Positions 1 through 64,000 of a DNA stretch of 64,000 nucleotides are shown here, in pieces (within the stretch, counting starts at the first letter, position 1; each line of letters begins with the position of its first letter). The position numbers and the translations under genes are program-made. The notes under the pieces were generated by a model, which saw nothing but the letters and a program-made list of their open reading frames with translations, had not been told where the DNA came from and ran no database searches. The stretch covers positions 365,860-429,859 of the forward strand of contig NZ_FOFD01000004.1 in the NCBI RefSeq assembly GCF_900110865.1, written 5' to 3'. This stretch comes from Natrinema salaciae. GTDB taxonomy: Archaea > Halobacteriota > Halobacteria > Halobacteriales > Natrialbaceae.

Positions 1-57
1 TCGAAAAGACGGAAAATTCGGATCGAGAGTCGGCGGCCGAGTCGTCGCTCGAGCCGA

Positions 58-2031
58 TCAGTCGTCGGCGGGCGTCGCGCCGCTGCCGCCTTCGGCCTGC
101 TCTTTCGTCCACGAGAGCTTGCCGCCGGCCGCGAGGATTGCGCGCTCGCGCTCGGAGGCGTCCAGCGTCGCCGTGTACTCGTCCTCGCCGTTGATGCGGA
201 CGGTAAACTCCTCCTGTCCGCTGGTGACGGCGTCGTAGACGTTGTCGACGATCTCGACGTCGTCGCCCTGGTCGATGTTCTCGTAAGTGTCCTCGTCGAT
301 CGTCAGCGGGACGATCCCGAAGTTGAAGAGGTTCGCGCGGTGGATGCGCGCGAAACTCTGTGCGAGGACGCCCTCGATACCGAGGTACATCGGGCAGAGG
401 GCGGCGTGTTCTCGCGAGGAGCCCTGACCGTAGTTCTCGCCGGCGACGAGGAAGCCGCCGTCGGCCTCGAGCGCGCGGTCGGCGAAGGTCTCGTCGACGC
501 GCGAGAGGGTGAACTCGCTGAGTTTGGGGACGTTCGACCGGTACATCAGGATGTCCTGGGTCGCCGGGATGATGTGGTCGGTCGTGATGTTGTCCTCCAT
601 CTTCAGGAGTGCCTCACCCTGAATGTCGGTGCCGAGCTGGTCTTTCAGTGGGACGTCGCCGATGTTCGGTCCCTTGATGAGTTCGTCGTCGACGGCCTCG
701 TCGGGAGCGATGAGGTCCGTCTTGGAGCCGTCGTACTCGTCGGGGAGCTCGACGCCGGGGGCCTCGAGGTCGCCGAGTTCCTCGGCGAGATTTCGGGGGT
801 CGACGATTTCGCCCTTGAGCGAGGCCGCGGCCGCGACCTCCGGCGAGCAGAGGTAGACGTTGTCGTCTTCGATGCCCGAGCGGCCCTCGAAGTTGCGGTT
901 GAAGGTCCGCAGGGAGACGGAGTCCGAGGAGGGGACGTGGCCGATGCCGATACAGGCACCGCACGTCGCCTCGGAGAAGTTGACGCCAGCGGCCATCATC
1001 TCCGCGACCCAGCCCTCACGGGCGAGCATCTCGGAGGCCTGCTTGGAGCCGGGTGCGACGATCGTGTCGGTCTCCATCGAGGTCTCGCGACCCTCGAGCA
1101 TCTTGGCGACGGGGAGGATGTCCTCGTAGCCGCCGTTCGTACAGGAGCCCACGATGACCTGCTCGACGGATTCGCCTTCGACTTCGCTGACGGGGACGAC
1201 CTTGTCCGGCATCGAGGGCTGTGCGATCAGCGGCTCGAGGTCGGAGAGGTCGACGACGATCTCGTCGTCGTACTCCGCGTCGTCGTCGGGCTGGAGTTCG
1301 ACGTACTCGTCGCCGCGGCCGACGCGCTGGAGGTAGTCCTCGGTCTGCTCGTCGGTCGGGAAGATCGACGTAGTCGCGCCGAGCTCGGTGCCCATGTTGG
1401 TGATGGTCATCCGCTCGGGTGCGGTCAGGGTCTCGACGCCCGGCCCCGTGTACTCGAGGATCTTGCCGACGCCGCCCTTGACCGAGAGGCGACGGAGCAT
1501 CTCGAGGATGACGTCTTTCGCGGTGGCCCACTCGGGAAGCTCGCCCTCGAGGCGGACGTTGACGACTTCGGGCATCTCGATGTAGTACGGTGCGCCGCCC
1601 ATGGCGACGGTGACGTCGATCCCGCCGGCACCGATGGCGAGTTCGCCGAGGCCGCCGGGCGTGGGCGTGTGACTGTCCGAACCCAGCAGCGTCTTGCCGG
1701 GGGCCGCGAAATTCTCGCGGTGAACGTTGTGACAGATACCGTTACCGGGGCGAGAGAAATGAGCGCCATATTTGCCGGCCGCAGAGCGGAGGAAACGGTG
1801 ATCGTCGGTATTTTTAAAGTCGAACTGGTAGGTCTGGTGGTCGCAGTACTGCGCGGCGATCTCGGTCTGAACTTCGTCCAGTCCCATCGCTTCGAACTGA
1901 AGCCAGACCATCGTCCCTGTCGTGTCCTGGGTAAGTACCTGATCGATCTCGATCCCGATCTCCTCGCCGGTCTCGAGTTCGCCCTCGACGAGGTGATCGT
2001 CGAGAATCTTCTCGGTGAGTGTCTGTCCCAT
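58..2031 (-). CDS. acn: aconitate hydratase
   Basis: Interconverts citrate and isocitrate in the cytoplasmic TCA cycle. The 657-residue product has the full aconitase layout. A catalytic region carries the DSHTPTPGGLGELAIGAGG segment, and the [4Fe-4S] ligands are visible as Cys297 (GSCTNGG) and the pair Cys357/Cys360 (TCGACIGIG). A C-terminal swivel domain carries NYGQGSSREHAA. The frame stays open to about 2325, but that extension is Cys/Arg-rich and not haloarchaeal in composition. A TATA-like element centred near 2062 puts the transcript start a few bases before the ATG at 2031. The gene is divergent from the dUTPase-like gene. Aconitase is certain; preference for a related acid such as methylcitrate cannot be excluded. 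Confidence 0.96.
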   Translation of the reverse strand: MGQTLTEKILDDHLVEGELETGEEIGIEIDQVLTQDTTGTMVWLQFEAMGLDEVQTEIAAQYCDHQTYQFDFKNTDDHRFLRSAAGKYGAHFSRPGNGICHNVHRENFAAPGKTLLGSDSHTPTPGGLGELAIGAGGIDVTVAMGGAPYYIEMPEVVNVRLEGELPEWATAKDVILEMLRRLSVKGGVGKILEYTGPGVETLTAPERMTITNMGTELGATTSIFPTDEQTEDYLQRVGRGDEYVELQPDDDAEYDDEIVVDLSDLEPLIAQPSMPDKVVPVSEVEGESVEQVIVGSCTNGGYEDILPVAKMLEGRETSMETDTIVAPGSKQASEMLAREGWVAEMMAAGVNFSEATCGACIGIGHVPSSDSVSLRTFNRNFEGRSGIEDDNVYLCSPEVAAAASLKGEIVDPRNLAEELGDLEAPGVELPDEYDGSKTDLIAPDEAVDDELIKGPNIGDVPLKDQLGTDIQGEALLKMEDNITTDHIIPATQDILMYRSNVPKLSEFTLSRVDETFADRALEADGGFLVAGENYGQGSSREHAALCPMYLGIEGVLAQSFARIHRANLFNFGIVPLTIDEDTYENIDQGDDVEIVDNVYDAVTSGQEEFTVRINGEDEYTATLDASERERAILAAGGKLSWTKEQAEGGSGATPADD

Positions 2032-2057
2032 AGCACCCGTAACTCGGCTTTCCGTCC

Positions 2058-2067
2058 TGATAAATCC
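2058..2067 (-). promoter_or_regulatory. TATA-like promoter element of aconitase gene
   Basis: On the minus strand this reads ggatttatca. Its centre is about 31 nt upstream of the ATG at 2031, predicting a leader of only 5-6 nt. It supports the short start over the open extension to 2325. Confidence 0.5.
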
Positions 2068-2297
2068 AGCGTGTTCTGTGAGGATCGACTGTGTGAAATT
2101 CCCGTTCGATACGGCGAATGCGATGCAATTCTTACCACGCAGATGGACGCTCGTTGGCCATACTTCGTCAGGGTCCGACGTGTCGTCTGGGATAAACTCG
2201 CCGACCGTCGAACCGTTTCCGTCCGGACATCCTCGCGCGAATACAGAACTCACAGAGTTCTTCATATCGACTCGTAGGCCGTCCGTCCTACCGATAT

Positions 2298-2318
2298 GGT
2301 TATTTTTACAGAATAACC
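2298..2318. repeat. perfect 7-bp inverted repeat in the divergent intergenic region
   Basis: GGTTATT at 2298-2304 and AATAACC at 2312-2318 are separated by a 7-nt loop (TTTACAG). It is A+T-rich against its surroundings and lies 90 bp before the dUTPase-like ATG and about 265 bp before the aconitase ATG. It could be an operator or a small hairpin; nothing shows which. Confidence 0.4.
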
Positions 2319-2407
2319 GAGGCACTCGCCTCGTTCATCTGTAGATACCCTACGACGAATCGATCCAAACCGAAACGCACTCACTGATATCCGCTCTCTC
2401 CGTTCGT

Positions 2408-2890
2408 ATGTTCCGCTCCGGTACGTTCGTCGCCGAGCACGTTTCGCCGACGGCCGACGACCAGATTCAGCCGAACGGGGTCGACCTCACCCTCGATATC
2501 GTCTTCGAGCAGCTCGAGCCGGGCCGCATCGGCCGGGACGGGAAACAGGTCGGCGACCGGGTCGCCCGGCCGCTCGAGGAACTCGAGGAGGCCGATCCCG
2601 ACACCTACTACCTGCCCGAGGGAGCCTACGTCGCCCGGTACGGCGAGCGGATTCACATTCCCGAGGGGCACATCGGGTTCGTCTACCCCCGGTCGTCGTT
2701 GATGCGCAACTCCTGTATGCTGAACACGGCGGTCTGGGACGCCGGCTACGAGGGGCGAGGCGAGGGGCTGTTGCAGGTCCACCACGACATCGAGATCGAA
2801 CGCGGTGCCCGGATCGCCCAACTGGTCTTAGTCGAGGCCGACCACGAGGACGTCTACGACGGGAGCTACCAGCGCGAGAACCTCGAGTAG
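2408..2890 (+). CDS. dUTPase/dCTP deaminase superfamily protein
   Basis: Member of the trimeric dUTP diphosphatase/dCTP deaminase family, which keeps uracil out of DNA by converting dCTP or dUTP towards dUMP. The 160-residue protein shows the family landmarks: PRSSLMRNS in the phosphate-binding strand, a glycine-rich active-site strand (AVWDAGYEGRGEG), ARIAQLV, and the C-terminal YDGSYQREN lid that closes over the nucleotide. Length is normal for the single-domain enzyme. Sequence alone does not tell me whether it is a deaminase, a dUTPase or bifunctional, so I give no symbol. It starts at the first ATG of the frame. Confidence 0.88.
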   Translation: MFRSGTFVAEHVSPTADDQIQPNGVDLTLDIVFEQLEPGRIGRDGKQVGDRVARPLEELEEADPDTYYLPEGAYVARYGERIHIPEGHIGFVYPRSSLMRNSCMLNTAVWDAGYEGRGEGLLQVHHDIEIERGARIAQLVLVEADHEDVYDGSYQRENLE

Positions 2891-2949
2891 CACGGAGACC
2901 GCCGGTTCGCGTACCCTTTTGCCCATCCTCGACTGAGAGTCCGGTACCG

Positions 2950-3504
2950 ATGATGGCGACCACGCACGTCTTCGCCGGACTCGCCGCCGTCGCGCCCGTC
3001 GCCGTCCGGTTCCCGGAGTTCGCGACGCCGCTCGCCGTCGGTGCCGTTCTCGGTGGTCTCGCTCCCGATTTCGACCTCGTCTTCACGCACCGGCGGACGC
3101 TCCACTTTCCCGTCGTGGGGCTCGCGGTCGCCGTCCCCGCAGCCGTCCTCGGCACCGTCGCTCCCTCGAGTCCGACGCTCGGGGCGGCCGCGTTCGCCGT
3201 CACGGCCTGGCTCCACGCCGCGAGCGATGCGATCGGCGGCGGCCCCGAGATGGACCCGTGGAACGAGCGCACCGAGCGCGCGGTCTACGACCACGTTCGC
3301 GCGCGCTGGGTCCGCCCGCGTCGGTGGGTCCGCTACGACGGCGCTCCCGAAGACGCCGTCCTCGGGATCGTGCTCGCGATCCTCCCGCTGGCCGTCTTCG
3401 ACGGCTGGGTCACCGCCGCCGTCGTCGGCGGCGTCGCCGTCTCGCTGGTCTACGCGCTCCTCCGGCGGCGGCTGGTCGCGTGGACGCCCGACTGGCTCGA
3501 GTAA
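2950..3504 (+). CDS. YdjM-like membrane-bound metal-dependent hydrolase
   Basis: A 184-residue multi-spanning membrane protein of the YdjM/PF04307 type. The N-terminus has MMATTHVFAGLAAVAPVAV followed by a GGLAPDFDLV segment, the conserved P-D-x-D motif of this family, and HRRTLHFPVVG with the conserved His. Several hydrophobic segments follow, up to about residue 175. Family members are called metal-dependent hydrolases from their conserved His/Asp residues, but substrates are unknown. ATG codons at 2950 and 2953 are both possible starts. It lies 59 bp downstream of the dUTPase-like gene in the same direction. Confidence 0.8.
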   Translation: MMATTHVFAGLAAVAPVAVRFPEFATPLAVGAVLGGLAPDFDLVFTHRRTLHFPVVGLAVAVPAAVLGTVAPSSPTLGAAAFAVTAWLHAASDAIGGGPEMDPWNERTERAVYDHVRARWVRPRRWVRYDGAPEDAVLGIVLAILPLAVFDGWVTAAVVGGVAVSLVYALLRRRLVAWTPDWLE

Positions 3505-3633
3505 CGAGGGCGACAGTGAGCCGCGATCGCGGCGGGGGACGGGATGATCGTGACCGGAAACGTGACAGCAGCGCGTACTGTCACGCCGCCGGAAGTCGGA
3601 ACGCTGATACGCCCACTGTTCGAGCGAATCCGT

Positions 3634-4098
3634 ATGGTCGACGTTCTCGCCGCCAGAACGGCACATCTGATCTTTGCGGCCCTCTGGGCCGGCAGCGTCT
3701 GTTTCGTCGCCGCCGTCGTCTTGCCGCTCGCTCGCGACGGCGCGTTCAATACGACCCGACCACTCGAGGTCATCTCGGGGAAATTGACGTCGATATCTCG
3801 CGTGAGTTCGGTCGTCCTCCTGCTCTCGGGCGGGCATCTGGCCGGGAATCGCTACACGAGCGAGACGCTGTTCGGCTCGACCAACGGCCGGCTGGTGCTC
3901 GCGATGGTCGCGCTCTGGCTCCTCCTGACAGCGCTCGTCGAAATCGGTACGAAACGGTTCGAAGCCGGGCTCACCGGGAAAAAGATTCGCGAGCCGGCTC
4001 GCGACGCGCTGCCGGTGTTCCGGGCCGCGGCCGTCACCGCGATCGGGTTGCTGGTGGTCGCGGGCTTGCTCTCGGCCAACGTCGCTCGCCTGCTCTAG
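3634..4098 (+). CDS. small CopD-like integral membrane protein
   Basis: The 154-residue product has about four transmembrane helices (roughly residues 7-28, 48-68, 84-103 and 128-150). An early His (ARTAHLIFAALWAG) and a LSGGHLAGNRY segment resemble the CopD/PF05425 family of membrane proteins associated with copper or heme handling. The frame is open from 3544, but those first 30 residues are not membrane-like, and MVDVLAARTAHLIF at 3634 is a natural start with a charged N-terminus before the first helix. Function is unproven and the CopD assignment rests on pattern similarity only. Confidence 0.65.
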   Translation: MVDVLAARTAHLIFAALWAGSVCFVAAVVLPLARDGAFNTTRPLEVISGKLTSISRVSSVVLLLSGGHLAGNRYTSETLFGSTNGRLVLAMVALWLLLTALVEIGTKRFEAGLTGKKIREPARDALPVFRAAAVTAIGLLVVAGLLSANVARLL

Positions 4099-4191
4099 CC
4101 TGTCGGCCGGACAACTATTTCAGACGCGAACATCTTAGAAATGAACATTCTTGCGAAAGATACTTAGTCAGTTGCTGTAAGGTACTCGCTA

Positions 4192-4626
4192 ATGATCAGG
4201 GGTAAAGACATGGCCCTGTCGCTCCTCGTGGTGGGGACGGCCGCTGTGGCCGGGTACGTCCTCCGGTCCGAGCGGTCGGGAACCCGCACATCTCGATCGA
4301 AAGCGAACCTCGGCGCACGCGTCATCGCCCCGGAGGACGTTCCGGACGATGCGACCGTCGTCGACGCATCCGCTCAGCGACTCGGCGAAATTCCCGGGGC
4401 GCGGCGAGCGCTCGACCGGGCGATCCGAAACGGTGCGCGCGAGGAATGGGAACACATCACGCTCGAACGAGACGGTGCCTGGTCCGTCGTCGACCGCATC
4501 CGGCAGACGCTTCCCTATTACGACGCCGACGGCGACGAGTACAACGGCGTCTACGTACAGTACAACGATCGAATCGTCGTTCTCGATGCGATCGGTTGGG
4601 CGCACCTCGAGGAGCCACTCGCCTAG
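4192..4626 (+). CDS. conserved-type haloarchaeal hypothetical protein with N-terminal membrane anchor
   Basis: I do not recognise a named family. The 144-residue product begins with one hydrophobic helix (about residues 8-23, MALSLLVVGTAAVAGYVL), so it is probably anchored in the membrane or exported. The soluble rest contains an acidic GVYVQYNDRIVVLDAIGW stretch resembling a small beta domain. Codon use is typically haloarchaeal, which supports real coding. An internal ATG at 4210 is an equally plausible start. The upstream 90 bp are A+T-richer and can hold its promoter. Confidence 0.65.
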   Translation: MIRGKDMALSLLVVGTAAVAGYVLRSERSGTRTSRSKANLGARVIAPEDVPDDATVVDASAQRLGEIPGARRALDRAIRNGAREEWEHITLERDGAWSVVDRIRQTLPYYDADGDEYNGVYVQYNDRIVVLDAIGWAHLEEPLA

Positions 4627-4710
4627 ATCCGTTCGCCGATGTCGTGCCATTTTGCGGTGAATTGCCACAACAGTACTCACCGACGGCGGCCTCCGCTGGT
4701 CCGTCAGTGA

Positions 4711-5007
4711 ACCGAGGCGGCCAGTCTCTCCCTCTCGACGGCCGCCCCCTGCCGAGTCTGGGCCGACTCCGTGCGACTCGTCGTCGCCGACGACGGGCCC
4801 GGTATTCCACCTGCGGAGACCGACGTCGTCACCGGGGAGACGGACGTCACGCAGTTGACCCACAGCAGCGGCCTCGGACTCTGGCTCGTCCGCTGGGTGG
4901 TCGACAGCTACGACGGCTCCGTCTCGGTTTCGGAGTCGCCTCCGGGCGGTAGCCGGGTCGAGATCGCTCTCGAAGCCGCGCCGCCGGCGTCGACCGACGC
5001 AGCGTGA
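4711..5007 (+). pseudogene. C-terminal remnant of a histidine kinase (HATPase domain)
   Basis: Only the ATP-binding tail of a sensor histidine kinase survives. DSVRLVVADDGPGIPP is the G1 box, and HSSGLGLWLVRWVVDSYDG is the G2 region. The last strand (GGSRVEIALE) ends normally, followed by a natural stop. The N box, phospho-acceptor His and sensor region are missing, and an in-frame stop at 4708-4710 precedes the remnant. Homology is readable about ten codons before the first in-frame GTG (4771), as expected of a truncated gene rather than a small new one. It most likely decayed after deletion of the 5' part. Confidence 0.75.
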
Positions 5008-5055
5008 GACGGGCCGGGCGACCGTCCTCGCGATCGTCGGGCGGTCCACCCCGGT

Positions 5056-5100
5056 ACCGCAACCACTACGTGGCAACTACGCGGAACCGCAACCACTACG
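5056..5100. repeat. 15-bp direct repeat pair before 6-phosphogluconate dehydrogenase gene
   Basis: accgcaaccactacg occurs at 5056-5070 and again at 5086-5100, a 30-bp period (about three helical turns). The 15 bp between contains a partial third copy (gcaactacg). The second copy ends 24 bp before the gnd ATG, so a protein bound here would cover the promoter. Regulatory role is inference. Confidence 0.5.
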
Positions 5101-5124
5101 ACGCCGGCCGGCCGATGCCTACCC

Positions 5125-6024
5125 ATGCAACTGGGCGTAATCGGACTCGGACGGATGGGGCAGATCGTCGTCGATCGAACGGTCGCGGCGGGCCACGACG
5201 TCGTCGCGTTCGACCTGGACGACGACGCCGTCGCGGCGGCGGCCGAGGCGGGTGCCGACCCCGCCGACTCGATCGACGACTTCGTCGACCGACTCGGACC
5301 GGAGAAGCGCATCTGGCTGATGGTCCCCGCCGGCGAGGCGGTCGACGTCACGCTCGAGGAACTCGAGGACCACCTGAACGACGACGACGTCGTCGTCGAC
5401 GGCGGTAACTCCTTCTTCGAGGACTCCGTCCGACGCGCCGAGTCCTGTCCCGCGGCGTACCTCGACTGCGGGACCTCCGGCGGCCCCGCCGGGGCCGAAC
5501 TGGGATTCTCCCTGATGGTCGGCGGCCCCCAGTGGGCCTACGACGAACTCGAGCCGGTCTTCGACGCCGTCGCGACCGGTCCCGACGGCCACGGTCGGAT
5601 GGGGCCGTCGGGCTCGGGCCACTACGTCAAGATGATCCACAACGGCGTCGAGTACGCCCTGATGCAGACCTACGGCGAAGGGTTCGAGCTGCTCCACGAG
5701 GGGCGGTACGACCTCGACCTCGAGAACGTGGCCGCCGTCTGGAACAACGGCGCGGTCATTCGCTCCTGGCTGCTCGAGCTGTGTGAGGAAGCCTTCCGCG
5801 AGGAGGGGACCGATCTCGGGACCGTGGCCGACCGCATCGAGGGCGGCTCGACCGGCACGTGGACCGTCCAGGAGGGACTCGAACAGGAGGTCCCCCTGCC
5901 GCTGATCTACACCGCGCTGGCCGAGCGGTTCGGCTCGCGGGCCGACGACGGTCGGTTCTCGCGGCGACTCGCGAACCGCCTCCGGTACGGCTTCGGCCGC
6001 CACGAGGTCCCGCGTCGCGAGTAG
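5125..6024 (+). CDS. gnd: 6-phosphogluconate dehydrogenase (decarboxylating)
   Basis: Oxidises 6-phosphogluconate to ribulose 5-phosphate and CO2 in the oxidative pentose-phosphate route, the haloarchaeal source of ribose phosphate. The 299-residue product is of the short (GndA/YqeC) type. It has an N-terminal Rossmann motif GVIGLGRMG (residues 4-12) and acidic AFDLDDD after the second strand, which favours NAD+ over NADP+. It also has the substrate signature VVDGGNSFFEDS, the catalytic-lysine motif SGSGHYVKMIHNGVEYALMQ, and a shortened all-helical C-terminal domain. It is a single-gene unit; the direct repeats just upstream are its likely control region. Confidence 0.95.
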   Translation: MQLGVIGLGRMGQIVVDRTVAAGHDVVAFDLDDDAVAAAAEAGADPADSIDDFVDRLGPEKRIWLMVPAGEAVDVTLEELEDHLNDDDVVVDGGNSFFEDSVRRAESCPAAYLDCGTSGGPAGAELGFSLMVGGPQWAYDELEPVFDAVATGPDGHGRMGPSGSGHYVKMIHNGVEYALMQTYGEGFELLHEGRYDLDLENVAAVWNNGAVIRSWLLELCEEAFREEGTDLGTVADRIEGGSTGTWTVQEGLEQEVPLPLIYTALAERFGSRADDGRFSRRLANRLRYGFGRHEVPRRE

Positions 6025-6206
6025 GGCGCTCGCGCCGGTCGGCGCGGACACGGATACCGAAACGCGTATACCTAACGTCGAAATACTCGATAGCAGTCGC
6101 AACCGCTCGGCCGCGCATTCCGGCGTGCTGAACGGTCCTTTCCTCCGAAATACGGCGCATGAAATATTGGGACATGTTCTTTACTCCCGGTCCCGCAGCA
6201 GGAGTT

Positions 6207-6518
6207 ATGAAACCGGTCGAGTCCACATCCGTTTCCGTCACCCCCGCCGACCAGCTCAGTATGACCGTTATCGACCTCGTCGCCCGGACCGACGACACCG
6301 AGCCGATCGAACTCGAGCCGCTGTACGACGCGATCGATCCGGACCTCCTCGATTCGCTTCCCGACGCCGACGGCTTCACCGAACTCGAATTTTCCTACGA
6401 GGGCTATGCGGTAACGGTCGCGGATGCGGACGACGGGGTCGAGGTGACGCTCGAGAGTGCGGCGATCTCCGCCGACGGTTCGACCAGCGAGTTCGTCGAC
6501 ACCGGCTCATCGATTTAG
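6207..6518 (+). CDS. HalOD1 output-domain protein
   Basis: A 103-residue single-domain protein matching the haloarchaeal output domain HalOD1 (PF18545): SMTVIDLVARTD, then ELEPLYDAIDPDLLDSL, then a beta part FTELEFSYEGYAVTVADADDGVEVTLE. Such domains occur alone or at the end of two-component signalling proteins, and their target is unknown. An in-frame ATG at 6159 would add 16 residues (KYWDMFFTPGP), which look unrelated to the family, so the ATG at 6207 is preferred. It is a single gene between gnd and tRNA-Arg. Confidence 0.75.
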   Translation: MKPVESTSVSVTPADQLSMTVIDLVARTDDTEPIELEPLYDAIDPDLLDSLPDADGFTELEFSYEGYAVTVADADDGVEVTLESAAISADGSTSEFVDTGSSI

Positions 6519-6607
6519 GCCGTGCTGCGGCCGATTCCGGCGTTTCGCCGAATCGACCGTGAGCGAAGGGGAACCGTTATGTCGCCGTTGACGCTAGGTT
6601 TTCTCGA

Positions 6608-6680
6608 GGGCGCGTAGCTCAGTGGACAGAGTCCTTGGTTCCGGACCAAGATGTCGGGGGTTCAAATCCCTCCGCGCCCG
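6608..6680 (+). tRNA. tRNA-Arg (anticodon CCG)
   Basis: A 73-nt cloverleaf. The acceptor stem pairs GGGCGCG (6608-6614) with CGCGCCC (6673-6679), with discriminator G at 6680. The D arm begins AGCTC. The anticodon arm is CTTGG-TTCCGGA-CCAAG, giving anticodon CCG (reads CGG, arginine). The T arm is GGGGG-TTCAAAT-CCCTC with one G-T pair. CCA is not encoded and no intron is visible. Confidence 0.96.
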
Positions 6681-6852
6681 CTCCGTTTCCCCGTGTTTTG
6701 GGACTAATGTCGATCCGACAGTAGACGCCTCGAGAGCGGCGTCTTCGTCCGTTTCGGATGGCCAATACGGCCGCTCCGAATCGGATACAAAGCGGGGTGC
6801 ATAAATTTACACCCAGGGAGAGCGTATATCGAAGCATAGAGATCGGCGAAGC

Positions 6853-6969
6853 ATGGAGATCGTATTCACATCGGGTTTGGTGGTCGCCGTGATCGCCTTG
6901 TATATCGCATACAAGATGCTCCAAGGTGCGTCGGAAGGATGGAACGGGTACAGTGAGACGAAACGATAA
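6853..6969 (+). CDS. 38-residue single-span membrane protein (putative)
   Basis: The reading frame begins MEIVFTSGLVVAVIALYIAY and ends at a TAA. It encodes one clear transmembrane helix (residues 8-20) and a short polar tail rich in Gly, Ser and Lys/Arg. A TATA-like cataaattta lies about 50 bp upstream. Nothing identifies a function. Small size keeps confidence moderate, but the amphipathic order (acidic start, uninterrupted helix, charged end) is unlikely by chance. Confidence 0.4.
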   Translation: MEIVFTSGLVVAVIALYIAYKMLQGASEGWNGYSETKR

Positions 6970-7130
6970 CGAGATCCATCTTCCCGTCCCGGTCGAGTTC
7001 CGAGAAGAGATAGTTCACCGACGGAGGTCACTCCGCGCCCGGGTTTCGTCGAACGAGGGTCGGAGGGAGGGACCTCACCAAGCGCGATGAACGCTGTGAT
7101 TCCGGCGATCACGGGCTGATAGCGACAGAC
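6970..7130. other. left flank of the replication origin, no gene seen
   Basis: This belongs to a non-coding stretch of about 460 bp between the small membrane ORF and orc1. I find no credible gene here. Recognition boxes begin at 7131. Confidence 0.5.
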
Positions 7131-7153
7131 ACACACCACCGTTGCAAGTGAAG
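7131..7153 (-). repeat. origin recognition box 1 (minus orientation)
   Basis: The reverse complement reads cttcacttgcaacggtggtg plus gt. It matches the consensus TTCACTTGNAACGGTGGTG derived by comparing all nine copies around orc1. It is the only left-flank copy in this orientation. Confidence 0.75.
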
Positions 7154-7348
7154 CCACATCACGCGGGGGGAGGGAGGTCGCCGTCCGCCGAGCGAACGGG
7201 GCGGAAAAACTGCGACCGAGTCTCGAAGCTCCGAAGCCGCCGATCACGTCCGCTCCGTGGCCGAAATCACGGTCGTTTCGCAGCCGAAAGTGTCACCGCT
7301 TTAGATGAAATGGCGGACTGTTCTCGTCCGGTCGACTGAGACACCCGT

Positions 7349-7405
7349 CTTCACATGAAACAGTGGTGTGTCTGAGTTCACTTGAATCAGATGAAAAGGT
7401 GGTTT
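7349..7405 (+). repeat. origin recognition boxes 2 and 3 in the orc1 promoter
   Basis: Box 2 (7349-7372) reads cttcacatgaaacagtggtg plus tgtc, close to consensus. Immediately after, 7376-7405 carries a split, degenerate copy: TTCACTTGAA, an inserted spacer, then AGGTGG. Both abut the orc1 TATA box, so Orc1 binding here should also repress or tune its own gene. Autoregulation is inference from position. Confidence 0.7.
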
Positions 7406-7430
7406 TAAATATCGTATCTCTCTTGATACG
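7402..7430 (+). promoter_or_regulatory. orc1 promoter with inverted repeat over the start point
   Basis: TATA-like gttttaaata lies at 7402-7411, about 27 nt before the ATG at 7434, so the mRNA is probably leaderless. A perfect inverted repeat, CGTATC (7413-7418) and GATACG (7425-7430), sits between the TATA box and the start codon. The run is A+T-rich and could also serve as a melting region. Confidence 0.6.
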
Positions 7431-7433
7431 GAC

Positions 7434-8660
7434 ATGCCTCGGTTCGAGCGGAAGCAGAACATCTTCCAGAACAAGGATGCGCTCGGGGAATCGTATCAGC
7501 CCGAGCGGATCGAAGAGCGGGACGAAGAGATCGAGGCGTACATGGACGCGCTCCAGCCCATCATCGACGGCTGGGAGCCGAACAACATCTTTCTCTACGG
7601 GAACACCGGCGTCGGAAAGACCGCCGTCACCGAGTATCTCCTCGACGTGTTGCAGGACGACGTCACCGAGTACGACGACGTCGACCTCTCGGTGCTGGGA
7701 GTCAACTGCAAGACGCTCAACTCGTCGTACCAGGTCGCGGTCGAGCTCGTCAACACGCTCCGCCCCGACGGCGCGGAGATCAGCACGACCGGCTACCCCC
7801 AGCAGACCGTCTTCAAGAAGCTCTACAGCGAACTCGAGGCGCTGGGCGGAACGGTCGTCATCGTCCTCGACGAGATCGATTCGATCGGCGACCGCGACGA
7901 GTTGCTGTACGAACTCCCGCGAGCCCGCTCGAACGGCTACCTCGAGTCGACGAAGGTCGGCCTCATCGGCATCAGCAACGACTTCAAGTTCCGCGAACAG
8001 CTCGATCCCCGCGTCCAGGACACGCTCTGCGAGCGCGAACTGCAGTTTCCGCCCTACGAGGCGTCCGAACTGACCAACATCCTCGAATCTCGAGCCGAGG
8101 TCGCGATCGCGGAGAACGGCTGCGAGACCGGCGTCCTGAACCTCTGTGCCGCGCTCGCCGCTCGCGACAGCGGGAGCGCTCGGCAGGCGCTGGACCTGCT
8201 CCGGCTCGCCGGCGAGGTGGCGGAGAACAACGACGACGAGGCCGTCCGGGAGCACCACGTCGATCGGGCGCGGTCCAAGCTCGAGCAGGAGCGAGTCGAG
8301 GAGGGGATGCGGGAGCTCACGACCCACGGCCGGCTCGCCCTGCTGGCGGTCGTCTCGAAGGCGGCCAAGGAGTCGACCCCCTGCCGAACGCGAGAGCTCT
8401 ATCAGGAGTACGAAGCGCTCTGTGCGTCGTCGGGAACCGACTCGCTCGCCCAGCGGTCGGTACACAACCACCTCTCCGATCTCCGGATGCTCGGCATCCT
8501 TTCGGCGAAGGAAAACAGGAGCGGCTCCCGCGGCAACTACTACAGCTACGAACTCGACGTTCCGTTCTCGAGTGCCGTCGACGCGATGGCCGACGTGCTC
8601 TATCTCGACGACGAAATCGAGACGATCCGCGACATCGCGCGGATGAACAGCGTCGTCTGA
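7434..8660 (+). CDS. cdc6: Orc1/Cdc6 replication initiator
   Basis: AAA+ initiator that binds origin recognition boxes, melts the origin and loads MCM helicase. In the 408-residue product I see Walker A GNTGVGKT (residues 56-63), Walker B VVIVLDEID (141-149), a sensor-1 strand LIGISND, and an arginine-containing FREQLDPRVQDTLCE segment. A C-terminal winged helix runs from about residue 300 and contains SVHNHLSDLRMLGIL and the wing RGNYYSYEL. Length is usual for the family. Matching DNA boxes on both sides show it is the cognate initiator of this origin. It has no operon partner. Confidence 0.97.
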   Translation: MPRFERKQNIFQNKDALGESYQPERIEERDEEIEAYMDALQPIIDGWEPNNIFLYGNTGVGKTAVTEYLLDVLQDDVTEYDDVDLSVLGVNCKTLNSSYQVAVELVNTLRPDGAEISTTGYPQQTVFKKLYSELEALGGTVVIVLDEIDSIGDRDELLYELPRARSNGYLESTKVGLIGISNDFKFREQLDPRVQDTLCERELQFPPYEASELTNILESRAEVAIAENGCETGVLNLCAALAARDSGSARQALDLLRLAGEVAENNDDEAVREHHVDRARSKLEQERVEEGMRELTTHGRLALLAVVSKAAKESTPCRTRELYQEYEALCASSGTDSLAQRSVHNHLSDLRMLGILSAKENRSGSRGNYYSYELDVPFSSAVDAMADVLYLDDEIETIRDIARMNSVV

Positions 8661-8697
8661 GACTCTCTTCCGGACCCAGCGGCAGTCCGCGACCACC

Positions 8698-8720
8698 CCA
8701 CACCACCGTTGCAAGTGAAC
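8698..8720 (-). repeat. origin recognition box 4
   Basis: The reverse complement begins gttcacttgcaacggtggtg, almost perfect consensus. It is the inverted partner of the box at 8748. Confidence 0.75.
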
Positions 8721-8747
8721 ATCGAACGACACGACGCCGGACCGCCG

Positions 8748-8772
8748 TTTCACTTGTACCGGTGGTGTGTCA
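8748..8772 (+). repeat. origin recognition box 5
   Basis: Begins tttcacttgtaccggtggtg and continues tgtca. One core mismatch to consensus. Confidence 0.75.
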
Positions 8773-8832
8773 CCACGTCACAGTTCGAGGCGAACGGAGT
8801 CATCGATTCTCGGTCGGACACCTGACGATCGT

Positions 8833-8855
8833 CTTCACGCGAAACGGTGGTGTCT
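8833..8855 (+). repeat. origin recognition box 6
   Basis: Begins cttcacgcgaaacggtggtg. The right half-site is perfect and the left half has two changes. Confidence 0.7.
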
Positions 8856-8910
8856 CGGCTAGGCACTCGTCGTCGTTGCACTCTGGCCATCGAACCGTGC
8901 TGCCGTCGCC

Positions 8911-8934
8911 TGTTCACGTGCAGCGGTGGTGTCT
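8911..8934 (+). repeat. origin recognition box 7
   Basis: Begins tgttcacgtgcagcggtggt. The GCGGTGGTG part is conserved. Confidence 0.65.
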
Positions 8935-8978
8935 GTGGGGCGGACCCTCGAGCGAAATTCCCCCGACGGAACCCGCTC

Positions 8979-9002
8979 CTTCAGATGCAACTGTGGTGTG
9001 TC
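8979..9002 (+). repeat. origin recognition box 8
   Basis: Begins cttcagatgcaactgtggtg and continues tgtc. Two or three core changes. Confidence 0.65.
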
Positions 9003-9027
9003 TCCCGGCCGATTCGTACCCGTGTCG

Positions 9028-9051
9028 ATTCACTTGAACCGGTGGTGTGGT
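9028..9051 (+). repeat. origin recognition box 9
   Basis: Begins attcacttgaaccggtggtg. Close to consensus and the outermost right-hand box. Confidence 0.75.
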
Positions 9052-9129
9052 GGTTGTCGAATCGGTCGTCAAAGGGACTACGCGGGCACCGACTACTTCG
9101 GCAGCGGACGAGTCCGCCGGCCGTCGGCG

Positions 9130-9495
9130 CTACGCGTCCTCCTCCGGCTCGTACTCCTCGTAGATGCGGTCCATCCGGGCCGCCATCACGAAATCGGTCT
9201 TGTGGAGGCCGTCGATCTTGTGCGTCCACAGCTCGATCGTCACCTCGCCCCACTCGAGTCCGATATCCGGATGGTGCCACTCTTCCTCCGCCAACTCGCC
9301 CACCTCGTAGGTGAACTCGAGGGCGTCACGGAAGTCCTCGAACGTGTAGATTCCCTCGAGGTGGTGGTCGTCGACGACCCTCCACACGTCGTCGCGGATC
9401 TCCGCGCGGTAGTCGGCGTACGCCTCGGGCTCGAGTGGCTCGTCCTCGCTGGTACAGGCCTCACACTCCTGATCGGCGAGTGCTGGCTCGGACAT
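9130..9495 (-). CDS. 4a-hydroxytetrahydrobiopterin dehydratase (pterin-4a-carbinolamine dehydratase)
   Basis: Dehydrates 4a-hydroxytetrahydropterin so the reduced pterin cofactor can be recycled. The 121-residue protein has the family's core: [20 protein letters not shown] (the E-x-x-x-H-H-P motif) followed by [19 protein letters not shown]. The N-terminal 30 residues are an acidic tail with two Cys (CEAC). It starts at the ATG at 9495. Whether an aromatic amino-acid hydroxylase uses it cannot be told here; none is in the window. Confidence 0.92.
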
Positions 9496-9621
9496 GGGTC
9501 GGACTACGACTGCGAACGACGTGAAGATTTGTGCGGTGACCGCCGCCGCCGTGATTCGTCTTCGGTCGTGCCGCTCGTTTTAACTGGCGTCCCGATAACG
9601 ACAGAGTTACCGCATCACACG

Positions 9622-11064
9622 ATGGGAGGGACCAAACGCAACATCGCAGTTCGATTTTTCGGCGGTGCGGGGAACTATACGGTCGTTCTCGAGGAATTCT
9701 GCACGTACGTCCTCACCGAGGCCCCAACCGAAGCGGCGGTTCTCGAGTGGCTCAAGTCGAACACGCGAGCGACCAGTGACGACGGCATTCGGCGTCGCCT
9801 TCTCTTTCTCGAGGGAATCGGGCTTCTCGAGCGCGATGGCGATAGCGTTCGACTCACCCAGCAAGGGATGGCGTGGCTTTCGGAGACGGAGCCGGCAGTA
9901 CTCTACGACCTGCTCTCGAGCACCGTCCACGGGTTCGACACGATACTCGAGGCGCTCCTCGACGGGCCGAAGACGGACGCCGAACTGGGTGACGCGATCG
10001 CGTCCGAGCACCCCACGTTCGATTGGAACGACACGTCCGGCCCCGCTCAACACAGGGGCTGGCTGCAGAGTCTGGGCTACGTCGAGCGCGCCGACGGCGT
10101 GAACTCGCTGACCGACAGTGGCCGGGAACTGGCGCGGCGTCGGACCTCGGTGTATCCGAACCTCGAGCGGGGCGAGTGCTACGCACAAACCGACCTCGAG
10201 GACGCGTTCGACACCAGCTTCGGTTCCTACATCAAGGGCATCAGTCCGCGAACGGACGACGACGGAGAACTGGCGTACATCATCGTGAAGGCTCGCGAGG
10301 ACGGCCCCTACGACGACGAACTCGACGGCGAGCGGTTCACCTACATCGGGGAAGGTGTCCCGGAGAAGGGGGACCAGCAGGTGACCGGTGCCAACGGGGC
10401 GCTCCTCGAGCAGGCCGATCGATCGACCATCCCGGTGTACTTCTTCTACCAGCCGGCGGACAGCGACGACCTCCGGTACGAGGGACTGGTCGACGTCGTC
10501 GACGCCGAGTACGTCTCACGGGACGGGCGGATGGTCTATCAGTTCACGATGGAGCGACTCGGGCTCGAGCCGGCCGAATTCGAGGCGCTCTCGGAGTCGG
10601 TGTCCGAGGGGATCGCGGACGCGGAGGACGACGAACCGGCCCTCACCGACGACGAGGAGGAGTTCACCGCGGTCCAGCGCCGGGTTCGCTCGAGCGCGTT
10701 CCCGAAGGAAGTCACGGCCGCCTACGACGGCCGGTGTGCGATCTGCGGGAACTCGCGCGAGTCGCCGAGCGGGACGATCGACATCGAGGCGGCCCACATC
10801 TATCCGAAGCAGGCGAACGGCCGGGACAACGTGCAAAACGGCCTCGCGCTCTGTCGGCTCCACCACTGGGCGTTCGACACCGGCTGGCTCGCGGTCTCCG
10901 ACGACTACCGGGTGCTGGTCGCCGATCGCCCCGATCTCGAGGGCTACGAGGAGTTCGCGGCGCTCGAGGGGGACTCGCTGACGCTGCCGGCGGACGAGGG
11001 CCGCCGTCCGCACGCGACATTCCTCGCTGCACATCGGGAACGGCACGGGTTCGAATCGCCGTAA
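9622..11064 (+). CDS. HNH endonuclease with N-terminal winged helices and SRA-like middle domain (candidate modification-dependent restriction enzyme)
   Basis: The 480-residue product has three parts. Residues about 1-180 read as two winged-helix-like segments (TEAAVLEWLKSN, then LLDGPKTDAELGDAI). Residues about 190-325 form a beta-rich domain with FTYIGEG and PVYFFYQ, of the ScoMcrA/DUF3427-type SRA-like kind that reads modified bases. Residues about 355-450 are an HNH nuclease with CAICG, IEAAHIYP and NGLALCRLHHWAFD. SRA-like reader plus HNH is the architecture of modification-dependent restriction enzymes. The frame is open upstream to 8926, but that would run through the pterin gene and origin boxes, so ATG 9622 is used. 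The middle-domain assignment is by pattern only. Confidence 0.75.
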   Translation: MGGTKRNIAVRFFGGAGNYTVVLEEFCTYVLTEAPTEAAVLEWLKSNTRATSDDGIRRRLLFLEGIGLLERDGDSVRLTQQGMAWLSETEPAVLYDLLSSTVHGFDTILEALLDGPKTDAELGDAIASEHPTFDWNDTSGPAQHRGWLQSLGYVERADGVNSLTDSGRELARRRTSVYPNLERGECYAQTDLEDAFDTSFGSYIKGISPRTDDDGELAYIIVKAREDGPYDDELDGERFTYIGEGVPEKGDQQVTGANGALLEQADRSTIPVYFFYQPADSDDLRYEGLVDVVDAEYVSRDGRMVYQFTMERLGLEPAEFEALSESVSEGIADAEDDEPALTDDEEEFTAVQRRVRSSAFPKEVTAAYDGRCAICGNSRESPSGTIDIEAAHIYPKQANGRDNVQNGLALCRLHHWAFDTGWLAVSDDYRVLVADRPDLEGYEEFAALEGDSLTLPADEGRRPHATFLAAHRERHGFESP

Positions 11065-11108
11065 AAGATCCTTTGAAAGAGCTACTGAACCGGTATGTAC
11101 GGCGAGTC

Positions 11109-11591
11109 TCACTCACAGATGCAATCGTGCGTCCGCGTCAACTCGACGACTTCGTCGTGCAATTTCGAAGCAAGCTGATAGACTGTCTTGGCCCGGTATT
11201 CCCCTGCGATTCCCGTTCGGTAGTATGACTCTGAGCGGTTCTCGAGCCAGAGTGCCTCCAGACGGTCAGCGATGTCTTCCGAAAAGAGGCCTGCCTGGAC
11301 GGCCAACTCGTACACTTCGGTGTGTCGCTGTGCAGCCACGTCGTACCCCTTCTCCTGGACGTAGAACTGGATCGATCGTTCGATAGCCACGAACGACGAC
11401 TCGATGATGACCGTGAAGTGACCGTTGCGCTCGAGCAGGAATCCCGCTGCATCGAGGAGACGACACGCTTTCCGAAGTTGGATAACCGACGACTCGGTGA
11501 CGTACTCGAGTCCTGTTTCCGGGATTTCGGGCGTCCGCTGGAACGCATCCTCGGCGTCTCCGAGTGCGTCCTCGAGATCGTTCGACGTCAT
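11109..11591 (-). CDS. HEPN-domain protein of a HEPN/MNT pair
   Basis: An all-helical 160-residue protein encoded downstream of, and overlapping by 4 bp (ATGA), a nucleotidyltransferase gene: the classical HEPN/MNT toxin-antitoxin order. A helix ending in FVAIERSIQFYV matches the HEPN core, and the expected RNase motif region reads ENRSESYYRTG. There R-x4-Y replaces the usual R-x4-6-H, so the canonical His is absent. Either this haloarchaeal branch uses a Tyr variant (also a possible AMPylation target) or the RNase is inactive. It converges on the HNH gene with a 44-bp gap. Partner roles are inferred from the family. Confidence 0.65.
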   Translation of the reverse strand: MTSNDLEDALGDAEDAFQRTPEIPETGLEYVTESSVIQLRKACRLLDAAGFLLERNGHFTVIIESSFVAIERSIQFYVQEKGYDVAAQRHTEVYELAVQAGLFSEDIADRLEALWLENRSESYYRTGIAGEYRAKTVYQLASKLHDEVVELTRTHDCICE

Positions 11592-12247
11592 TCGCTTTCA
11601 CCCCCGAACGCAGCACGTTTCACCTGTGTGAGCGTTTCGTCGGCGTACAGCTCGACCCCTTCCTGAAAGATCGGCCGAAGGTCCGACCCTCGGTTTCGAG
11701 CACTCTCGTCCGACTCGACGAACACCTCGAATTCGTATCGGTGTCCATCGATCGGTTCGTCCTCGAGTTCGCGTTTCAGATCCGAAACGGTCCGTCGAAC
11801 GGATACAAGTTCGTCGTCATCATCGACGAGTACGAAGACGTCGATATCGCTCACACGGTCGGCCTCACCGCGAGCCACGCTGCCGAAACAGAGGATTCCC
11901 GCGATCGAGGGAACCGTTTCGGTGAGACGGTCGACGAACAACCGGAGCGGTGCTCGGAATTCCGCCTGTGGGATCTCGAAAAAAGGGTCGTCGGAATCCG
12001 AGAGGTGTCGCTCGGTGATCCGATACAGCGTTTTGGTGCCGGTGTCGCGCCGGACGACGAGATCCAACTGCTCGAGCAGTGACAGCGCCTTCGAAACGCT
12101 CGGCCCGCCGAATCCGGTGAGGTCCTGGAGATCTCGATTCGAGAACTCTTCGGTCGGATTCTGGGCTGTGATCTCGAGGATATCGTCCATCGCCTCGTAC
12201 CTGAAGATCTGCTCCTCGGGAAGCGGAAGGTGCATCTCGATCCGCAT
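11588..12247 (-). CDS. winged-helix/minimal nucleotidyltransferase (MNT) protein
   Basis: A 219-residue two-domain protein. Residues about 15-80 form a winged helix (NRDLQDLTGFGGPSVSKALS, then a wing TGTKTLYRI). From about residue 100 follows a polymerase-beta-type nucleotidyltransferase with GSVARGEADRVSDIDVFVLV, i.e. G-S plus D-x-D for metal and NTP binding. MNT proteins paired with HEPN proteins act as antitoxins, some by AMPylating the toxin. The fused DNA-binding domain suggests it also represses the operon, and a palindrome lies 22 bp before its start. It is first gene of the pair. Confidence 0.75.
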   Translation of the reverse strand: MRIEMHLPLPEEQIFRYEAMDDILEITAQNPTEEFSNRDLQDLTGFGGPSVSKALSLLEQLDLVVRRDTGTKTLYRITERHLSDSDDPFFEIPQAEFRAPLRLFVDRLTETVPSIAGILCFGSVARGEADRVSDIDVFVLVDDDDELVSVRRTVSDLKRELEDEPIDGHRYEFEVFVESDESARNRGSDLRPIFQEGVELYADETLTQVKRAAFGGESE

Positions 12248-12268
12248 GCGTTATGCCTCATGTAATAC

Positions 12269-12285
12269 GTTATATCACATATAAC
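12269..12285. promoter_or_regulatory. palindromic operator/promoter of the HEPN/MNT operon
   Basis: gttatatcacatataac is a perfect 7-bp inverted repeat around CAC, ending 22-38 bp upstream of the ATG at 12247. It overlaps the only TATA-like sequence, so a bound regulator would block transcription. The winged helix of the MNT protein is the obvious candidate (inference). Confidence 0.6.
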
Positions 12286-12363
12286 AGTTCTGCCGAGACT
12301 CACGCTCGGTTCCGATGAACGGGTGCTGTCACTGGAGAGAACTACTCGTCGGCGGTGATGAGG

Positions 12364-12807
12364 TCATTCGTCAGCACGATCATCCCCACTATCCCCGCGC
12401 TGGCGCTCGAGTTCGCGCTCGAGCGCCTCCGCATCCGGCCCGAGAGAGGTGGTCGTAAATGACCCCGATCGATCGGTCGGCGACGAATCGCGGTCGGGAT
12501 CGTCGCCCGGCCGGTAGGGGATTACCGCTTCAGGGCCGACCAGCAACAGTCCGACCTGGCTGGCCTCCGCTCTGATCCCGCGGACGTGTCGCGCGGCCTC
12601 GCGACGGTTTTCGTGGTTGGCTGTCTCGAGGTCTGTCTCCGCATCTCGGATGGCCGAGAGCAGGGTGCGCGTGAAGTAATCGATCGCCGCGAGGCAATCG
12701 TGAATGGTATCGTTTCGGGTACCTCCATCAGCGCGGACTCGAGCGTTCGACATCGATGCCACTGATCGGTCGGGGCCTTCAAGGTCCCGCGAATTGTGGT
12801 CGGACAT
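12364..12807 (-). CDS. unknown helical protein, copy A of a duplicated pair
   Basis: A 147-residue soluble protein of unknown family. It is mostly helical, with REAARHVRGIRAEASQVGLLL and a strictly kept GPEAVIPYRPGDDPDRDSSPTD loop, then a charged C-terminal helix. A close paralogue lies at 14571-15002 in the same orientation and context, and the conserved loop is identical. I chose the start MSDHNSR at 12807 because both copies share it; the 20 residues upstream are not shared. It is divergent from a PhiH1-type repressor gene. A role with that repressor is conjecture. Confidence 0.7.
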   Translation of the reverse strand: MSDHNSRDLEGPDRSVASMSNARVRADGGTRNDTIHDCLAAIDYFTRTLLSAIRDAETDLETANHENRREAARHVRGIRAEASQVGLLLVGPEAVIPYRPGDDPDRDSSPTDRSGSFTTTSLGPDAEALERELERQRGDSGDDRADE

Positions 12808-12913
12808 GGCTTCCGCAGCTGGAATACGGGAGCTAGCGCAGTCCGGTGCCCATACACTGGACTGCATTTTGCCACGGATCGATCGAATAGACCCGTATAT
12901 AGTCCCCGTGACA

Positions 12914-12958
12914 AACAGTATTGTTTCAGCCGGATTAAAACTAACAACAGTACTGTTT
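12914..12958. promoter_or_regulatory. twin operator-like palindromes before the repressor genes
   Basis: AACAGTATTGTTT (12914-12926) and AACAGTACTGTTT (12946-12958) differ at one base and lie 32 bp apart, about three helical turns. The second contains the perfect palindrome AACAGTACTGTT. They sit between copy A and the winged-helix gene at 13034, in A+T-rich DNA, as expected of repressor operators. Confidence 0.6.
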
Positions 12959-13033
12959 GTCTATCAAATCATATTGTTTCTAGCCACTACCCAATGAAAA
13001 TAGTCAAACAGGGAGAGAACGTCGTGGTGGCAG

Positions 13034-13318
13034 ATGCGCCCGAGGTTAGCCGACTGGATGACGCCGGTCGATAGAGATATCCTCGAGTTGCTCCACAATG
13101 ACGGAGGGTTGCACGAACTCGTTTTGTCTCCTCGAATCATCGCAGAGAATATCGACTGGAGTCGTCAAACGGTCCGGGAACACGTGATGACGCTTCGTGA
13201 GCACGGACTCGTCGAATACTACGATGAAACCGGCGGGATCTACCAACTCTCCGATCGCGGCCGTTCGTATCTCGAAGGCGACCTCACTGCCGATGACCTC
13301 GAAACAAGAGATCAATAG
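13034..13318 (+). CDS. PhiH1-repressor-like winged-helix protein, copy 1
   Basis: A 94-residue DNA-binding protein resembling the repressor of halophage PhiH1. WMTPVDRDILELLHNDGG is helix 1, SPRIIAENIDWSRQTVREHV is the helix-turn-helix, and HGLVEYYDETGGIYQL is the wing, followed by LSDRGRSYLEGDL. It is first of a row of similar genes. Its upstream region has two 13-bp operator-like palindromes, suggesting autoregulation. A truncated relative with the same N-terminus lies at 13614. Confidence 0.8.
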   Translation: MRPRLADWMTPVDRDILELLHNDGGLHELVLSPRIIAENIDWSRQTVREHVMTLREHGLVEYYDETGGIYQLSDRGRSYLEGDLTADDLETRDQ

Positions 13319-13350
13319 GACCCATCAGGAAATGAAACACGACTCCGGCT

Positions 13351-13605
13351 ATGAGAGAACGCGCTGACTGGATGGTCCCGACTGACGACGCGATTCTGGA
13401 GTACGTCCGGGATGCAGGCGAGGTTCCGCCAGCGGTTATCGGACGGAATATCGACTCTCATCCGAATTATACCGGTCAGCGCTGTCGCAACCTTGCCGAT
13501 CACGAGCTACTCGACCGCAAGAGTGACGGCTACTATTCGCTCACCGAACTGGGTGCTCGCTATCTCGACGAGACACTCGAGCCGGGCGAATTAGAGACGG
13601 GGTAG
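13351..13605 (+). CDS. PhiH1-repressor-like winged-helix protein, copy 2
   Basis: An 84-residue winged-helix protein of the same family as its neighbours: ADWMVPTDDAILEYV, VIGRNIDSHPNYTGQRCRNLADHELL (recognition region), SDGYYSLTELGARYLDE. It starts at the ATG at 13351, 32 bp after copy 1, and is probably co-transcribed with it. Divergence from copy 1 is substantial in the recognition helix, so DNA targets may differ. Confidence 0.75.
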   Translation: MRERADWMVPTDDAILEYVRDAGEVPPAVIGRNIDSHPNYTGQRCRNLADHELLDRKSDGYYSLTELGARYLDETLEPGELETG

Positions 13606-13613
13606 GATCAGAA

Positions 13614-13740
13614 ATGCGTCCGAAAGTAGCCAACTGGATGACGCCGGTCGACAGGGATATCCTCGAGTTGCTCCACAAGGACCGGAGAGTGAATGAATTC
13701 GTTCTATCTCCCCGAATCATCGCAAGAATATCCTGCACTA
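13614..13740 (+). pseudogene. frameshifted remnant of a third PhiH1-repressor-like gene
   Basis: The first 38 codons repeat copy 1 closely (WMTPVDRDILELLHKDRRV, then VLSPRIIAR). A base is lost near 13727 relative to copy 1 (gcaagaatat against gcagagaatat), which shifts the frame. Homology then stops, just before the toxin-antitoxin promoter. It is a broken duplicate. Confidence 0.7.
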
Positions 13741-13755
13741 CGCGCAATAACAGTA

Positions 13756-13778
13756 GTTACAGGAGTAACGCATATAAC
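13756..13778 (+). promoter_or_regulatory. promoter/operator of the PemK-type toxin-antitoxin operon
   Basis: Inverted repeat GTTAC (13756-13760), 4-nt gap, GTAAC (13765-13769), directly abuts the TATA-like catataac (13771-13778), which is about 26 nt before the ATG at 13801. The mRNA should be leaderless, and the palindrome occupies the BRE position, a natural autoregulation site. Confidence 0.55.
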
Positions 13779-13800
13779 ACGCGCGACAGTAGGCTCGATC

Positions 13801-14175
13801 ATGTCCATCGACCGGGAGACGTTCGACCGCTCGAGCGAGGACGAACTCGAGGACCTCTCCAGCACGGAGCAGGTGCTCGGCTTTCTGGCCGCGAATGACG
13901 ACCGCGCGTTCAAGGCGACGGAGATCGCGGCCCGAACGGAACTCGACGGGGGGACGGTCAGCACGGCACTGACGCGACTGAAAGACCGTGAGTTAGTCGA
14001 ACACAAGGGGACGTACTGGGCGATCACGAGCGATGAACAGCGCCTCGAGCGACACGACGGCTACAGCCGTGCGACGCGACTGTTCAACGAGCAACTCGGG
14101 GCTGAGGAGAAAGCGGCGTGGAAAGAACACGCGCCGGCGGAGCCACATCCGAGTCTCGAGGAGGACTCGCAGTGA
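13801..14175 (+). CDS. winged-helix antitoxin of a PemK/MazF-type system
   Basis: A 124-residue acidic protein with an N-terminal winged helix: STEQVLGFLAANDDRAFKATEIA, then GGTVSTALTRLKDRELVEHKG, then wing YWAITSD. It ends in a polar helical tail (FNEQLGAEEKAAWKEH) that could wrap the toxin. Its stop codon overlaps the GTG of the toxin gene (GTGA), so translation is coupled. I chose ATG 13801 because the promoter fits it; the open frame to 13693 crosses the promoter. Role as antitoxin and autorepressor is inferred from position. Confidence 0.75.
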   Translation: MSIDRETFDRSSEDELEDLSSTEQVLGFLAANDDRAFKATEIAARTELDGGTVSTALTRLKDRELVEHKGTYWAITSDEQRLERHDGYSRATRLFNEQLGAEEKAAWKEHAPAEPHPSLEEDSQ

Positions 14176-14519
14176 GTGCCGACGAGCCGATTTATCAGGA
14201 TGGAGACGTCGTCTACGGTGCTGATCCGTACAAGGGGGACGATGCAGCGCGACCGTGGCTCGTCCTTTCGAACCACGAAGGACGGCCGTTCCACGGCGAG
14301 CAGTACATCACGCTCACACTCACGACCAAAACCTGGATGGATGGACTGATCGACATTCCTGCGAACGCATGGATTCGTGGCGGCACTCCCGACGATAGTC
14401 GCATCGTTCCGTGGGGCGTCCAGTCGATTGCACGAGACGATATCGACTACTGGCAAGGGCGAATCGAACGCAGGCTCGTGACCGAGGCAACTGACTCACT
14501 CGTCAGTTACGTTCGCTGA
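14172..14519 (+). CDS. PemK/MazF-family toxin (putative endoribonuclease)
   Basis: A 115-residue protein of the PemK/MazF small SH3-like barrel type: YQDGDVVYGADPYKGDDAAR at the N-terminus, PWLVLSNHEG in strand 2-3, YITLTLTTK, then IVPWGVQSIARDDI. Such toxins cleave RNA. Translation probably begins at GTG 14172, within the stop of the antitoxin gene (GTGA overlap). An upstream GTG-like start at 14118 would overlap the antitoxin by 58 bp and adds no family sequence. Target specificity cannot be read. Confidence 0.8.
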   Translation: MSADEPIYQDGDVVYGADPYKGDDAARPWLVLSNHEGRPFHGEQYITLTLTTKTWMDGLIDIPANAWIRGGTPDDSRIVPWGVQSIARDDIDYWQGRIERRLVTEATDSLVSYVR

Positions 14520-14570
14520 TAGTCCCGTTTCCTCGAGCGTTGGCAACGTCTGCCCATCGCTGCGCCGACA

Positions 14571-15002
14571 TTATTTATCAGAATTCTCATCTCTACGCTC
14601 CCCGCGCTGGCGCTCGAGGGCCTCCGCCTCCGGTCCGAGATAGGTGGTCGTGAACGAGCGCGGGCGATCGGTCGGCGACGAATCGCGGTCGGGATCGTCG
14701 CCCGGCCGGTAGGGGATCACCGCCTCGGGACCGACCAGTAGCAGCCCGACTTGGCTGACCTCCGCTCTGATCCCGCGGACGTGTCGCGCGGCCTCGCGAC
14801 GGGTCTCGGGGTCGGCGCTCTCGAGGTTCGCTCCCTCAGTCTGAACGGCTGCGTGCAGGGTGCGCGTGAGGGAGTCGATCGCGGTGAGGCAATCGCGGAT
14901 GGTGTCGTCGGTCGTCCCGCCATCGGCACGGACTCGAGCGTTCGAAATCGATGCATCTGATCGGTCGAGGCCTTCAAGGGCCCGCGAATTGTGGTCGGAC
15001 AT
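14571..15002 (-). CDS. unknown helical protein, copy B of a duplicated pair
   Basis: A 143-residue paralogue of the protein at 12364-12807. The two share the MSDHNSR start, NARVRADGGT, REAARHVRGIRAE, SQVGLLLVGPEAVIPYRPG and FTTT-LGP-AEALER, and differ mainly in the second helix and tail. The DNA is also clearly alike. It again faces a PhiH1-type repressor gene (15234). No family name known to me; no signal peptide, membrane segment or catalytic motif. Confidence 0.75.
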   Translation of the reverse strand: MSDHNSRALEGLDRSDASISNARVRADGGTTDDTIRDCLTAIDSLTRTLHAAVQTEGANLESADPETRREAARHVRGIRAEVSQVGLLLVGPEAVIPYRPGDDPDRDSSPTDRPRSFTTTYLGPEAEALERQRGERRDENSDK

Positions 15003-15233
15003 GGCTTCCGTAGCTGGAATACGGGAGCTGTCGCGGTTCGGTGCTCATACACCGGACCGCTTATTTCTGGCAGGCCTACCGATTAGTCTGCCATTCTCAC
15101 TTTCCCGTAATTCAACGGCTCTGTTGCCACCCTCATAAATCTAATCACTAATACATGATCTATGGGTAGGATATTGATGACTCGAATGTGATGGACCGAT
15201 AGGCGTAAGAATCTATTCAGGAACACCCATACG

Positions 15234-15500
15234 ATGCGAAAACCCGGCGAATGGATGCAATTGCCAACTGACGAGCGCATTCTCGAAGTCCTCCACTCGT
15301 CGGGTCTCACCCTCTCACCGGCCGTTATCGGGAAGAATATCGACAAAAGTCGAGAGCAGGTCAATCGTCGCCTCTCGGTCCTCGTCGACTACGAACTAGT
15401 CACTCGAGTCGAACGCGGTTACTACGAAATCGACGACCTCGGAGTCGCGTATCTCGAGGGGCAACTCGATGCCGACGATCTCGAACCAGCCGACGAGTAA
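15234..15500 (+). CDS. PhiH1-repressor-like winged-helix protein, copy 4
   Basis: An 88-residue intact family member: GEWMQLPTDERILEVLHSSG, LSPAVIGKNIDKSREQVNRRL (helix-turn-helix), ELVTRVERGYYEI wing, LGVAYLEGQLDADDLE tail. It completes the second divergent module with copy B. The 230 bp upstream are A+T-rich, but the twin AACAGTA palindromes of the first module are not seen here, so its operator differs. Confidence 0.8.
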   Translation: MRKPGEWMQLPTDERILEVLHSSGLTLSPAVIGKNIDKSREQVNRRLSVLVDYELVTRVERGYYEIDDLGVAYLEGQLDADDLEPADE

Positions 15501-15643
15501 CGGCCACGCTGGTCCATCTACTCGCTCGCAGTTACACTCGAGTACGCGATAGCAGGTGCACCAAACCACCGCTGGGTAGCGACACGTGTTTTCCCACGGT
15601 GATATCTCGAGAAGCGCGAAACAGATCGAAACAACAGAATTCG

Positions 15644-16045
15644 CTACGGTGTCGCCGGTGCCGTATCGCCGTCATCGTGTGCGAACGGACTGATGATGAG
15701 GTCGTCGTAGGGGAAGACCGGTCGCTTCGATTGGCCGTCCTCGTCGAAGCGGATGATCCCCAGCGCCTCGAGGGTCGTCACTTCGTCGTGGACGTTTTTC
15801 ACGTCGCGGCCGACGAGGCGCGCAGTCTCACGGATGCTATCGGGTTCGTCGGCGCGGATCACCCGCAAGAGTGTGTACGTACGCTCGTTGAGCACGTCGC
15901 TGAGCCGCTGTTCGTTCGGAAACGTTACCATCGCGGGCTGGTCGACCGAGTCACTGCCGCGAAGCGTTCGAATCGCTTCGCGTCCCGCTTCGTAAAGCGA
16001 CTCTGCATTCCCGATCGTGACCAAGAGTACGTTGGTATCCGTCAT
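15644..16045 (-). CDS. HVO_A0114-like winged-helix DNA-binding protein
   Basis: A 133-residue regulator. The C-terminal half carries the winged helix typical of HVO_A0114-like haloarchaeal proteins: NERTYTLLRVIRADEPDSIR, ETARLVGRDVKNVHDEVTTL, ALGIIRFDEDGQSKRPV. The N-terminal part is a short beta/alpha lead. Such proteins are often partners or repressors in mobile or toxin-antitoxin-like loci. The start is ATG 16045; a TTG three codons upstream is less likely. It is followed upstream by a small two-helix membrane gene in the same direction, 20 bp apart, so the two may be one unit. Confidence 0.75.
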   Translation of the reverse strand: MTDTNVLLVTIGNAESLYEAGREAIRTLRGSDSVDQPAMVTFPNEQRLSDVLNERTYTLLRVIRADEPDSIRETARLVGRDVKNVHDEVTTLEALGIIRFDEDGQSKRPVFPYDDLIISPFAHDDGDTAPATP

Positions 16046-16065
16046 AGTGTCCAATCCTCTGCATA

Positions 16066-16266
16066 TTACTCCAACAGATACCGGAAATCTTCGACGAGAC
16101 TTACTAGTACGATTCCTACCAACAAAACATACGCTACAAGCAGTATCTCACCAATGGGTCCTGTAACCTGTGGCTCTACGATGAACAACACGAACAACAC
16201 AAAGGTTGCAATGACACCGGCCCTGCGAACGGTACCACGATCCATGCCGAATATTGACTGTGTCAT
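16066..16266 (-). CDS. small two-span membrane protein
   Basis: A 66-residue protein with two hydrophobic helices (about residues 15-31 and 37-55) separated by a short polar turn (EPQVTGP), ending EDFRYLLE. The open frame continues upstream, but ATG 16266 gives a compact protein with a basic N-terminus. It lies 20 bp before the HVO_A0114-like gene and may be co-expressed. A hairpin-rich segment precedes it. Function unknown. Confidence 0.5.
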   Translation of the reverse strand: MTQSIFGMDRGTVRRAGVIATFVLFVLFIVEPQVTGPIGEILLVAYVLLVGIVLVSLVEDFRYLLE

Positions 16267-16285
16267 AGTTGAAACCCACACAGCG

Positions 16286-16337
16286 CTCGCAAAACCCCTT
16301 TCGGGGTGTTTCGGGGTTTTCACCCCGGTTATGCGAG
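16286..16337 (-). terminator. nested hairpins, possible terminator of the small ORF at 16329-16442
   Basis: AAAACCCC (16291-16298) pairs with GGGGTTTT (16313-16320), and CTCGC (16286-16290) pairs with GCGAG (16333-16337). It overlaps and follows the stop codon of the minus-strand small ORF and precedes the next minus-strand gene. It could terminate the first or structure the leader of the second. Confidence 0.4.
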
Positions 16338-16442
16338 CAGTCCGCGAAGCAGTCTCCACAGGGCGTAGGAAACCACGGCGAGTTTCGCCGCGACGGTTGC
16401 CCACTCCTTCAGCCACTTCGGCGGTGGGTCAATCTGGGTCAC
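16329..16442 (-). CDS. 37-residue putative single-span protein, GTG start
   Basis: Reads VTQIDPPPKWLKEWATVAAK, then a hydrophobic LAVVSYALWRLLRGLLA end. The tail forms a membrane helix with flanking Arg/Lys. A TATA-like taaaaca lies about 25 nt before the GTG, compatible with a leaderless start. The first codons lie inside a 17-bp direct repeat whose other copy, 125 bp upstream, begins the same peptide with two ATGs but stops after 12 codons. The original gene was probably interrupted. Low confidence because of size. Confidence 0.35.
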   Translation of the reverse strand: MTQIDPPPKWLKEWATVAAKLAVVSYALWRLLRGLLA

Positions 16443-16566
16443 TGCGACCCATTTGATCTATTGTTTTACTCCTACTTCAAACGGTTGGTTTGTAAACAAG
16501 TAGTTGAGATAATGGATACGCTTAGGGGCCCTCATCTCGAATTGGAAAATGGGTCAATCTGGGTCA
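16425..16566. repeat. 17-bp direct repeat flanking a 108-bp segment
   Basis: tgggtcaatctgggtca occurs exactly at 16425-16441 and 16550-16566. Each copy contains two gggtca half-sites. The A+T-rich segment between has no credible gene (only a 25-codon minus-strand frame). This looks like an insertion or recombination footprint: on the minus strand both copies encode the start TQIDP, but only the downstream one continues into the full peptide. Confidence 0.65.
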
Positions 16567-16570
16567 TCAT

Positions 16571-16588
16571 CCGGTGCGAAAGCACCGG
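16571..16588. repeat. perfect 7-bp hairpin with GAAA loop
   Basis: CCGGTGC-GAAA-GCACCGG. On the plus strand the loop is a GNRA tetraloop. On the minus strand it lies just before the ATGATG at 16570-16565 and 63 bp after the stop of the PD-(D/E)XK gene, so it may end that transcript. Confidence 0.5.
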
Positions 16589-16651
16589 ACTGACTCGTTA
16601 CTACGATTCGATAGTGGCAAGTTTGGTTTTCGAATCGCGAACGCGACCGAA

Positions 16652-17911
16652 TCAGACCGGCTCCCGAAGCGCCCAAATATCCTCGAGTGGCTCGAGCCGA
16701 CTCGGTTCCGCCCCACGCTGCGTGAGAATGCCCGCGTGGTACAGCATCGCCTTCAGTTGAAACACCGTCGGCGAGTGGTAGACGGAGCCGTCCGCGAGTA
16801 CCGCGGGCCGAAGCTCGCCGTCTTCGGTAAGCACGCGACTCCGGACGCCGTCGGTCCCCCGAACGAACAGTTCGACGGTAAACGACGGGTGGACTTCGTG
16901 CAGGTACTCGACCACGTCCACGAGCGACGGCTCCGTGATCCCGTCCGCGTGCATGCACTGGAGTTCGCGGACGAGCAGCTCCGTCGCCTCGTAGTCGAAC
17001 AGCACACGGCGGGCCAACTGGCCCCACGCCGGCGCGAGATCGACGAACCGGTTCCCCGATCGGTACCAGTTCTCGAACTCCGCGAGGGCCGCCTCGACGG
17101 ACCCGCACCGGGATTTCGCGAACCGAACGACCTCCTCGCCGAGCGAGGTCAGTTCGACACGCGCGCTGCCCTCGACACCGACCCCCTCCTCGATCAGTCC
17201 GAGGAACGCGGCTCCCTGCCGGGCGCTGTCGACGGCGCTTACGACCTTGTACTCGGACAGCAGTGCCTCCGTGTCCCCGGCCGCGTAGTGGGCCAGCGGA
17301 TAGCCGAGGTAGTTCTTGGGATGGTTCAGGCCGAACGACGCGTCCGCGACTCCCTGCGCGCTGGCCTGAAACCGCAACGCCGTCGCCTCGGTCGTCGTCC
17401 GGTTGCCGACGACGCGGGGCACCTCGAGCGGGTCCACGGTCCCCGCCGAATCGACGCCGAGCACGCCGACGTTCAACTCCCGCGCGAGCGTCCGATCGGT
17501 CTCGGAAATCGCGGCCGCCGGCGCGGCGAGATAGGCCGCGTTCGCCTCGTGGAGCCGGTCGTACGCCTGTAGAATGCCCCGTTGCGTATCGACGCCCCCA
17601 CTGGTCTCCCCCTTCGCCTCGATGGCGATCAACGGCGGCTCGTCGCCGAGGCGCTCGACGGCAAGCAGCTCCGACTCGAGAGTCCCAACGCCGACCAGAT
17701 CGGGATACCCGCCGCCGATCCGGACGTGGTTGAACGGGGCCAGACGGTCGCGGATCTCCTGTGCGACGGGGTGGCCGGGGAGCCACTCCGCTTGCGAGAA
17801 CTGGGTGTCGGCCACCGCGTACGCGGTCGACTCGTCCTCGGCTGGAAAGAGTCGCTGCTTCGTGTGGGCCAGCACCTGCGGTTCCGAGAGCGGCCGGGCC
17901 GCGCTACTCAT
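16652..17911 (-). CDS. PD-(D/E)XK nuclease-like protein (putative defence function)
   Basis: A 419-residue soluble protein not assignable to a named family. The N-terminal third carries a restriction-endonuclease-like signature: GGGYPDLVGVG (the PD) and, about 30 residues on, PLIAIEAKGE (the E-x-K), followed by a helix TQRGILQAYDRLHEANAAYL and strand GVLGVDSAG as usual in this fold. The rest is mixed alpha/beta, with a winged-helix-like LTSLGEEVVRFAKS and a C-terminal VLADGSVYHSPTVFQLKAML. It stands alone at the edge of the accessory island. Nuclease activity is inferred from the motif. No methylase partner is visible. Confidence 0.6.
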   Translation of the reverse strand: MSSAARPLSEPQVLAHTKQRLFPAEDESTAYAVADTQFSQAEWLPGHPVAQEIRDRLAPFNHVRIGGGYPDLVGVGTLESELLAVERLGDEPPLIAIEAKGETSGGVDTQRGILQAYDRLHEANAAYLAAPAAAISETDRTLARELNVGVLGVDSAGTVDPLEVPRVVGNRTTTEATALRFQASAQGVADASFGLNHPKNYLGYPLAHYAAGDTEALLSEYKVVSAVDSARQGAAFLGLIEEGVGVEGSARVELTSLGEEVVRFAKSRCGSVEAALAEFENWYRSGNRFVDLAPAWGQLARRVLFDYEATELLVRELQCMHADGITEPSLVDVVEYLHEVHPSFTVELFVRGTDGVRSRVLTEDGELRPAVLADGSVYHSPTVFQLKAMLYHAGILTQRGAEPSRLEPLEDIWALREPV

Positions 17912-18172
17912 GGTTCTCGATTAGACAGTAGTCCCAATAATGTTCTGGCGAGCAGACGGTTCGGCGGACGGAGCGACCGGTCTCGGGGAGCGACGGTTCT
18001 CGGACGGAAATCCGCGCCCGCGACGAGGACCGATCGTCGAACGCGACACAGTAGTTATTTCGGTTGACATGGTCGCCCCATTCATGGGTTGCCACGACCT
18101 GACACGGGTGAGAGAACCACAACTGCGAGAGAGTGCACCACAGTCGACCGCGCCCGCTATCGAGGTGGTGCG

Positions 18173-19810
18173 ATGAGCTCGAAACCGCGGAGTCGCTGGG
18201 GATGGGGGTTCGAGGGCGAAATGATCGACGAGACCGAACTCCGCGAGCGCAAGGCGTTCCTCGAGTCGACGCTCGGCTTTCCGGAGCGGCCCGTCCGCGA
18301 TCCCGTCCCGCTGTCCGACACGACGATCCCCGATCCGGCGATCGAGATACCCGACGAACTCGCGGATTTCTGTTCGTCGGACCGAGCCGTTCGCGCGAGG
18401 CGAACCTACGGCATGGCTCGTCCGGAGACCATCCGGGCGTTCCACGGGGATTTCACGCCCGCCCCGGACATCGTCGCGCGACCGACGACGGAGACGGAGG
18501 TCGAGGCGGTACTCGCGTGGGCTTCCGACCGGCGCGTCGCCGTCTCGCCGGTCACTGGCGGAACCGGCGTCGCCGGTGGGACGGGGCCGCCGGCTGGAGA
18601 CATCCGCGCTGGCTACACAGGAACGATCGCGCTCGATCTCGGGAACCTGAACGACGTCCTCGAGGTCGACGAACGATCGCGAACCGCGCTGATAGAGGGC
18701 GGGACCCTGGGGCCGGCCATCAACCGCCAACTCGACGAGTACGGGCTTCACCTCCGGCACTATCCGCAGTCGTATCGGCTCTCGGGGCTCGGCGGGTGGA
18801 TCGCGACCCGATCCGGCGGCCACTACGCGACCAGATACACCCACATCGACGAGCTCGTCGAGAGCGTCCGGATGATCTGTCCGGCGGGACCGTTCGAAAC
18901 CCAGCGGCTCCCCGCCCACGGTGCCGGCCCGGACGCGAACCGGCTCGTCTGTGGCTCCGAGGGCAGTCTCGGCGTCATCACGCGGGCGTGGATGCAGGTC
19001 GAACCGCGACCGCAGTACCGATCGGACGCGGCGGTGTACTTCGACGGCATCCTCGAGGCCGCGGCGGCGATACGCCGGATCGTCCAGGCGAAACTCTATC
19101 CCGCGAACTGTCGCCTCCACGACCGCGTGGAGACGAGCCTGTACGGGATGGACGATGTCGAAGCGGACCTCGTCATCCTGGGGTTCGAATCTACGGACCA
19201 GCCGACGGACGCGGCCCTCGATCGAGCCCTCGAAATCTGCGAGGCGGAGGGCGGTTCCTGTCCGGACGGACCGGACCATTACGGCCCGGGCTACGGCCAC
19301 GATCGCCCCGAGGACAGCGACGTGGTCCGCTGGGGTGAGGCGTTCCAGCTCGGCGGCTCCGGAAGTACCGACCTCCCGCTGTGCGTCGTCGGTGGAACCG
19401 TCGAGACTGCAGTGACGTGGGACCGCTTCCCGGAGTTTCACGAGGCGATGCTCGCGGCCGTCACCGATGCGCTCGACGCGGAATGCAAGATGGGACACGT
19501 ATCGACCCGTTTTACGCACGTCTATCCGGACGGCCCCGCCGTGTACTACACGTTCCGCGCCCCCGGCGATCCCGATCCCGATCGGCGGATCGAACAGTGG
19601 CGGCGGATCAAACGCGCCGGCCTCGACACCGTCATGGAGTACGACCTGACGCCGACGCACCACCACGCCGTCGGCCGGGATCACAAGGAGTGGTACGCGA
19701 AGCAGATCCCCGAACCCTACGGGGACGCACTGCGCGCAGTGAAAGGCGTCCTCGACCCGGCGGGCGTGATGAATCCCGGCGTCCTCGTCGATCCACCGGG
19801 TCGCGACTGA
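18173..19810 (+). CDS. FAD-binding oxidoreductase, alkylglycerone-phosphate-synthase-like
   Basis: A 545-residue flavoprotein of the VAO/PCMH superfamily. Residues about 80-250 form the FAD-binding domain: TPAPDIVARPTTETEVEAVL, TGGTGVAGGTG, HYPQSYRLSGLGGWIATRSG and a CGSEGSLGVITRAWM end. The C-terminal cap carries LTPTHHHAVGRDHKEW and LDPAGVMNPG. The SGLGGWIATRSGG and multi-His segments resemble alkyl-DHAP synthase more than D-lactate dehydrogenase. Substrate is unknown. In a haloarchaeon, whose ether lipids come from glycerol-1-phosphate, alkyl-DHAP synthesis is not expected. The start ATG 18173 gives a normal N-terminus; upstream codons are not conserved-looking. Confidence 0.85.
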   Translation: MSSKPRSRWGWGFEGEMIDETELRERKAFLESTLGFPERPVRDPVPLSDTTIPDPAIEIPDELADFCSSDRAVRARRTYGMARPETIRAFHGDFTPAPDIVARPTTETEVEAVLAWASDRRVAVSPVTGGTGVAGGTGPPAGDIRAGYTGTIALDLGNLNDVLEVDERSRTALIEGGTLGPAINRQLDEYGLHLRHYPQSYRLSGLGGWIATRSGGHYATRYTHIDELVESVRMICPAGPFETQRLPAHGAGPDANRLVCGSEGSLGVITRAWMQVEPRPQYRSDAAVYFDGILEAAAAIRRIVQAKLYPANCRLHDRVETSLYGMDDVEADLVILGFESTDQPTDAALDRALEICEAEGGSCPDGPDHYGPGYGHDRPEDSDVVRWGEAFQLGGSGSTDLPLCVVGGTVETAVTWDRFPEFHEAMLAAVTDALDAECKMGHVSTRFTHVYPDGPAVYYTFRAPGDPDPDRRIEQWRRIKRAGLDTVMEYDLTPTHHHAVGRDHKEWYAKQIPEPYGDALRAVKGVLDPAGVMNPGVLVDPPGRD

Positions 19811-19967
19811 GGTGGGATTCGGTCGGTGAGCGGTCGCTCTCACTACCGATCTCGGCGGCGCTGCCCGTCCCGAACAGGGATCGGGACGAGTACGACACCG
19901 CCGCCAACCAGCAGCACCCACCCGCTCTCGAGCCAAGCGTTTGTATCTCGAGCCCGTTCGAACGAAC

Positions 19968-20357
19968 ATGACCGAGGCGACACTCGTCTACGACGACGAC
20001 TGCGGCTTCTGTACGTGGTGGGCGGCGTATTTCGACGAGCGAACGGCGGACATCCGTATCGTCGGGTTCAGCGACCTCACCGACGAACTGCTCGAGCGAC
20101 TGCCCGCGAACTACGAGGACTGTGCGCATCTGGTGGCCGACGATGGCGTCTACTCCTGTGGAGCCTCGATCGAGGAGGCGGTCCGCCGTACCGACATCGC
20201 CGAGCCCGCGGGGGACGTCGTCGAGTTCCTCCGACAGTTCGAGGATTACGAGCGCGTCCGCGAGCGCACCTACCGGTGGGTCGCGGACAACCGCGACCGC
20301 TTGGGGACGTACCTCTCGAAGACGCCGCCGGCGCGCCAGCAATCCGACGACGGCTGA
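19968..20357 (+). CDS. DCC-family thiol-disulfide oxidoreductase-like protein (DUF393)
   Basis: A 129-residue protein of the DCC (YuxK/DUF393) family, named from the motif near the N-terminus. Here it is LVYDDDCGFCTWWAAYF (residues 6-22), with a thioredoxin-like C-x-x-C. The remainder (SCGASIEEAVRR for the second family motif, helical C-terminus) fits. It probably acts on thiols at the membrane face, but no substrate is known. Start ATG 19968, nine codons after the open-frame start, places the motif in its usual position. Confidence 0.85.
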   Translation: MTEATLVYDDDCGFCTWWAAYFDERTADIRIVGFSDLTDELLERLPANYEDCAHLVADDGVYSCGASIEEAVRRTDIAEPAGDVVEFLRQFEDYERVRERTYRWVADNRDRLGTYLSKTPPARQQSDDG

Positions 20358-20499
20358 CCCGGCCACCGGGACGAAAACCGAGTCACCACAGTCGCGGCTG
20401 CCGGACCCGCGACGCCTCGAGCGCGGACGGACAACGGAGTGACGCGTACGAACGGGCGGTCCGATCGACCGGTTTCGTCCGTGTTCGCCACCACGACGC

Positions 20500-21735
20500 C
20501 TAGTCGCTGTACCGAAACCGCAACACCCCGCCGGCGACGGCCACGACGAGCCCTGCCGCGGCCAGCAGCCCCAGTCCCGGTGCGTACGAGCCCGTGAGGT
20601 CGTGCAGGCTCCCGACGATCACCGGGCCGAGGAACCCGCCGATCTCGCCGACGGCGAAGATGAATCCCACGGCCGTCCCGGTCAGCCGCGCGCCGATCCC
20701 CTCGAGCTCCGGCGGGATCGCCCGGATGAGCGGCGAGAGGCCACCGAAGCCGAATCCGGTGACGACGACGCTCCCGAGCAACAGGAGGCCGATACCGCTT
20801 GCGATCACGCCCGAAACCCCGAGCCCGGCGACCAGCCCACAGAGCATCAGCGCGGTCCGGCGAGCGCCGAACCGGTCGGCGGCCGCGGGAACGGTCAGGA
20901 CGCCGACGACGTTGGCGGCGACGAGCAGGCTCGTCGTCCGCCCCGCTCGGTCCGGCGAGTAGCCTCGGGCCTCGAGCAGCGTCGGGAGCCACCCCTGCAT
21001 GCCGTGGGCGATCAGCAGGTACATCGTCCCGACGACGACCACGAGCTGCAGTTCGCGGTGGGTCAGGACGAGCACGAGATCCCGACGGATCGCGGCGAAC
21101 GAGAGCGACGAGTCGGCTTCGTCCGCGTCGTTGGCCGCCCGGTTGCGGGCGTCGATCCGCAGTCGCCGCGCGACGACGAACCAGAGCAGGCCGTAGCCGA
21201 TCGCGACGACGCCGCTCCAGAAGAAGAGGGCGCGCCAGCCGCCGAGCAGCGGCCCCAGGACCGGTCGACCGATCGCGAAGGCGCTCGCGGTTCCCGCCGA
21301 CGCCCCCACGAGGTAGATCGAGGAGGGGAACCCGGTCTCGTCGGGCGGGAACAGCACCGAGACGAGCTTCGGCAGTCCGAACGTGATGGCGGTCGCACCG
21401 ACCCCGATCAGCAGCGTCGCCGCGAGCAGCGACGGAAAGCCGACCGCGAAGCTGCGACCGGTCTGGGCGACGCCGTAGATCAGCACGCCGGCCGCGAGGG
21501 TCCGGCCCGGACCGACGCGGTCGACGACCATCCCGGTGAACAGCGCGATCGGAATGTACGTCAGCGGAACCGCACCCGCGACCACGCCGGCCTGAGTGCC
21601 GGACAGGTCGAGTTCGCCGATGATCGTCGAGAGGTACGCCGGCAGCGAGAACCAGATGAACATCAGGACGGTGTACCCGAGCGTCCCGACGGCGACGGCA
21701 CCGTACGCGCGACGCCGACTCAGCCGATCAGTCAT
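20500..21735 (-). CDS. major facilitator superfamily transporter
   Basis: A 411-residue integral membrane carrier with twelve predicted helices in two six-helix halves. The A-motif loop between helices 2 and 3 reads GMVVDRVGPGRTLA, and the equivalent in the second half is AADRFGARRTAL. Conserved Gly/Pro patterns in helices 4 and 5 fit antiporter-like carriers of the CynX/nitrate type (LTYIPIALFTG). Substrate cannot be read. It is a single gene converging with the DCC gene; 142 bp between them hold nothing obvious. Confidence 0.9.
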   Translation of the reverse strand: MTDRLSRRRAYGAVAVGTLGYTVLMFIWFSLPAYLSTIIGELDLSGTQAGVVAGAVPLTYIPIALFTGMVVDRVGPGRTLAAGVLIYGVAQTGRSFAVGFPSLLAATLLIGVGATAITFGLPKLVSVLFPPDETGFPSSIYLVGASAGTASAFAIGRPVLGPLLGGWRALFFWSGVVAIGYGLLWFVVARRLRIDARNRAANDADEADSSLSFAAIRRDLVLVLTHRELQLVVVVGTMYLLIAHGMQGWLPTLLEARGYSPDRAGRTTSLLVAANVVGVLTVPAAADRFGARRTALMLCGLVAGLGVSGVIASGIGLLLLGSVVVTGFGFGGLSPLIRAIPPELEGIGARLTGTAVGFIFAVGEIGGFLGPVIVGSLHDLTGSYAPGLGLLAAAGLVVAVAGGVLRFRYSD

Positions 21736-21841
21736 CTGGACGTGGATGGGTGACGGCGGCCCGAGTAGTTTGCCGTCGCGGTACGTCTCCCCGGAATCGT
21801 CCCCGGACAGCTCTTTCCCGCCGGTCGGTGTCGGTGACCCT

Positions 21842-22426
21842 ATGACGCCCGACGAACGCGCCTTCCTCGAGCGGGCCCGCGTCGGTTCGCTGGCGACGGT
21901 CGACGCCGAGGGGCGACCGCACGCGGTCCCGATCTGTTTCGCGCTGCTCGAGCCGGCGGCGTCCCCGGCGGACGCGACCGGGGCGCGACGCGGCGACGCC
22001 GACGGTGGCGACGGCCGCCGAATCGTCTCGGCGATCGACGAGAAGCCGAAGGCGACCCGCGACCTCCGTCGCGTTCGGAACGTCCGGACGAACCCGCGGG
22101 TGACGCTGCTGGTCGACCGCTACCGCGAAGACTGGTCGCGCCTCGCGTGGATTCAGGTCCGCGGTCGCGCACGGATTCTCGAGCCGGACGGCACGACCGG
22201 CGATCGACCGACCGGGGCGATCCACGACGCCGCGGTGAGGGTGCTCGAGAACAGGTACGACCAGTACGCGGACCAGGACCACGCCCTCGACGATCGGCCG
22301 ATCGTTTCGATCCGGGTCACGCGAGTCGTTTCGTGGGGGGCGCTCGAGAGCGAGTCAGGGAGCGACTCGGAAGACGCGAGTACAACTGCGCGGGCGAGCG
22401 ATCGGGACGGTGCGGAGGACGCCTGA
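21842..22426 (+). CDS. PPOX-class F420-dependent oxidoreductase-like protein
   Basis: A 194-residue split-barrel flavin/F420-binding protein of the Rv0121/TIGR03668 type. It starts MTPDERAFLERARVGSLATV, followed by GRPHAVPICFAL, the barrel strands TNPRVTLLVDRYREDWSRLAW with the conserved W, and a VRGRARIL strand. An insertion of about 30 Gly/Asp/Ala-rich residues after the second strand and an acidic C-terminal tail are lineage decorations. Probable role is reduction of an unknown substrate using reduced F420. Its end lies 10 bp from the convergent P-type ATPase gene. Confidence 0.8.
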   Translation: MTPDERAFLERARVGSLATVDAEGRPHAVPICFALLEPAASPADATGARRGDADGGDGRRIVSAIDEKPKATRDLRRVRNVRTNPRVTLLVDRYREDWSRLAWIQVRGRARILEPDGTTGDRPTGAIHDAAVRVLENRYDQYADQDHALDDRPIVSIRVTRVVSWGALESESGSDSEDASTTARASDRDGAEDA

Positions 22427-22436
22427 CGGCGAGCGG

Positions 22437-24995
22437 TCAGTCGTCGACGAGCGATCGCTCCGCGTTCCCGGCGATGAGGAGCGTGCCGATCACGACGGCG
22501 ACGGTCGTCACGAGCGGGTTCACGAGACCGAGCGCGGCCGGCGGGATGGCGATCGCGTTGTAGACGAACGCGAGCGCGAGGTTCTGTCGAATCCGGTCGC
22601 GCGCCGCCGCCGCCAGCGCGAACGCCCGCTCGACCGCGGCGAGGTCGTCGTCGACGATCGCCACGTCGGCAGCGTCGGCGGCGAGCGCCGTGCCGCTGCC
22701 CAGCGAGATTCCCAGATCGGCCGCGGCGAGCGCGGGCGCGTCGTTCGTCCCGTCGCCGACCATCGCCACGCGGGCCTCGGCTTTCATCCGCTCTACCGCC
22801 GCGGTCTTCCCGTTCGGCGGGACGCCGGCGAAGACGTGATCGACGCTCGGATGGCGATCGAAGATGTCCGCCGCCGTCCCGTCGTCGCCGGTCAGCACCA
22901 CGACGTCGATCCCGTCGGCGGAGAGCGCCGTGACCGTCTCCTCCCACGCCTCGCGGGGCTCGTCGCCGACGATCACGATTCCCTCGGCGACACCGTCCCG
23001 GCCGACGACGACCGGCAATCGGCCCGCTTCGCGCACCCGGTCGATCCGCGCCTCGAGGCCGCTCTCGAGGGACCAGTCCCGCTCCCGAAAGAGGTCGGGG
23101 TGGCCGACCAGGACCGTCCGGCCGTCGACCGAGCCCTCGACGCCGGTCGCGTGCGTGTGGAAATCCCGCACCGCCAGTTCGTCCGCCGCGGCCGAACCGC
23201 CGTCCGCGCGAGTCGCCCCGCCGTCGACATCCTCGGCCGGCCCGGTCCCATCGAACGCGTCCGCGATCGCTGCGGCCGCCGGGTGCGCCGCCCGCCGCTC
23301 GAGGGCGGCGGCCGCCGCGAGGAGGTCGTCGGGCGCGTCGGCCTCGCGGACGGTCATCTCGCCGGTCGTCAGCGTCCCCGTCTTGTCGAAGACGACCGCG
23401 TCGATCGCTCGCAGGCGCTCGAAGATCGTCTCGTCGAAGACGACGATCCCGTGCTCGAGGGCCTCCTGCAGGCTCGCGGCGACGGAGTACGGCGTGGCGA
23501 ACCCGAGCGCCCAGGGGCTCCCGACCATGACCGTCATGAGGACGGCCAGCGAGGCAGCCATCGCGCCCGCGCCGGTGAGCAGGACGCCCGCGCCGACGAC
23601 GACCGCAGCGCCGACGACGACCGGCACCAGCATCGCGGCGAACTCGTCGGCCCGTCGCGTGACGCCGTGGTCCGCGCTCTGGACGTTCCAGACGACGCGG
23701 GTGAGCCGTTCGATGCTACTGGTCGTCCGGTCGCCGACGTCGACGACCGCCGCGTCGGTCGTCACGACCGAGCCGCCGACTACCTCGTCGCCCTCGCCCT
23801 TCGTGACCGGGAGCGACTCGCCCGTCACGACGGCTTCGTCGACCGCGCACTCGCCCTCGGCGAGTCGGCCGTCGACGGGGATGCGCTCGCCCTCGCGGAC
23901 GAGCACCCGATCGCCCGACTCGAGTTCCGCGACGGGCACGTCCGCCGTCGAACCGTCCGCGGCGTAGCGCCGAGCGGTATCGACCTGCGAGACGGTGAGG
24001 TCGGTCAGCCGGTCGGTCGCGCGGCGTTTGACGGTCGACTCGTAGTAGGTCGCCCCCATCACGACCGCGGCCACGACGATCGTCAGGTCGAAGTAGAGGT
24101 CGTTGCGTCCGAGCCCGGAGACGACGACGCTGTAGACGTACGCGCTGACGATCGTCAGCGCCGCGAGCAGGTCCGTGGTCGGTCGCCGGAGCGTCAGGCT
24201 GACGTACGCACCCCGCAGGAGCGGCCCCCCGGTCAGATAGAGGATCGCGCCCGTCCCGACGAGAAAGAGCGGCAGGTACAGCGGGCCGCTGAAGCCGGTG
24301 AAGGCACCCTCGAAGTGCGCGATCGCGCCCCAGTCGGTAAACGACGTCAGGAACATCGGGTAGAGGACGGCGACGAACGGCAACAGGAGGAACGAGCCGA
24401 AGACGACGCCGACCACGTACCGCATCTCGAGCATGTCCTCCGAGCGGCGCTTCCGGAGCCCGGACATCTCCCGCGACCGCCGGGTGCCGCCGGTCTCGTC
24501 CTCGGCCGTCGCGTCGTCCCGCAGGTACGCCGTGTAGCCGACCGTACTCAGCGCGTCCTCGAGCGCGTCGGCCGAGACCCGGTCCGGATCGTGGTCGACC
24601 CGGATCGTCTCCGTGACGTAGCTCGCCTCGGCCTCGGTCACGCCGTCCCGATCCGCCGCGACGGTCTCGAGGAACGTCTCGCAGGTCGCCGAGTGCATGC
24701 CGTCGACTCGGAGGAACGTCCGACGGGTCTCGGGTCGCCCGTCGGCGTCCGCGCTCGCGGTCTGCCCCGGATCGGTCGGCGGGCCCGCTGGACGAGGATC
24801 GGTCTCGTCGGCGGGCCGATCGCTGCCTTCGTCGGGTGCACGATCGCCGTCACCCGTCCCGAACTCGGCGGCCACGTCGCGGCAGCCGGTCGAACAGAAT
24901 TCGGGTGGCTCCGACTCGCCGACGGCCGCCGAAAGCGGCGTCCCACACAGCCGACAGCGGTCGCGTCCGTCACACCCCACGTGTCGATCGCTCAC
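22437..24995 (-). CDS. heavy-metal-type (P1B) P-type ATPase with altered metal-site motifs
   Basis: An 852-residue cation pump. Residues 8-45 form a Cys cluster of the TRASH/YHS kind ([14 protein letters not shown]). An HMA domain follows, but its motif reads GMHSATC (99-105), so the first metal Cys is Ser102. Eight membrane helices, the actuator motif TGES, phosphorylation site DKTGT (Asp537) and [10 protein letters not shown] are intact, so ATP hydrolysis should work. The helix-6 motif that defines metal specificity is SPW (493-495) instead of CPC, CPH or SPC. Helix 7 keeps YN, but helix 8 lacks the M-x-x-S-S of copper pumps. The transported ion is therefore unclear; it may not be Cu+. Confidence 0.9.
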
Positions 24996-25082
24996 AGCGG
25001 CAACTGCGGGTTCGACGGCAATAACAGTGACCGATCACGCCGCTCGCCGCGCCGGTCTCCCCGTCGGTGCATCTCACCCGCC

Positions 25083-26213
25083 TCAGGTCGTGTCCAGATC
25101 GAGCCGCGAGAACCTCCACGACGAGATCGAACTCGACTCGAGGGCGAGTCCGTCCTCGAGGTCGCGCGCGAGGAGCGTCCGGGCCGTCGGCTGGACCAAC
25201 GCCGAGAGGGGAAATCGCGTGTCCGGATAGAACCGAAACCGGAGCGGCGTCGGCACCGTCTCCCCGAACGCCTCGACGTAGCTGCGGTCCGCGTGATCGT
25301 CGAGCGCCGAGGCCAGCAGTTGCTCGAGCGCCGCGTCTTCCGACTCGATCGTCCGCGGGAGCGTGTCGACGATCCGGACGTGATCGCCGACGGTCGAGAC
25401 CACGAGGGCGGCGATCGGGTCGCCGTCCCGTCGGGCGACGTACGCGGCGTAGGTGTGCGCCGGGTTGTCGAACCGCCAGCGGTAGAACGCCGCGGACCGG
25501 TTGGTGTGGATCATCTCGGGGACGGAGCGGTGATAGATCGCCGCGAGGACGTCGGCCGGCGGCGTCTCGTAGCGCTCGACGGCGATCTCGGAGTCGGAAC
25601 CGACGAGCAACCGATCGCCGGCCCGGTGGGAGGTCGCGATGGCGGTCTCGAACGCCTCCCTGACCGCGGTGGCCGGTCCCCCGTCGGCCGACCGCGAGTC
25701 CGCGTCTCTGGCCGTCAGCCCGGTGCTTCCCTGCCCCTCGAGGGCGCTGAGGGGGTTCTGCGGTCGGTAGTAGGCCGGCACCGTGCCGACCTCGCGCCAG
25801 CCGTGCGCGAGGTTGCCGGGCTTCGAGTTCTCGTTCGGGAAGTTGAAGAAAAACGACGGCTCGCCGTCGGCGTAGCGCTCGACGGCCCGCTCGTTCATGC
25901 GATCGAACAGCCCGCGCCCGCGGTGGTCCGGGTGGACCATCGTATCGCAGGGCTGGAACGCGGTTCTGACGAGTCCGCCGACGCGCATCTCCTGGGCGAA
26001 GAACGACCGGAAGCCGACGGGTTCGCCGTCGGCGCTCGCGACGAGAACTGGGACGTGATCGACGTACGGGTTCTCGCGGAACTTCCAGCGGAACCACCCC
26101 GAGCTTCTGTCGTGCCCGAAGACGGTGTCGTACATCGACAGAAACGTCTCTCGATCGTCGGGTTCGAACGTGCGGACGGTGTATCGCGTCGCCGTTCGTG
26201 TGGGTACACTCAT
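25083..26213 (-). CDS. GNAT-family N-acetyltransferase
   Basis: A 376-residue protein whose N-terminal half is a GNAT acetyltransferase. RTFEPDDRETFLSMYDTVFG is helix 1, VPVLVASADGEPVGFRSFFA gives the central strands, and MVHPDHRGRGLFDRMNERA is the acetyl-CoA pyrophosphate loop (R-G-x-G). The second half is another alpha/beta domain, as in Eis-like or double-GNAT proteins. Substrate unknown; related haloarchaeal genes often sit near surface-polysaccharide loci, which is not the case here. It starts at the ATG at 26213. Confidence 0.85.
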   Translation of the reverse strand: MSVPTRTATRYTVRTFEPDDRETFLSMYDTVFGHDRSSGWFRWKFRENPYVDHVPVLVASADGEPVGFRSFFAQEMRVGGLVRTAFQPCDTMVHPDHRGRGLFDRMNERAVERYADGEPSFFFNFPNENSKPGNLAHGWREVGTVPAYYRPQNPLSALEGQGSTGLTARDADSRSADGGPATAVREAFETAIATSHRAGDRLLVGSDSEIAVERYETPPADVLAAIYHRSVPEMIHTNRSAAFYRWRFDNPAHTYAAYVARRDGDPIAALVVSTVGDHVRIVDTLPRTIESEDAALEQLLASALDDHADRSYVEAFGETVPTPLRFRFYPDTRFPLSALVQPTARTLLARDLEDGLALESSSISSWRFSRLDLDTT

Positions 26214-26492
26214 GATCGAGGTCGGTGCACGCCCGTCTACGAGGCGAACGGGGGACGCCCCGCTGTGCGGTCGTGACGGGTGGATATCCGTCTCGGAAGG
26301 GAAAGCCGGTTGACCCTGAATACGCCACCCCGACAGGTCCGCGATGGAGTCGGTTCGGCCGACCGTCAGTCGATCGGACTCGAACCGAGACCGGTCGACG
26401 CCGCGTCGACCGTCCGCCTCGATACCCGCGAGCTCGGCCGTCTCGACGTTCGAGCGGCGGTCCGCCTCGGCCGCCGCCCTCGGCGAGCCGTC

Positions 26493-27854
26493 TCACCGCC
26501 GTTCGACGACGGTGCCGTCCTCGCCCACTGCGACCGCTCGAGCCCCGTCCGGCGCGACCGAGACGTCGATGAGCGATTCCGGCGCGCGCGTCTCGACCTG
26601 CTTCCAGCCCGCCGCGTCGGTCCGCTCGTAGATCGCCCCGTCGGCGTCGCACGCGATCGTCTCGCCCTCGCGCCGGGCGAGCCCGCAGATCGCTTCCTCG
26701 CCGACCCGCTCGGGCGTCCACGTCGACCCGCCGTAGCGGTGGACGACACCGTCGTCCGCACTCACCAGACAGTCCCCCCGTCCGAGCGTCGCGAGGCTCT
26801 CGAGGGTCCCGCTCGCACCCCCGAGGCCGACGCGATCGAACGACTCGCCCCCGTCGGTCGTCTCGAAGACGCCGTCGTTCGTATCACAGCAGTAGCCCAC
26901 CGACGCGTCGGCGAGCGCGATCCCGCTCAGGCTCGAGCCGTCGCCGGGTTTGACGGGGTCGTCCCACGAGCAGTCGCCGTCGCGGTAGCGGCCGCGCAGG
27001 ACCGCGCCGGAGCCGTTGATCAGCAGGATCGTCTCGTCGCCGCCGGCCCCGCCGACGGCGACCCCCAGCCAGTTGTCGGTGACGTCCGCCGGGGCCGTGT
27101 AGTCCGTGTGGCGGCCCGTCTCGGCGTCGATCCGCCCCACGGCACCGCTGTCGCCCGCGACCCAGACGGCGTCCCCATCGTCGGTCGCGTCGACCGCGAG
27201 GAGGTCCTCGCCGGCGGCGGCCGGGCCGTCCTCGAGGGTAATCGACCACTCGCCGGCGTCCCGGCCGGCGAGGGGAGCCGCGGTGAGAACCACGCCGTCC
27301 TCCCCCACGGCGTAGACCGCGCCGCGTGCGGTCGCGCAGACTCCCCGGAGCGTCGCCTCGGTGGGAACGTCGACGACGCGCCAGTCCCGAGTGCGCTCCG
27401 CTCGGCCCTCGTCGTCGGCCGGCACGTCGCCACCGGCTTCGGGTTCGCGACCCCGGCGGTCGACGGCAGCGCCCGTCGGAGCGCCCGCTCGATCGGCGTG
27501 CGTCCCGCTCTCAGTTCGCCCGTCGGTCTCGGTGTGCTCCCCGCTCTCGGTGTCCTCGAGCGGTTCCGTCTCCGCTGCCGATTCTTCGCCGGCCGCCCCC
27601 GTCGGTCGGGCGGCACGCTCTCGGTCGACCGCGGGGTCGCCCGCCGTTCGATCCGCCGACGGCCGCCGGAGATACAACACGATCGGTGGCAGGACGTAAG
27701 CGGCGAGCGCGAGCACGGCGAACCCGCGGTGGACGATCGTCAGCGTCCCGAAGGCCGTCATGCCGGCCGCCGCGACCGCGTGGACCCACGACTTCGCGTA
27801 GCGGCGAAAGAAGGGGACGAAGTCGTTTCCGGACCGTGAATCGTGGGTAGCCAT
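26493..27854 (-). CDS. beta-propeller (Ycf48/WD-like) protein with N-terminal membrane segments
   Basis: A 453-residue protein. Two hydrophobic helices (about residues 24-65) anchor it. Residues 66-150 are a Glu/Asp/Thr-rich linker with no structure. The remainder repeats a blade pattern of about 40 residues: GVCATARGAVYAVGEDGVVL, VDATDDGDAVWVAGDSGAVG, GVFETTDGGESFDRVGLGG, SVAPDGARAVAVGEDGTVV. This is typical of photosystem-II-assembly-factor/BNR-like propellers. It is probably membrane-tethered with the propeller outside or inside. Start ATG 27854; the open frame upstream to 28067 is Arg/Cys-containing and non-acidic. The 278 bp downstream (26214-26492) contain no gene I can support. Confidence 0.75.
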   Translation of the reverse strand: MATHDSRSGNDFVPFFRRYAKSWVHAVAAAGMTAFGTLTIVHRGFAVLALAAYVLPPIVLYLRRPSADRTAGDPAVDRERAARPTGAAGEESAAETEPLEDTESGEHTETDGRTESGTHADRAGAPTGAAVDRRGREPEAGGDVPADDEGRAERTRDWRVVDVPTEATLRGVCATARGAVYAVGEDGVVLTAAPLAGRDAGEWSITLEDGPAAAGEDLLAVDATDDGDAVWVAGDSGAVGRIDAETGRHTDYTAPADVTDNWLGVAVGGAGGDETILLINGSGAVLRGRYRDGDCSWDDPVKPGDGSSLSGIALADASVGYCCDTNDGVFETTDGGESFDRVGLGGASGTLESLATLGRGDCLVSADDGVVHRYGGSTWTPERVGEEAICGLARREGETIACDADGAIYERTDAAGWKQVETRAPESLIDVSVAPDGARAVAVGEDGTVVERR

Positions 27855-28085
27855 GGTCGAGCACCGCCGCTCGAGTCCAGCTACCGGGCTGGCGAGCAAA
27901 AACGTGCTGCAGGCACGGCCCGAGACGCGACGACCGGGTTCGCGAGCCGCGGTCGCCCGAGAATCCGTTCGGCTCGTCGGTCTCCCCAATCCGGGTCCCG
28001 CGGTAGTCACCGTTCGGCGTTCGACGTTCGGCGAGATCGACGCGGGGCAAGCGACTGCCAGTGTCACCGCCGGGTCGGGCTCGGA

Positions 28086-28385
28086 CTACCAGCGTCGAGG
28101 GACGGCCTCGAGCGAGACGGTGAGGACGCCGTTGTTGTAGACGGCCTCGCGGTCGTCGCCGACGACGTGCCCGCGGGGGAGGGGCGTGAGCGTTCGTTCG
28201 GCGACGCCGTCGACGCCGCGGTCGACCGCGATTCGGAGTCGCCGCGAGCCGGCTTCGACCGTCACGTCCTCGACGGGAACGGGATCGACGTCGACGGCGA
28301 CGCGAAGCCGGCCGACCCGCCCGTCGTACACGACCTGAATCGGAAACGGAAACGGTGCCGTGTCGGGAGGCGAAGTGAAGGACAC
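28086..28385 (-). CDS. Hsp20/alpha-crystallin-like small protein
   Basis: A 99-residue beta-rich protein ending YNNGVLTVSLEAVPRRW, the hallmark of the last alpha-crystallin strands (x-NGVLTV-x-L), preceded by a GRLRVAVDVDPV-ply of strands. No N-terminal oligomerisation arm is present, so it may be a shortened Hsp20-like domain (DUF7127-type) rather than a full chaperone. It has no ATG; GTG at 28385 is the only good start. Function uncertain. Confidence 0.55.
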   Translation of the reverse strand: MSFTSPPDTAPFPFPIQVVYDGRVGRLRVAVDVDPVPVEDVTVEAGSRRLRIAVDRGVDGVAERTLTPLPRGHVVGDDREAVYNNGVLTVSLEAVPRRW

Positions 28386-28678
28386 GGGGTCACGTTCCGA
28401 CGACGACCGGATACGTTTCCGCGTGAACAGGTGTGTGCTTGATGTGCCCGGGACGCGGCCACCGATCAGCTATGGACCACGCTTCGTCGGCAGCGCTTCG
28501 ATGGCGGCGAAGGCAGCCCGTGCCGCCACGAGTACCACTCACCGTGCGGGGTCGTGTCGGTACCGAAATCACCGGCGAATCCGCCGGCGCTTCCGGCCGG
28601 TGACGGCAGTCCGACTGACGCGACCGCGATCGGCGTCGCTCGAAACCGGCGGTTCCGGAACCGACCGCACCGAACGGC

Positions 28679-30265
28679 TCAGAGGTACCCCAGATCCGCC
28701 AGTCGGTCTTTGGTCCCCTCGCGCATCTCCACCTCGCCGGCGGCGTCAGCCTCGCCGAACGGCTCGAACCGCCCCTCGAGCCGTCGCCGAAGCGTCCGCA
28801 CCCGCTCGGGTCGCTCGTCGCTGATGTCGGTGTCCTCGAGCGGGTCCGTCCGGACGTGGTGAAGCCGTTCGAACCCGTCGTCGCCGCGGACGTACTTGTA
28901 CTCGGGCGTCCGGACCGCTCGCAGCCGGCGATCGAACGTCCGGACCCGATCGGGAATCTCGCCGAAGCGAGCCTCGAGCCGTTCGATCGACGGCTGGGGT
29001 GCGACGTACTCGGCGAAGACGGCGTTGCGGGGCTCGGCGTCCGAGTGGGGGTGGAGCGACCGGCTCGACCACTGCTCGCGCAGCGCGGGATCGTCGACGC
29101 CGGCCGTCTCGAGCAGCGTGGCCGGCAGGTCGAGTAACTGGACGAGGTCGTGCCGCCGACCGCCGCCGGTGAACGGGCCGCCGTGACAGACCAGCGGAAC
29201 GTTCAGCAGCGTGTCGTAGAGGTTGTACTGGTGTCCGAAGAAGTCGTGTTCGCCGATGTGCTCGCCGTGGTCGCCGCAGACGACGAACAGGGTGTCCTCC
29301 CACTCGCCGGCCGCCTCGAGTGCGTGCCGGAGCTGGCCGAGCTGGTGGTCGACGTAGGCGATTTCCCCCCGATAGAGCCCGCGAAGGAGGGCGAACTCGC
29401 GGTCGGAGATGTCGTAGCCGTCGCAGTCGTAGGCGCGGGGGTCCTGTCTGATCGCAGCCGCCTCCTCGTAGCTGGCTCCTGCGGGGAGGAACCGCTCCGC
29501 GTACGCTCTCGGCGGGTCGTACCGAACGTGGGGTTCGATGAAGTTACAGAACAGGAAGAACGGCCGCTCGTCGTCCCGACTCGCGAGCCAGTCGCCGATC
29601 CAGTCCGTCGACCGGTCGGAGCCGTCGTCGCCGGCCGGCTGCAGGAGCTCGCTGTAGAGGATGTTGGCCGCGTTGACGAGCGGATTCCCGTCGAGGATTC
29701 GATTCCGGGTCGCGACGAGCTTCTCTCGGAGGTCTTCGCCGCGGACGACCGCGCCCATGTCGGCGTCGGACTGAATGTACTGCCAGCCCTTGCGAAGATC
29801 GTCGAACCCGCGATCGAAGCCGAACTCTTCGGTAATCCAGGTGTTGTTCGAGACGCCGATCGTCTGAAACCCCGCGTCGTCGAAGGCCTCGGGCAGCGTT
29901 CGAAGCTCGTCGTCGAGATAGGTGTGGTCGCCGTGGGTCCCGTGTTCGGAGGGAAACGTTCCGGTGAAAAACGATGCGTGGGAGGGAAGCGTCCAGGGCG
30001 CGGTCGCGAACGCGTTTCCGAACGCGACCCCCTCGTCGGCGAGCCGCGTCAGCGTCGGCGTCGGGTTCGCACCGCCGCGATTGCCGCTCGAGCGGGGTCG
30101 GTCGTCCGGCGGGGGTTGCGCGCCGGCGTGGTCGTCGATCGTCGGTGGGCCGTCCGAGAACGGCTGCATGCCGACGCTTTTGGCCCGGGCCGTATCGAGA
30201 ACGACGAGAACCACGTTCCGCACAGTACTATGTGACTCGTCGTCACGTCCGTTAGAGTCCGCCAT
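28679..30265 (-). CDS. sulfatase-fold hydrolase (alkaline phosphatase superfamily) with Thr nucleophile
   Basis: A 528-residue metal-dependent hydrolase. The first metal Asp lies in VVLVVLDTARA (Asp24). The nucleophile loop reads APWTLPSHASFFTG, with Thr92 where true sulfatases have Cys or Ser (C/S-x-P-x-R). Metal ligands DHGEHIGEH occur near the middle, and YKYV precedes the C-terminal helical tail. Thr is the nucleophile in phosphodiesterases and phosphoethanolamine transferases of this superfamily, so a phospho- rather than sulfo-substrate is possible. About 35 residues (36-70) after the first strand are a disordered Pro/Asp insert. Start ATG 30265; the upstream extension is Arg-rich and non-conserved. 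Cytoplasmic, no signal. Confidence 0.85.
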   Translation of the reverse strand: MADSNGRDDESHSTVRNVVLVVLDTARAKSVGMQPFSDGPPTIDDHAGAQPPPDDRPRSSGNRGGANPTPTLTRLADEGVAFGNAFATAPWTLPSHASFFTGTFPSEHGTHGDHTYLDDELRTLPEAFDDAGFQTIGVSNNTWITEEFGFDRGFDDLRKGWQYIQSDADMGAVVRGEDLREKLVATRNRILDGNPLVNAANILYSELLQPAGDDGSDRSTDWIGDWLASRDDERPFFLFCNFIEPHVRYDPPRAYAERFLPAGASYEEAAAIRQDPRAYDCDGYDISDREFALLRGLYRGEIAYVDHQLGQLRHALEAAGEWEDTLFVVCGDHGEHIGEHDFFGHQYNLYDTLLNVPLVCHGGPFTGGGRRHDLVQLLDLPATLLETAGVDDPALREQWSSRSLHPHSDAEPRNAVFAEYVAPQPSIERLEARFGEIPDRVRTFDRRLRAVRTPEYKYVRGDDGFERLHHVRTDPLEDTDISDERPERVRTLRRRLEGRFEPFGEADAAGEVEMREGTKDRLADLGYL

Positions 30266-30476
30266 GGATACTGTACGTCCACGGCAGATAGGGAAGGCCA
30301 CCCGCCCGGAGTATGCAGGGCCGTAATGCGATCTATGGCCCAATATCCGGCCGAAACGGACCGAGTACGGTCCGCTTCGAGATCGACCCGACACCGACTG
30401 CGGCCGGGTCCGGGTGCGGCCCGGGTAGTCATCTGCCGGTCGAATCTTCATCCGGCCGGATCACGTACACTCTCCG

Positions 30477-31328
30477 ATGACTGAGCACCAGGATCACGAC
30501 GCGACGACGGACGGTTCGACGAACGACCTCGAGGGTATCGAGGAAACGGCGGACCTCGAAGCGCTAGAGGCACCGGCCGGCGCGCTCGCGAGCGGAACGC
30601 TGCCGCTGGTCGGTGGTGGGCTCTTGCTGGTGGCCGCGGTCCGCTCGCTGATCGCGAACCGACGGCGAGCGATTCCGCTCGCGATCGTCGGCAGCGGGCT
30701 GATCGGGATCGGACTCCGTAACCGGCGCTCGAGCGACGAGTCGACGGAGGGCGGCCCCCCGGAAGTCGAGGAGGGAACCGACGGGAAGGAGACCTCGGAT
30801 CAGGCCACCGCCGCTGCCAACCGCGTCGATTCGGGACGGGAGTCCGAGACCCAGCCCGACGGCGAGATCTCGGAGGAGCCCGAAATCGACGACGCGGTGG
30901 ATTCGGGCTCGCAGATCGAGTTCACGGACGAACCGGACGAGGATGCATCCCGGTCGCGACCGAACCTCGGGGCGGACGAGGAAGAGCCCCGGCACGAGAC
31001 CGAGTCCGACGGGGTCGAGGTCGACGTCTCCGATCCGGCGATGGCCGACGAGGTCAGCGAGGCGACGGGGCCGTCACCCGAGCAGGCCCAACCGACCCAG
31101 ACCGCGGACACCGAACCGGAGGAGAGCCCCGCGGAGGACGCCTCTGGGATGAAAGTCGAGCCGCCGGACGAGGACGAGTCCGAATCGGCGGAGAGCGAGG
31201 GGGACGCCGGGGACGGAGAGAACGACGGAGACACGGACAGAGAGAACGACGGAGACACGGACAGAGAGAACGACGGAGACGCAGACAGAGAGAACGCCGA
31301 CGGCGAATCGGCGGAGAACGACCGCTGA
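30477..31328 (+). CDS. acidic membrane-associated protein with C-terminal octapeptide repeats
   Basis: A 283-residue protein of unknown family. After an acidic 40-residue head there are two short hydrophobic segments (LPLVGGGLLLVAAVRSLIAN and AIPLAIVGSGLIGIGL) joined by a basic turn. Then about 190 residues of extremely acidic, Ser/Thr/Pro/Glu-rich sequence with no predicted fold, ending in tandem ENDGDTDR repeats. It looks like a hairpin-anchored protein with a long disordered cytoplasmic or surface tail. Composition is consistent with salt adaptation. No functional motif. Confidence 0.65.
   Translation: MTEHQDHDATTDGSTNDLEGIEETADLEALEAPAGALASGTLPLVGGGLLLVAAVRSLIANRRRAIPLAIVGSGLIGIGLRNRRSSDESTEGGPPEVEEGTDGKETSDQATAAANRVDSGRESETQPDGEISEEPEIDDAVDSGSQIEFTDEPDEDASRSRPNLGADEEEPRHETESDGVEVDVSDPAMADEVSEATGPSPEQAQPTQTADTEPEESPAEDASGMKVEPPDEDESESAESEGDAGDGENDGDTDRENDGDTDRENDGDADRENADGESAENDR
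31218..31289 (+). repeat. three 24-bp tandem repeats (coding)
   Basis: Units at 31218-31241, 31242-31265 and 31266-31289 encode ENDGDTDR or ENDGDADR. A partial fourth follows. It is in frame, so unit number can vary by slippage without frameshift. Confidence 0.85.
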
Positions 31329-31466
31329 CTCACACCGAACGCTCGTCTTTCGGGATCCTCTTTGTCTCAAACAGAACCGAAAATATAGTATGGTCCCTCT
31401 GTGCGTATGCGTCGCTATTGCGGAACGGTGTTACATGGACCCGTCGCTTCCAATCGCCAGAGTCAG

Positions 31467-31778
31467 TTAGAGATCTGCAATACCATCGAGTAGAATTTCG
31501 AGTTCAGTGTGTCCTCGATACTGGACCACGTTGCTCCTCGCGTCGTAGTCAACGACACCGGCATCCGCTAATCGAGGAAGTGCTGAGTGGTGTAACTGTC
31601 GGGCAACCCGTTCCGCATCGCCGGGGCACTGGTCGCTGATTTCGTTTGCGAGGGTACTAACCGAAGTGACGTCCGCCGTCGAATCGCGGAAGTAAGAGAG
31701 GACGGAACGACGACGGTGATTGGCAATCAGGTTCAGAAGATCGTCGATCTCACGGGGATACAGTTGCTGTTGCGTCAT
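31467..31778 (-). CDS. DUF7344-type winged-helix regulator
   Basis: A 103-residue haloarchaeal winged-helix protein: YPREIDDLLNLIANHRRRSVLSYF opens the DUF7344-type fold, VSTLANEISDQ and ARQLHHSALPRLADAGVVDYD form the recognition region and following helix, VVQYRGH the wing. Such proteins are presumed transcription regulators. A perfect inverted repeat lies 14 bp before its ATG, a likely autoregulatory operator. It is a single gene. The 293 bp upstream towards the Lrp gene contain no other gene I can support and turn A+T-rich near 31950-32070. Confidence 0.8.
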   Translation of the reverse strand: MTQQQLYPREIDDLLNLIANHRRRSVLSYFRDSTADVTSVSTLANEISDQCPGDAERVARQLHHSALPRLADAGVVDYDARSNVVQYRGHTELEILLDGIADL

Positions 31779-31791
31779 TATTTTGATTCAC

Positions 31792-31811
31792 TTGTGATCG
31801 AGTGATCACAA
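31792..31811. promoter_or_regulatory. palindromic operator-like site of the DUF7344 gene
   Basis: TTGTGATCGAGTGATCACAA: two perfect 8-bp arms around GAGT, at 14-33 bp upstream of the start codon. This is a position where a bound dimer would overlap the transcription start. Confidence 0.6.
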
Positions 31812-32071
31812 CTTGGGGCGGTCTATCGAGTTCGACGAGGAACCTGACGGCGTGTTGGTTCCGAGGGAGGCCCAACCCTAACCGATCTCTCTGATCGATC
31901 TCTCCCACACGACGATGGGGCCGACTCGCTCTTAACTCTGTTGTGAGCGACTGGCTACATATTCGACTTTTCGCAATCGTGCCGTCCGAAATTGTGTGTT
32001 CTGCATTCGAAGGTGTGTATTTCCCCAATTTACATCCGAAATTCTGTGGAAAGTCGACTTCATATCACATG

Positions 32072-32590
32072 TCATTCATTCGGCGATTCGTCGTCTCCGT
32101 CGTCGCCGTGCGCGTCTACGTCCCCCGTCCCTTGCAGGAAGAAGTGATTGAACGGCTGAACGTGCCGTCGTCTCATCATCTCCGAACTTTCGATCTCGAG
32201 GCCAAGGTCGTGGATGCTATCGGTGATTCTGGTAACGTCGGTCGTGTTCGTCCCGACGACATCGACGTGGAGATTGCGTCTGCCAGTGAGCATCTCGCGG
32301 ACGTCGATGATGCCTTTGATCGATCGGACCTTCTCCGAGAGAGGGGAGAGTTCGGTTGGAGACACGGTGACGACGAACGTCATTTGCAGCGGGAGGTTGG
32401 CCGCTTCGTAGTCGATTTCTGGATGGTATCCCTTGATGATGCCATCCGCCTCGAGTCGGTCGATGCGGTTGCGAACAGTACTGGCCGAGACGCCAGCCGT
32501 ATCGGCGATCTCCTCTGCCGTCGTATTACGGGCATCTCTCTGAAGCAAATAGAGGATACTCCGATCGACATCGTCCAAGTCACGACCCAT
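32072..32590 (-). CDS. Lrp/AsnC-family transcriptional regulator
   Basis: A 172-residue regulator. The N-terminal helix-turn-helix is complete (LDDVDRSILYLLQRDARNTT, EEIADTAGVSASTVRNRIDRL, ADGIIKGYHPEIDYE). The C-terminal RAM-like domain (TFVVTVSPTE, IIDVREMLTGRRNLHVDVVG) normally binds an amino acid or other small effector. An acidic tail of about 20 residues closes it. Family members act as octamers controlling amino-acid metabolism. Target here unknown; it is monocistronic. Confidence 0.92.
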   Translation of the reverse strand: MGRDLDDVDRSILYLLQRDARNTTAEEIADTAGVSASTVRNRIDRLEADGIIKGYHPEIDYEAANLPLQMTFVVTVSPTELSPLSEKVRSIKGIIDVREMLTGRRNLHVDVVGTNTTDVTRITDSIHDLGLEIESSEMMRRRHVQPFNHFFLQGTGDVDAHGDDGDDESPNE

Positions 32591-32804
32591 ACGACGAGTT
32601 ACGTCGCGAAGGCTCCTAACATAGGTGCATACCGCGTTGGTTCCCTGATGGGTTCGTTCACGGAACAGTCTCGAAGTCTCCGTGCTGCTACTATAGGTCG
32701 GACCGTTCGATCCGACGCTGTACTGGGCGGTCGTCCTCTACTGAAAGGAACGGAACGTTGCTCCGCGTCAAACCGAGGCCCAGCGGACGTGTCCGCAGGA
32801 GTGC

Positions 32805-33125
32805 TCAGAACGACTCTTCCGGTTCCTCGCTTTGCTCACCGAGTGCCGGCGGCGTGCGATCACTGTACCCTTTCCGTCCGATGGCGCCTTCGGGGACGTT
32901 GCTGAAGATGGCCGTGCGGACTTCCGTCGCCGAGTCGAACCGCTCTTCGGGCACCGGGCTCAGCACCTCCTCGAGCGTCTGTTCGCCGTCTTCGAACCCG
33001 AGGACCGCAGTCCCGTACGCGTCGAGCAGTTCTTCGCACGTCGCCGGATACTCGTGTCGATCGAGTCGGTCGGCGAGCGGGCCGAATTCGACCCCCAGTT
33101 CTCTGTCGCGTTCGCTATCGGACAT
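32805..33125 (-). CDS. DUF5789-family small acidic protein
   Basis: A 106-residue protein matching the haloarchaeal DUF5789 pattern: LADRLDRHEYPATCEELLDAYG, GEQTLEEVLSPV, FDSATEVRTAIFSNVPEGAIGRKGYSDR. Function of the family is unknown. An ATG at 33146 is in frame, but the TATA element (centre about 33156) predicts a transcript start near 33131, which excludes it. The ATG at 33125 is then only about six bases from the 5' end. Confidence 0.8.
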   Translation of the reverse strand: MSDSERDRELGVEFGPLADRLDRHEYPATCEELLDAYGTAVLGFEDGEQTLEEVLSPVPEERFDSATEVRTAIFSNVPEGAIGRKGYSDRTPPALGEQSEEPEESF

Positions 33126-33473
33126 TACGGGAGGATCCTTCATCATCGATCATAATAAATTGCTCGCGTGATTTCTTGACCTGTTTCGTTCGGCACAGAT
33201 GACGGGGACGCGCTCCGTCGACAGCACGGCGTGGCGAACGGCGGGTGTACTCGAGAGTGATCCCGGCGTTCAGTCGAACGTGTACGTCCGCAACTGCTGT
33301 GTCCGAGGACGGGAGAGAGTAGCGCACATTCTTCAAGAATATCCGATTTTTCCACAATCTCTACCACATACACATGCAAATAGTTCCGATTTGTCAACGG
33401 TCTGTTTTCGAAGGGGAATCATTACTCACTGCGCTGGAGAAAAGTTATACTGTTATCCAATCATCATCTGAGC
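33126..33473. other. A+T-rich intergenic region with two divergent promoters, no gene seen
   Basis: It contains the DUF5789 TATA (minus atttatta at 33153-33160) on the left. On the right is gttata (33444-33449), about 27 nt before the ATG at 33474, implying a leaderless mRNA. The middle part has no frame with haloarchaeal codon use. Confidence 0.5.
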
Positions 33474-34133
33474 ATGAGCACTCCGCTTGCAAATATTTGG
33501 GGGAATACGGTGATACGAGGAGTGATTGCAATAAGTGCGCTAGTTATATTCACACATTTCTTTACAGGTATGTCCTCTGATGGGGTATTTCCTCTAGTAA
33601 TATTACTTTCTGGAGTGGTACTGAACGATGTTCTCAGCGAATCGTTTGAGTTTCCGAACGGGACAGAATGGGTCGTCTTTGGCACGTCGCTTCTCATCAC
33701 CGGTGCATTTTTCGGACTAGTCGAATCTGTACTGATCGGTGTTATATTTTCGATTATTGGAACGTGGTTTTTGTTCGATGGTCTGACAATAATCGGGTAC
33801 AAGCCATCCCCTGCAACGGAGGAATACGTAGTGACTCGAGAAAATGGAGAATTGCTACTCCGCTTGCAGATATTGAATACCGTATATCAGAATCTCAAGG
33901 AAAGTGAGGAGCCACAAACGGTCGAGTCCCTCGCCTCTAAATCGGATCTCACGGAATCACGCGTTCGGGATGCTCTAACGTACCTCGAACGTAGAAATCG
34001 CGTAAAACGGATTGAGAATACATATCAAGCGATTCTACCGAAGTGGGGTCGACTGACACCGATTGTGTTATTCATTTCGTGGGTAGTACAACGAGTCCGT
34101 TTACCGTTCCAGCGCGCTCGTTCGATAGATTGA
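33474..34133 (+). CDS. A+T-rich membrane protein with cytoplasmic winged-helix domain
   Basis: A 219-residue protein unlike its neighbours in base composition (many A/T-ending codons such as ATA, TTA, AGA). About four transmembrane helices occupy residues 13-105. A soluble domain follows, with LLLRLQILNTVYQNLKESEE, TVESLASKSDLTESRVRDAL (helix-turn-helix) and YLERRNRVKRIENTYQAI. A final hydrophobic LTPIVLFISWVV may re-enter the membrane. A membrane-tethered winged helix suggests signal-dependent DNA binding. Composition suggests recent transfer, e.g. from a virus or plasmid. Not a family I can name. Confidence 0.7.
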   Translation: MSTPLANIWGNTVIRGVIAISALVIFTHFFTGMSSDGVFPLVILLSGVVLNDVLSESFEFPNGTEWVVFGTSLLITGAFFGLVESVLIGVIFSIIGTWFLFDGLTIIGYKPSPATEEYVVTRENGELLLRLQILNTVYQNLKESEEPQTVESLASKSDLTESRVRDALTYLERRNRVKRIENTYQAILPKWGRLTPIVLFISWVVQRVRLPFQRARSID

Positions 34134-34280
34134 TTTCCGTCGCTGAAACGGGGTAGGAGAACCTCGTGCGAGTACAGTCGGCGAGTTCGCACAGAGAGGA
34201 ACCGCCACTGGCCCGCCGGAACCTGTCCAGAGCACTGATTCTCCCACCGCAAAAATCGTGCCGTCCCACCCCCTCCGTCC

Positions 34281-34529
34281 TCACACGGAGTCGCCGTCGG
34301 TTCGCTCGAGCAGGTCGGCGGGAACCGGACAGCCGCAAGGCGTGGCCTTGTGCGTGAGGGGGCCGTAGCTGACGACCAGCGCGATCGCGGTGTCACAGCG
34401 CGGGCAGCGAAGCGGCTCTCGGCCGCCCGGCGAGTTGCTGGCGGGGATGACGTCGGCGTCGACGACTATCTCTCCGAGCCCTTCGGGTTCGTCGTCGGCG
34501 TCGGCGGTGTCGTCGGCCTCGTCGCTCAT
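34281..34529 (-). CDS. small zinc-ribbon-like protein
   Basis: An 82-residue acidic protein with two Cys pairs, LRCPRCDTAIAL and TPCGCPVP, spaced as in a one-domain zinc ribbon. A 40-residue acidic head precedes it (MSDEADDTADADDEPEG). Start ATG 34529 gives the typical MSDE head; the 7 residues upstream are unrelated. Small CPxCG-type proteins of haloarchaea are common and mostly of unknown role. It lies 110 bp upstream of, and divergent from, the hairpin-rich locus at 34665. Confidence 0.7.
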   Translation of the reverse strand: MSDEADDTADADDEPEGLGEIVVDADVIPASNSPGGREPLRCPRCDTAIALVVSYGPLTHKATPCGCPVPADLLERTDGDSV

Positions 34530-34636
34530 CGGCCCCTCCCGCGGCAGCACTCCCGCGATCGGTGCCGGTTCTGCGGATAGCGCCGCCGCTCGAGCGGCGC
34601 AGTCGATCGGGTGCGATACGGTCGTCGTGCGAGACG

Positions 34637-34643
34637 TTTATAT
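34637..34643 (+). promoter_or_regulatory. strong TATA element of the hairpin-rich locus
   Basis: tttatat preceded by a purine-rich BRE-like gcgagacg. Its centre (34640) predicts transcription from about 34665, exactly where the first stem (and an ATG) begins. Confidence 0.65.
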
Positions 34644-34664
34644 CTCGGTAGGAGTAAGCGAATC

Positions 34665-34790
34665 ATGGCTTGCAAACGGCTCGTGTTTGGAAGCCAGTCT
34701 CGGGTGTCATCAGCACCCGGGGCGTTTGCGTACGCCCCCGCTGGAGCTGACTTCCAGCGCGAAATGCGCGAAAGAATTACTTATAGCTAA
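34665..34790 (+). ncRNA. candidate structured small RNA (alternatively a 41-codon leaderless ORF)
   Basis: Five consecutive stems follow the predicted start. P1: GGCTT/AAGCC plus CAAAC/GTTTG with one G-G mismatch (34667-34677 with 34685-34695, 7-nt loop). P2: CGGGTG/CACCCG (34701-34719). P3: GGGCGT/ACGCCC (34720-34737). P4: CGCTGGA/TCCAGCG (34739-34759). P5: a short CGCG hairpin (34758-34770). Stems abut with almost no spacer, unlike chance. An ATG at 34665 opens 41 codons ending at 34790, but only about half end in G/C and they include TCA, GGA, AGA, ATT and TAT, atypical here. That favours RNA over protein. The 3' end is a guess; no oligo-T is seen. Confidence 0.5.
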
Positions 34791-34930
34791 TGGAACACGA
34801 CGGACGAGTACCGCGGTTTCTCGCCTGTATCGACGAACGCGCGCGACGTCGACACCGCCGTCCGAACCGCCGAATCGGCGAATAAAGGGTGAACCGTCGC
34901 TCGAGTCGCCGCGGCGACGGCCCGCGAGCG

Positions 34931-35866
34931 CTACTGCGATCGGGAGGCCGACCGGTTCCGGAACCCGCCGTCGTCCCCGGTGCGGTAGAGGACCGGCGCG
35001 ACGACGAACGCGGCGACGAGCAGCCCGAGGACACCGCTTCCGGCGAGCAGCGAGACCGGCCAGTAGTAGCCGGTGAGGCCGACGAGCGAGGCGACCGAGA
35101 GGACGACCGCGGCGGTTCTCGCGGTGAGCGGGCGACTGGCCCGTATCGGCCCGCGCCCGGCGTCGAGCCCGCGAGCGACGAGGGCGACTTGCCAGCCGGC
35201 GAACGCGCCGATCGACGCACCCGTCAGGAGCACGGCGTCGGAGTCCCCGCCGGTCGTCCAGAGGGCGACGGCCGCGAGAACGACCGCGAGCCCGAACCCG
35301 AGCGTGCCGCGGTGGGTGGGGTGCCGATCGAAGAGCCGCCAGACGAGAACCAGGAACCCGAGCCCGACGCCGACGCCGGCGATCACGTCGACGAGGTAGT
35401 GAACGCCGAGCCCGACGCGCGAGAGACAGACCGCGGTCACGAGCCCGGCCGCGCCGAGGTACCGCCGCCGCCGCGTGCTGACGGAAGTGTACCTGGCCAG
35501 ACTCAGGTAGACGATCGTCGTCATCAGGGCGTGGCCGCTCGGAAAGCCGTAGCCGGTCGCCGTCGCGGTGGCTTCGTACAGCGGGTGTACCGCTTCCGGA
35601 AGCGCGCCGATCTCGACGAGTACGCGGTTCGGCCGCGGCAGCGCGAACGCGTGTTTCAGCGCCGTGATGAGCGAGAGTCCGGCCAGTAACAGCCCGAAGA
35701 CGGCAGCGATCCGTCCCCGGTCCTCCGTTTCGAACCAGTAGAGCGTCCCGACGAGCAGCCCGAGAAACCACACGTCGCCGAGCTGGGTCACGAACCCGAG
35801 CAGTACGACGGCCCACTCCGGTGCGACCTCGCGAAACGCGTCGAACCAGCCGAACCCTCGGGACAT
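34931..35866 (-). CDS. PAP2-family membrane phosphatase
   Basis: A 311-residue integral membrane enzyme of the type-2 phosphatidate phosphatase superfamily, which removes phosphate from lipid phosphates at the membrane surface. All three active-site motifs are present: KHAFALPRPNR (K-x6-R-P), GFPSGHALMT (P-S-G-H) and SRVGLGVHYLVDVIAG (S-R-x5-H-x3-D). Eight or more hydrophobic segments surround them, more than the usual six, because of an extra C-terminal membrane part. A TATA-like tttatatg centred near 35892, 26 nt before ATG 35866, indicates a leaderless mRNA. Substrate is unknown; polyprenyl or archaeal lipid phosphate is plausible. Confidence 0.88.
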   Translation of the reverse strand: MSRGFGWFDAFREVAPEWAVVLLGFVTQLGDVWFLGLLVGTLYWFETEDRGRIAAVFGLLLAGLSLITALKHAFALPRPNRVLVEIGALPEAVHPLYEATATATGYGFPSGHALMTTIVYLSLARYTSVSTRRRRYLGAAGLVTAVCLSRVGLGVHYLVDVIAGVGVGLGFLVLVWRLFDRHPTHRGTLGFGLAVVLAAVALWTTGGDSDAVLLTGASIGAFAGWQVALVARGLDAGRGPIRASRPLTARTAAVVLSVASLVGLTGYYWPVSLLAGSGVLGLLVAAFVVAPVLYRTGDDGGFRNRSASRSQ

Positions 35867-36068
35867 ATCCGTGTTACGTGCGACGAGACATATAAACGAT
35901 TCCGCTTGGTCGAACAGTCGTCGGCCGGGACCGATCTCGACCGCGAGTATCGCGATCACCATCGTTCACGCCGCGCGGAGAGTCACTGGAACGCGGGAAA
36001 ACCCTCATTTTCGCGTCACCTGTAGGCTACCGGAACACGCCGTCGGTCGGCGTCTCGAGGGGAGTCCA

Positions 36069-37754
36069 ATGAGTGAGACACCAGCACCCGAGCGCGAGCG
36101 CATCGATCCGGAGTACGACCACCTGCGCGAGGACGGCGTCGACGAGGCCGCACTCGAGGCCCTGCTCGACGAGTACGCGATCGGGCGGGACGAGCACGAG
36201 AACGCGCCCGCCTTCGTGATCCGCCCGGACGACGTTCGGGCGGTCGTTCGGCTGCTGCGCGACGAGGCCGGGTTCGACCACCTCTCGTGTATCACGCCCC
36301 AGCAGTACGAGGATCGCTACGAGTCGATCGTCCACATGACGAAGTACGACCAGCGGACCCACGAGGTGACGCTGATCGTCCCGCTGCCGACGGGGGAGCC
36401 GGTCTGCGAGTCCGCCGAACCCGTCTTCCGAACGGCCGACTGGCACGAGCGCGAGGCCTTCGACCTCGTCGGCATCGAGTACGCGGACCACCCGAACCTC
36501 ACGCGAATCCTCCTCCCAGAATCGTGGCAGGGCCACCCGCTCGCGCTCGATTACGATCAGGACAAACCGCAGGTCGTCCGGTACGCCGAACACGCCAATC
36601 CGCTCCAGGCGGACCGCCGGGCCGAGGAGTCGGACACGATGTTTCTCAACATCGGCCCCCACCATCCGGCGACCCACGGCGTGCTCCACCTCGAGACGGT
36701 GCTCGAGGGCGAGACCGTCGCGGCCGTCGAGCCGGACGTCGGCTACCTCCACCGCTGTGAGGAGCAGATGTGCCAGCAGGGCACCTATCGACACCAGATC
36801 ATTCCGTACTCGAACCGCTGGGATTACACGGCGAACCTGCCCAACGAGTGGGCGGTCGCCCGCGCGATCGAGGACATCGCCGACATCGAGGTACCCGAGT
36901 ACGCGCAGGTCCTGCGGACGATGACGACCGAGTTCGGGCGCATGCTCGGTCACTTCCTCGCGGTCTCGACGTTCGCGCTCGACGTCTACGGCGACTTCAC
37001 CGCCATCTTCCAGTACGGCATGCGCGACCGCGAAGTCGTCCAGGACATCCTCGAGGATCTGACCGGCCAGCGGATGATGTTCTACTACTTCCGGCTGGGC
37101 GGCGTCTGCTGGGACCTCCCCGAACCCCGCCAGGAGTTCGTCGAGAAGTGTCGGGACTTCCTCGACGAACTCCCCGCCAAGGTCGACGAGTATCACGACC
37201 TGCTGACCGGCAACGAAATCTTCCAGCGACGGACGATGGGAACGGGGGTCCTCGAGCCCGAGGTCGCCAAGGATTACGGCTGTACCGGCCCCGTCGCCCG
37301 CGGCTCGGGGGTCGACTACGATCTGCGGCGGGACGACCCGTACGGCTACTACGAGAACCTCGAGTGGAACGTCGTCACCGAAGACAGTTGCGACAATCAC
37401 GCGCGCGTCCTCGTTCGGCTTCGCGAAGTCGAGGAGTCGGCGAAGATCATCGAACAGTGTCTCGACCTGCTCGAGGACTGGCCCGACGACGAACGAACCG
37501 TCCAGAGCAACGTGCCGCGGACGCTCAAACCGGACGCGGGAACCGAGACCTACCGAGCCGTCGAGTCCGCGAAGGGCGAACTCGGCATCTACATCCGCGC
37601 GGACGGCTCGAACTCGCCGGCCCGGTTCAAGATCCGGAGCCCGTGCTTCCACAACCTCTCCGCGCTGCCCGAGATGGCCGAAGGCGAGTACGTCGCGGAC
37701 CTGATCGCATCGCTGGGCAGTCTCGACATCGTCCTGGGGAGCGTCGATCGCTGA
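36069..37754 (+). CDS. nuoCD: stand-alone NADH-quinone oxidoreductase-like subunit CD (fused)
   Basis: A 561-residue fusion. Residues about 1-175 are NuoC (30-kDa subunit: YESIVHMTKYDQRTHEVTLI, ADWHEREAFDLVGIEYADHP). From about 190 it is NuoD (49-kDa: FLNIGPHHPATHGVLH with the quinone-site His, GYLHRCEEQMCQQGTYRH, GQRMMFYYFRLGGVCWDLPEP, ARGSGVDYDLRRDDPYGYYE, DIVLGSVDR end). Catalytic landmarks appear intact. Haloarchaeal nuo genes normally form one operon; here the neighbours are PAP2 and trpB, so this is probably an extra paralogue serving another hydrogenase-like or complex-I-like module. Start ATG 36069 follows a purine-rich gagggga. Confidence 0.9.
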   Translation: MSETPAPERERIDPEYDHLREDGVDEAALEALLDEYAIGRDEHENAPAFVIRPDDVRAVVRLLRDEAGFDHLSCITPQQYEDRYESIVHMTKYDQRTHEVTLIVPLPTGEPVCESAEPVFRTADWHEREAFDLVGIEYADHPNLTRILLPESWQGHPLALDYDQDKPQVVRYAEHANPLQADRRAEESDTMFLNIGPHHPATHGVLHLETVLEGETVAAVEPDVGYLHRCEEQMCQQGTYRHQIIPYSNRWDYTANLPNEWAVARAIEDIADIEVPEYAQVLRTMTTEFGRMLGHFLAVSTFALDVYGDFTAIFQYGMRDREVVQDILEDLTGQRMMFYYFRLGGVCWDLPEPRQEFVEKCRDFLDELPAKVDEYHDLLTGNEIFQRRTMGTGVLEPEVAKDYGCTGPVARGSGVDYDLRRDDPYGYYENLEWNVVTEDSCDNHARVLVRLREVEESAKIIEQCLDLLEDWPDDERTVQSNVPRTLKPDAGTETYRAVESAKGELGIYIRADGSNSPARFKIRSPCFHNLSALPEMAEGEYVADLIASLGSLDIVLGSVDR

Positions 37755-37884
37755 CGCCGGTTCGAGCCGACCGGGGCGTCTCGACGGTCGTTCGACCACG
37801 CCCGCGGCGTCTCGCCCGTCGGGGGAGCACCGAGACGCCGACTGTACGAACTTATTTGACCGTGAGCGCGCAATCCACCGTCGT

Positions 37885-39036
37885 ATGGAAACCGGAGGAT
37901 TCGAGGGATACGGCGGGCGACACGTACCGGAGCCGCTGCGAGAACCGCTCGAAGAGCTAGCCGCGGCGTACGACGACGTCGCGACCACCGACGCGTTCCA
38001 ATCGGAGCTGCGCGGCCTGCTCGAGGAGTTCGCCGGTCGCCCGACCCCGCTGTACTACGCGCGCAACCTGAGCGAGCGCTACGGGGCCGACATCTACCTC
38101 AAGCGCGAGGATCTGCTCCACGGCGGGGCGCACAAGATCAACAACTGTCTGGGGCAGGCCCTGCTCGCCAAACGAGCCGGTCGCGACAGACTGATCGCCG
38201 AGACCGGGGCCGGCCAGCACGGGACCGCGACCGCGATGGTCGGTGCCCTGCTCGGCCTCGAGACGGAGATCTACATGGGGAGGAAAGACGTCGAGCGCCA
38301 GGAGATGAACGTCTTCCGGATGCGGCTGATGGGAGCCGAGGTCAACGAGGTCACTCGCGGCGACGAGGGGCTGGCCGACGCCGTCGACGCGGCGCTCGAG
38401 GACTTCGCCGAGAACGTCGAGGACACCCACTACCTGGTGGGCAGCGTCGTGGGTCCCGATCCGTTCCCGCGGATGGTTCGGGACTTCCAGAGCGTCATCG
38501 GCCGGGAGGCCCGCGAACAGATCCGAGAGCGGACCGGAGCACTCCCCGACGCGGCGGTCGCCTGCGTCGGCGGCGGCTCGAACGCGATCGGCCTCTTCCA
38601 CGCGTTCCGCGACGATCCCGTCGATTTCTACGGTGCCGAGGGCGGCGGAGAGGGTCCGGACTCGAGCCGACACGCCGCCCCGCTCGCGTCGGGAACGGAC
38701 GACGTCATCCACGGCATGAAGACGCGCGTCATCGACGACGACGTCGAGGTCCACTCCGTTTCGGCGGGGCTGGACTACCCCGGCGTCGGCCCCGAACACG
38801 CCATGTACCGGGCCGTCGGTCGCTGCGAATACACGGGCGTCACCGACGACGAGGCGCTCGCGGCGTTCCGCGAGCTGAGCGAGACGGAGGGGATCATCCC
38901 CGCGCTCGAGTCCAGTCACGCGATCGCTCGCGCGATCGACCTCGCCGAAGCGGGCGAGCACGACACGATCCTCGTGAGCCTCTCGGGTCGCGGCGACAAG
39001 GACATGGAGACGGCGGCGGCGACGTTCGACCTTTGA
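37885..39036 (+). CDS. trpB: tryptophan synthase beta chain
   Basis: Condenses indole with serine using pyridoxal phosphate. The 383-residue product has the PLP lysine in HGGAHKINN (Lys84), ETGAGQHGTA, the phosphate-binding CVGGGSNAIG, a GAEGGG-EG segment, and SHAIA with LSGRGDKD at the end. It is the standard TrpB1 length. No trpA or other trp gene flanks it, so it is unlinked from the pathway operon within this window and may work alone or with a distant trpA. A TATA-like cttattt at 37851 lies about 30 nt before the ATG. Confidence 0.95.
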   Translation: METGGFEGYGGRHVPEPLREPLEELAAAYDDVATTDAFQSELRGLLEEFAGRPTPLYYARNLSERYGADIYLKREDLLHGGAHKINNCLGQALLAKRAGRDRLIAETGAGQHGTATAMVGALLGLETEIYMGRKDVERQEMNVFRMRLMGAEVNEVTRGDEGLADAVDAALEDFAENVEDTHYLVGSVVGPDPFPRMVRDFQSVIGREAREQIRERTGALPDAAVACVGGGSNAIGLFHAFRDDPVDFYGAEGGGEGPDSSRHAAPLASGTDDVIHGMKTRVIDDDVEVHSVSAGLDYPGVGPEHAMYRAVGRCEYTGVTDDEALAAFRELSETEGIIPALESSHAIARAIDLAEAGEHDTILVSLSGRGDKDMETAAATFDL

Positions 39037-39140
39037 ACAGCACCGCGACTGGTTCGAGCGTCGTCTCGGGACTCGAGAAACCGACGCCGTTAGGACGGCG
39101 GTAGCGAGACGAAAGCCACGGCGGTCGCCGCGGGAGGCTG

Positions 39141-39551
39141 TCAGAGGTGTGCTCGAACGCGGTCTCGCAGTCGCGTCGCGTCGTCGGGATCGAGCCGCTC
39201 CCGCGAGAGCGAGAGCATCACGTCGTCGCCCTCGAAGCGGGGGACGAGATGCACGTGCGCGTGGTCGACGGTCCCGACCAGCGGACCGGTCGTGTGAAAG
39301 ACGCTGAACCCGCTCGGCTCGAGCGTCCTCTCCAGTGCGTTCGCGACGGTCCGCACCGTCTCGAAGACGGCCGTCGAGGTCGGTTCGTCGATCGTCAGGA
39401 CGTCTTCCTCGTGGCTCCGCGGTACGACGAGACTGTGTCCCTTCACGGCCGGATTCGCGTCGAGAAACGCGACCGTTTCCTCGTCTTCGTGGAGAACGTG
39501 CGCCGATCGGTTTCCGGCGACGATTCGACAGAACTCACAGTCGTCGTGCAT
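39141..39551 (-). CDS. HIT-family protein (histidine triad hydrolase)
   Basis: A 136-residue nucleotide-binding phosphoramidase or diadenosine hydrolase-like protein. The triad reads DHAHVHLVPR (H-x-H-x-H), preceded by a GHSLVVPRSHEEDVL strand. The N-terminus has a C-x-x-C (DDCEFC) that with a His can hold zinc as in HINT proteins. It starts at ATG 39551. A longer open frame upstream mixes in antisense of the glycosyltransferase gene and is not coding. Cytoplasmic. Confidence 0.9.
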   Translation of the reverse strand: MHDDCEFCRIVAGNRSAHVLHEDEETVAFLDANPAVKGHSLVVPRSHEEDVLTIDEPTSTAVFETVRTVANALERTLEPSGFSVFHTTGPLVGTVDHAHVHLVPRFEGDDVMLSLSRERLDPDDATRLRDRVRAHL

Positions 39552-39646
39552 ACCCGAACGTCCTCCCGAGTGAACATATACGTACCTCCAAGTGAGTCCG
39601 TCCGGAGAACCGACCGATCGACCGTCACCAGTCCATCGGCGGCGGC

Positions 39647-40708
39647 TCAGAGCAATCCGTGGTCGTCCTGTAGCGTGCGGTAGAGATCCAGATACCGATC
39701 GGCCACCGCCGACCGGTCGTAGTCGACGAACCGATCGTCGTACTCGCGGTGCTCGAGATCGCCCGCGGCGAGGATGGCCTCGGCGAGTTCGTCCTCGCTG
39801 GTCGTCCGGTATCCGCGGTCCCAGCCCTCGACGAGTTCGTGGGCGCTCGAGTTGACGTGGTACTCGGAGATGCCGACGCAGCCGGCGGCGATCGCCCACA
39901 GCATCTCCGTCGGGAAGACGCAGTGGTCCGCCGTCTGGGCGAAGACGTGGGCGCCGCGGTAGGCCGCGATCCGTTCCTCGAGTTCGAGGTCGCCGGCGAA
40001 CGTCACCCGATCGTCGATACGGAGGTCGCTCGCGAGGCGCTCGTAGGTGTGTCGTTCGGGCCCGTCGCCGACGACTTTCGCCTCCCAGTCGCGGTCCCGG
40101 AGCTCGGCGAGGGCCAACAGCAGGCTCTCGAGGTTGGCTCCCTCGTCGAGTCGGCGGGCGTAGATCACGTCGACTTCCTCGCCCGGTTCGACGTCCCGAA
40201 TCCGGTCGCAGTCGATCGGGTTCGGGACGGTCTCGACGAGGTCGCCGTCGGCCCCGATTTCGCGAACCCACGTGCCGACGAGTTCCGACGGGGTGACGAT
40301 TCGGTCTGGGCGGCCCGTCGCGAACCGCGTCCACCGCGTGTCGGCCACGCCGCCGTCGCCGTACCACTCGAGGACGAGCGGCGTGCGCGCGAGCGTCGCG
40401 CCCCACTTGGCCGCGATGACCTGACTGGGCGGCCGTGCGCCGACGTGAATCACGTCCGGATTCGCGGCCGCGAGGACGAACGGGAGACGCAGGAGGAACG
40501 AACTCCGGGCATCGAGTCCGGTCGAGACCGCGTGGTAGGTGATCCCGTCGTGGTCGTGCGTGGTTTCCTCGCCCGCCCAGAATCCGGCACAGTACCAGTG
40601 GACGTCGTGGCCGTGCTCCGCGAGTAGCTCGCAAATGGTCAGAAACCGCTGGTTCGTCTCGGTGTCGTAGTGGTGTACCGTTTCGAACGAGACGAACGCG
40701 ATTCGCAT
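39647..40708 (-). CDS. family-4-type glycosyltransferase
   Basis: A 353-residue GT-B glycosyltransferase. The N-terminal half begins MRIAFVSFETVHHY with a donor-independent Rossmann domain (NPDVIHVGARPPSQVIAAKWGA). The C-terminal donor domain has PNPIDCDRI, VIYARRLDEGANLESLLLALAEL, VVGDGPERHTYERLA, and the acidic FPTEMLWAIAAGCVGISE (E-x7-E-like). It transfers a sugar from an activated nucleotide donor to an unknown acceptor, probably in surface glycan or glycolipid synthesis. It is monocistronic; no glycan cluster surrounds it. Confidence 0.88.
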   Translation of the reverse strand: MRIAFVSFETVHHYDTETNQRFLTICELLAEHGHDVHWYCAGFWAGEETTHDHDGITYHAVSTGLDARSSFLLRLPFVLAAANPDVIHVGARPPSQVIAAKWGATLARTPLVLEWYGDGGVADTRWTRFATGRPDRIVTPSELVGTWVREIGADGDLVETVPNPIDCDRIRDVEPGEEVDVIYARRLDEGANLESLLLALAELRDRDWEAKVVGDGPERHTYERLASDLRIDDRVTFAGDLELEERIAAYRGAHVFAQTADHCVFPTEMLWAIAAGCVGISEYHVNSSAHELVEGWDRGYRTTSEDELAEAILAAGDLEHREYDDRFVDYDRSAVADRYLDLYRTLQDDHGLL

Positions 40709-40791
40709 CTGCTTGCTACATGCGAGCGAGAGAATAAAAACCCACCCAGTTTCCGCTGAGGCGGACCCGCGGGACGGTTCGACCGATCGGG

Positions 40792-41409
40792 CTACTCGTC
40801 GCTCTCGTTGTCCGGAAGGGCGTCCTCGACGAACGAGCCGACGTCCTCGAGAAAGCCGTCGTCGCCCGTACCATCGTCGTCCGCGTCGTCGCTCCCCGAC
40901 TCGGGTTCGCTGTCGGTCGCGTCGTCACCGGTTTCCTCGTCGTCGGGGTCGTCCGCGTCGTCGGGGTCGTCCGCGTCAGCGCCGGTATCCTCGTCGTCGG
41001 GGTCGTCACCCTCGGACGCGTCACCGTCGCCCCCGTCCTCGTCCGCGCCGGCACCCCGATCACCGGTTTCGTTGCCATCGTCGCTCTCGTTCCCGCCGGC
41101 GGTCTCGTTTCCACCACCCGCGGTCGGCTCGGTCTCCGACTCGTTGTCCGCAGGGTCGTCGCTCTCGTTCCCGCCGGCGGCCTCGTCGCTCTCGTTTCCG
41201 TCCCCGTACCCGCCGGCGGTCGTCTCGCCGGCGTCACCGGCCTGTGGTCCCAGCGACTCCGTTTCGCCGTCGGCCTCCGAACTGGCCGGCGAATCGGCCA
41301 CGAACAGCCCCGGGCCGACGACCGCGACCATCAGCCCGAACGCCGCGAGGATGATCACGGTCGCCACGAGGACGGTCCCGACCGGCGACACGTCGGTCTC
41401 ACCTGCCAT
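40792..41409 (-). CDS. membrane-anchored, sequon-rich acidic stalk protein
   Basis: A 205-residue protein with one N-terminal helix (about residues 11-36, TVLVATVIILAAFGLMVAVV). An unstructured Gly/Asp/Glu/Asn region then fills the rest. Seven N-x-S/T sequons (NES, NET) occur between about residues 70 and 205, so if the tail is outside the cell it could be heavily N-glycosylated by AglB. No domain is recognisable. The final FLEDVGSFVEDALPDNESDE may be a short helix. Role as a cell-surface or pseudoperiplasmic stalk is conjecture. Confidence 0.65.
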   Translation of the reverse strand: MAGETDVSPVGTVLVATVIILAAFGLMVAVVGPGLFVADSPASSEADGETESLGPQAGDAGETTAGGYGDGNESDEAAGGNESDDPADNESETEPTAGGGNETAGGNESDDGNETGDRGAGADEDGGDGDASEGDDPDDEDTGADADDPDDADDPDDEETGDDATDSEPESGSDDADDDGTGDDGFLEDVGSFVEDALPDNESDE

Positions 41410-41607
41410 CGAGTGTGCTCGCCACCCTCGGCGGCTTTGTTAAGCGCAGCCATTGCGGCCGTCGCGCTGCCTCGCCGGGCGTCGGCTCCGCGCGGCTCGA
41501 GTCACGGAGCCGGCACCGAACGGGGTGTAACTGCACCCTACTCGTCCGTTTCCGCTGCCCTGCTTACGACCGAAACGACTACTCCCTCGCGTCCGTACGG
41601 CCTGCTC

Positions 41608-43479
41608 ATGAGCGGCTACGATATCGAGCGCTATCTCAACGTTCGCAGCGCCTACGGTGCCTCGTTCGGTCCCGACGGCGAACGGCTCTCGTTCCTGATG
41701 AACACGACCGGCACGCCACAGGTCTGGACCCTCGACGAACCCCGCGGCTGGCCCGAGCAGCGGACCTTCTACGACGAGCGAGTCACCTTCGCCTCGTGGT
41801 CACCCGAGCGTCCGGAGTTGATCTTCGGGATGGACGAAGGCGGTAACGAGCGCGCCCAGCTGTTCAGGCTCGACGCCGAGACCGGGGTGATTGAGGACGT
41901 AACGGCGATGCCCGGGGCCAAACACCGCTGGGGCGGCTGGAGCGACGACGGCGAGCGGTTCGCCTTCGCCTCGAACCGCCGCGACGAGTCCGTCTTCGAC
42001 GTCTACGTGCAGGGTCGCGACGAGACCGGCGCGGACGCCGAACGCGTCGTCGAGGGCGACGGCTGGCTCTCGCTGTCCGGCTGGAGCCCCGACGACACAC
42101 GGCTGCTGGTCTCGCAGGCGTACTCCAACTTCGATCAGGACCTGTACGTGCTCGACCTCGCGGCCGACGAGCGCGAACTCGAGCACGTCACGCCCCACGA
42201 GGGCGACGTCCGCTATCAGAGCGCGAGCTGGGCACCCGACGGCGAGGGACTCTACCTCGTTACGGACGAGGGCGAGGCCGACACCCTCTATCTGGCCTAT
42301 CTCGACCTCGAGAGCGGCGATCTCGAGACCGTCATCGACGGGGACGGGTGGAACGTCGACGGGATCGCGCTGGACGACGAGACCGGCCGATTCGTCTGTT
42401 CGCGCAACGTCGACGGCTACACCGAACTGACCGTCGGGGCGTTCGACGGCGAGGAGCCGACCGCGTTCGAGACGTTTCCCGAGCCCGACCTGCCCGGCGG
42501 AATCTCCGGCGGCGTGAGTTTCGATCCCGACGCGGAGCGGTTCGCGCTCTCGACGACCGGCGACACCGTCAACACGAACGTCTTCGTCGTCGATCTCGAG
42601 ACCGGCGAGGCGGACCAGTGGACGAGTGCGCCGACCGCGGGCATTCCCCGCGAGTCGTTCGCCGAGTCCGAACTCGTCCGCGTCGAGAGCGTCGGCGTTG
42701 ACGGGCAGCGCCCGTCGGCCAGTGGGACTCCGGAGGAGTCCGACGCTGGGCTCGAGGTACCCGGCTTCCTGACCCTTCCCGACGACGCCGCAGCGGGCGA
42801 TACGCCGGTCATCGTCGACATCCACGGCGGCCCAGAGAGCCAGCGCCGACCCTCGTTCTCGAGCGTCAAACAGTACTTCCTCGACCGGGGGTACGCCTAC
42901 TTCGAGCCGAACGTTCGGGGCTCGTCGGGCTACGGTGCCGAGTACGCCGCCCTCGACGACGTCGAAAAGCGGATGGATTCGGTCGCCGACATCGAGGCCT
43001 GCGTCGAGTGGCTGCGGGACCACCGCGCGATCGATCCCGACCGGATCGCCGCCAAGGGCGGCTCCTACGGCGGGTTCATGGTGCTGGCTGCGCTGACCGA
43101 GTACCCCGATCTCTGGGCCGCCGGCGTCGACATCGTCGGCATCGCCAACTTCGTCACGTTCCTCGAAAACACGGGCGACTGGCGGCGCGAACTCCGGGAG
43201 GCGGAGTACGGCTCGCTCGCCGAGGACCGCGCGTTCCTCGAGGAGATCTCGCCGATCAACAACGTCGAGCGGATCGAGGCACCGCTGTTCGTCCTCCACG
43301 GGGAGAACGACCCACGCGTTCCGGTCGGCGAAGCGGAACAGATCGCCGACCGAGCGGCCGAACAGGGCGTTCCGGTCCGAAAGCTGATCTTCGACGACGA
43401 GGGCCACGGCTTCTCGAAACTCGAGAACCGCATCGAGGCCTACTCCGCGATCGCGGATTTCCTGGACGAGCACGTCTGA
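41608..43479 (+). CDS. S9-family prolyl oligopeptidase-like serine peptidase
   Basis: A 623-residue peptidase. Residues about 1-360 form a propeller of repeated blades (GYDIERYLNVRSAYGASFGP, FASWSPERPELIFGMD, ASWAPDGEGLYLVTDE). From about 395 is the alpha/beta hydrolase domain with IHGGPESQRRP, GSSGYGAEYAA, nucleophile Ser486 (GGSYGGFM), Asp568 (GENDPRVP) and His600 (EGHGF). It cleaves short peptides or acylated amino termini in the cytoplasm. No signal peptide. The start ATG 41608 fits the family; the preceding 65 codons do not. Confidence 0.92.
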   Translation: MSGYDIERYLNVRSAYGASFGPDGERLSFLMNTTGTPQVWTLDEPRGWPEQRTFYDERVTFASWSPERPELIFGMDEGGNERAQLFRLDAETGVIEDVTAMPGAKHRWGGWSDDGERFAFASNRRDESVFDVYVQGRDETGADAERVVEGDGWLSLSGWSPDDTRLLVSQAYSNFDQDLYVLDLAADERELEHVTPHEGDVRYQSASWAPDGEGLYLVTDEGEADTLYLAYLDLESGDLETVIDGDGWNVDGIALDDETGRFVCSRNVDGYTELTVGAFDGEEPTAFETFPEPDLPGGISGGVSFDPDAERFALSTTGDTVNTNVFVVDLETGEADQWTSAPTAGIPRESFAESELVRVESVGVDGQRPSASGTPEESDAGLEVPGFLTLPDDAAAGDTPVIVDIHGGPESQRRPSFSSVKQYFLDRGYAYFEPNVRGSSGYGAEYAALDDVEKRMDSVADIEACVEWLRDHRAIDPDRIAAKGGSYGGFMVLAALTEYPDLWAAGVDIVGIANFVTFLENTGDWRRELREAEYGSLAEDRAFLEEISPINNVERIEAPLFVLHGENDPRVPVGEAEQIADRAAEQGVPVRKLIFDDEGHGFSKLENRIEAYSAIADFLDEHV

Positions 43480-43555
43480 GAGGCCGATCTGACGGCCATA
43501 ACTACGGTACAATAATTACAAAAACTATACATGACAGGGGTACAGAGGGGCAGCC

Positions 43556-44524
43556 ATGGCCGCCATTCAAACGAACGGTCTCACCAAGCGGTACGGTGAG
43601 TCGGTCCTCGCTGTCGACGACCTCGATCTCACGGTCGAGAACGGGGAAATATTCGGCTTCCTGGGTCCCAACGGCGCCGGGAAGTCGACGACGATCAACA
43701 TGTTGCTCGACTTCGTCAGACCGACGGAGGGAACTGCGACCGTACTCGGATACGATGCCCAGGACGAAACGGGAGAAATTCGAGAACGGATCGGCGTTCT
43801 TCCGGAAGGTGCGACCCTCTACGAGCGTCTGACCGCACGCGAACACATCGAGTGGGTCGCCGACACCAAGGACGCAGCCATCGACGTCGATGCGATCCTC
43901 GACCGCGTCGGCATCCTCGAGGACGCGGACCGAGCCGCCGGCGGGTTCTCGAAGGGGATGGCACAGCGACTGGGACTCGGAATGGCGTTGGTCGGCGATC
44001 CCGACCTACTGCTGTTAGACGAGCCCTCCTCCGGACTCGATCCGACGGGCATTCAGGACATGCGCGAGCTGCTGCGAGACGAGGCCGAGTCGGGAACGAC
44101 CGTGTTCTTCTCGAGCCACATCCTGTCGGAGGTCGAAGCCGTCTGTGACCGCGTCGGCATCATGAACGAGGGTCACCTCGTCGCTCTGGACAGCATCGAG
44201 AACTTGCAGGACGAAGCAACCGGTGCAGTGACGATCGACGTGGAACTCGCCACGCCCGTGGATCCCGCCGTCCTCGACGTCGGCTCGATCTCGGGCGTGC
44301 AGCAGACCGACATCGACGGGGATACCGTCACAACCGTCTGCGATGACGCCACCGTGAAAGTCGACGTCGTCCGACATCTCGACGACCGGGCGACCGTGAC
44401 GGATATCCTCTCGACGGACACCTCGCTCGAAGAACTGTTCAATCAGTATACGGGAAGCACGGACGGCGACGGCGCGGTCGAGTCACCGACCGATCCGGAG
44501 CGGGAACAGGAGGTGACCGTATGA
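43556..44524 (+). CDS. ABC-2-type transporter, ATP-binding protein
   Basis: A 322-residue nucleotide-binding subunit: Walker A GPNGAGKST (residues 37-45), Q-loop region, signature GGFSKGMAQRL (a variant of LSGGQ), Walker B LLLLDEPSSGLD, H-loop SSHIL. The C-terminal 80 residues are the regulatory extension of the DrrA/CcmA-like group (FNQYTG ending). It pairs with the permease downstream, to which its stop overlaps by ATGA. A gaggggca purine run before the ATG could be a ribosome site. Substrate of the exporter unknown. Confidence 0.93.
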   Translation: MAAIQTNGLTKRYGESVLAVDDLDLTVENGEIFGFLGPNGAGKSTTINMLLDFVRPTEGTATVLGYDAQDETGEIRERIGVLPEGATLYERLTAREHIEWVADTKDAAIDVDAILDRVGILEDADRAAGGFSKGMAQRLGLGMALVGDPDLLLLDEPSSGLDPTGIQDMRELLRDEAESGTTVFFSSHILSEVEAVCDRVGIMNEGHLVALDSIENLQDEATGAVTIDVELATPVDPAVLDVGSISGVQQTDIDGDTVTTVCDDATVKVDVVRHLDDRATVTDILSTDTSLEELFNQYTGSTDGDGAVESPTDPEREQEVTV

Positions 44525-45360
44525 GCGCCATTTCGGTCGCCAAACGGGACTTTCTGAACGTCCGACGGGCGAAGCTCGTCTGGATCCCCGCCGCACTGTA
44601 CGCCCTGTTCATGCTCCTGTTCTACTGGGGGCAGAGCAGTCGACAGGAGCCCGACTTCTACAGGGTCCTGTGGAGTCTCGCCGGGATCGGCGGCGCGCTG
44701 GTCATTCCGCTGGTCGCGATCGTCGCGGCGTATCTCTCGGTCGCCGGAGAGCGCGAGTCCGGCAGCGTCCGGTACCAGCTGAGTCTCCCCGTCTCTCGGT
44801 CGGATGTCGTCGTCGGCAAGCTGCTCGCCCGGACTGGTGTCGTCGTCGTCTCACTGCTCGTCGCGTTCGCCATCGGAACCGTCGCCGCGCAGCTGCTCGT
44901 CCCGGAGATGACCATCGAATACGCCGAGTACGCGGCATTCATCGGGCTCACCCTCGTGTACGCGCTCGCGTACGTCGCCGTCGCCGTCGCGATCTCCGCG
45001 GCGACCTCGAGTCGGTCGCGGGCGATGAGCGGTGCGATCGGCTTCTTTTTCGTGTTCAACCTCGGATGGAACTTCCTGCCGGTCAGCCCCGTCCAGATGG
45101 CCAGGTTCGTCTTCAACGAACTCGGCGTCGACTACAGCGATTCGGTATTAGATTTCATCTTCAGCCTCAGCCCGACTGGGGCCTATCTCAACGGGATGAA
45201 ACTCGTCTTCCCGGATAACTTCGTCATGCTGCAGACGACCACGGCCGAGAGCAACCCGTTTTACGTGCAGGGCTGGTTCATGCTCGTCATCCTCGCGGGC
45301 TGGATCGTCGTCCCGCTGCTCCTCGGGAGTTGGCAGTTCCGGCGGACGGACCTCGGCTGA
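44521..45360 (+). CDS. ABC-2-type transporter, permease
   Basis: A 279-residue permease with six hydrophobic segments: WIPAALYALFMLLFYWG, IPLVAIVAAYLSVA, VVVVSLLVAFAIGTVAA, AFIGLTLVYALAYVAVAVAIS, GAIGFFFVFNLGWNFLP and MLVILAGWIVVPLLLG. A conserved ERESGSVRYQLSLPVSRSDV loop follows the second helix, as in NosY/DrrB-like ABC-2 permeases. It probably exports a drug, lipid or antibiotic-like compound or maintains envelope. Translation is coupled to the ATPase gene through the 4-bp overlap. Confidence 0.92.
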   Translation: MSAISVAKRDFLNVRRAKLVWIPAALYALFMLLFYWGQSSRQEPDFYRVLWSLAGIGGALVIPLVAIVAAYLSVAGERESGSVRYQLSLPVSRSDVVVGKLLARTGVVVVSLLVAFAIGTVAAQLLVPEMTIEYAEYAAFIGLTLVYALAYVAVAVAISAATSSRSRAMSGAIGFFFVFNLGWNFLPVSPVQMARFVFNELGVDYSDSVLDFIFSLSPTGAYLNGMKLVFPDNFVMLQTTTAESNPFYVQGWFMLVILAGWIVVPLLLGSWQFRRTDLG

Positions 45361-45392
45361 TGGGACGGACCGACCCCGATTGACGCCGTCGA

Positions 45393-46454
45393 TCAGTCGA
45401 TGACGCCCGTTTTCGTCGCCACGTCTCGAGCGGCCCGCTCGTTCATCCCGTCGCCGAGGATCGTATAGCGATCGCGGATCTCGTGGCAGGTCGTCAGCGC
45501 CTCGATCACCGTTTCGTCGTCGATTCCGAGTTCCACGGCGGTCGTCGGCGCGTCGATGCTCGCGAGCGCGTCGCGAATGTCCCGCCAGATGCCCCGATCG
45601 CCGCCGTGGAGGTAGGCGGTCATGATCGACCCGACGCCGACCTGGTGGCCGTGGAGGGCCGCCTCGGGTTCCAGTCGGTCGAGTTGATGGGAGAACAGGT
45701 GTTCGGCTCCGCTGGCGGGTCGTGACGAGCCGGCGATGCTCATCGCGACGCCCGACGACATGAGCGCCTTGGTGACGATCCAGGCCGACTCTTCGAGCCC
45801 CGGTCGAATGAGGTCGGCGTTGTCCACGAGGATCTCGGCGGTCATCTCCGAGAGCGCGGCGGCGTACTCGGAGTACTCGACGTCTTTGAGCCGCTGGGCG
45901 AGCCGCCAGTCCATCACCGCGGTGTAGTTCGAGATGATGTCGGCGCAGCCGGCGGTCGTCAGCTCCCACGGGGCGTCGGCGAGAATCCCGGTGTCGGCGA
46001 CGACCGCCAGCGGCGGTTCCGCCGCGACGCTGTGGCGGGAGTCCCCGTCCGGCACGGAGCCGCGATTGCTGACGATCCCGTCGTGGCTGGCCGCCGTCGG
46101 CACCGAGAGAAAGCCCATCTCGAGGTGGTGGCTGGCCAGTTTCGCGATGTCGATGGCCTTCCCGCCGCCGATTCCGACGAGGTAGGACGCGTCCTCGGCT
46201 TCGGCGGCCTCGATGACTCGCTCGACGGCGTCGAAGGTCGCTTTCTCGATCGTGACGATCGCGGGATCGATTCCGGCGGCCTCGAAATCGGCCGCGATCG
46301 GGTCCGCGGCGACGTCTCGAGGCGTCGGACTCGTGACGAACAGCGGCCGCCCCTGCAGGTGGAGATCGTCGACCACGTCGACGACCTCGCTGCGAACGCC
46401 GTGACCGACGACGACATTTCGCGGGAGACGAATCCACGTCGACTTCTCGAACAT
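45393..46454 (-). CDS. egsA: sn-glycerol-1-phosphate dehydrogenase
   Basis: Reduces dihydroxyacetone phosphate to sn-glycerol-1-phosphate, the backbone of archaeal ether lipids. The 353-residue product has the NAD(P)-binding GIGGGKAIDIAK, catalytic TAASHDGIVSN (zinc Asp), and GAEHLFSHQLD and ALHGHQVGVG (zinc His ligands). These three sites match the Asp/His/His set of the family. It starts at ATG 46454 (MFEKSTWIRLPRNVVVGHG). An open frame upstream to 46601 is Arg-rich and not conserved. It is divergent from the M48-like gene, 162 bp apart. Confidence 0.96.
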   Translation of the reverse strand: MFEKSTWIRLPRNVVVGHGVRSEVVDVVDDLHLQGRPLFVTSPTPRDVAADPIAADFEAAGIDPAIVTIEKATFDAVERVIEAAEAEDASYLVGIGGGKAIDIAKLASHHLEMGFLSVPTAASHDGIVSNRGSVPDGDSRHSVAAEPPLAVVADTGILADAPWELTTAGCADIISNYTAVMDWRLAQRLKDVEYSEYAAALSEMTAEILVDNADLIRPGLEESAWIVTKALMSSGVAMSIAGSSRPASGAEHLFSHQLDRLEPEAALHGHQVGVGSIMTAYLHGGDRGIWRDIRDALASIDAPTTAVELGIDDETVIEALTTCHEIRDRYTILGDGMNERAARDVATKTGVID

Positions 46455-46587
46455 ACCGGTTCTGACACACCCCCGGGACATGTGCTTTTCCTCGTCGCGC
46501 TCCCGTCGACGGGAAATCGCGTGCCCGCTTTGCGAGACCGTGGCTCGAGCGACTACCGACCGCTCGCGTCGGACGGAAAGCGACACG

Positions 46588-46595
46588 TTATAAAT
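46588..46595 (+). promoter_or_regulatory. TATA element of the M48-like gene
   Basis: gttataaa, centred about 25 nt before the ATG at 46617. This implies a leaderless transcript and fixes the start. Confidence 0.6.
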
Positions 46596-46616
46596 TTCCA
46601 ACTAAACAGTCCAAAT

Positions 46617-47699
46617 ATGATCGGAATAGTCACGCGCTGGCTCGGACTACTCGTCGTCGGCTACGTCGCGGGCCGCCTGTACGGCCGGTACGCGATCCGG
46701 AGAGCCGACGACGAGCACCGATCGCGCGGGACGTATCGCCTCCTCACTGTCGTGGGCCTCACGACCCTTTCCGCGCTCGTGTTCTCCGGCCTCCTCGGCG
46801 CGACCGAAACCGCGCTTTCCGCCGTTCACCCGGCACTGTCCGGCGGACTCGCCGCGTCGCTCGCCTGGGGGGCGACGGGGATCGGCACGATCGTCGCGGT
46901 CCTCGTCACCTATCTCGGCGTCTTTCCGTACGCCCGCGAGCGGCGGGACCTCGAGATCAGCGCCGCGACGGCCCTCATCCGGCTCGCCAAGTACCTCGTG
47001 GCGATCGGGATCTTCTGCGTCGGTGTGATCGCTCTCCTCACGGTGCTCCTCGGGGCGTCAGATCCCGATCCACGGCTGATCCCGGTCGTCCTCCTCGTCC
47101 TCGTCGTCGGAATCTACGCCTGGGTACAACACGCCGTCCGACTCTCGCAGGACGTCTCAGAACCGACGGCCGAACAGCGCCGGCGACTCGAGGCCGCGGC
47201 CGACCGGGCCGACCTGACCGCGGTGATCGCCGGCGTGTTTCCGGGTCGCGAAACCGAAGTCGCCGCGGTCTATCTCGATGGCCCGTTCTGGAACCGGCGG
47301 GCCTACGCCACCGACTACGCGCTGGAGATCCTCGACGACGACGAACTCACGGCGCTGTGTGCGCGGGTCGACGCGGCCGACGAGCGCTGGCTCCTCGAGC
47401 GACGAACGCTCGTCGCGGCGCTTCTGTTCGGCGCGTTCGTCGTCCTGACCGTCTGGGCATCGCTGGCCCTCGCGCTCGTCGGTCTGCTCGTTGGCTGGCC
47501 GCTGCTCGCCCGGCATCTCCAGCGCTGTGAGTTCGCCGCGGACCGCCGCGCGGCGAGCGAGGTCGGCGTCGATACCTTCGCGAACGCCTGCGAGGCCGGT
47601 CGTGACCTCGCCGCGGGTCGGAGTCGAATCCTCGAGCGCCTCGCCACGAGACCGTCGACGGCGCGGCGACTCGAGCGACTCCGGAAACTGGAGTCCTGA
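46617..47699 (+). CDS. M48 peptidase-like membrane protein without the catalytic motif
   Basis: A 360-residue membrane protein built like HtpX-type M48 peptidases: four N-terminal membrane helices, a cytoplasmic domain, then AYATDYALEILDDDELTAL where active relatives read ELxAVxAHExxH. Here the HExxH zinc helix is replaced by CARVDAADERW. Two further helices follow, and the third zinc-ligand region reads RCEFAADRRAASEVG (E-x-x-A-D kept in part). It can no longer hydrolyse peptides by the usual mechanism. A pseudoprotease or scaffold role is inference. The start is fixed by a TATA box at -25. Confidence 0.7.
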   Translation: MIGIVTRWLGLLVVGYVAGRLYGRYAIRRADDEHRSRGTYRLLTVVGLTTLSALVFSGLLGATETALSAVHPALSGGLAASLAWGATGIGTIVAVLVTYLGVFPYARERRDLEISAATALIRLAKYLVAIGIFCVGVIALLTVLLGASDPDPRLIPVVLLVLVVGIYAWVQHAVRLSQDVSEPTAEQRRRLEAAADRADLTAVIAGVFPGRETEVAAVYLDGPFWNRRAYATDYALEILDDDELTALCARVDAADERWLLERRTLVAALLFGAFVVLTVWASLALALVGLLVGWPLLARHLQRCEFAADRRAASEVGVDTFANACEAGRDLAAGRSRILERLATRPSTARRLERLRKLES

Positions 47700-48689
47700 T
47701 CAGAGCGTCTCGAGAATGCCAAGCACGCGCTCTTCGGCCACCCGGTCCGGGCCGTTCTCGTCCCCGTCGCGGTCGCTCTCGAGGTGGGACTCGACCGACC
47801 GGTCCATCGCCGCCTCGAGCGGTGTCGATTCCCAGCCCAGCGCGGCGAGTTTCGCCGTCGAGAGGACGTGTGGATACGTCCGATAGAGGGGGTAGTCGTC
47901 GAGTTCGATGTCGCCGGCCGCGAGCTCGCGCGGGCCGGCGTGGACGGTCTCGACCGCAGTGTCCAGGGAATCGGCGATCAGCTCGATCATCTCCTCGAGC
48001 GTGACGAGCCGTCGATCGCCGACGTTGTACGCCTCGCCGGCCGCGCCGCGCTCGGCGACGACCCGCAACGCGCTGGCCACGTCTTCGACGTAGACGCGGT
48101 GTCGGAGGTTCGTTCCGTCGCCGGGGACCACGATACGGTCGAAGCGGTGCAGCCGGTCGATCCACCAGTCCAGACGCTCGGTGTAGTCGTGGGGACCGTA
48201 GACGATCGGCGGCCGGACGGCCATGGCGCGGACGCCGCTCTCGGCCGCCGCGAACACCGCCCGATCGCACTCGGCCTTCCGGTTCCCGTAGGTCTCGACG
48301 GAATCGTCGGTCGACTGCTCGGCGGTACAGGGGTGCAACGGCGTCTCACCTTCGCGTTTCGGGATCTCCTCGCGGCCGTACGCCGCGCCGCTCGAGACGT
48401 AGACGTAGGCCTCGCAGTCCGCGAAAACGTCGGTCGCGGTACGGACGTCCGCGGGGTGGTAGGCCACGCAGTCGAAGACCGCGTCGGGATCGACCGTCGA
48501 CGCTGCCGACTCGAGCACCGCGTCGTTCGTGCGATCGCCCTCGATGTGGGCGACGCGGTCATCGTCCACGAAGGGGTTCTCGCGGGTGCCGCGAGTGAGG
48601 AGGGTGACGCGGTAGTCGTGCTCGAGCAGATCCTCGACGAGATGGCGGCCGATGAAGCGCGTGCCGCCGATAACGAGTGCGCTGTCCAT
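47700..48689 (-). CDS. extended SDR NAD-dependent epimerase/dehydratase
   Basis: A 329-residue nucleotide-sugar-epimerase-like protein: GGTRFIGRHL (glycine-rich NAD motif), VFDCVAYHPADV, VYVSSGAAYG, and active-site YGNRK (Y-x-x-x-K). RHRVYVEDVASALRVVAE and AYNVGDRRLVTLEEMI follow. It resembles chloroplast RNA-binding/CSP41-like or NAD-dependent epimerases; the substrate is not evident. Its stop meets the end of the M48-like gene (convergent, 0 bp gap). Cytoplasmic. Confidence 0.88.
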   Translation of the reverse strand: MDSALVIGGTRFIGRHLVEDLLEHDYRVTLLTRGTRENPFVDDDRVAHIEGDRTNDAVLESAASTVDPDAVFDCVAYHPADVRTATDVFADCEAYVYVSSGAAYGREEIPKREGETPLHPCTAEQSTDDSVETYGNRKAECDRAVFAAAESGVRAMAVRPPIVYGPHDYTERLDWWIDRLHRFDRIVVPGDGTNLRHRVYVEDVASALRVVAERGAAGEAYNVGDRRLVTLEEMIELIADSLDTAVETVHAGPRELAAGDIELDDYPLYRTYPHVLSTAKLAALGWESTPLEAAMDRSVESHLESDRDGDENGPDRVAEERVLGILETL

Positions 48690-48839
48690 ACGTAGCCGTC
48701 ACGAGTACCGGAGAAAACGGTGACGGACGAACCGTCGTCGGTCGGGCGATCCCGGTTTGACCGCCAGAAATAGTTTCTCAGTCAATAAGTGTTCTATAGT
48801 AACCAGATAATATTGAAAGGAACGCGCGTCGACGACGGT

Positions 48840-50300
48840 ATGCCAAACTGGCATCGCCGTTCGATACTGGCGACTGGTGCAGCACTTTCGACCACCGGCG
48901 CGCTCGCGTCGATCAGCGCGACGACCGAGGAGGCGGCTTTGGACACGTCGTCGGGGCCGACCTCGACCGGCGATCCCGACGGCTGGTCCTCCGCCTGGGG
49001 CAACGCCGCGAACTCGAATTACCTGCCGCTCGAGGACGAGTTCCCGGAGCCGGAGACCGTCGCCTGGCGATACAAACTCCCGAGTATGCGCACGTGGCAC
49101 GACGGGACGGTCGCCGCCGTCGACGGGCGGATCTACCTCCTGACGAATTACGAGCGGACCGACGAACGAATCGGCGGGCTCTTCCAAAGTTACGAGACCG
49201 AACTCCACGCGATCGACGCCGACGACGGCGAACTCGACTGGCAAGCCGCGGTCGAGGCGACGGGTCGGCCGACGGTCGCCGACGGAATGGTCTACGTCAA
49301 CGGCAGGGATAGCGTCACGGCGTACGACGCCGCGGATGGCTCGGTCCGGTGGGAGCGGAAGCTCGATACCGTCGAGTGGATCACCAATCCGACGGCCGCC
49401 GACGGGACGCTCTACGTCGTCGCCGGGGAGGCTCTCTATGCACTCGACGGCGACGACGGATCGATCCAGTGGCGGCGCGAACAAGTCACGGTACGGGCGG
49501 CGGACGACACGGACGAGTCCGTGTCGACGTCGTTCGCGACGGAGCTCGTCGCCGTCGTGGACGGGACCGTTTACGCGATAACGACACCGTGTCCCGAGGA
49601 CAGCCCCGGTGCCGTCGCGCTCGAGGACGGCGTCGCTGCACTGGATGCGACGACGGGCGACACCGAGTGGGCAGTCGCGCCGGAGGGCGGCGTTTCGACC
49701 AGTCTCGTGGCGAGCGAAGCGTTCGTCTTCGGCATGAGAGTAGTCGACATGCATGGGGGCCCGCTCCTCGACCCCGACACTGGCGACGTCGTGCAGCAAG
49801 AAACACAGACCACCGTCGCCGCGACACCCGACGCTCGAGTGACCGTGCCGTTTCCGGGCAGCAGTGACATCAGTGTGTACCCGTCCGACGACGGGGAGCG
49901 CTGGACCGCTCCCGACGCGTCGGAGCCGCTCATCGCCGGGGACACCCTGATCGCCTTCCGCGACGGTTCGGTCGTCGGCTTCGACCTCGAGACCGGGGCC
50001 GTGACGTGGCAATGGGAGGGCGGTCCCAGCAGCACGCGGACGCTCGTCGCCGTCGACGAGAACACCCTCTACGCCGGGTTCGACGATGGAATCGTCGCGC
50101 TTCGTCCATCGGACGATGAAAACGAGGGCGACGAGTGCGGCGAGGACGACGAAGACGAGGGCGACGAGAACGACGGAGACGAGTGCGGCGAGGACGACGA
50201 AGACGAGGGCGACGAGAACGACGGAGACGAGGGCGACGAAGACGACACCGATTCGGACTGTCCCCGCGAGGGGGCCGGCTCCGCTCGAGCAGACCAGTAA
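48840..50300 (+). CDS. Tat-type secreted PQQ-like beta-propeller protein with acidic repeat tail
   Basis: A 486-residue exported protein. The N-terminus NWHRRSILATGAALSTTGALA is a twin-arginine signal, usual in haloarchaea. From about residue 60 it repeats PQQ/WD-like blades: HAIDADDGELDWQAAVEATG, TAYDAADGSVRWERKLDT, YALDGDDGSIQWRREQ, AALDATTGDTEWAVAP, VGFDLETGAVTWQWEGG. Residues about 430-465 are two tandem 16-residue units rich in Glu/Asp with a Cys each, followed by an unstructured end. An extracellular assembly or binding role is likely. Catalysis by PQQ is not implied. Confidence 0.88.
   Translation: MPNWHRRSILATGAALSTTGALASISATTEEAALDTSSGPTSTGDPDGWSSAWGNAANSNYLPLEDEFPEPETVAWRYKLPSMRTWHDGTVAAVDGRIYLLTNYERTDERIGGLFQSYETELHAIDADDGELDWQAAVEATGRPTVADGMVYVNGRDSVTAYDAADGSVRWERKLDTVEWITNPTAADGTLYVVAGEALYALDGDDGSIQWRREQVTVRAADDTDESVSTSFATELVAVVDGTVYAITTPCPEDSPGAVALEDGVAALDATTGDTEWAVAPEGGVSTSLVASEAFVFGMRVVDMHGGPLLDPDTGDVVQQETQTTVAATPDARVTVPFPGSSDISVYPSDDGERWTAPDASEPLIAGDTLIAFRDGSVVGFDLETGAVTWQWEGGPSSTRTLVAVDENTLYAGFDDGIVALRPSDDENEGDECGEDDEDEGDENDGDECGEDDEDEGDENDGDEGDEDDTDSDCPREGAGSARADQ
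50131..50226 (+). repeat. two 48-bp tandem repeats (coding)
   Basis: Units 50131-50178 and 50179-50226 each encode DECGEDDEDEGDENDG. In frame, so copy number can change without frameshift. Confidence 0.85.
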
Positions 50301-50357
50301 GCCCAGTGACGATCAGGGGCGGGTTCTATTTGGCCACCCGTGGAACCACGTCTCAGC

Positions 50358-51362
50358 ATGTCAGAACGGCTCCAGACGGATCGCACTCCCCAGTACCCGC
50401 TCGAGTGCGACTACTGTCACTACCCGATACCCGCCGATCCCGAAGAGAGCGAGGACGGACGATACTGTTCGACCGCCTGCCTCGAGGCCGCCGCGGACGC
50501 CGATTCGGCGATGCCGGAACCCGACGCCTACAAGCGATTCATCACGGGCGTCGAACCGCTGGACTCCCTGGTCCCGAACGGCATCCCCGCCGACTCGTTT
50601 CTCCTGCTCTCGGGCGACGAGGGGACCCGCTCTGCCGAACTCGGGATCGAACTCGCCTGGCGCGCCCTCGAACGCGGCGAGCGCGCCGTCGTCGTCTCCG
50701 TCGCCAACCCGCCGACGGCGACCTTAGAGCGGTTCTACGCGAACGGCTGGAACGTCCTGCCGGCGCTGGAGAACGACCGGTTGCGGATCATCGACTGTTT
50801 CACCCATCGGCTGGACGACCGGGAGGATTACCTCGACAGGCGGAACGACTGGTCGACCTTCCTCGGCGAGGCCGCCGACGAGGCGATCGTCGACGTGCGC
50901 GATCCGAGCGATCGCCGCGAGGTCGCGAACAGCCTACACCGCGCGCTCGACGCCCTCGAGATGACCGAGACCGGACTGGTCACGATCGACTCGCTGGACG
51001 AACTCGAGTCGCTGCTCCAGGAGCAGTTGCTCCGCGACTTGGTCAGAGATATCCGCGCGACGGTCTGCAAGGCGCGGTTCGTTCCCATCGTCGCCGCCAC
51101 GACGGCGGGGCGGGACGGCTATCCCGAGGACGGTCACGCCGTCGACGGGATCGTCGATCTGCAGCTGACGGAGCAGACGGCGGCCGAGACGCGGCTCAAA
51201 CGCCTCGCCGTCCGCAAGCTGATCGGGGCCGAGTTTCTTCCGCAGTGGGTGACCTACGACCACGAGCCCGGCCGCGGACTGTTCGCGCTCAGTCCGAACG
51301 CCGACGCTCGACGGGGAACCGATCTCGGAAACGGACAGCTCGAGCCGAACCGGCCGCGGTAG
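50358..51362 (+). CDS. RAD55/KaiC-like RecA-fold protein with zinc-finger N-terminus (HTR-like)
   Basis: A 334-residue protein. The first 60 residues hold a treble-clef-like cluster (LECDYCHYPIP, YCSTACLEAAA) that likely binds zinc. A RecA/KaiC-like core follows (FITGVEPLDSLVPNGIPADS, FLLLSGDEGTRSAELGIELA, VVVSVANPPTATLERF). The Walker A region reads GDEGTRS, shortened and with the Lys missing. The Walker-B-like strand is GLVTIDSLDEL. Haloarchaeal HTR-like proteins of this type are presumed signal transducers. Reduced ATP binding is likely. Start ATG 50358. Confidence 0.8.
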   Translation: MSERLQTDRTPQYPLECDYCHYPIPADPEESEDGRYCSTACLEAAADADSAMPEPDAYKRFITGVEPLDSLVPNGIPADSFLLLSGDEGTRSAELGIELAWRALERGERAVVVSVANPPTATLERFYANGWNVLPALENDRLRIIDCFTHRLDDREDYLDRRNDWSTFLGEAADEAIVDVRDPSDRREVANSLHRALDALEMTETGLVTIDSLDELESLLQEQLLRDLVRDIRATVCKARFVPIVAATTAGRDGYPEDGHAVDGIVDLQLTEQTAAETRLKRLAVRKLIGAEFLPQWVTYDHEPGRGLFALSPNADARRGTDLGNGQLEPNRPR

Positions 51363-51616
51363 CCGAACGCGGCACCGTGACGAGCCGCTTCGGCTGGGCT
51401 CGAACGCGGTACTCGAGACCGACGTCAATCGTTCTCGGCCGTTTACGGCCGTCATCGTCCCGAAACGGGCATGCACGCGAACGCACGCTCAGGATTTATC
51501 CGCGCGTTCGGGGTAGCCCCGATCGCAGTACCACGACGACCAGCGACGAGCGCAGCAATCGGGGCGAGTCCGGAATCGACGATCGAACGAGTCCGACGAT
51601 CCACACGGCCATACCC

Positions 51617-52696
51617 ATGAACGACAGATACGACAGCGACCGACGGACGGAAGACCGACGCACCGATCGCTCGAGCGACACGGAGAGCCGAAGCCGGCGC
51701 GAAGGACGGGGCCAGAAGACCGACCGAAACCAACAGAGCGGCGACCGCGGCTGGCTCCACGGCATGTTCAGCCGCGGCGAGAGCGAGGACCGCGGCGCCC
51801 AGGGGCCCGAACACCGAGGGCGCGGGCGCGAGCGAGCGGAGGGCCACCAGGAGACGGCCGGCGACGCCGGGTGGGGACGCGGCTCCGGAACGACGGGCGG
51901 CCGAGGCCGACAGCGCGAACAACAGGCCGGCAGTGAGCAGGGCCAGCAATTCGGCCAACAGTCGGGCCGACAGCGAGGCCCCTCCGGTCGGCAGGGCGGC
52001 CAGCAGCGAAGCGGGTTCGAAACCGACGCGCTCGAGCAATCGAACCTCGAGTACGGCGGCGAAGCCAGACACGAGGGCCATCGCGGCAGCCAGCAGGGCT
52101 ATCAGGGGCAGCAAGACCGAATGCAGAGCCGGCAGGGCCAGCAGGGTAGCGAAGAACGACAGGGAACCCAGCAACGCTGGCACGAGGGCCGAGACACCGG
52201 GGCCGACACGATGGACCGCGAACGCGGGTACCAGGGCCGACAGCATCGCGGGCAGCAAAACCGGATGGCGGACCAGCGGGGGACCCAGTCCCAGCGAGGC
52301 AGCGAGCAACACGGCAGCCAGTACCGGCAGGGACAGCCCGAGTCCCGTCGCCACCAGCGGGGCGAAGGCCACCAGTCGGGGATGGAGCGAGACCGCAGCG
52401 GCAGCGACCAGCGAGGAGAGCGATCACAGCGAGACGACCAGGATACCCAACAGTTCGACCGCGGCGGCTCCGAGCGCCGCGCCGGCGGTCACACGAACCG
52501 CGAGCATCAGTCCGGCGGCGGCCTCGAGTACCGCCAGCAGGGACGGCGATCAGAGCAGGGCGAGTGGACGGAGAATCGCGAGACGGAGCGGCGCTCGAGC
52601 GGCGACCGGAACCAGCAGTTCCAGGACGAAAACATGAGCAACCGCCGGCATGTCCACGAGCGCGATCCGACCGCCGACGAGGACCGGTCGCGCTAA
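51617..52696 (+). CDS. Gln/Arg/Gly-rich intrinsically disordered protein
   Basis: A 359-residue protein made almost only of Gln, Arg, Gly, Ser, Glu and Asp, with no Cys and hardly any hydrophobic residues. Motifs such as GQQG, RQG and RGQQ recur, and an isolated GWLHGMFSRG at about residues 45-54 is the only hydrophobic patch. Unlike most haloarchaeal proteins it is roughly charge-balanced rather than strongly acidic. No fold, signal or family is recognisable. The start ATG 51617 follows a non-coding 254 bp after the KaiC-like gene; the open frame upstream is its antisense overlap. Codon bias supports real coding. A scaffold, nucleic-acid binding or stress role are conjecture. Confidence 0.7.
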   Translation: MNDRYDSDRRTEDRRTDRSSDTESRSRREGRGQKTDRNQQSGDRGWLHGMFSRGESEDRGAQGPEHRGRGRERAEGHQETAGDAGWGRGSGTTGGRGRQREQQAGSEQGQQFGQQSGRQRGPSGRQGGQQRSGFETDALEQSNLEYGGEARHEGHRGSQQGYQGQQDRMQSRQGQQGSEERQGTQQRWHEGRDTGADTMDRERGYQGRQHRGQQNRMADQRGTQSQRGSEQHGSQYRQGQPESRRHQRGEGHQSGMERDRSGSDQRGERSQRDDQDTQQFDRGGSERRAGGHTNREHQSGGGLEYRQQGRRSEQGEWTENRETERRSSGDRNQQFQDENMSNRRHVHERDPTADEDRSR

Positions 52697-52776
52697 CGCC
52701 CGGTACCGATGACCCGCGGCCGACACCGCGGGCTCGAATCAGCCCCGTTTTTACCGCAGCCGCCCCGACGACCCGT

Positions 52777-53187
52777 ATGAGCGGCACGTACGTCCTCGTC
52801 ATCGACCTCTCTCGAGCGACGACGATCGAGATCGGCGCGCTCGGTGACCGCAAGTTCACCGCCGGCGCGTACGCCTACGTCGGGAGCGCCTTCGGTCCCG
52901 GCGGCTTCAGTCGGGTGGAACGCCATCGCGAACTCGCCGCCGGCGAGCGCGAGACGCGTCACTGGCACGTCGATTACCTGCTCGGCCATCCGGCGGCGCG
53001 GCTCGAGGCCGCGATCACGTTTCCGGACGTCGACCGGGAGTGCGAACTGGCGACTCGGCTGCCGGGCGAGTCCGTCCCCGGGTTCGGCGCATCGGACTGC
53101 GACTGCGAGGCGCACCTCCTCGACGCACCCACCGCAGCGGCGGTTCGAACGGCGGCAATCGACACCGGCGGCGTCGTCGACGGGTGA
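52777..53187 (+). CDS. GIY-YIG-like nuclease-superfamily protein (DUF123)
   Basis: A 136-residue protein of the DUF123 family: FTAGAYAYVGSAFGPGG resembles the GIY-YIG nuclease strand, with RHWHVDYLLGHPAARLEAA after it and two late Cys pairs (CDCEAH). Family members are archaeal/bacterial proteins of unknown function related to GIY-YIG endonucleases; DNA repair is one suggestion. Start ATG 52777, about 28 nt after a T-rich ttttta that can be the TATA site. Monocistronic. Confidence 0.85.
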   Translation: MSGTYVLVIDLSRATTIEIGALGDRKFTAGAYAYVGSAFGPGGFSRVERHRELAAGERETRHWHVDYLLGHPAARLEAAITFPDVDRECELATRLPGESVPGFGASDCDCEAHLLDAPTAAAVRTAAIDTGGVVDG

Positions 53188-53240
53188 CGAGCGGGGTCCT
53201 CGCCCCTCGAGTTATTACGAGGGCTTGCGAACCGGTAGCT

Positions 53241-53855
53241 ATGGGCAATTCAGATTCCGACCCGTCGGCCGAACCGACCCCGGAACTCAGCGACGACGCG
53301 ATGGCTCGATTCCCCGTCCCGGCGTTCGACGACCTCCCAGCGGACCTCCGGGAGCGAATCGCGGAAGAGACCGACCGCGCCGGCTTCACGCCGAACGTGT
53401 TCTCGGCGTTCGCGTACAAACCCTCGCACTTCCGGGCGTTCTTCCAGTACCACGACGCGCTCGTCGAGGACACCGCTCTCGAGCGCGAGGAGATCGAAAT
53501 GATCATCGTCGCCGTCTCCGGCGTCAACCACTGCTACTACTGCAACGTGGCCCACGGGGCGCTCGTTCGGATCTACGCCGAAGACCCGACGCTGGCCGAC
53601 CAACTGATCGCGAACTACCGCACCGCGGATATCAACGAGGCCCATCGAACGATGCTCGACGTCGCAGTCACGCTCACCGAACGGCCGACCGAAGTCGAAC
53701 CGGCCGACCTCGAGGCGCTGCGCGAGGCCGGCTTCAGCGAGGAAGCGATCTGGGACATCGGGGCCGTGACCGCCTACTACAACATGAGCAATCGTATGGC
53801 GACGTTCGCCGAGATGCGGCCGAACGACGAGTTCCACACGCTCGGTCGCGAGTAG
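53241..53855 (+). CDS. AhpD-like peroxidase-related protein (carboxymuconolactone decarboxylase family)
   Basis: A 204-residue all-helical protein. FTPNVFSAFAYKPSHFRAFFQYHDAL matches the AhpD/CMD helix pair, and HCYYCNVAHGALVRIY is the active C-x-x-C-x-x-x-H motif of peroxidase-related proteins. DINEAHRTMLDVAVTLTERP and EAIWDIGAVTAYYNMSNRMA follow. It probably reduces peroxides or participates in thiol redox. Start ATG 53241. It follows the DUF123 gene by 53 bp and may be co-transcribed. Confidence 0.9.
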   Translation: MGNSDSDPSAEPTPELSDDAMARFPVPAFDDLPADLRERIAEETDRAGFTPNVFSAFAYKPSHFRAFFQYHDALVEDTALEREEIEMIIVAVSGVNHCYYCNVAHGALVRIYAEDPTLADQLIANYRTADINEAHRTMLDVAVTLTERPTEVEPADLEALREAGFSEEAIWDIGAVTAYYNMSNRMATFAEMRPNDEFHTLGRE

Positions 53856-54386
53856 CCGACCGCGTCACTGATTCCGTGAGCGATCGACCGAGCTGACGAG
53901 GACCGTTATTAGATAGGGCTAAAGATTAAGTTAGATGCGGCAAAAATAGGAGACTGCGGAGGTGATCACGCAACGAACGCACCACACGGAACCCTCGACG
54001 ATCACATCTACCGGGACCGATCGTGCCAGGTGGAAGTCACCCGGTAGACAGCGGAACCCGACGCGCGGCTACGACGCACCCACGTTGACGTGATCAGTCG
54101 GCGTAACCGCCAGTCGGTCGGTGAGCTCCTGTCTTCTTGTACCGTTCCGCTGTTTAGTACGCGCCACTGCTCGCGACGCCCGAACGATGACCGTACGGTC
54201 TCGAGCGACGGGGACACCGTCCGTATTCGGCGGTCCGTAACGCGGTTCGAAACGGATCGGACTCGTCTAACGCAATGCCCGGGGTAGTGATCGCACCGGT
54301 CGCCGATGCTGTTCCCCGGAGCGATCGTGTGTGTCACGCACCCACAGCGACCGAAGACACTTATCGCTCACGCGAGACCGACGGCT
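53856..54386. other. 530-bp intergenic region, no gene seen
   Basis: An A+T-richer core lies at about 53905-53945 (ttattagatagggctaaag, then gttagatgcggcaaaaatag). The rest has ordinary base composition. No RNA gene, repeat or believable frame is visible. A cttatcg at 54358 is a possible TATA for the methyltransferase gene, 27 nt before its ATG. Confidence 0.5.
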
Positions 54387-55043
54387 ATGGTCGACAGGGA
54401 CGACGTCCGCCGTGCCTACGACGAGATAACGGCGACGTACGCGACCGAGCGGGCCGCGACGCAGGACGAGGCCGAAACCGCCGCTCTCGAGTCGCTGTTC
54501 GACGCGTTGCCGTCCGGCTGTCGCCTCCTCGACGCCGGCTGCGGGCAGGGGACCCCGGCGCTCGAGTACGCCGTCGCCCCCTCGAACGGAACCGAGTGCG
54601 AGCCGGCGCTGGCCGTCGGCCTCGACCTCTCGCGGGGGCAACTCGAGACGGCGACGGGGCTCGTTCCCGATGCGGCGCTGTGCCAGGGAGAGATGACGCG
54701 GCTACCGTTCGCCGCGGACACGTTCGACGCCGTCACCGCGCTGTACTCGCTGATTCACGTGCCAGCCGACGACCACCCGGCGGCGATCGAGTCGTTCGCA
54801 CGCGTGCTCCGCCCGGGCGGACGGCTCCTGCTCACGGAGGGGTGGGCCGAGTGGACCGGCTCGAACCCGGACTGGCTCGAGACCGGCACCGAGATGCGCT
54901 GGAGCATCGCCGGCGCGGCGGCCACGCGGGACCAGCTGGAGTCGGCCGGGTTCGAGCTGGTCGACGAAGGGGAGTTCAGGGACGCACTCGCCGACGAGGA
55001 AGACGCCCGGTTCCCCTTCTTCCACGCGCGGCTGGCGGAGTGA
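54387..55043 (+). CDS. class I SAM-dependent methyltransferase
   Basis: A 218-residue methyltransferase. Motif I is LLDAGCGQGTPALEYA, motif II region AVGLDLSRGQLETA, then MTRLPFAADTFDAVTALYSLIHV and a motif-IV-like VLRPGGRLLLTEGWAEW. Ubi/menaquinone- or type-11-like by arrangement. Substrate unknown. The chosen ATG 54387 gives MVDRDDVRRAYDEITATYA; the frame continues upstream but through unrelated codons. A TATA at about -27 suggests a leaderless mRNA. Confidence 0.88.
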   Translation: MVDRDDVRRAYDEITATYATERAATQDEAETAALESLFDALPSGCRLLDAGCGQGTPALEYAVAPSNGTECEPALAVGLDLSRGQLETATGLVPDAALCQGEMTRLPFAADTFDAVTALYSLIHVPADDHPAAIESFARVLRPGGRLLLTEGWAEWTGSNPDWLETGTEMRWSIAGAAATRDQLESAGFELVDEGEFRDALADEEDARFPFFHARLAE

Positions 55044-55142
55044 CCGAGTGCCGGGGGAACGGGACGCGCCGGTCGATCGATCAAGTGCGAGTCGAGAGCC
55101 GACCGTCGAGAGTACTGGCAGCGAGAAAAGACGCGGCGCGAG

Positions 55143-58100
55143 TCAGTCGTCGCTGGCCGCGAAACTGGCCGATTCGGCTTCGGCCGCAGCCTCGGGTTCG
55201 CCGGGCAGTTCGTTCCGGACGTCGTCCGACCCTTGCTCGGTGATCGCCTCGTAGTAAGCATCGGGCATGACCTTCACGAAGGCCTCGAGCGCACGCTCCC
55301 AGTTGTCGAGCAGGTGTTGGCCCCGCTCGGAGCCGGTGTAGGCGACGTGGTTCTCGACGAGTCGGCGGAGCATCCGTTCGTCGCGCTCCTCTAAGTCCTC
55401 GTACAGCGAGACCATACCGGTGTTGGCCTTGGCCGCGAACTCCTCGTCGGGGTCGTAGACGTAGGCGACGCCGCCGGACATGCCGGCGGCGAAGTTCGTC
55501 CCGGTCTCGCCGAGGACGGCGACGACGCCGCCGGTCATGTACTCGCAGCCGTGGTCGCCGACGCCCTCGACGACGGCCTTGGCACCGGAGTTCCGGACGG
55601 CGAAGCGCTCGCCGGCGACGCCGTTGACGTACAGCTGGCCGTCGGTCGCGCCGTAGAGTGCGACGTTTCCGATCGAGACGTTCTCGGTCGGATCGTAGGC
55701 GGCGGCCTCGGGGGTGCGAATCGTGAGTTTGCCGCCCGAGAGTCCCTTGCCGACGTAGTCGTTGGCGCTGCCATCCAGGTGCATCGAGACGCCGCTGGCG
55801 AGGAACGCGCCGAAGCTCTGGCCGGCGGTGCCCGACGCGTCGACGGTGATCGTATCCTCGGGCAGCCCGGGTTCGCCGTAGCGGCTGGTGATGCGATTCG
55901 AGAGCATCGCGCCGACGGTGCGGTCGACGTTCGTCACTTCGGTCTCGATCGAGACCGGCTCCTGCTCCTCGATGGCGTCGGCCGCGGCCTCGATGAGGTC
56001 GCGATCGAGCTGCTCCTCGAGTTCGTGGTCCTGCTCGCGGATCTTGCGGCGGACGTCGCTACCGGGGTCAGCGAGGACGTCCGAGAGGTCGACGTTGCGG
56101 GCCTTCGGGTGGTCGACGTCGGTGCGCTGCTCGAGCACGTCGACCTGACCGATCATCTCGTCGACGGTTTCGAAGCCGAGTTCCGCCATGATCTCGCGCA
56201 GCTCCTGGGCGATGAACGTCATGTAGTTGATGACGTGTTCGGGCTCGCCGGGGAACCGCTTGCGCAGGTCCTCGCGCTGGGTAGCGACGCCGACCGGACA
56301 GGTGTTCTTGTGACACTGCCGGGCCATCACGCAGCCGCCGGTGACCAGCGAGGCGGTGCCGAAGACGTACTCCTCGGCACCGAGCAGGGCGGCGACGGCG
56401 ACGTCGCGCCCGGTCTTCATCCCGCCGTCCGCCGAGACGCGGATGCGGTCGCGGAGGCCGGTCGCACAGAGCATCTGGTTGGCCTCGGCGAGGCCGAGCT
56501 CCCAGGGGAGGCCGGCGCTCTTGATCGAGGTGCGGGGCGAGGCCCCGGTGCCGCCGTCGTGGCCCGAGATGTGGACTACGTCCGCGTTCGCCTTCGCGAC
56601 GCCGGCGGCGACCGTGCCGATGCCGGCCTCGGAGACGAGCTTGACGTTGATGTCGGCGGCCTCGTTGGCCGCTTTGAGATCGAAGATCAGCTGCTTGAGG
56701 TCCTCGATCGAGTAGATGTCGTGCAGCGGCGGCGGCGAGATGAGCCCCACGCCGGGGGTCGACTTGCGGACGTGGGCGATCATCTCGTTGACCTTCGAGC
56801 CGGGGAGGTGGCCGCCCTCGCCGGGCTTGGAGCCCTGGGCCATCTTGATCTGCAGTTCGTCGGCGCTCGAGAGATACGTCGAGGTCACCCCGAATCGACC
56901 CGACGCGACCTGCTTGACGTTACACTCGCGCTCGGTGTCGAACCGCTCGGGCGGTTCGCCGCCCTCGCCCGAGTTCGACTTCCCGCCGAGGCGGTTCATC
57001 GCGATCGAGTTGTTCTCGTGAGCCTCCGGCGAGAGCGATCCGAGGCTCATCGCCGCGGTGGAAAAGCGCTGGACGATGTCCTTGATCGGCTCAACCTCCT
57101 CGACCGGGATCGGGTCGCGGTCCGACTCGAACTCGAGCAGGCCGCGAAGCGTCTGGAGGTTCTGCTGCTGATCGTTGATCTGTTCGGCGAACTCCCCGTA
57201 GCGCTCGTAGTCGTTCGAGCGGACGGCCTGCTGGAGCGCGCCGACGGTGGCGGGATTCCACTGGTGGTGGATGCCGTCCGAGCGGTGTTCGAACTCGCCG
57301 TGGCGGTCGAGGGTCGACTCGTCGCCGTCGGCGTCGAAGGCCGTCGCGTGGCGCTCGCGGAGGTCGTCCTCGATTTCGGCGAGCCCGATCCCTTCGGTGC
57401 GGTTCTCGGTCCCCTCGAAGTACTCCGCGACGAGGTCCGAGTCGAGGCCGACGGCCTCGAAGATCTGCGCGCCCTGGTAGCTCTCGACCGTCGAGATCCC
57501 CATCTTGGCCATGATCTTCAGGAGTCCGTCCTCGATCGCGCCGACGTATGCGTCGATCGCGACCTCGGTGTCGGCACCGTCGGGGCCGGCGGTGATGTCC
57601 TCGATGGTCTGGTAGGCAAGGTACGGGTTGACCGCGCCTGCACCGTAGCCGACCAGCGTCGCGAAGTGGTGGACGGTGCGCGGATCGGCGGATTCCACGA
57701 CGAGCCCGACGTGGTTGCGCAGCCCGTTTCGCACGAGGTGGTGGTGGACGCCGCCGGTCGCCAGCAGGCTCGGAATCGCGACGCGGTCCTCGTCGACGTT
57801 CCGATCCGAGAGGACGATGACGTCGCTGCCCGCTTCGATCGCGTCGACGGTATCCTCGCGGACGCGTTCGATCGCCGCCTCGAGATCGGCCCCGAGTTCG
57901 TCGCTCTCGGGCTCGTAGGTGATGTCGATCGTGGCGGCCGTGATGTCGTTTTTCGAACAATTCCGGACCGACTCGAGTTCGGCGTCCGTGAGAACGGGCG
58001 AATCGAGCACGAGCTGGCGGGCATGTTCGGGCGATTCGTCGAGCAGGTTCCGCTGGAATCCGAGTCGCGACTCCATCGAGGTGACCAGTTCCTCGCGGAT

Positions 58101-59699
58101 GTAGTCCAGCGGCGGATTGGTGACCTGCGCGAACAGCTGTTTGAAATAGGAGAACAGCGGCCGGTTGTACTCGGTCAGCACCGACAGCGGCGTGTCGTCG
58201 CCCATCGAGCCGACGGGGTCTTTCCCCTTCTGGGTCATCGGCTCGATCAGGTTCTCGAGTTCGTCGTGGCTGTAGCCGAAGGCGGCCTGGTAGTCACGAA
58301 GGCCGTCGACGGTCCGCCGAGGGGTTCGGTCGTTGGTCGTCCGGATGTCGTCGAGGTGGACCTGTTCCTGCGCGACCCACTCGCCGTAACGGTCGTCGGT
58401 GAGGTCGTCGAAGACTTCGTCGTCGGGAATGACGCGCCCCTCGTTGGGGTCGGCGAGGAAGAGCTGGCCGGGCTTGAGCCGGCCCCGCTCCTCGATGTGC
58501 TCGGGGTCGGTCTCGAGCGCGCCGGCCTCGCTGGCCATGATCAGGCGGTTGTCGGTGGTCACGTCGTACCGGCAGGGGCGGAGTCCGTTGCGGTCGAGGA
58601 CGGCACCGACGCGTTCGCCGTCGGTCGCCGCCACGAGCGCGGGGCCGTCCCACGGCTCGACGAGCGAGGCGTGGAAGTCGTACCAGTCTTTCCGATCGGG
58701 GTCCATCGCGTCGTCGCCGCGCCAGGCTTCCGGGACGAGCATCCGGAGCGCGTGTTCGAGGTCCCGCCCGTCCTGCATCAGGAGTTCGAGGGCGTTGTCG
58801 ACGCTCGCCGTGTCCGACTGCTCGGGGTCGTCGATGATCGGCTTGACCGCCTCGAGATCCTCGAGCACGTCGCTCTCGATGTCGGTCTCGCGGGCGCGCA
58901 TCCAGTTGATATTGCCCTGAATGGTGTTGAACTCGCCGTTGTGGATGATGTTTCGGTACGGATGGGCGAGGTGCCAGGCGCCGAGCGTGTTCGTCGAGAA
59001 GCGCTCGTGGACCATCGCGAACGTCGACGCCATGCGCTCGTCGGTGAGATCGGGATAGTAGGCGGGGACCTGAACCCCCTTCAGGAGCCCCTTGTAGACG
59101 ATCGTCTTCGAGTCGAGGGAGACGACGTAGAACCGATCCTTGTTTTCGATGTCGGCGTCCTCGACGGCATTTTCGAGGGCGCGACGGGCGACGTAGAGGC
59201 GTCGGTCGAAGTCGTCGCCGGAGATCTCGTCGTCGGGAGCCACCGCGACCTGCCAGACGTCCGGCTCGGAGTCGACCGCCGTCTCGCCGAGGTCGTCGTT
59301 GTTTGTCGGGACGTCCCGCCACTCGAGGACGTCGAGGTCGTAGGTCGAGAAGGTCTCTTCGACGAGCGAAACGAGTTCCTCGCGTGCCGCCGCCTCCTGT
59401 GGGAGAAAGAGCGATCCGACGGCATAGGTTTCGGGCAGCGCGGCATCGAGAACGCTCTCGAAGAACGAATCGGGCGTCTGGAGCATGATCCCGGCCCCGT
59501 CGCCGGTGTTTTTCTCCGCACCGGTCGTCCCGCGGTGCTCGAGATTGACGAGTAGTTCGAGACCGTCGGCGACGACGTCGTGGCCCCCGTCCCCATCGAG
59601 GTCCATGACGACGCCGACGCCGCAGTTCGACCGCGCGTCCGCGGGGTCGGCGAGCCCCTGTGAACGCTCGGTGGATGACGCTCTATGTGGCTGTGACAT
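55143..59699 (-). CDS. gltB: glutamate synthase, large subunit
   Basis: Transfers the amide nitrogen of glutamine to 2-oxoglutarate, giving two glutamates. The 1518-residue product has the N-terminal glutaminase (catalytic Cys26 in SNCGVGVVMDLDG, about 400 residues), central linker, FMN-binding synthase domain (FSTAAMSLGSLSPEAH, PPLHDIYSIEDLKQLIFDL, VHISGHDGGTGASPRTS), the 3Fe-4S cysteines in CVMARQCHKNTCPVGVATQ, and a C-terminal glucosamine-like barrel. No gltD follows, so it may use ferredoxin rather than NADPH. Cys26 implies a short propeptide that must be removed. Start ATG 59699 is 25 nt from its TATA. An alternative GTG at 59720 is less likely. Confidence 0.96.
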   Translation of the reverse strand: MSQPHRASSTERSQGLADPADARSNCGVGVVMDLDGDGGHDVVADGLELLVNLEHRGTTGAEKNTGDGAGIMLQTPDSFFESVLDAALPETYAVGSLFLPQEAAAREELVSLVEETFSTYDLDVLEWRDVPTNNDDLGETAVDSEPDVWQVAVAPDDEISGDDFDRRLYVARRALENAVEDADIENKDRFYVVSLDSKTIVYKGLLKGVQVPAYYPDLTDERMASTFAMVHERFSTNTLGAWHLAHPYRNIIHNGEFNTIQGNINWMRARETDIESDVLEDLEAVKPIIDDPEQSDTASVDNALELLMQDGRDLEHALRMLVPEAWRGDDAMDPDRKDWYDFHASLVEPWDGPALVAATDGERVGAVLDRNGLRPCRYDVTTDNRLIMASEAGALETDPEHIEERGRLKPGQLFLADPNEGRVIPDDEVFDDLTDDRYGEWVAQEQVHLDDIRTTNDRTPRRTVDGLRDYQAAFGYSHDELENLIEPMTQKGKDPVGSMGDDTPLSVLTEYNRPLFSYFKQLFAQVTNPPLDYIREELVTSMESRLGFQRNLLDESPEHARQLVLDSPVLTDAELESVRNCSKNDITAATIDITYEPESDELGADLEAAIERVREDTVDAIEAGSDVIVLSDRNVDEDRVAIPSLLATGGVHHHLVRNGLRNHVGLVVESADPRTVHHFATLVGYGAGAVNPYLAYQTIEDITAGPDGADTEVAIDAYVGAIEDGLLKIMAKMGISTVESYQGAQIFEAVGLDSDLVAEYFEGTENRTEGIGLAEIEDDLRERHATAFDADGDESTLDRHGEFEHRSDGIHHQWNPATVGALQQAVRSNDYERYGEFAEQINDQQQNLQTLRGLLEFESDRDPIPVEEVEPIKDIVQRFSTAAMSLGSLSPEAHENNSIAMNRLGGKSNSGEGGEPPERFDTERECNVKQVASGRFGVTSTYLSSADELQIKMAQGSKPGEGGHLPGSKVNEMIAHVRKSTPGVGLISPPPLHDIYSIEDLKQLIFDLKAANEAADINVKLVSEAGIGTVAAGVAKANADVVHISGHDGGTGASPRTSIKSAGLPWELGLAEANQMLCATGLRDRIRVSADGGMKTGRDVAVAALLGAEEYVFGTASLVTGGCVMARQCHKNTCPVGVATQREDLRKRFPGEPEHVINYMTFIAQELREIMAELGFETVDEMIGQVDVLEQRTDVDHPKARNVDLSDVLADPGSDVRRKIREQDHELEEQLDRDLIEAAADAIEEQEPVSIETEVTNVDRTVGAMLSNRITSRYGEPGLPEDTITVDASGTAGQSFGAFLASGVSMHLDGSANDYVGKGLSGGKLTIRTPEAAAYDPTENVSIGNVALYGATDGQLYVNGVAGERFAVRNSGAKAVVEGVGDHGCEYMTGGVVAVLGETGTNFAAGMSGGVAYVYDPDEEFAAKANTGMVSLYEDLEERDERMLRRLVENHVAYTGSERGQHLLDNWERALEAFVKVMPDAYYEAITEQGSDDVRNELPGEPEAAAEAESASFAASDD

Positions 59700-59720
59700 A
59701 CACACTCCTATCGGGAACAC

Positions 59721-59727
59721 CTATATG
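59721..59727 (-). promoter_or_regulatory. TATA element of gltB
   Basis: The minus strand reads catatag, centred 25 nt before ATG 59699, indicating a leaderless transcript. Confidence 0.55.
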
Positions 59728-59782
59728 AGGCTAACCCATTATGACTAAGCGTATTATTAACACATATGTATTAGTATAAGGT

Positions 59783-59935
59783 ATGGGCGACGCCCTTAGT
59801 CAATCCGCCGACGGCCTCGTCGGCCGGCCGTTTCACGAACGGGTCGCTATCGAGAAGAGCGCCGAGTACGGAAGCAATCGAAACCCCGTCCGGAAAGTAC
59901 CACTTCCCGGTCCAGGGAATGTCAGAGGCACGTAG
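59783..59935 (+). CDS. possible 50-residue small protein divergent from gltB
   Basis: Begins MGDALSQSADGLVGRPFHER and ends at a TAG, with a TATA-like attattaa about 27 nt before the ATG. Partly haloarchaeal codon use, no recognisable domain. It may be a remnant or leader peptide of a gene lost downstream. Kept only as a possibility. Confidence 0.25.
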   Translation: MGDALSQSADGLVGRPFHERVAIEKSAEYGSNRNPVRKVPLPGPGNVRGT

Positions 59936-60252
59936 TGTTCACCCACCAGAGTGAACACCACATACCCTCCCTCTCTCTCCCCCAATAAGGACTCTCGGGT
60001 TAAAGAGTTAGGTTCGAGTGTCAAAAGCACACACTATCAGGCGGAAAACACCCTCGAGGGAGCGCCGGAACCGACCGTACTGCTCGAGGCGGCCGCGGTT
60101 GCGGATCAGTACGACGTCGAGAAGGAGGCGATGTCGTCGGTGAGACTGCTACGGATCACAGACTCCGTGTCGCTGCCCTCGAGTCCTTTCGGGCTACTTC
60201 TTGGAACTATCAAACAGTACGTGACCGGCTGATTCCAACGCCAGATAGCGAT
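59936..60252. other. intergenic region with an 8-bp inverted repeat, no clear gene
   Basis: GTGTTCAC (59935-59942) and GTGAACAC (59951-59958) form a perfect inverted repeat with an 8-nt loop. A GTG-initiated frame from 59951 to 60232 (93 codons) has mixed codon use and no recognisable family. I do not support it as a gene. Confidence 0.4.
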
Positions 60253-60771
60253 TCAATAGCGACCTCTGACCCGACGTACTCCGAACTCGATCCCTGCGAG
60301 CAACAGCATGGCGACGAGAACGATGGGGAAGACGAGGCCGAAGTGAATGACGAGACTGTTACTCTCGTGGCTGACAGTGAACATCGCCCAGAAGGCGTTG
60401 TACGTGACTGCGAAGAGTCCGAGCGTTGGACTGACCGACAGCCCACGGCCGAACAACCACAGTGTCGGGAGTGCCTTTCCGGCCAACAGTAGCCAAAATG
60501 CGACGAGCGCCGCAAAAAATAGCAGCACATCGAGCGGACCGGCGAACTCGGCTATTAGATCATTCGAACCGGGATCAAGAAGCAACTGTCGGACGATCCA
60601 CATACAAAAAAACAGCGTTCCCCCAAGGAGACAGCCAGCGAGGGCCGTTCGTCCGGACTCGGTCAATCGCGATCGAAAATAGTAGCCGAGGCCCGCTACG
60701 AGCACCCCGACGATGCCAGCTATCGTGAGGATCGTCTGTTCGTCTAAAAACAGCGCTGATGACGATTCCAT
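60253..60771 (-). CDS. five-span membrane protein of unknown function
   Basis: A 172-residue protein with five hydrophobic segments (about residues 13-31, 42-64, 80-98, 112-128 and 143-165), short loops and a basic C-terminal tail (GVRRVRGRY). No family signature I know. It starts at ATG 60771, with an A+T-rich aatatttgtcaactatataa just upstream that can supply the promoter. G/C-third-position preference is weaker than neighbours. Lone gene between gltB and proS. Confidence 0.65.
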   Translation of the reverse strand: MESSSALFLDEQTILTIAGIVGVLVAGLGYYFRSRLTESGRTALAGCLLGGTLFFCMWIVRQLLLDPGSNDLIAEFAGPLDVLLFFAALVAFWLLLAGKALPTLWLFGRGLSVSPTLGLFAVTYNAFWAMFTVSHESNSLVIHFGLVFPIVLVAMLLLAGIEFGVRRVRGRY

Positions 60772-60912
60772 TTATATAGTTGACAAATATTTTGAATGAG
60801 TAGAAGTCTTTTGATTCATATATTCGGGAGTGTGCACTCGGTTGGTCGCGTCGCAAAGTCGTTTAGAGAGGCGGCCTGGGAGGTAGTTACCCTCTGGTAG
60901 CTGGGGAACGGC

Positions 60913-62394
60913 TCAGTACGACTTCGCGAAGTAGGCGATTTCGTCGGCGGGATCGCCACAGACGCCGCACTCGTCGTGATCCGGCTCGGGAACCTCGGCG
61001 GCCGACGAGCCACCCTCGTCGATCAGGGGCTGCATGACGATTTCGGCGGCGATCTTCTCCTTGATGGCCTCCTCACAGGCCTCGTCGCCGCACCACGGCG
61101 TCTTCACGTAGCCGCCGTGTTTGCCGATCGTTCCCAGAATCTCCTCCGGGCTGTGGGCTTCGCGGACGTTGTTCTCGAGGGTCTCCTCGGCCGCCGCGTA
61201 GAGTTTGTCGAAGATCTCGTCGAGGTGGTCGTCGACGGCGTCGACGATCCCGTCGCGGTCCGCGACGGCTTCGGCGTTGTCCGGCCGGTGGACCAGCGTA
61301 GCCTCCTCGTCGTCGACCTCGTGGGGACCGATCTCGAGCCGCAGCGGGATTCCGTTGAGTTCGTGCTCGTTGAACTTGAAGCCGGGATTGCGCTCGTCGC
61401 GGTCGTCGAGTTCGACGCGGAAGCCGGCCTCCTCGAGGTCGTCGGCGATCCCCTCGGCGTACTCGAGGACGTCGTCTTTGGTGTCTTCCTGCCAGATCGG
61501 GACGACGACGACCTGCGTGGGCGCGACGGTCGGCGGGAGCACGAGCCCCTGATCGTCGGAGTGGGTCATGATGAGCGCCCCCAGTGCGCGCCACGAGAGT
61601 CCCCACGAGGTGGTGTACGCCGTCTGTTCTTCCTCGTCCTCGTCGGCGAAGGTGATGTCGAACGCCTCGGCGAAGCTCTGGCCGAGGTTGTGGCTAGTCG
61701 CCCCCTGGACGGACTTGCCGTCGGGCATCAGCGCCTCGACCGTCGTCGTGGTGTCGGCACCGGGGAACTTGTCGTGTTCGGGCTTCTTGCCGCGCAGCAC
61801 CGGAATCGCCAGCACGTCCTCGTAGACGCGCTCGTACTGGCCGAGACGGGTCCAGACCTCCTCCCACGCACCCGCGTTACTCGCGTGGGCGGTGTGGCCC
61901 TCCTGCCACATGAACTCCTTCGTCCGGAAGAACGGCTTCGTCTCCGTGGCTTCCCACCGCACGACGGAACACCACTGGTTGAGTCGCATCGGCAGGTCGC
62001 GGTGGCTGCGCGTCCAGTCGGCCATGAAGGGGGTGATGATCGACTCGCTGGTCGGTCGCACCGCGAGGCGCTCCTCGAGTTCCTCGTGGCCGCCCTGCGT
62101 CACCCACGCGACCTCGGGGTCGAAGCCTTCGACGATGTCCTTTTCCCGCTCGAGGAAGCTCTCGGGGATGAACATCGGGAAGTAGACGTTGTCGACGCCG
62201 GTCTCCTTGAACCAGCCGTCGAGCGCGCCCTGAATGGCCTCCCAGAGGGCGTAGCCCCGCGGTTTCGTGACGATGAACCCGCCCATCGGGGCGTAGTCCG
62301 CGAGACCCGCTTTCTGGACGACCTCGGCGTACCACTCGCCGGGTTTGTGCGATTTCGACTCGGTGATTCCGAGTTCTTGACTCTCGTCGCTCAT
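60913..62394 (-). CDS. proS: prolyl-tRNA synthetase (archaeal/eukaryotic type)
   Basis: Charges tRNA-Pro with proline. The 493-residue class II synthetase has the catalytic motifs: the motif-2 region VRWEATETKPFFRTKEF, motif 3 ALGALIMTHSDDQG, and LAVRPTSESIITPFM, an anticodon-binding domain, and the C-terminal zinc-like domain of the archaeal/eukaryotic type (PWCGDEACEE and CGVCGDPADEI, ending YFAKSY). No bacterial editing insertion. It starts at ATG 62394; the divergent MDR gene begins 179 bp away. Confidence 0.97.
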   Translation of the reverse strand: MSDESQELGITESKSHKPGEWYAEVVQKAGLADYAPMGGFIVTKPRGYALWEAIQGALDGWFKETGVDNVYFPMFIPESFLEREKDIVEGFDPEVAWVTQGGHEELEERLAVRPTSESIITPFMADWTRSHRDLPMRLNQWCSVVRWEATETKPFFRTKEFMWQEGHTAHASNAGAWEEVWTRLGQYERVYEDVLAIPVLRGKKPEHDKFPGADTTTTVEALMPDGKSVQGATSHNLGQSFAEAFDITFADEDEEEQTAYTTSWGLSWRALGALIMTHSDDQGLVLPPTVAPTQVVVVPIWQEDTKDDVLEYAEGIADDLEEAGFRVELDDRDERNPGFKFNEHELNGIPLRLEIGPHEVDDEEATLVHRPDNAEAVADRDGIVDAVDDHLDEIFDKLYAAAEETLENNVREAHSPEEILGTIGKHGGYVKTPWCGDEACEEAIKEKIAAEIVMQPLIDEGGSSAAEVPEPDHDECGVCGDPADEIAYFAKSY

Positions 62395-62573
62395 TGGTAC
62401 GACATGCAGGCAGCGCGGGCTTAAACCATGCGAAGGACGGACGCTCGCGAGACCGTCGGGGGAGTCGCGTCGTTGCGGTTCGATGTCGCCGCCGGCCGTA
62501 AACTACAAACTGTAAATTCGTTTCCACCGGTTCTGACACATTTATGCGGATGAGCAGGTTATATACGGCCGAC

Positions 62574-63548
62574 ATGAAGGCCATAGAAATCGAGTCCTAC
62601 GGAGAGAGCGACGAACTCTCGGTCGTCGACGTCCCGACGCCGGAGCCCGGTGCGGGCGAGGTTCGAATCGATATCGAAGCGGCCGGCATCAACTTCGCGG
62701 ACATCATGCAGCGCCGGGGCCACTACCCGGACGGTCCCGAACCGACCTACGTCCCCGGCATGGAGGCCGCGGGAACGGTCGACGCGGTCGGCGACGGCGT
62801 CGAGGACCTCTCGGAGGGGGACCGCGTCGTCGCGATGCTCGACACCGGCGGCTACGCGGAGTTCGTCACCGCCGATGCGAACCTCCTCTTTCCCATCCCC
62901 GACGAGATGAGCTTCGAGGAGGCCGCCGGATTCCCCGTCCAGTTCCTCACCGCCCACGCCTGTCTCTTCGAGTGGGGCGGCCTCGAGGCGGACGAATCGG
63001 TCCTGATCCAGGCCGCGGCTGGCGGGGTCGGCACCGCCGCCGTCCAGCTGGCGTCGAACGCCGGGGCGGAGGTGTTCGGCACCGCGAGCACCGGCGAGAA
63101 GCTGGACCTCGCGAACTCGCTCGGCTGTGACCACGCGATCAACTACACCAACACGGACTTCCGCGAGGTCGTCGACGAGGAGACCGACGGCGAGGGCGTC
63201 GATCTCGTCCTCGAGAGCGTCGGCGACGACGTCTTCGAGCGCAGCCTCGACGCGATGGCCCACTTCGGGCGGATGGTCGCCTACGGCGTCGCCAGCGGCG
63301 TCCCCGCGGAGGTCAGCAACCAGCGGCTGCTCTTCGAGAACAAGACCGTCAAAGGGTTCCACCTCGGGCAGGCCTCCCTCCACGATCCGAGCAGAGTGAT
63401 GAAGGCCGTCCCCGAACTGACCGACGGGTTCGCCAGCGGCGACCTCGAGGTCATCCTCGGCGAGTCGTTCGCGCTCGAGGACGCGGCCGAAGCCCACCAG
63501 TACATCGAGGACCGGAAGAGCTCCGGGAAGGTCCTGCTGAAGCCGTAA
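62574..63548 (+). CDS. quinone-oxidoreductase-like MDR protein
   Basis: A 324-residue medium-chain reductase/dehydrogenase of the zeta-crystallin/QorA group: MKAIEIESYGESDELSVVDV start, GINFADIMQRRGHYP, PGMEAAGTVDAVGDGV, and the NADPH-binding AAAGGVGTAAVQLASNAGA. It lacks the structural-zinc Cys cluster of alcohol dehydrogenases. Likely reduces quinones or enones with NADPH. ATG 62574 is preferred by homology to the usual N-terminus; TATA-like candidates lie at about 62540 and 62560. Confidence 0.93.
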   Translation: MKAIEIESYGESDELSVVDVPTPEPGAGEVRIDIEAAGINFADIMQRRGHYPDGPEPTYVPGMEAAGTVDAVGDGVEDLSEGDRVVAMLDTGGYAEFVTADANLLFPIPDEMSFEEAAGFPVQFLTAHACLFEWGGLEADESVLIQAAAGGVGTAAVQLASNAGAEVFGTASTGEKLDLANSLGCDHAINYTNTDFREVVDEETDGEGVDLVLESVGDDVFERSLDAMAHFGRMVAYGVASGVPAEVSNQRLLFENKTVKGFHLGQASLHDPSRVMKAVPELTDGFASGDLEVILGESFALEDAAEAHQYIEDRKSSGKVLLKP

Positions 63549-63614
63549 AACTGGTCCGGGTTCTTCGTTTTCCGTCGCTTTCATTTGGTGTAGCAGCGAC
63601 ACGTCGACGACGGC

Positions 63615-63875
63615 TTGTTCGAGGGACAACGCGTGGAACCGACGCCGCTCTTCGAGCGCCTCGAAATGAACCAGGCGCTGAGCGATGCCGACCGTGCGGT
63701 GCTTACGCTCGCTGTAGAGCGTAGTGCGGTCGCGGTAATGGATGAACGACACGGACGAGCCGTCGCCCGAACGGAAGGGGTTCAGACTCGTGGAACTGTG
63801 TTTCTCCTCCTTTCGCTGGCCAGAGACGGCCATATATCGCCTTCAGCGGCCCGAACGACGCTCGAGACGATTTGA
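63615..63875 (+). pseudogene. truncated PIN-domain (VapC/DUF3368-like) remnant
   Basis: Only the middle of a PIN-like nuclease survives: MNQALSDADRAVLTLAVERS, AVMDERHGRAVARTEGVQTRGTVFLLLSLARDGHISPSA (the typical D-E-R-x-G-R and RGT stretch of DUF3368 proteins). The N-terminal Asp-containing strand and the C-terminal helix are missing, and no ATG starts it. It is a decayed toxin-like gene; a VapB-like partner is not visible. Confidence 0.65.
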
Positions 63876-63952
63876 ATAACGGATAGTACTGCTCACCTGA
63901 CCGCTACGCAAAGATCTCCGAGAAATTGGAGAGCATGCGGTAGGTCGATCGT

Positions 63953-64000
63953 TCAGTACGATCGCTTCTCGTCCTGATCGCCCTCGAGCGAGGCGTCCCA
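63953..64000 (-). CDS. 3' end of a minus-strand gene cut by the window edge
   Basis: The last 15 codons and stop of a gene: WDASLEGDQDEKRSY. Acidic composition suits a haloarchaeal protein tail, but the product cannot be identified. Confidence 0.4.
   Translation of the reverse strand, partial: WDASLEGDQDEKRSY

Follow-up and report, generated by a model that had tools for sequence, protein, structure and literature searches.

Introduction

Haloarchaeal mRNAs are mostly leaderless, and to our knowledge almost no natural translation switches have been found in haloarchaea. In archaea generally, few cis-regulatory RNAs have been described, even counting predictions (PMC7247131). The fluoride riboswitch of Thermococcus kodakarensis was, as of 2021, the only experimentally determined natural archaeal riboswitch (PMC8241225). 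Haloarchaeal 5'-UTRs need no Shine-Dalgarno sequence (PMC3986360). Translation coupling at ATGA overlaps has been measured in Haloferax (PMC6728339), and work on the zinc-finger micro-proteins of Haloferax volcanii mentions no leader for them (PMC11241148).

The locus discussed here lies in Natrinema salaciae, in a stretch of 64,000 nucleotides that was analysed as a whole and is called the window below. A reading made from the sequence alone had proposed a promoter-driven small RNA of abutting hairpins on the plus strand. Comparison of the locus with its relatives indicates that the hairpins make up the 5' leader of a small zinc-finger operon read from the opposite strand and do not form a free-standing small RNA. 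The expectation of an RNA new to known classes held up, since the element is to all appearance a genuinely new structured haloarchaeal RNA with no Rfam family: the covariance models of Rfam 15, run against the window and 20 diverse loci, found only tRNAs elsewhere and left the leader unmatched.

Promoter and Architecture of the Leader

The structured leader, of about 90 nt, occupies 34667–34755 on the minus strand, as defined by covariance model matches and covariation. A BRE/TATA promoter, ATTAGC-TATAAG, lies at 34780–34791 on the same strand, recognizable by its conserved spacing and information. The first T of the TATA stands exactly 30 nt before GGAAG in 115 of the 132 copies that have a TATA; the information content is 0.7–1.5 bit at the TATA and about 0.2 bit in the 24-nt spacer, and a BRE-like block lies upstream. 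The minus-strand TATA that the sequence-only reading had suspected at about 34770–34785 is this TATAAG (34785–34780), the one with conserved promoter geometry. The transcript is predicted to start at or near GGAAG (34755), 25–30 nt after the TATA. Imperfect palindromes, e.g., CCAATTGCTACGTAGCAATTGG, are found between the TATA and the leader in four copies from other families (L324, L317, L333, L305), which suggests an additional transcriptional operator there. On plasmids of Halocatena marina (L336, 2146–3129) and Halococcus dombrowskii (L335, 2087–3084), the promoter is divergent from a toxin-antitoxin-like pair of winged-HTH and PIN-domain genes.

Read 5' to 3' on the minus strand, the leader consists of arm a (GGAAGYCACG...), hairpin P3, hairpin P2, arm c (GAGACGUGGCUUCC), a variable hairpin, and arm d (AAGCC-AUG). 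In the window, arm a is GGAAGUCAGCUC (34744–34755), and its pairing with c is seen in own-partner duplex energies. P3 (GGGGCGU...ACGCCCC, 34719–34738) shows compensatory changes in all four of its modelled pairs, and P2 (GGGUG-loop-CACCC, 34702–34718) is 100% paired, with covariation in its outer pairs. Arm c, GAGACUGGCUUCC (34689–34701), is the putative switch segment, which can pair with either a or d according to register counts, lineage-matched pairs, and duplex energies. Arm d (34664–34671) is the start-codon region, complementary to c as judged from own-partner duplex energies. The general forms are GGGGC...GCCCC with a highly conserved GAAA for P3 and GGGUG-N6/7-CACCC for P2. The outer pairs of P2 change in distant relatives (GACGUG/CACGUC, GGCGUG/CACGCC, CGAGUG/CACUCG), and the GUG/CAC pairs at its apex are invariant in 69 diverse leaders. 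This apex and the GAAA of P3 would be the first place to seek a candidate binding site.

Two alignments were used: A4, a MAFFT alignment of 66 leaders, and A6, in which 69 leaders including distant relatives were aligned to the model. For a:c, P3, and P2 together, A4 contains 36 cells changed on both sides, compared with 9.9 in shuffles. The corresponding figures in A6 are 166 and 52.8, spread over 16 of 19 pairs and inflated by alignment to the structure; in a sliding control on A6, pairing falls from 92.6% to 31–52%. Duplexes of a with its own c are far more stable than those with shuffled partners (z −19.4, or −14.0 with one copy per c type). Many copies are paralogous, so that both covariation and copy counts overstate the number of independent events. 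Compensatory changes, which the sequence-only reading had named as the check on its stems, are thus seen in both alignments, and on this comparative evidence helices a:c, P3, and P2 are conserved by compensatory change. The predicted mRNA carries in its 5' leader a conserved, structured, aptamer-like domain, as expected of a riboswitch.

A Competing Helix at the Start Codon

Arms a and d are alike in sequence and compete for arm c, so that helices a:c and c:d are mutually exclusive. Helix a:c frees the start codon, whereas c:d pairs the start-codon region and often the AUG itself. Arm c and the part of arm d immediately before the AUG are matched by lineage: GGCUU/AAGCC, GGUCUU/AGACC, GGUUU/AAACC, GGGUU/AACCC, and GCUU/AAGC. 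Own-partner c:d duplexes are more stable than shuffled ones (z −12.2, or −7.8 with each c type represented once). On A4, c:d pairing is 81.0% versus 80.4% in shuffles, with 5 cells changed on both sides versus 1.7. The support for c:d is weaker than that for a:c, and the helix is poor in some copies (−3.5 kcal/mol in L188); nevertheless, the comparison of lineages shows it to be conserved by compensatory change. By comparison, the leader therefore also possesses a mutually exclusive helix over the initiation region, of the kind that serves riboswitches as an expression platform. The two folds are predicted to be nearly isoenergetic, with a median difference of −1.1 kcal/mol, i.e., about 1, over 77 copies.

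Coupled Reading Frames and Their Products

The leader opens directly into ORF1 (34526–34666, minus strand), a basic small ORF of 46 aa beginning MIRLLLPRYKRLARRPYRTR..., which has a counterpart in 116 nonredundant copies. These counterparts range from 28 to 156 codons with a median of 39, and in Natrialbaceae they begin with the consensus M[IF]xx[IL]LP[GR][YH]K[RH][PL]AR...; the ATG is missing in a few copies (L022, L068, L069). Diversity at the three codon positions of ORF1 is 0.334/0.278/0.338. A third-position excess was not found, which means that constraint on the RNA shapes this N-terminus no less than constraint on the protein. A second ORF of zinc-finger type starts within 30 nt of the ORF1 stop in 102 of the 116 copies and overlaps that stop in 100 of the 102, 71 of them by ATGA, which is also the overlap at the window locus.

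In the window, the second ORF (ORF2, 34281–34529, minus strand) encodes an acidic protein of 82 aa with conserved cysteines, CPRC...PCGC. Residues C42, C45, P64, C65, G66, and C67 are invariant in 43 homologues. As a very small protein with a pair of CPxCG-type knuckles, the product of ORF2 can be classed as a candidate C(P)XCG micro-protein with putative zinc binding. Its AlphaFold core has a pLDDT above 90 at about residues 41–70, and a fold search gave no significant match. The first and second ORFs tested against Pfam, NCBIfam, PHROG, and PADLOC belonged to no family, none reaching the Pfam cut-off, and no homologue of the zinc finger was found in the phages searched. In the record of Natrinema sp. 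SYSU A 869, the micro-protein adjoining the leader is left unannotated.

On the minus strand, a short ORF for an acidic zinc-finger protein follows nearly all of the copies examined first, and relatives of the leader stand before many small, mostly putative zinc-binding proteins. The Natrialbaceae leaders precede CPxC...PCGC micro-proteins, with CERC...CVDC proteins in Halovivax and Natrialba. SWIM-type zinc fingers begin directly at the leader's AUG in Haladaptatus, while Halocatena and Halobacteriales YIM A00010 have CPVCGRPVR...H..GCP proteins downstream. Other families contribute CQVCG proteins as well as families without cysteine pairs (MSTRKAATQEP..). In three copies from Halostagnicola (L188, L190, L200), the zinc-finger ORF has an N-terminal extension; that of L188 is weakly similar to HalOD1 (PF18545, below cut-off) and is perhaps a fused output domain. 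In L310 and L318, the leader and a CxxC protein are followed by a protein of about 300 aa that by eye is of the RAMP/Csc2 type, unconfirmed by Pfam or PADLOC. The neighbour of L315 is an HmaC/DUF499 ATPase (PADLOC E 2e-46), which puts this copy in defence-island surroundings. The left neighbour in the window, a 219-aa protein (33474–34133, plus strand), has by eye membrane segments and a winged-helix-like C-terminus.

Distribution

Searching 60 relatives at the DNA level showed the element to be dispersed and in multiple copies in 26 of 29 same-genus genomes, the N. salaciae genome included, and in one other genus. With the covariance model R1, matches were obtained in 79 of 125 family genomes; the N. 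salaciae genome carries 14 copies, and the highest count per genome is 31. The repeated unit comprises the promoter, the leader, ORF1, and the zinc finger. In a class sample, 127 of 391 genomes had covariance model matches, and among the matches listed all fell in the window's order, to which the matches in a phylum sample of 393 genomes were also confined. Relatives of the leader occur in several other haloarchaeal families. The E-values are rough because the models were calibrated briefly, and inspection covered only part of the single weak matches (E 1e-4 to 1e-5) found in distant families; two R2 matches near contig ends (L313, L322), where no leader stood at the positions inspected, were left out. 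No exact core matches were found in viral contigs. Close same-strand copies occur at G001:C67 50788/51282, G009:C1 151142/151636, and G113:C1 1570917/1572637/1574160, spaced about 0.5 kb or 1.5–1.7 kb apart, as if the whole unit had been tandemly duplicated.

Proposed Mechanism and Alternative Explanations

The element is probably the minus-strand 5' leader of a bicistronic mRNA that acts in cis as a bistable, two-state translation switch. Production of the RNA, its switching, the direction of ON and OFF, and the presence of an effector are what we infer from comparative results on the strand, the promoter geometry, the helices, the near-equal predicted energies, the coupled ORFs, and the multi-copy haloarchaeal distribution. 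Transcription would begin at or near GGAAG. In the ON state, a would pair with c and close a junction carrying P3 and P2, leaving AAGCC-AUG free, so that ribosomes could start ORF1 and then re-start on the zinc finger. In the OFF state, c would pair with d, with the start codon inside, and translation of both ORFs would drop. One start codon would control both ORFs because the start of the zinc finger overlaps the stop of ORF1. Masking of the AUG would be a sensible control point because haloarchaeal leaders need no Shine-Dalgarno sequence. An effector could set the balance by stabilising one fold over the other; it might be an ion or metabolite, a protein (for example, the zinc-finger product), or temperature or salt.

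As to the effector, a protein is a real though tentative possibility: the zinc-finger product or a relative might bind the P2/P3 core of the same leader and repress its own mRNA, in the manner of ribosomal-protein leaders. This would suit the many downstream genes whose products are small CxxC proteins differing in fold (CPxCG..PCGC, SWIM, CERC..CVDC, CQVCG), as well as the constancy of the P2 apex and the P3 GAAA. However, the downstream proteins are mutually non-homologous, and some lack cysteine pairs, yet they share the same leader core. With non-homologous products behind a constant core, a shared trans factor or a small ligand would fit better than the operon's own product. The leader might represent a new natural class of haloarchaeal riboswitch that masks the AUG, possibly a sensor of zinc or of another ion or metabolite, with a regulon of up to about 30 zinc-finger operons per genome; this is a somewhat doubtful suggestion at present.

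A sensor of temperature, salt, or Mg2+ that works without a ligand, or a kinetic co-transcriptional switch, is rather unlikely. The small energy difference between the folds would favour it, as would the molar salt that haloarchaeal cells carry, but an invariant GUG/CAC apex and a conserved GAAA exceed what a melting hairpin needs. Less probable still is a static fold whose task is to present the start codon to ribosomes or to stabilise the mRNA, with c:d as a by-product of the resemblance between arm a and the start region. The much stronger support for a:c than for c:d speaks for such a structure. Against it, d tracks c across lineages even with one copy per c type (z −7.8), and the U of the AUG forms 90 G-U pairs versus no A-C pairs.

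The last count comes from a strand test in which G-U and A-C combinations in the helices were compared at fixed register over 168 nonredundant copies, and it bears equally on the plus-strand small RNA of the sequence-only reading. At positions 6–9 of helix a:c, the minus reading gives 110 G-U versus 5 A-C, and the 90-to-0 result at the AUG is of the same sign. The hairpin in ORF1 (CGAGAU-AUAAAC-GUCUCG, 34630–34647, minus strand), which is supported by covariation, has C-G 42, U-G 40, and U-A 13 versus C-A 4 at one pair and A-U 53/G-C 47 at the second. Permissive counting was spoiled by helix-end artefacts, and interior-only counting gave answers that differed by helix: 68 G-U versus 24 A-C for P3 on the minus strand, with the contrary result of 18 A-C versus 3 G-U in the inner d hairpin. 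It was the fixed register that decided a:c, the AUG pairing, and the ORF1 hairpin. Together with the side of the promoter and its 30-nt spacing, the minus ATG at the end of the element, and the 100 of 102 ORF overlaps, this asymmetry assigns the element to the minus strand and contradicts a promoter-driven plus-strand RNA.

A plus-strand RNA, or transcription of both strands, is accordingly very improbable in our view, even though several observations favour it. The hairpins at 34660–34790 fold on the plus strand with −55.8 kcal/mol (z −4.2, with none of 200 shuffles equal or better), and the minus strand also beats its shuffles with a lesser z of −2.5. The energetics of the d hairpin favour the plus strand, and TTTAT is present there in 96 of 168 copies. 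The fold itself is thus real and better than expected by chance; what did not stand were its strand, its transcript boundaries, and its stand-alone status. In the minus-strand leader, the stems formerly named P1–P4 are to be read as the c:d hairpin, P2, P3, and a portion of helix a:c. The TTTATAT at 34637–34643 exists, but it represents codons 9–11 of the minus-strand ORF1, with the ORF1 hairpin as its source, and not a promoter. Halovivax (CTTTTT) and other families have lost this motif but kept the leader. Likewise, the 41-codon plus-strand ORF from 34665 is present, but its ATG is merely the complement of the minus start codon: CATG is palindromic, which places a plus ATG opposite the minus start in 156 of 168 copies. 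A stand-alone small RNA would be transcribed from a plus-strand promoter of its own and would not run into a translated ORF, which is not what was found. The more remote copies, in Haladaptatus and other families, lack the plus TATA and end exactly at a minus ATG that opens real genes. A free or dual-function RNA consequently gives way to an mRNA leader. Two further candidates were dropped: a plus-strand ncRNA whose TATA lies within a palindromic operator, as the ORFs of distant relatives start at the end of the element on the other strand, and a bidirectional promoter at the palindrome, as this palindrome forms a hairpin within ORF1 and bears no resemblance to a TATA in Halovivax. A mobile, MITE-like element with hairpins acting at the DNA level, which the dispersed, multi-copy, and often plasmid-borne copies might recall, is a very improbable explanation, as the 14 copies of one genome are about 70–84% identical with homology bounded by the operon, ending at the promoter and at the end of the zinc finger, and the G-U pairs and coupled ORFs indicate RNA.

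Comparison with Known Systems

A search of the PMC open-access literature gave no description of this leader class. The two-state leader favoured here appears to belong to a large group of haloarchaeal mRNA leaders that had not been described before and that resembles a natural switch of translation. Such a class bears on how archaeal leaders could control translation. Its many natural variants show matched three-way covariation and occur in genetically tractable relatives, and it suggests a role for numerous zinc-finger micro-proteins that are so far uncharacterised.

The ORF2 product resembles the C(P)XCG zinc-finger micro-proteins of Haloferax volcanii (PMC11241148, PMC6562870) in being a very small CPxCG protein of which there are many per genome, but it differs in its CPxC...PCGC pattern with an acidic tail and in its position behind a leader and ORF1. 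As in haloarchaeal termination-reinitiation pairs (PMC6728339), an ATGA stop/start overlap couples two ORFs, whereas here the coupling follows a first start codon that is proposed to be switchable. Archaeal ribosomal-protein leaders (S15 and eL15 of Halobacteria; PMC7247131) are likewise cis-regulatory RNAs found by covariation before small protein genes. The present leader stands apart from that group in its non-ribosomal downstream genes, which encode small zinc-finger and uncharacterised proteins, and in its many paralogous copies per genome. With translational riboswitches it has in common a structured 5' leader in which a junction domain is combined with a competing helix that covers the initiation region. 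It differs from them in that the AUG is masked instead of a Shine-Dalgarno sequence, in having no Rfam match, and in that small zinc-finger or uncharacterised genes lie downstream and not enzymes or transporters. The leader thus seems to work like a translational riboswitch or a protein-binding leader, and membership among the riboswitches proper would require a ligand.
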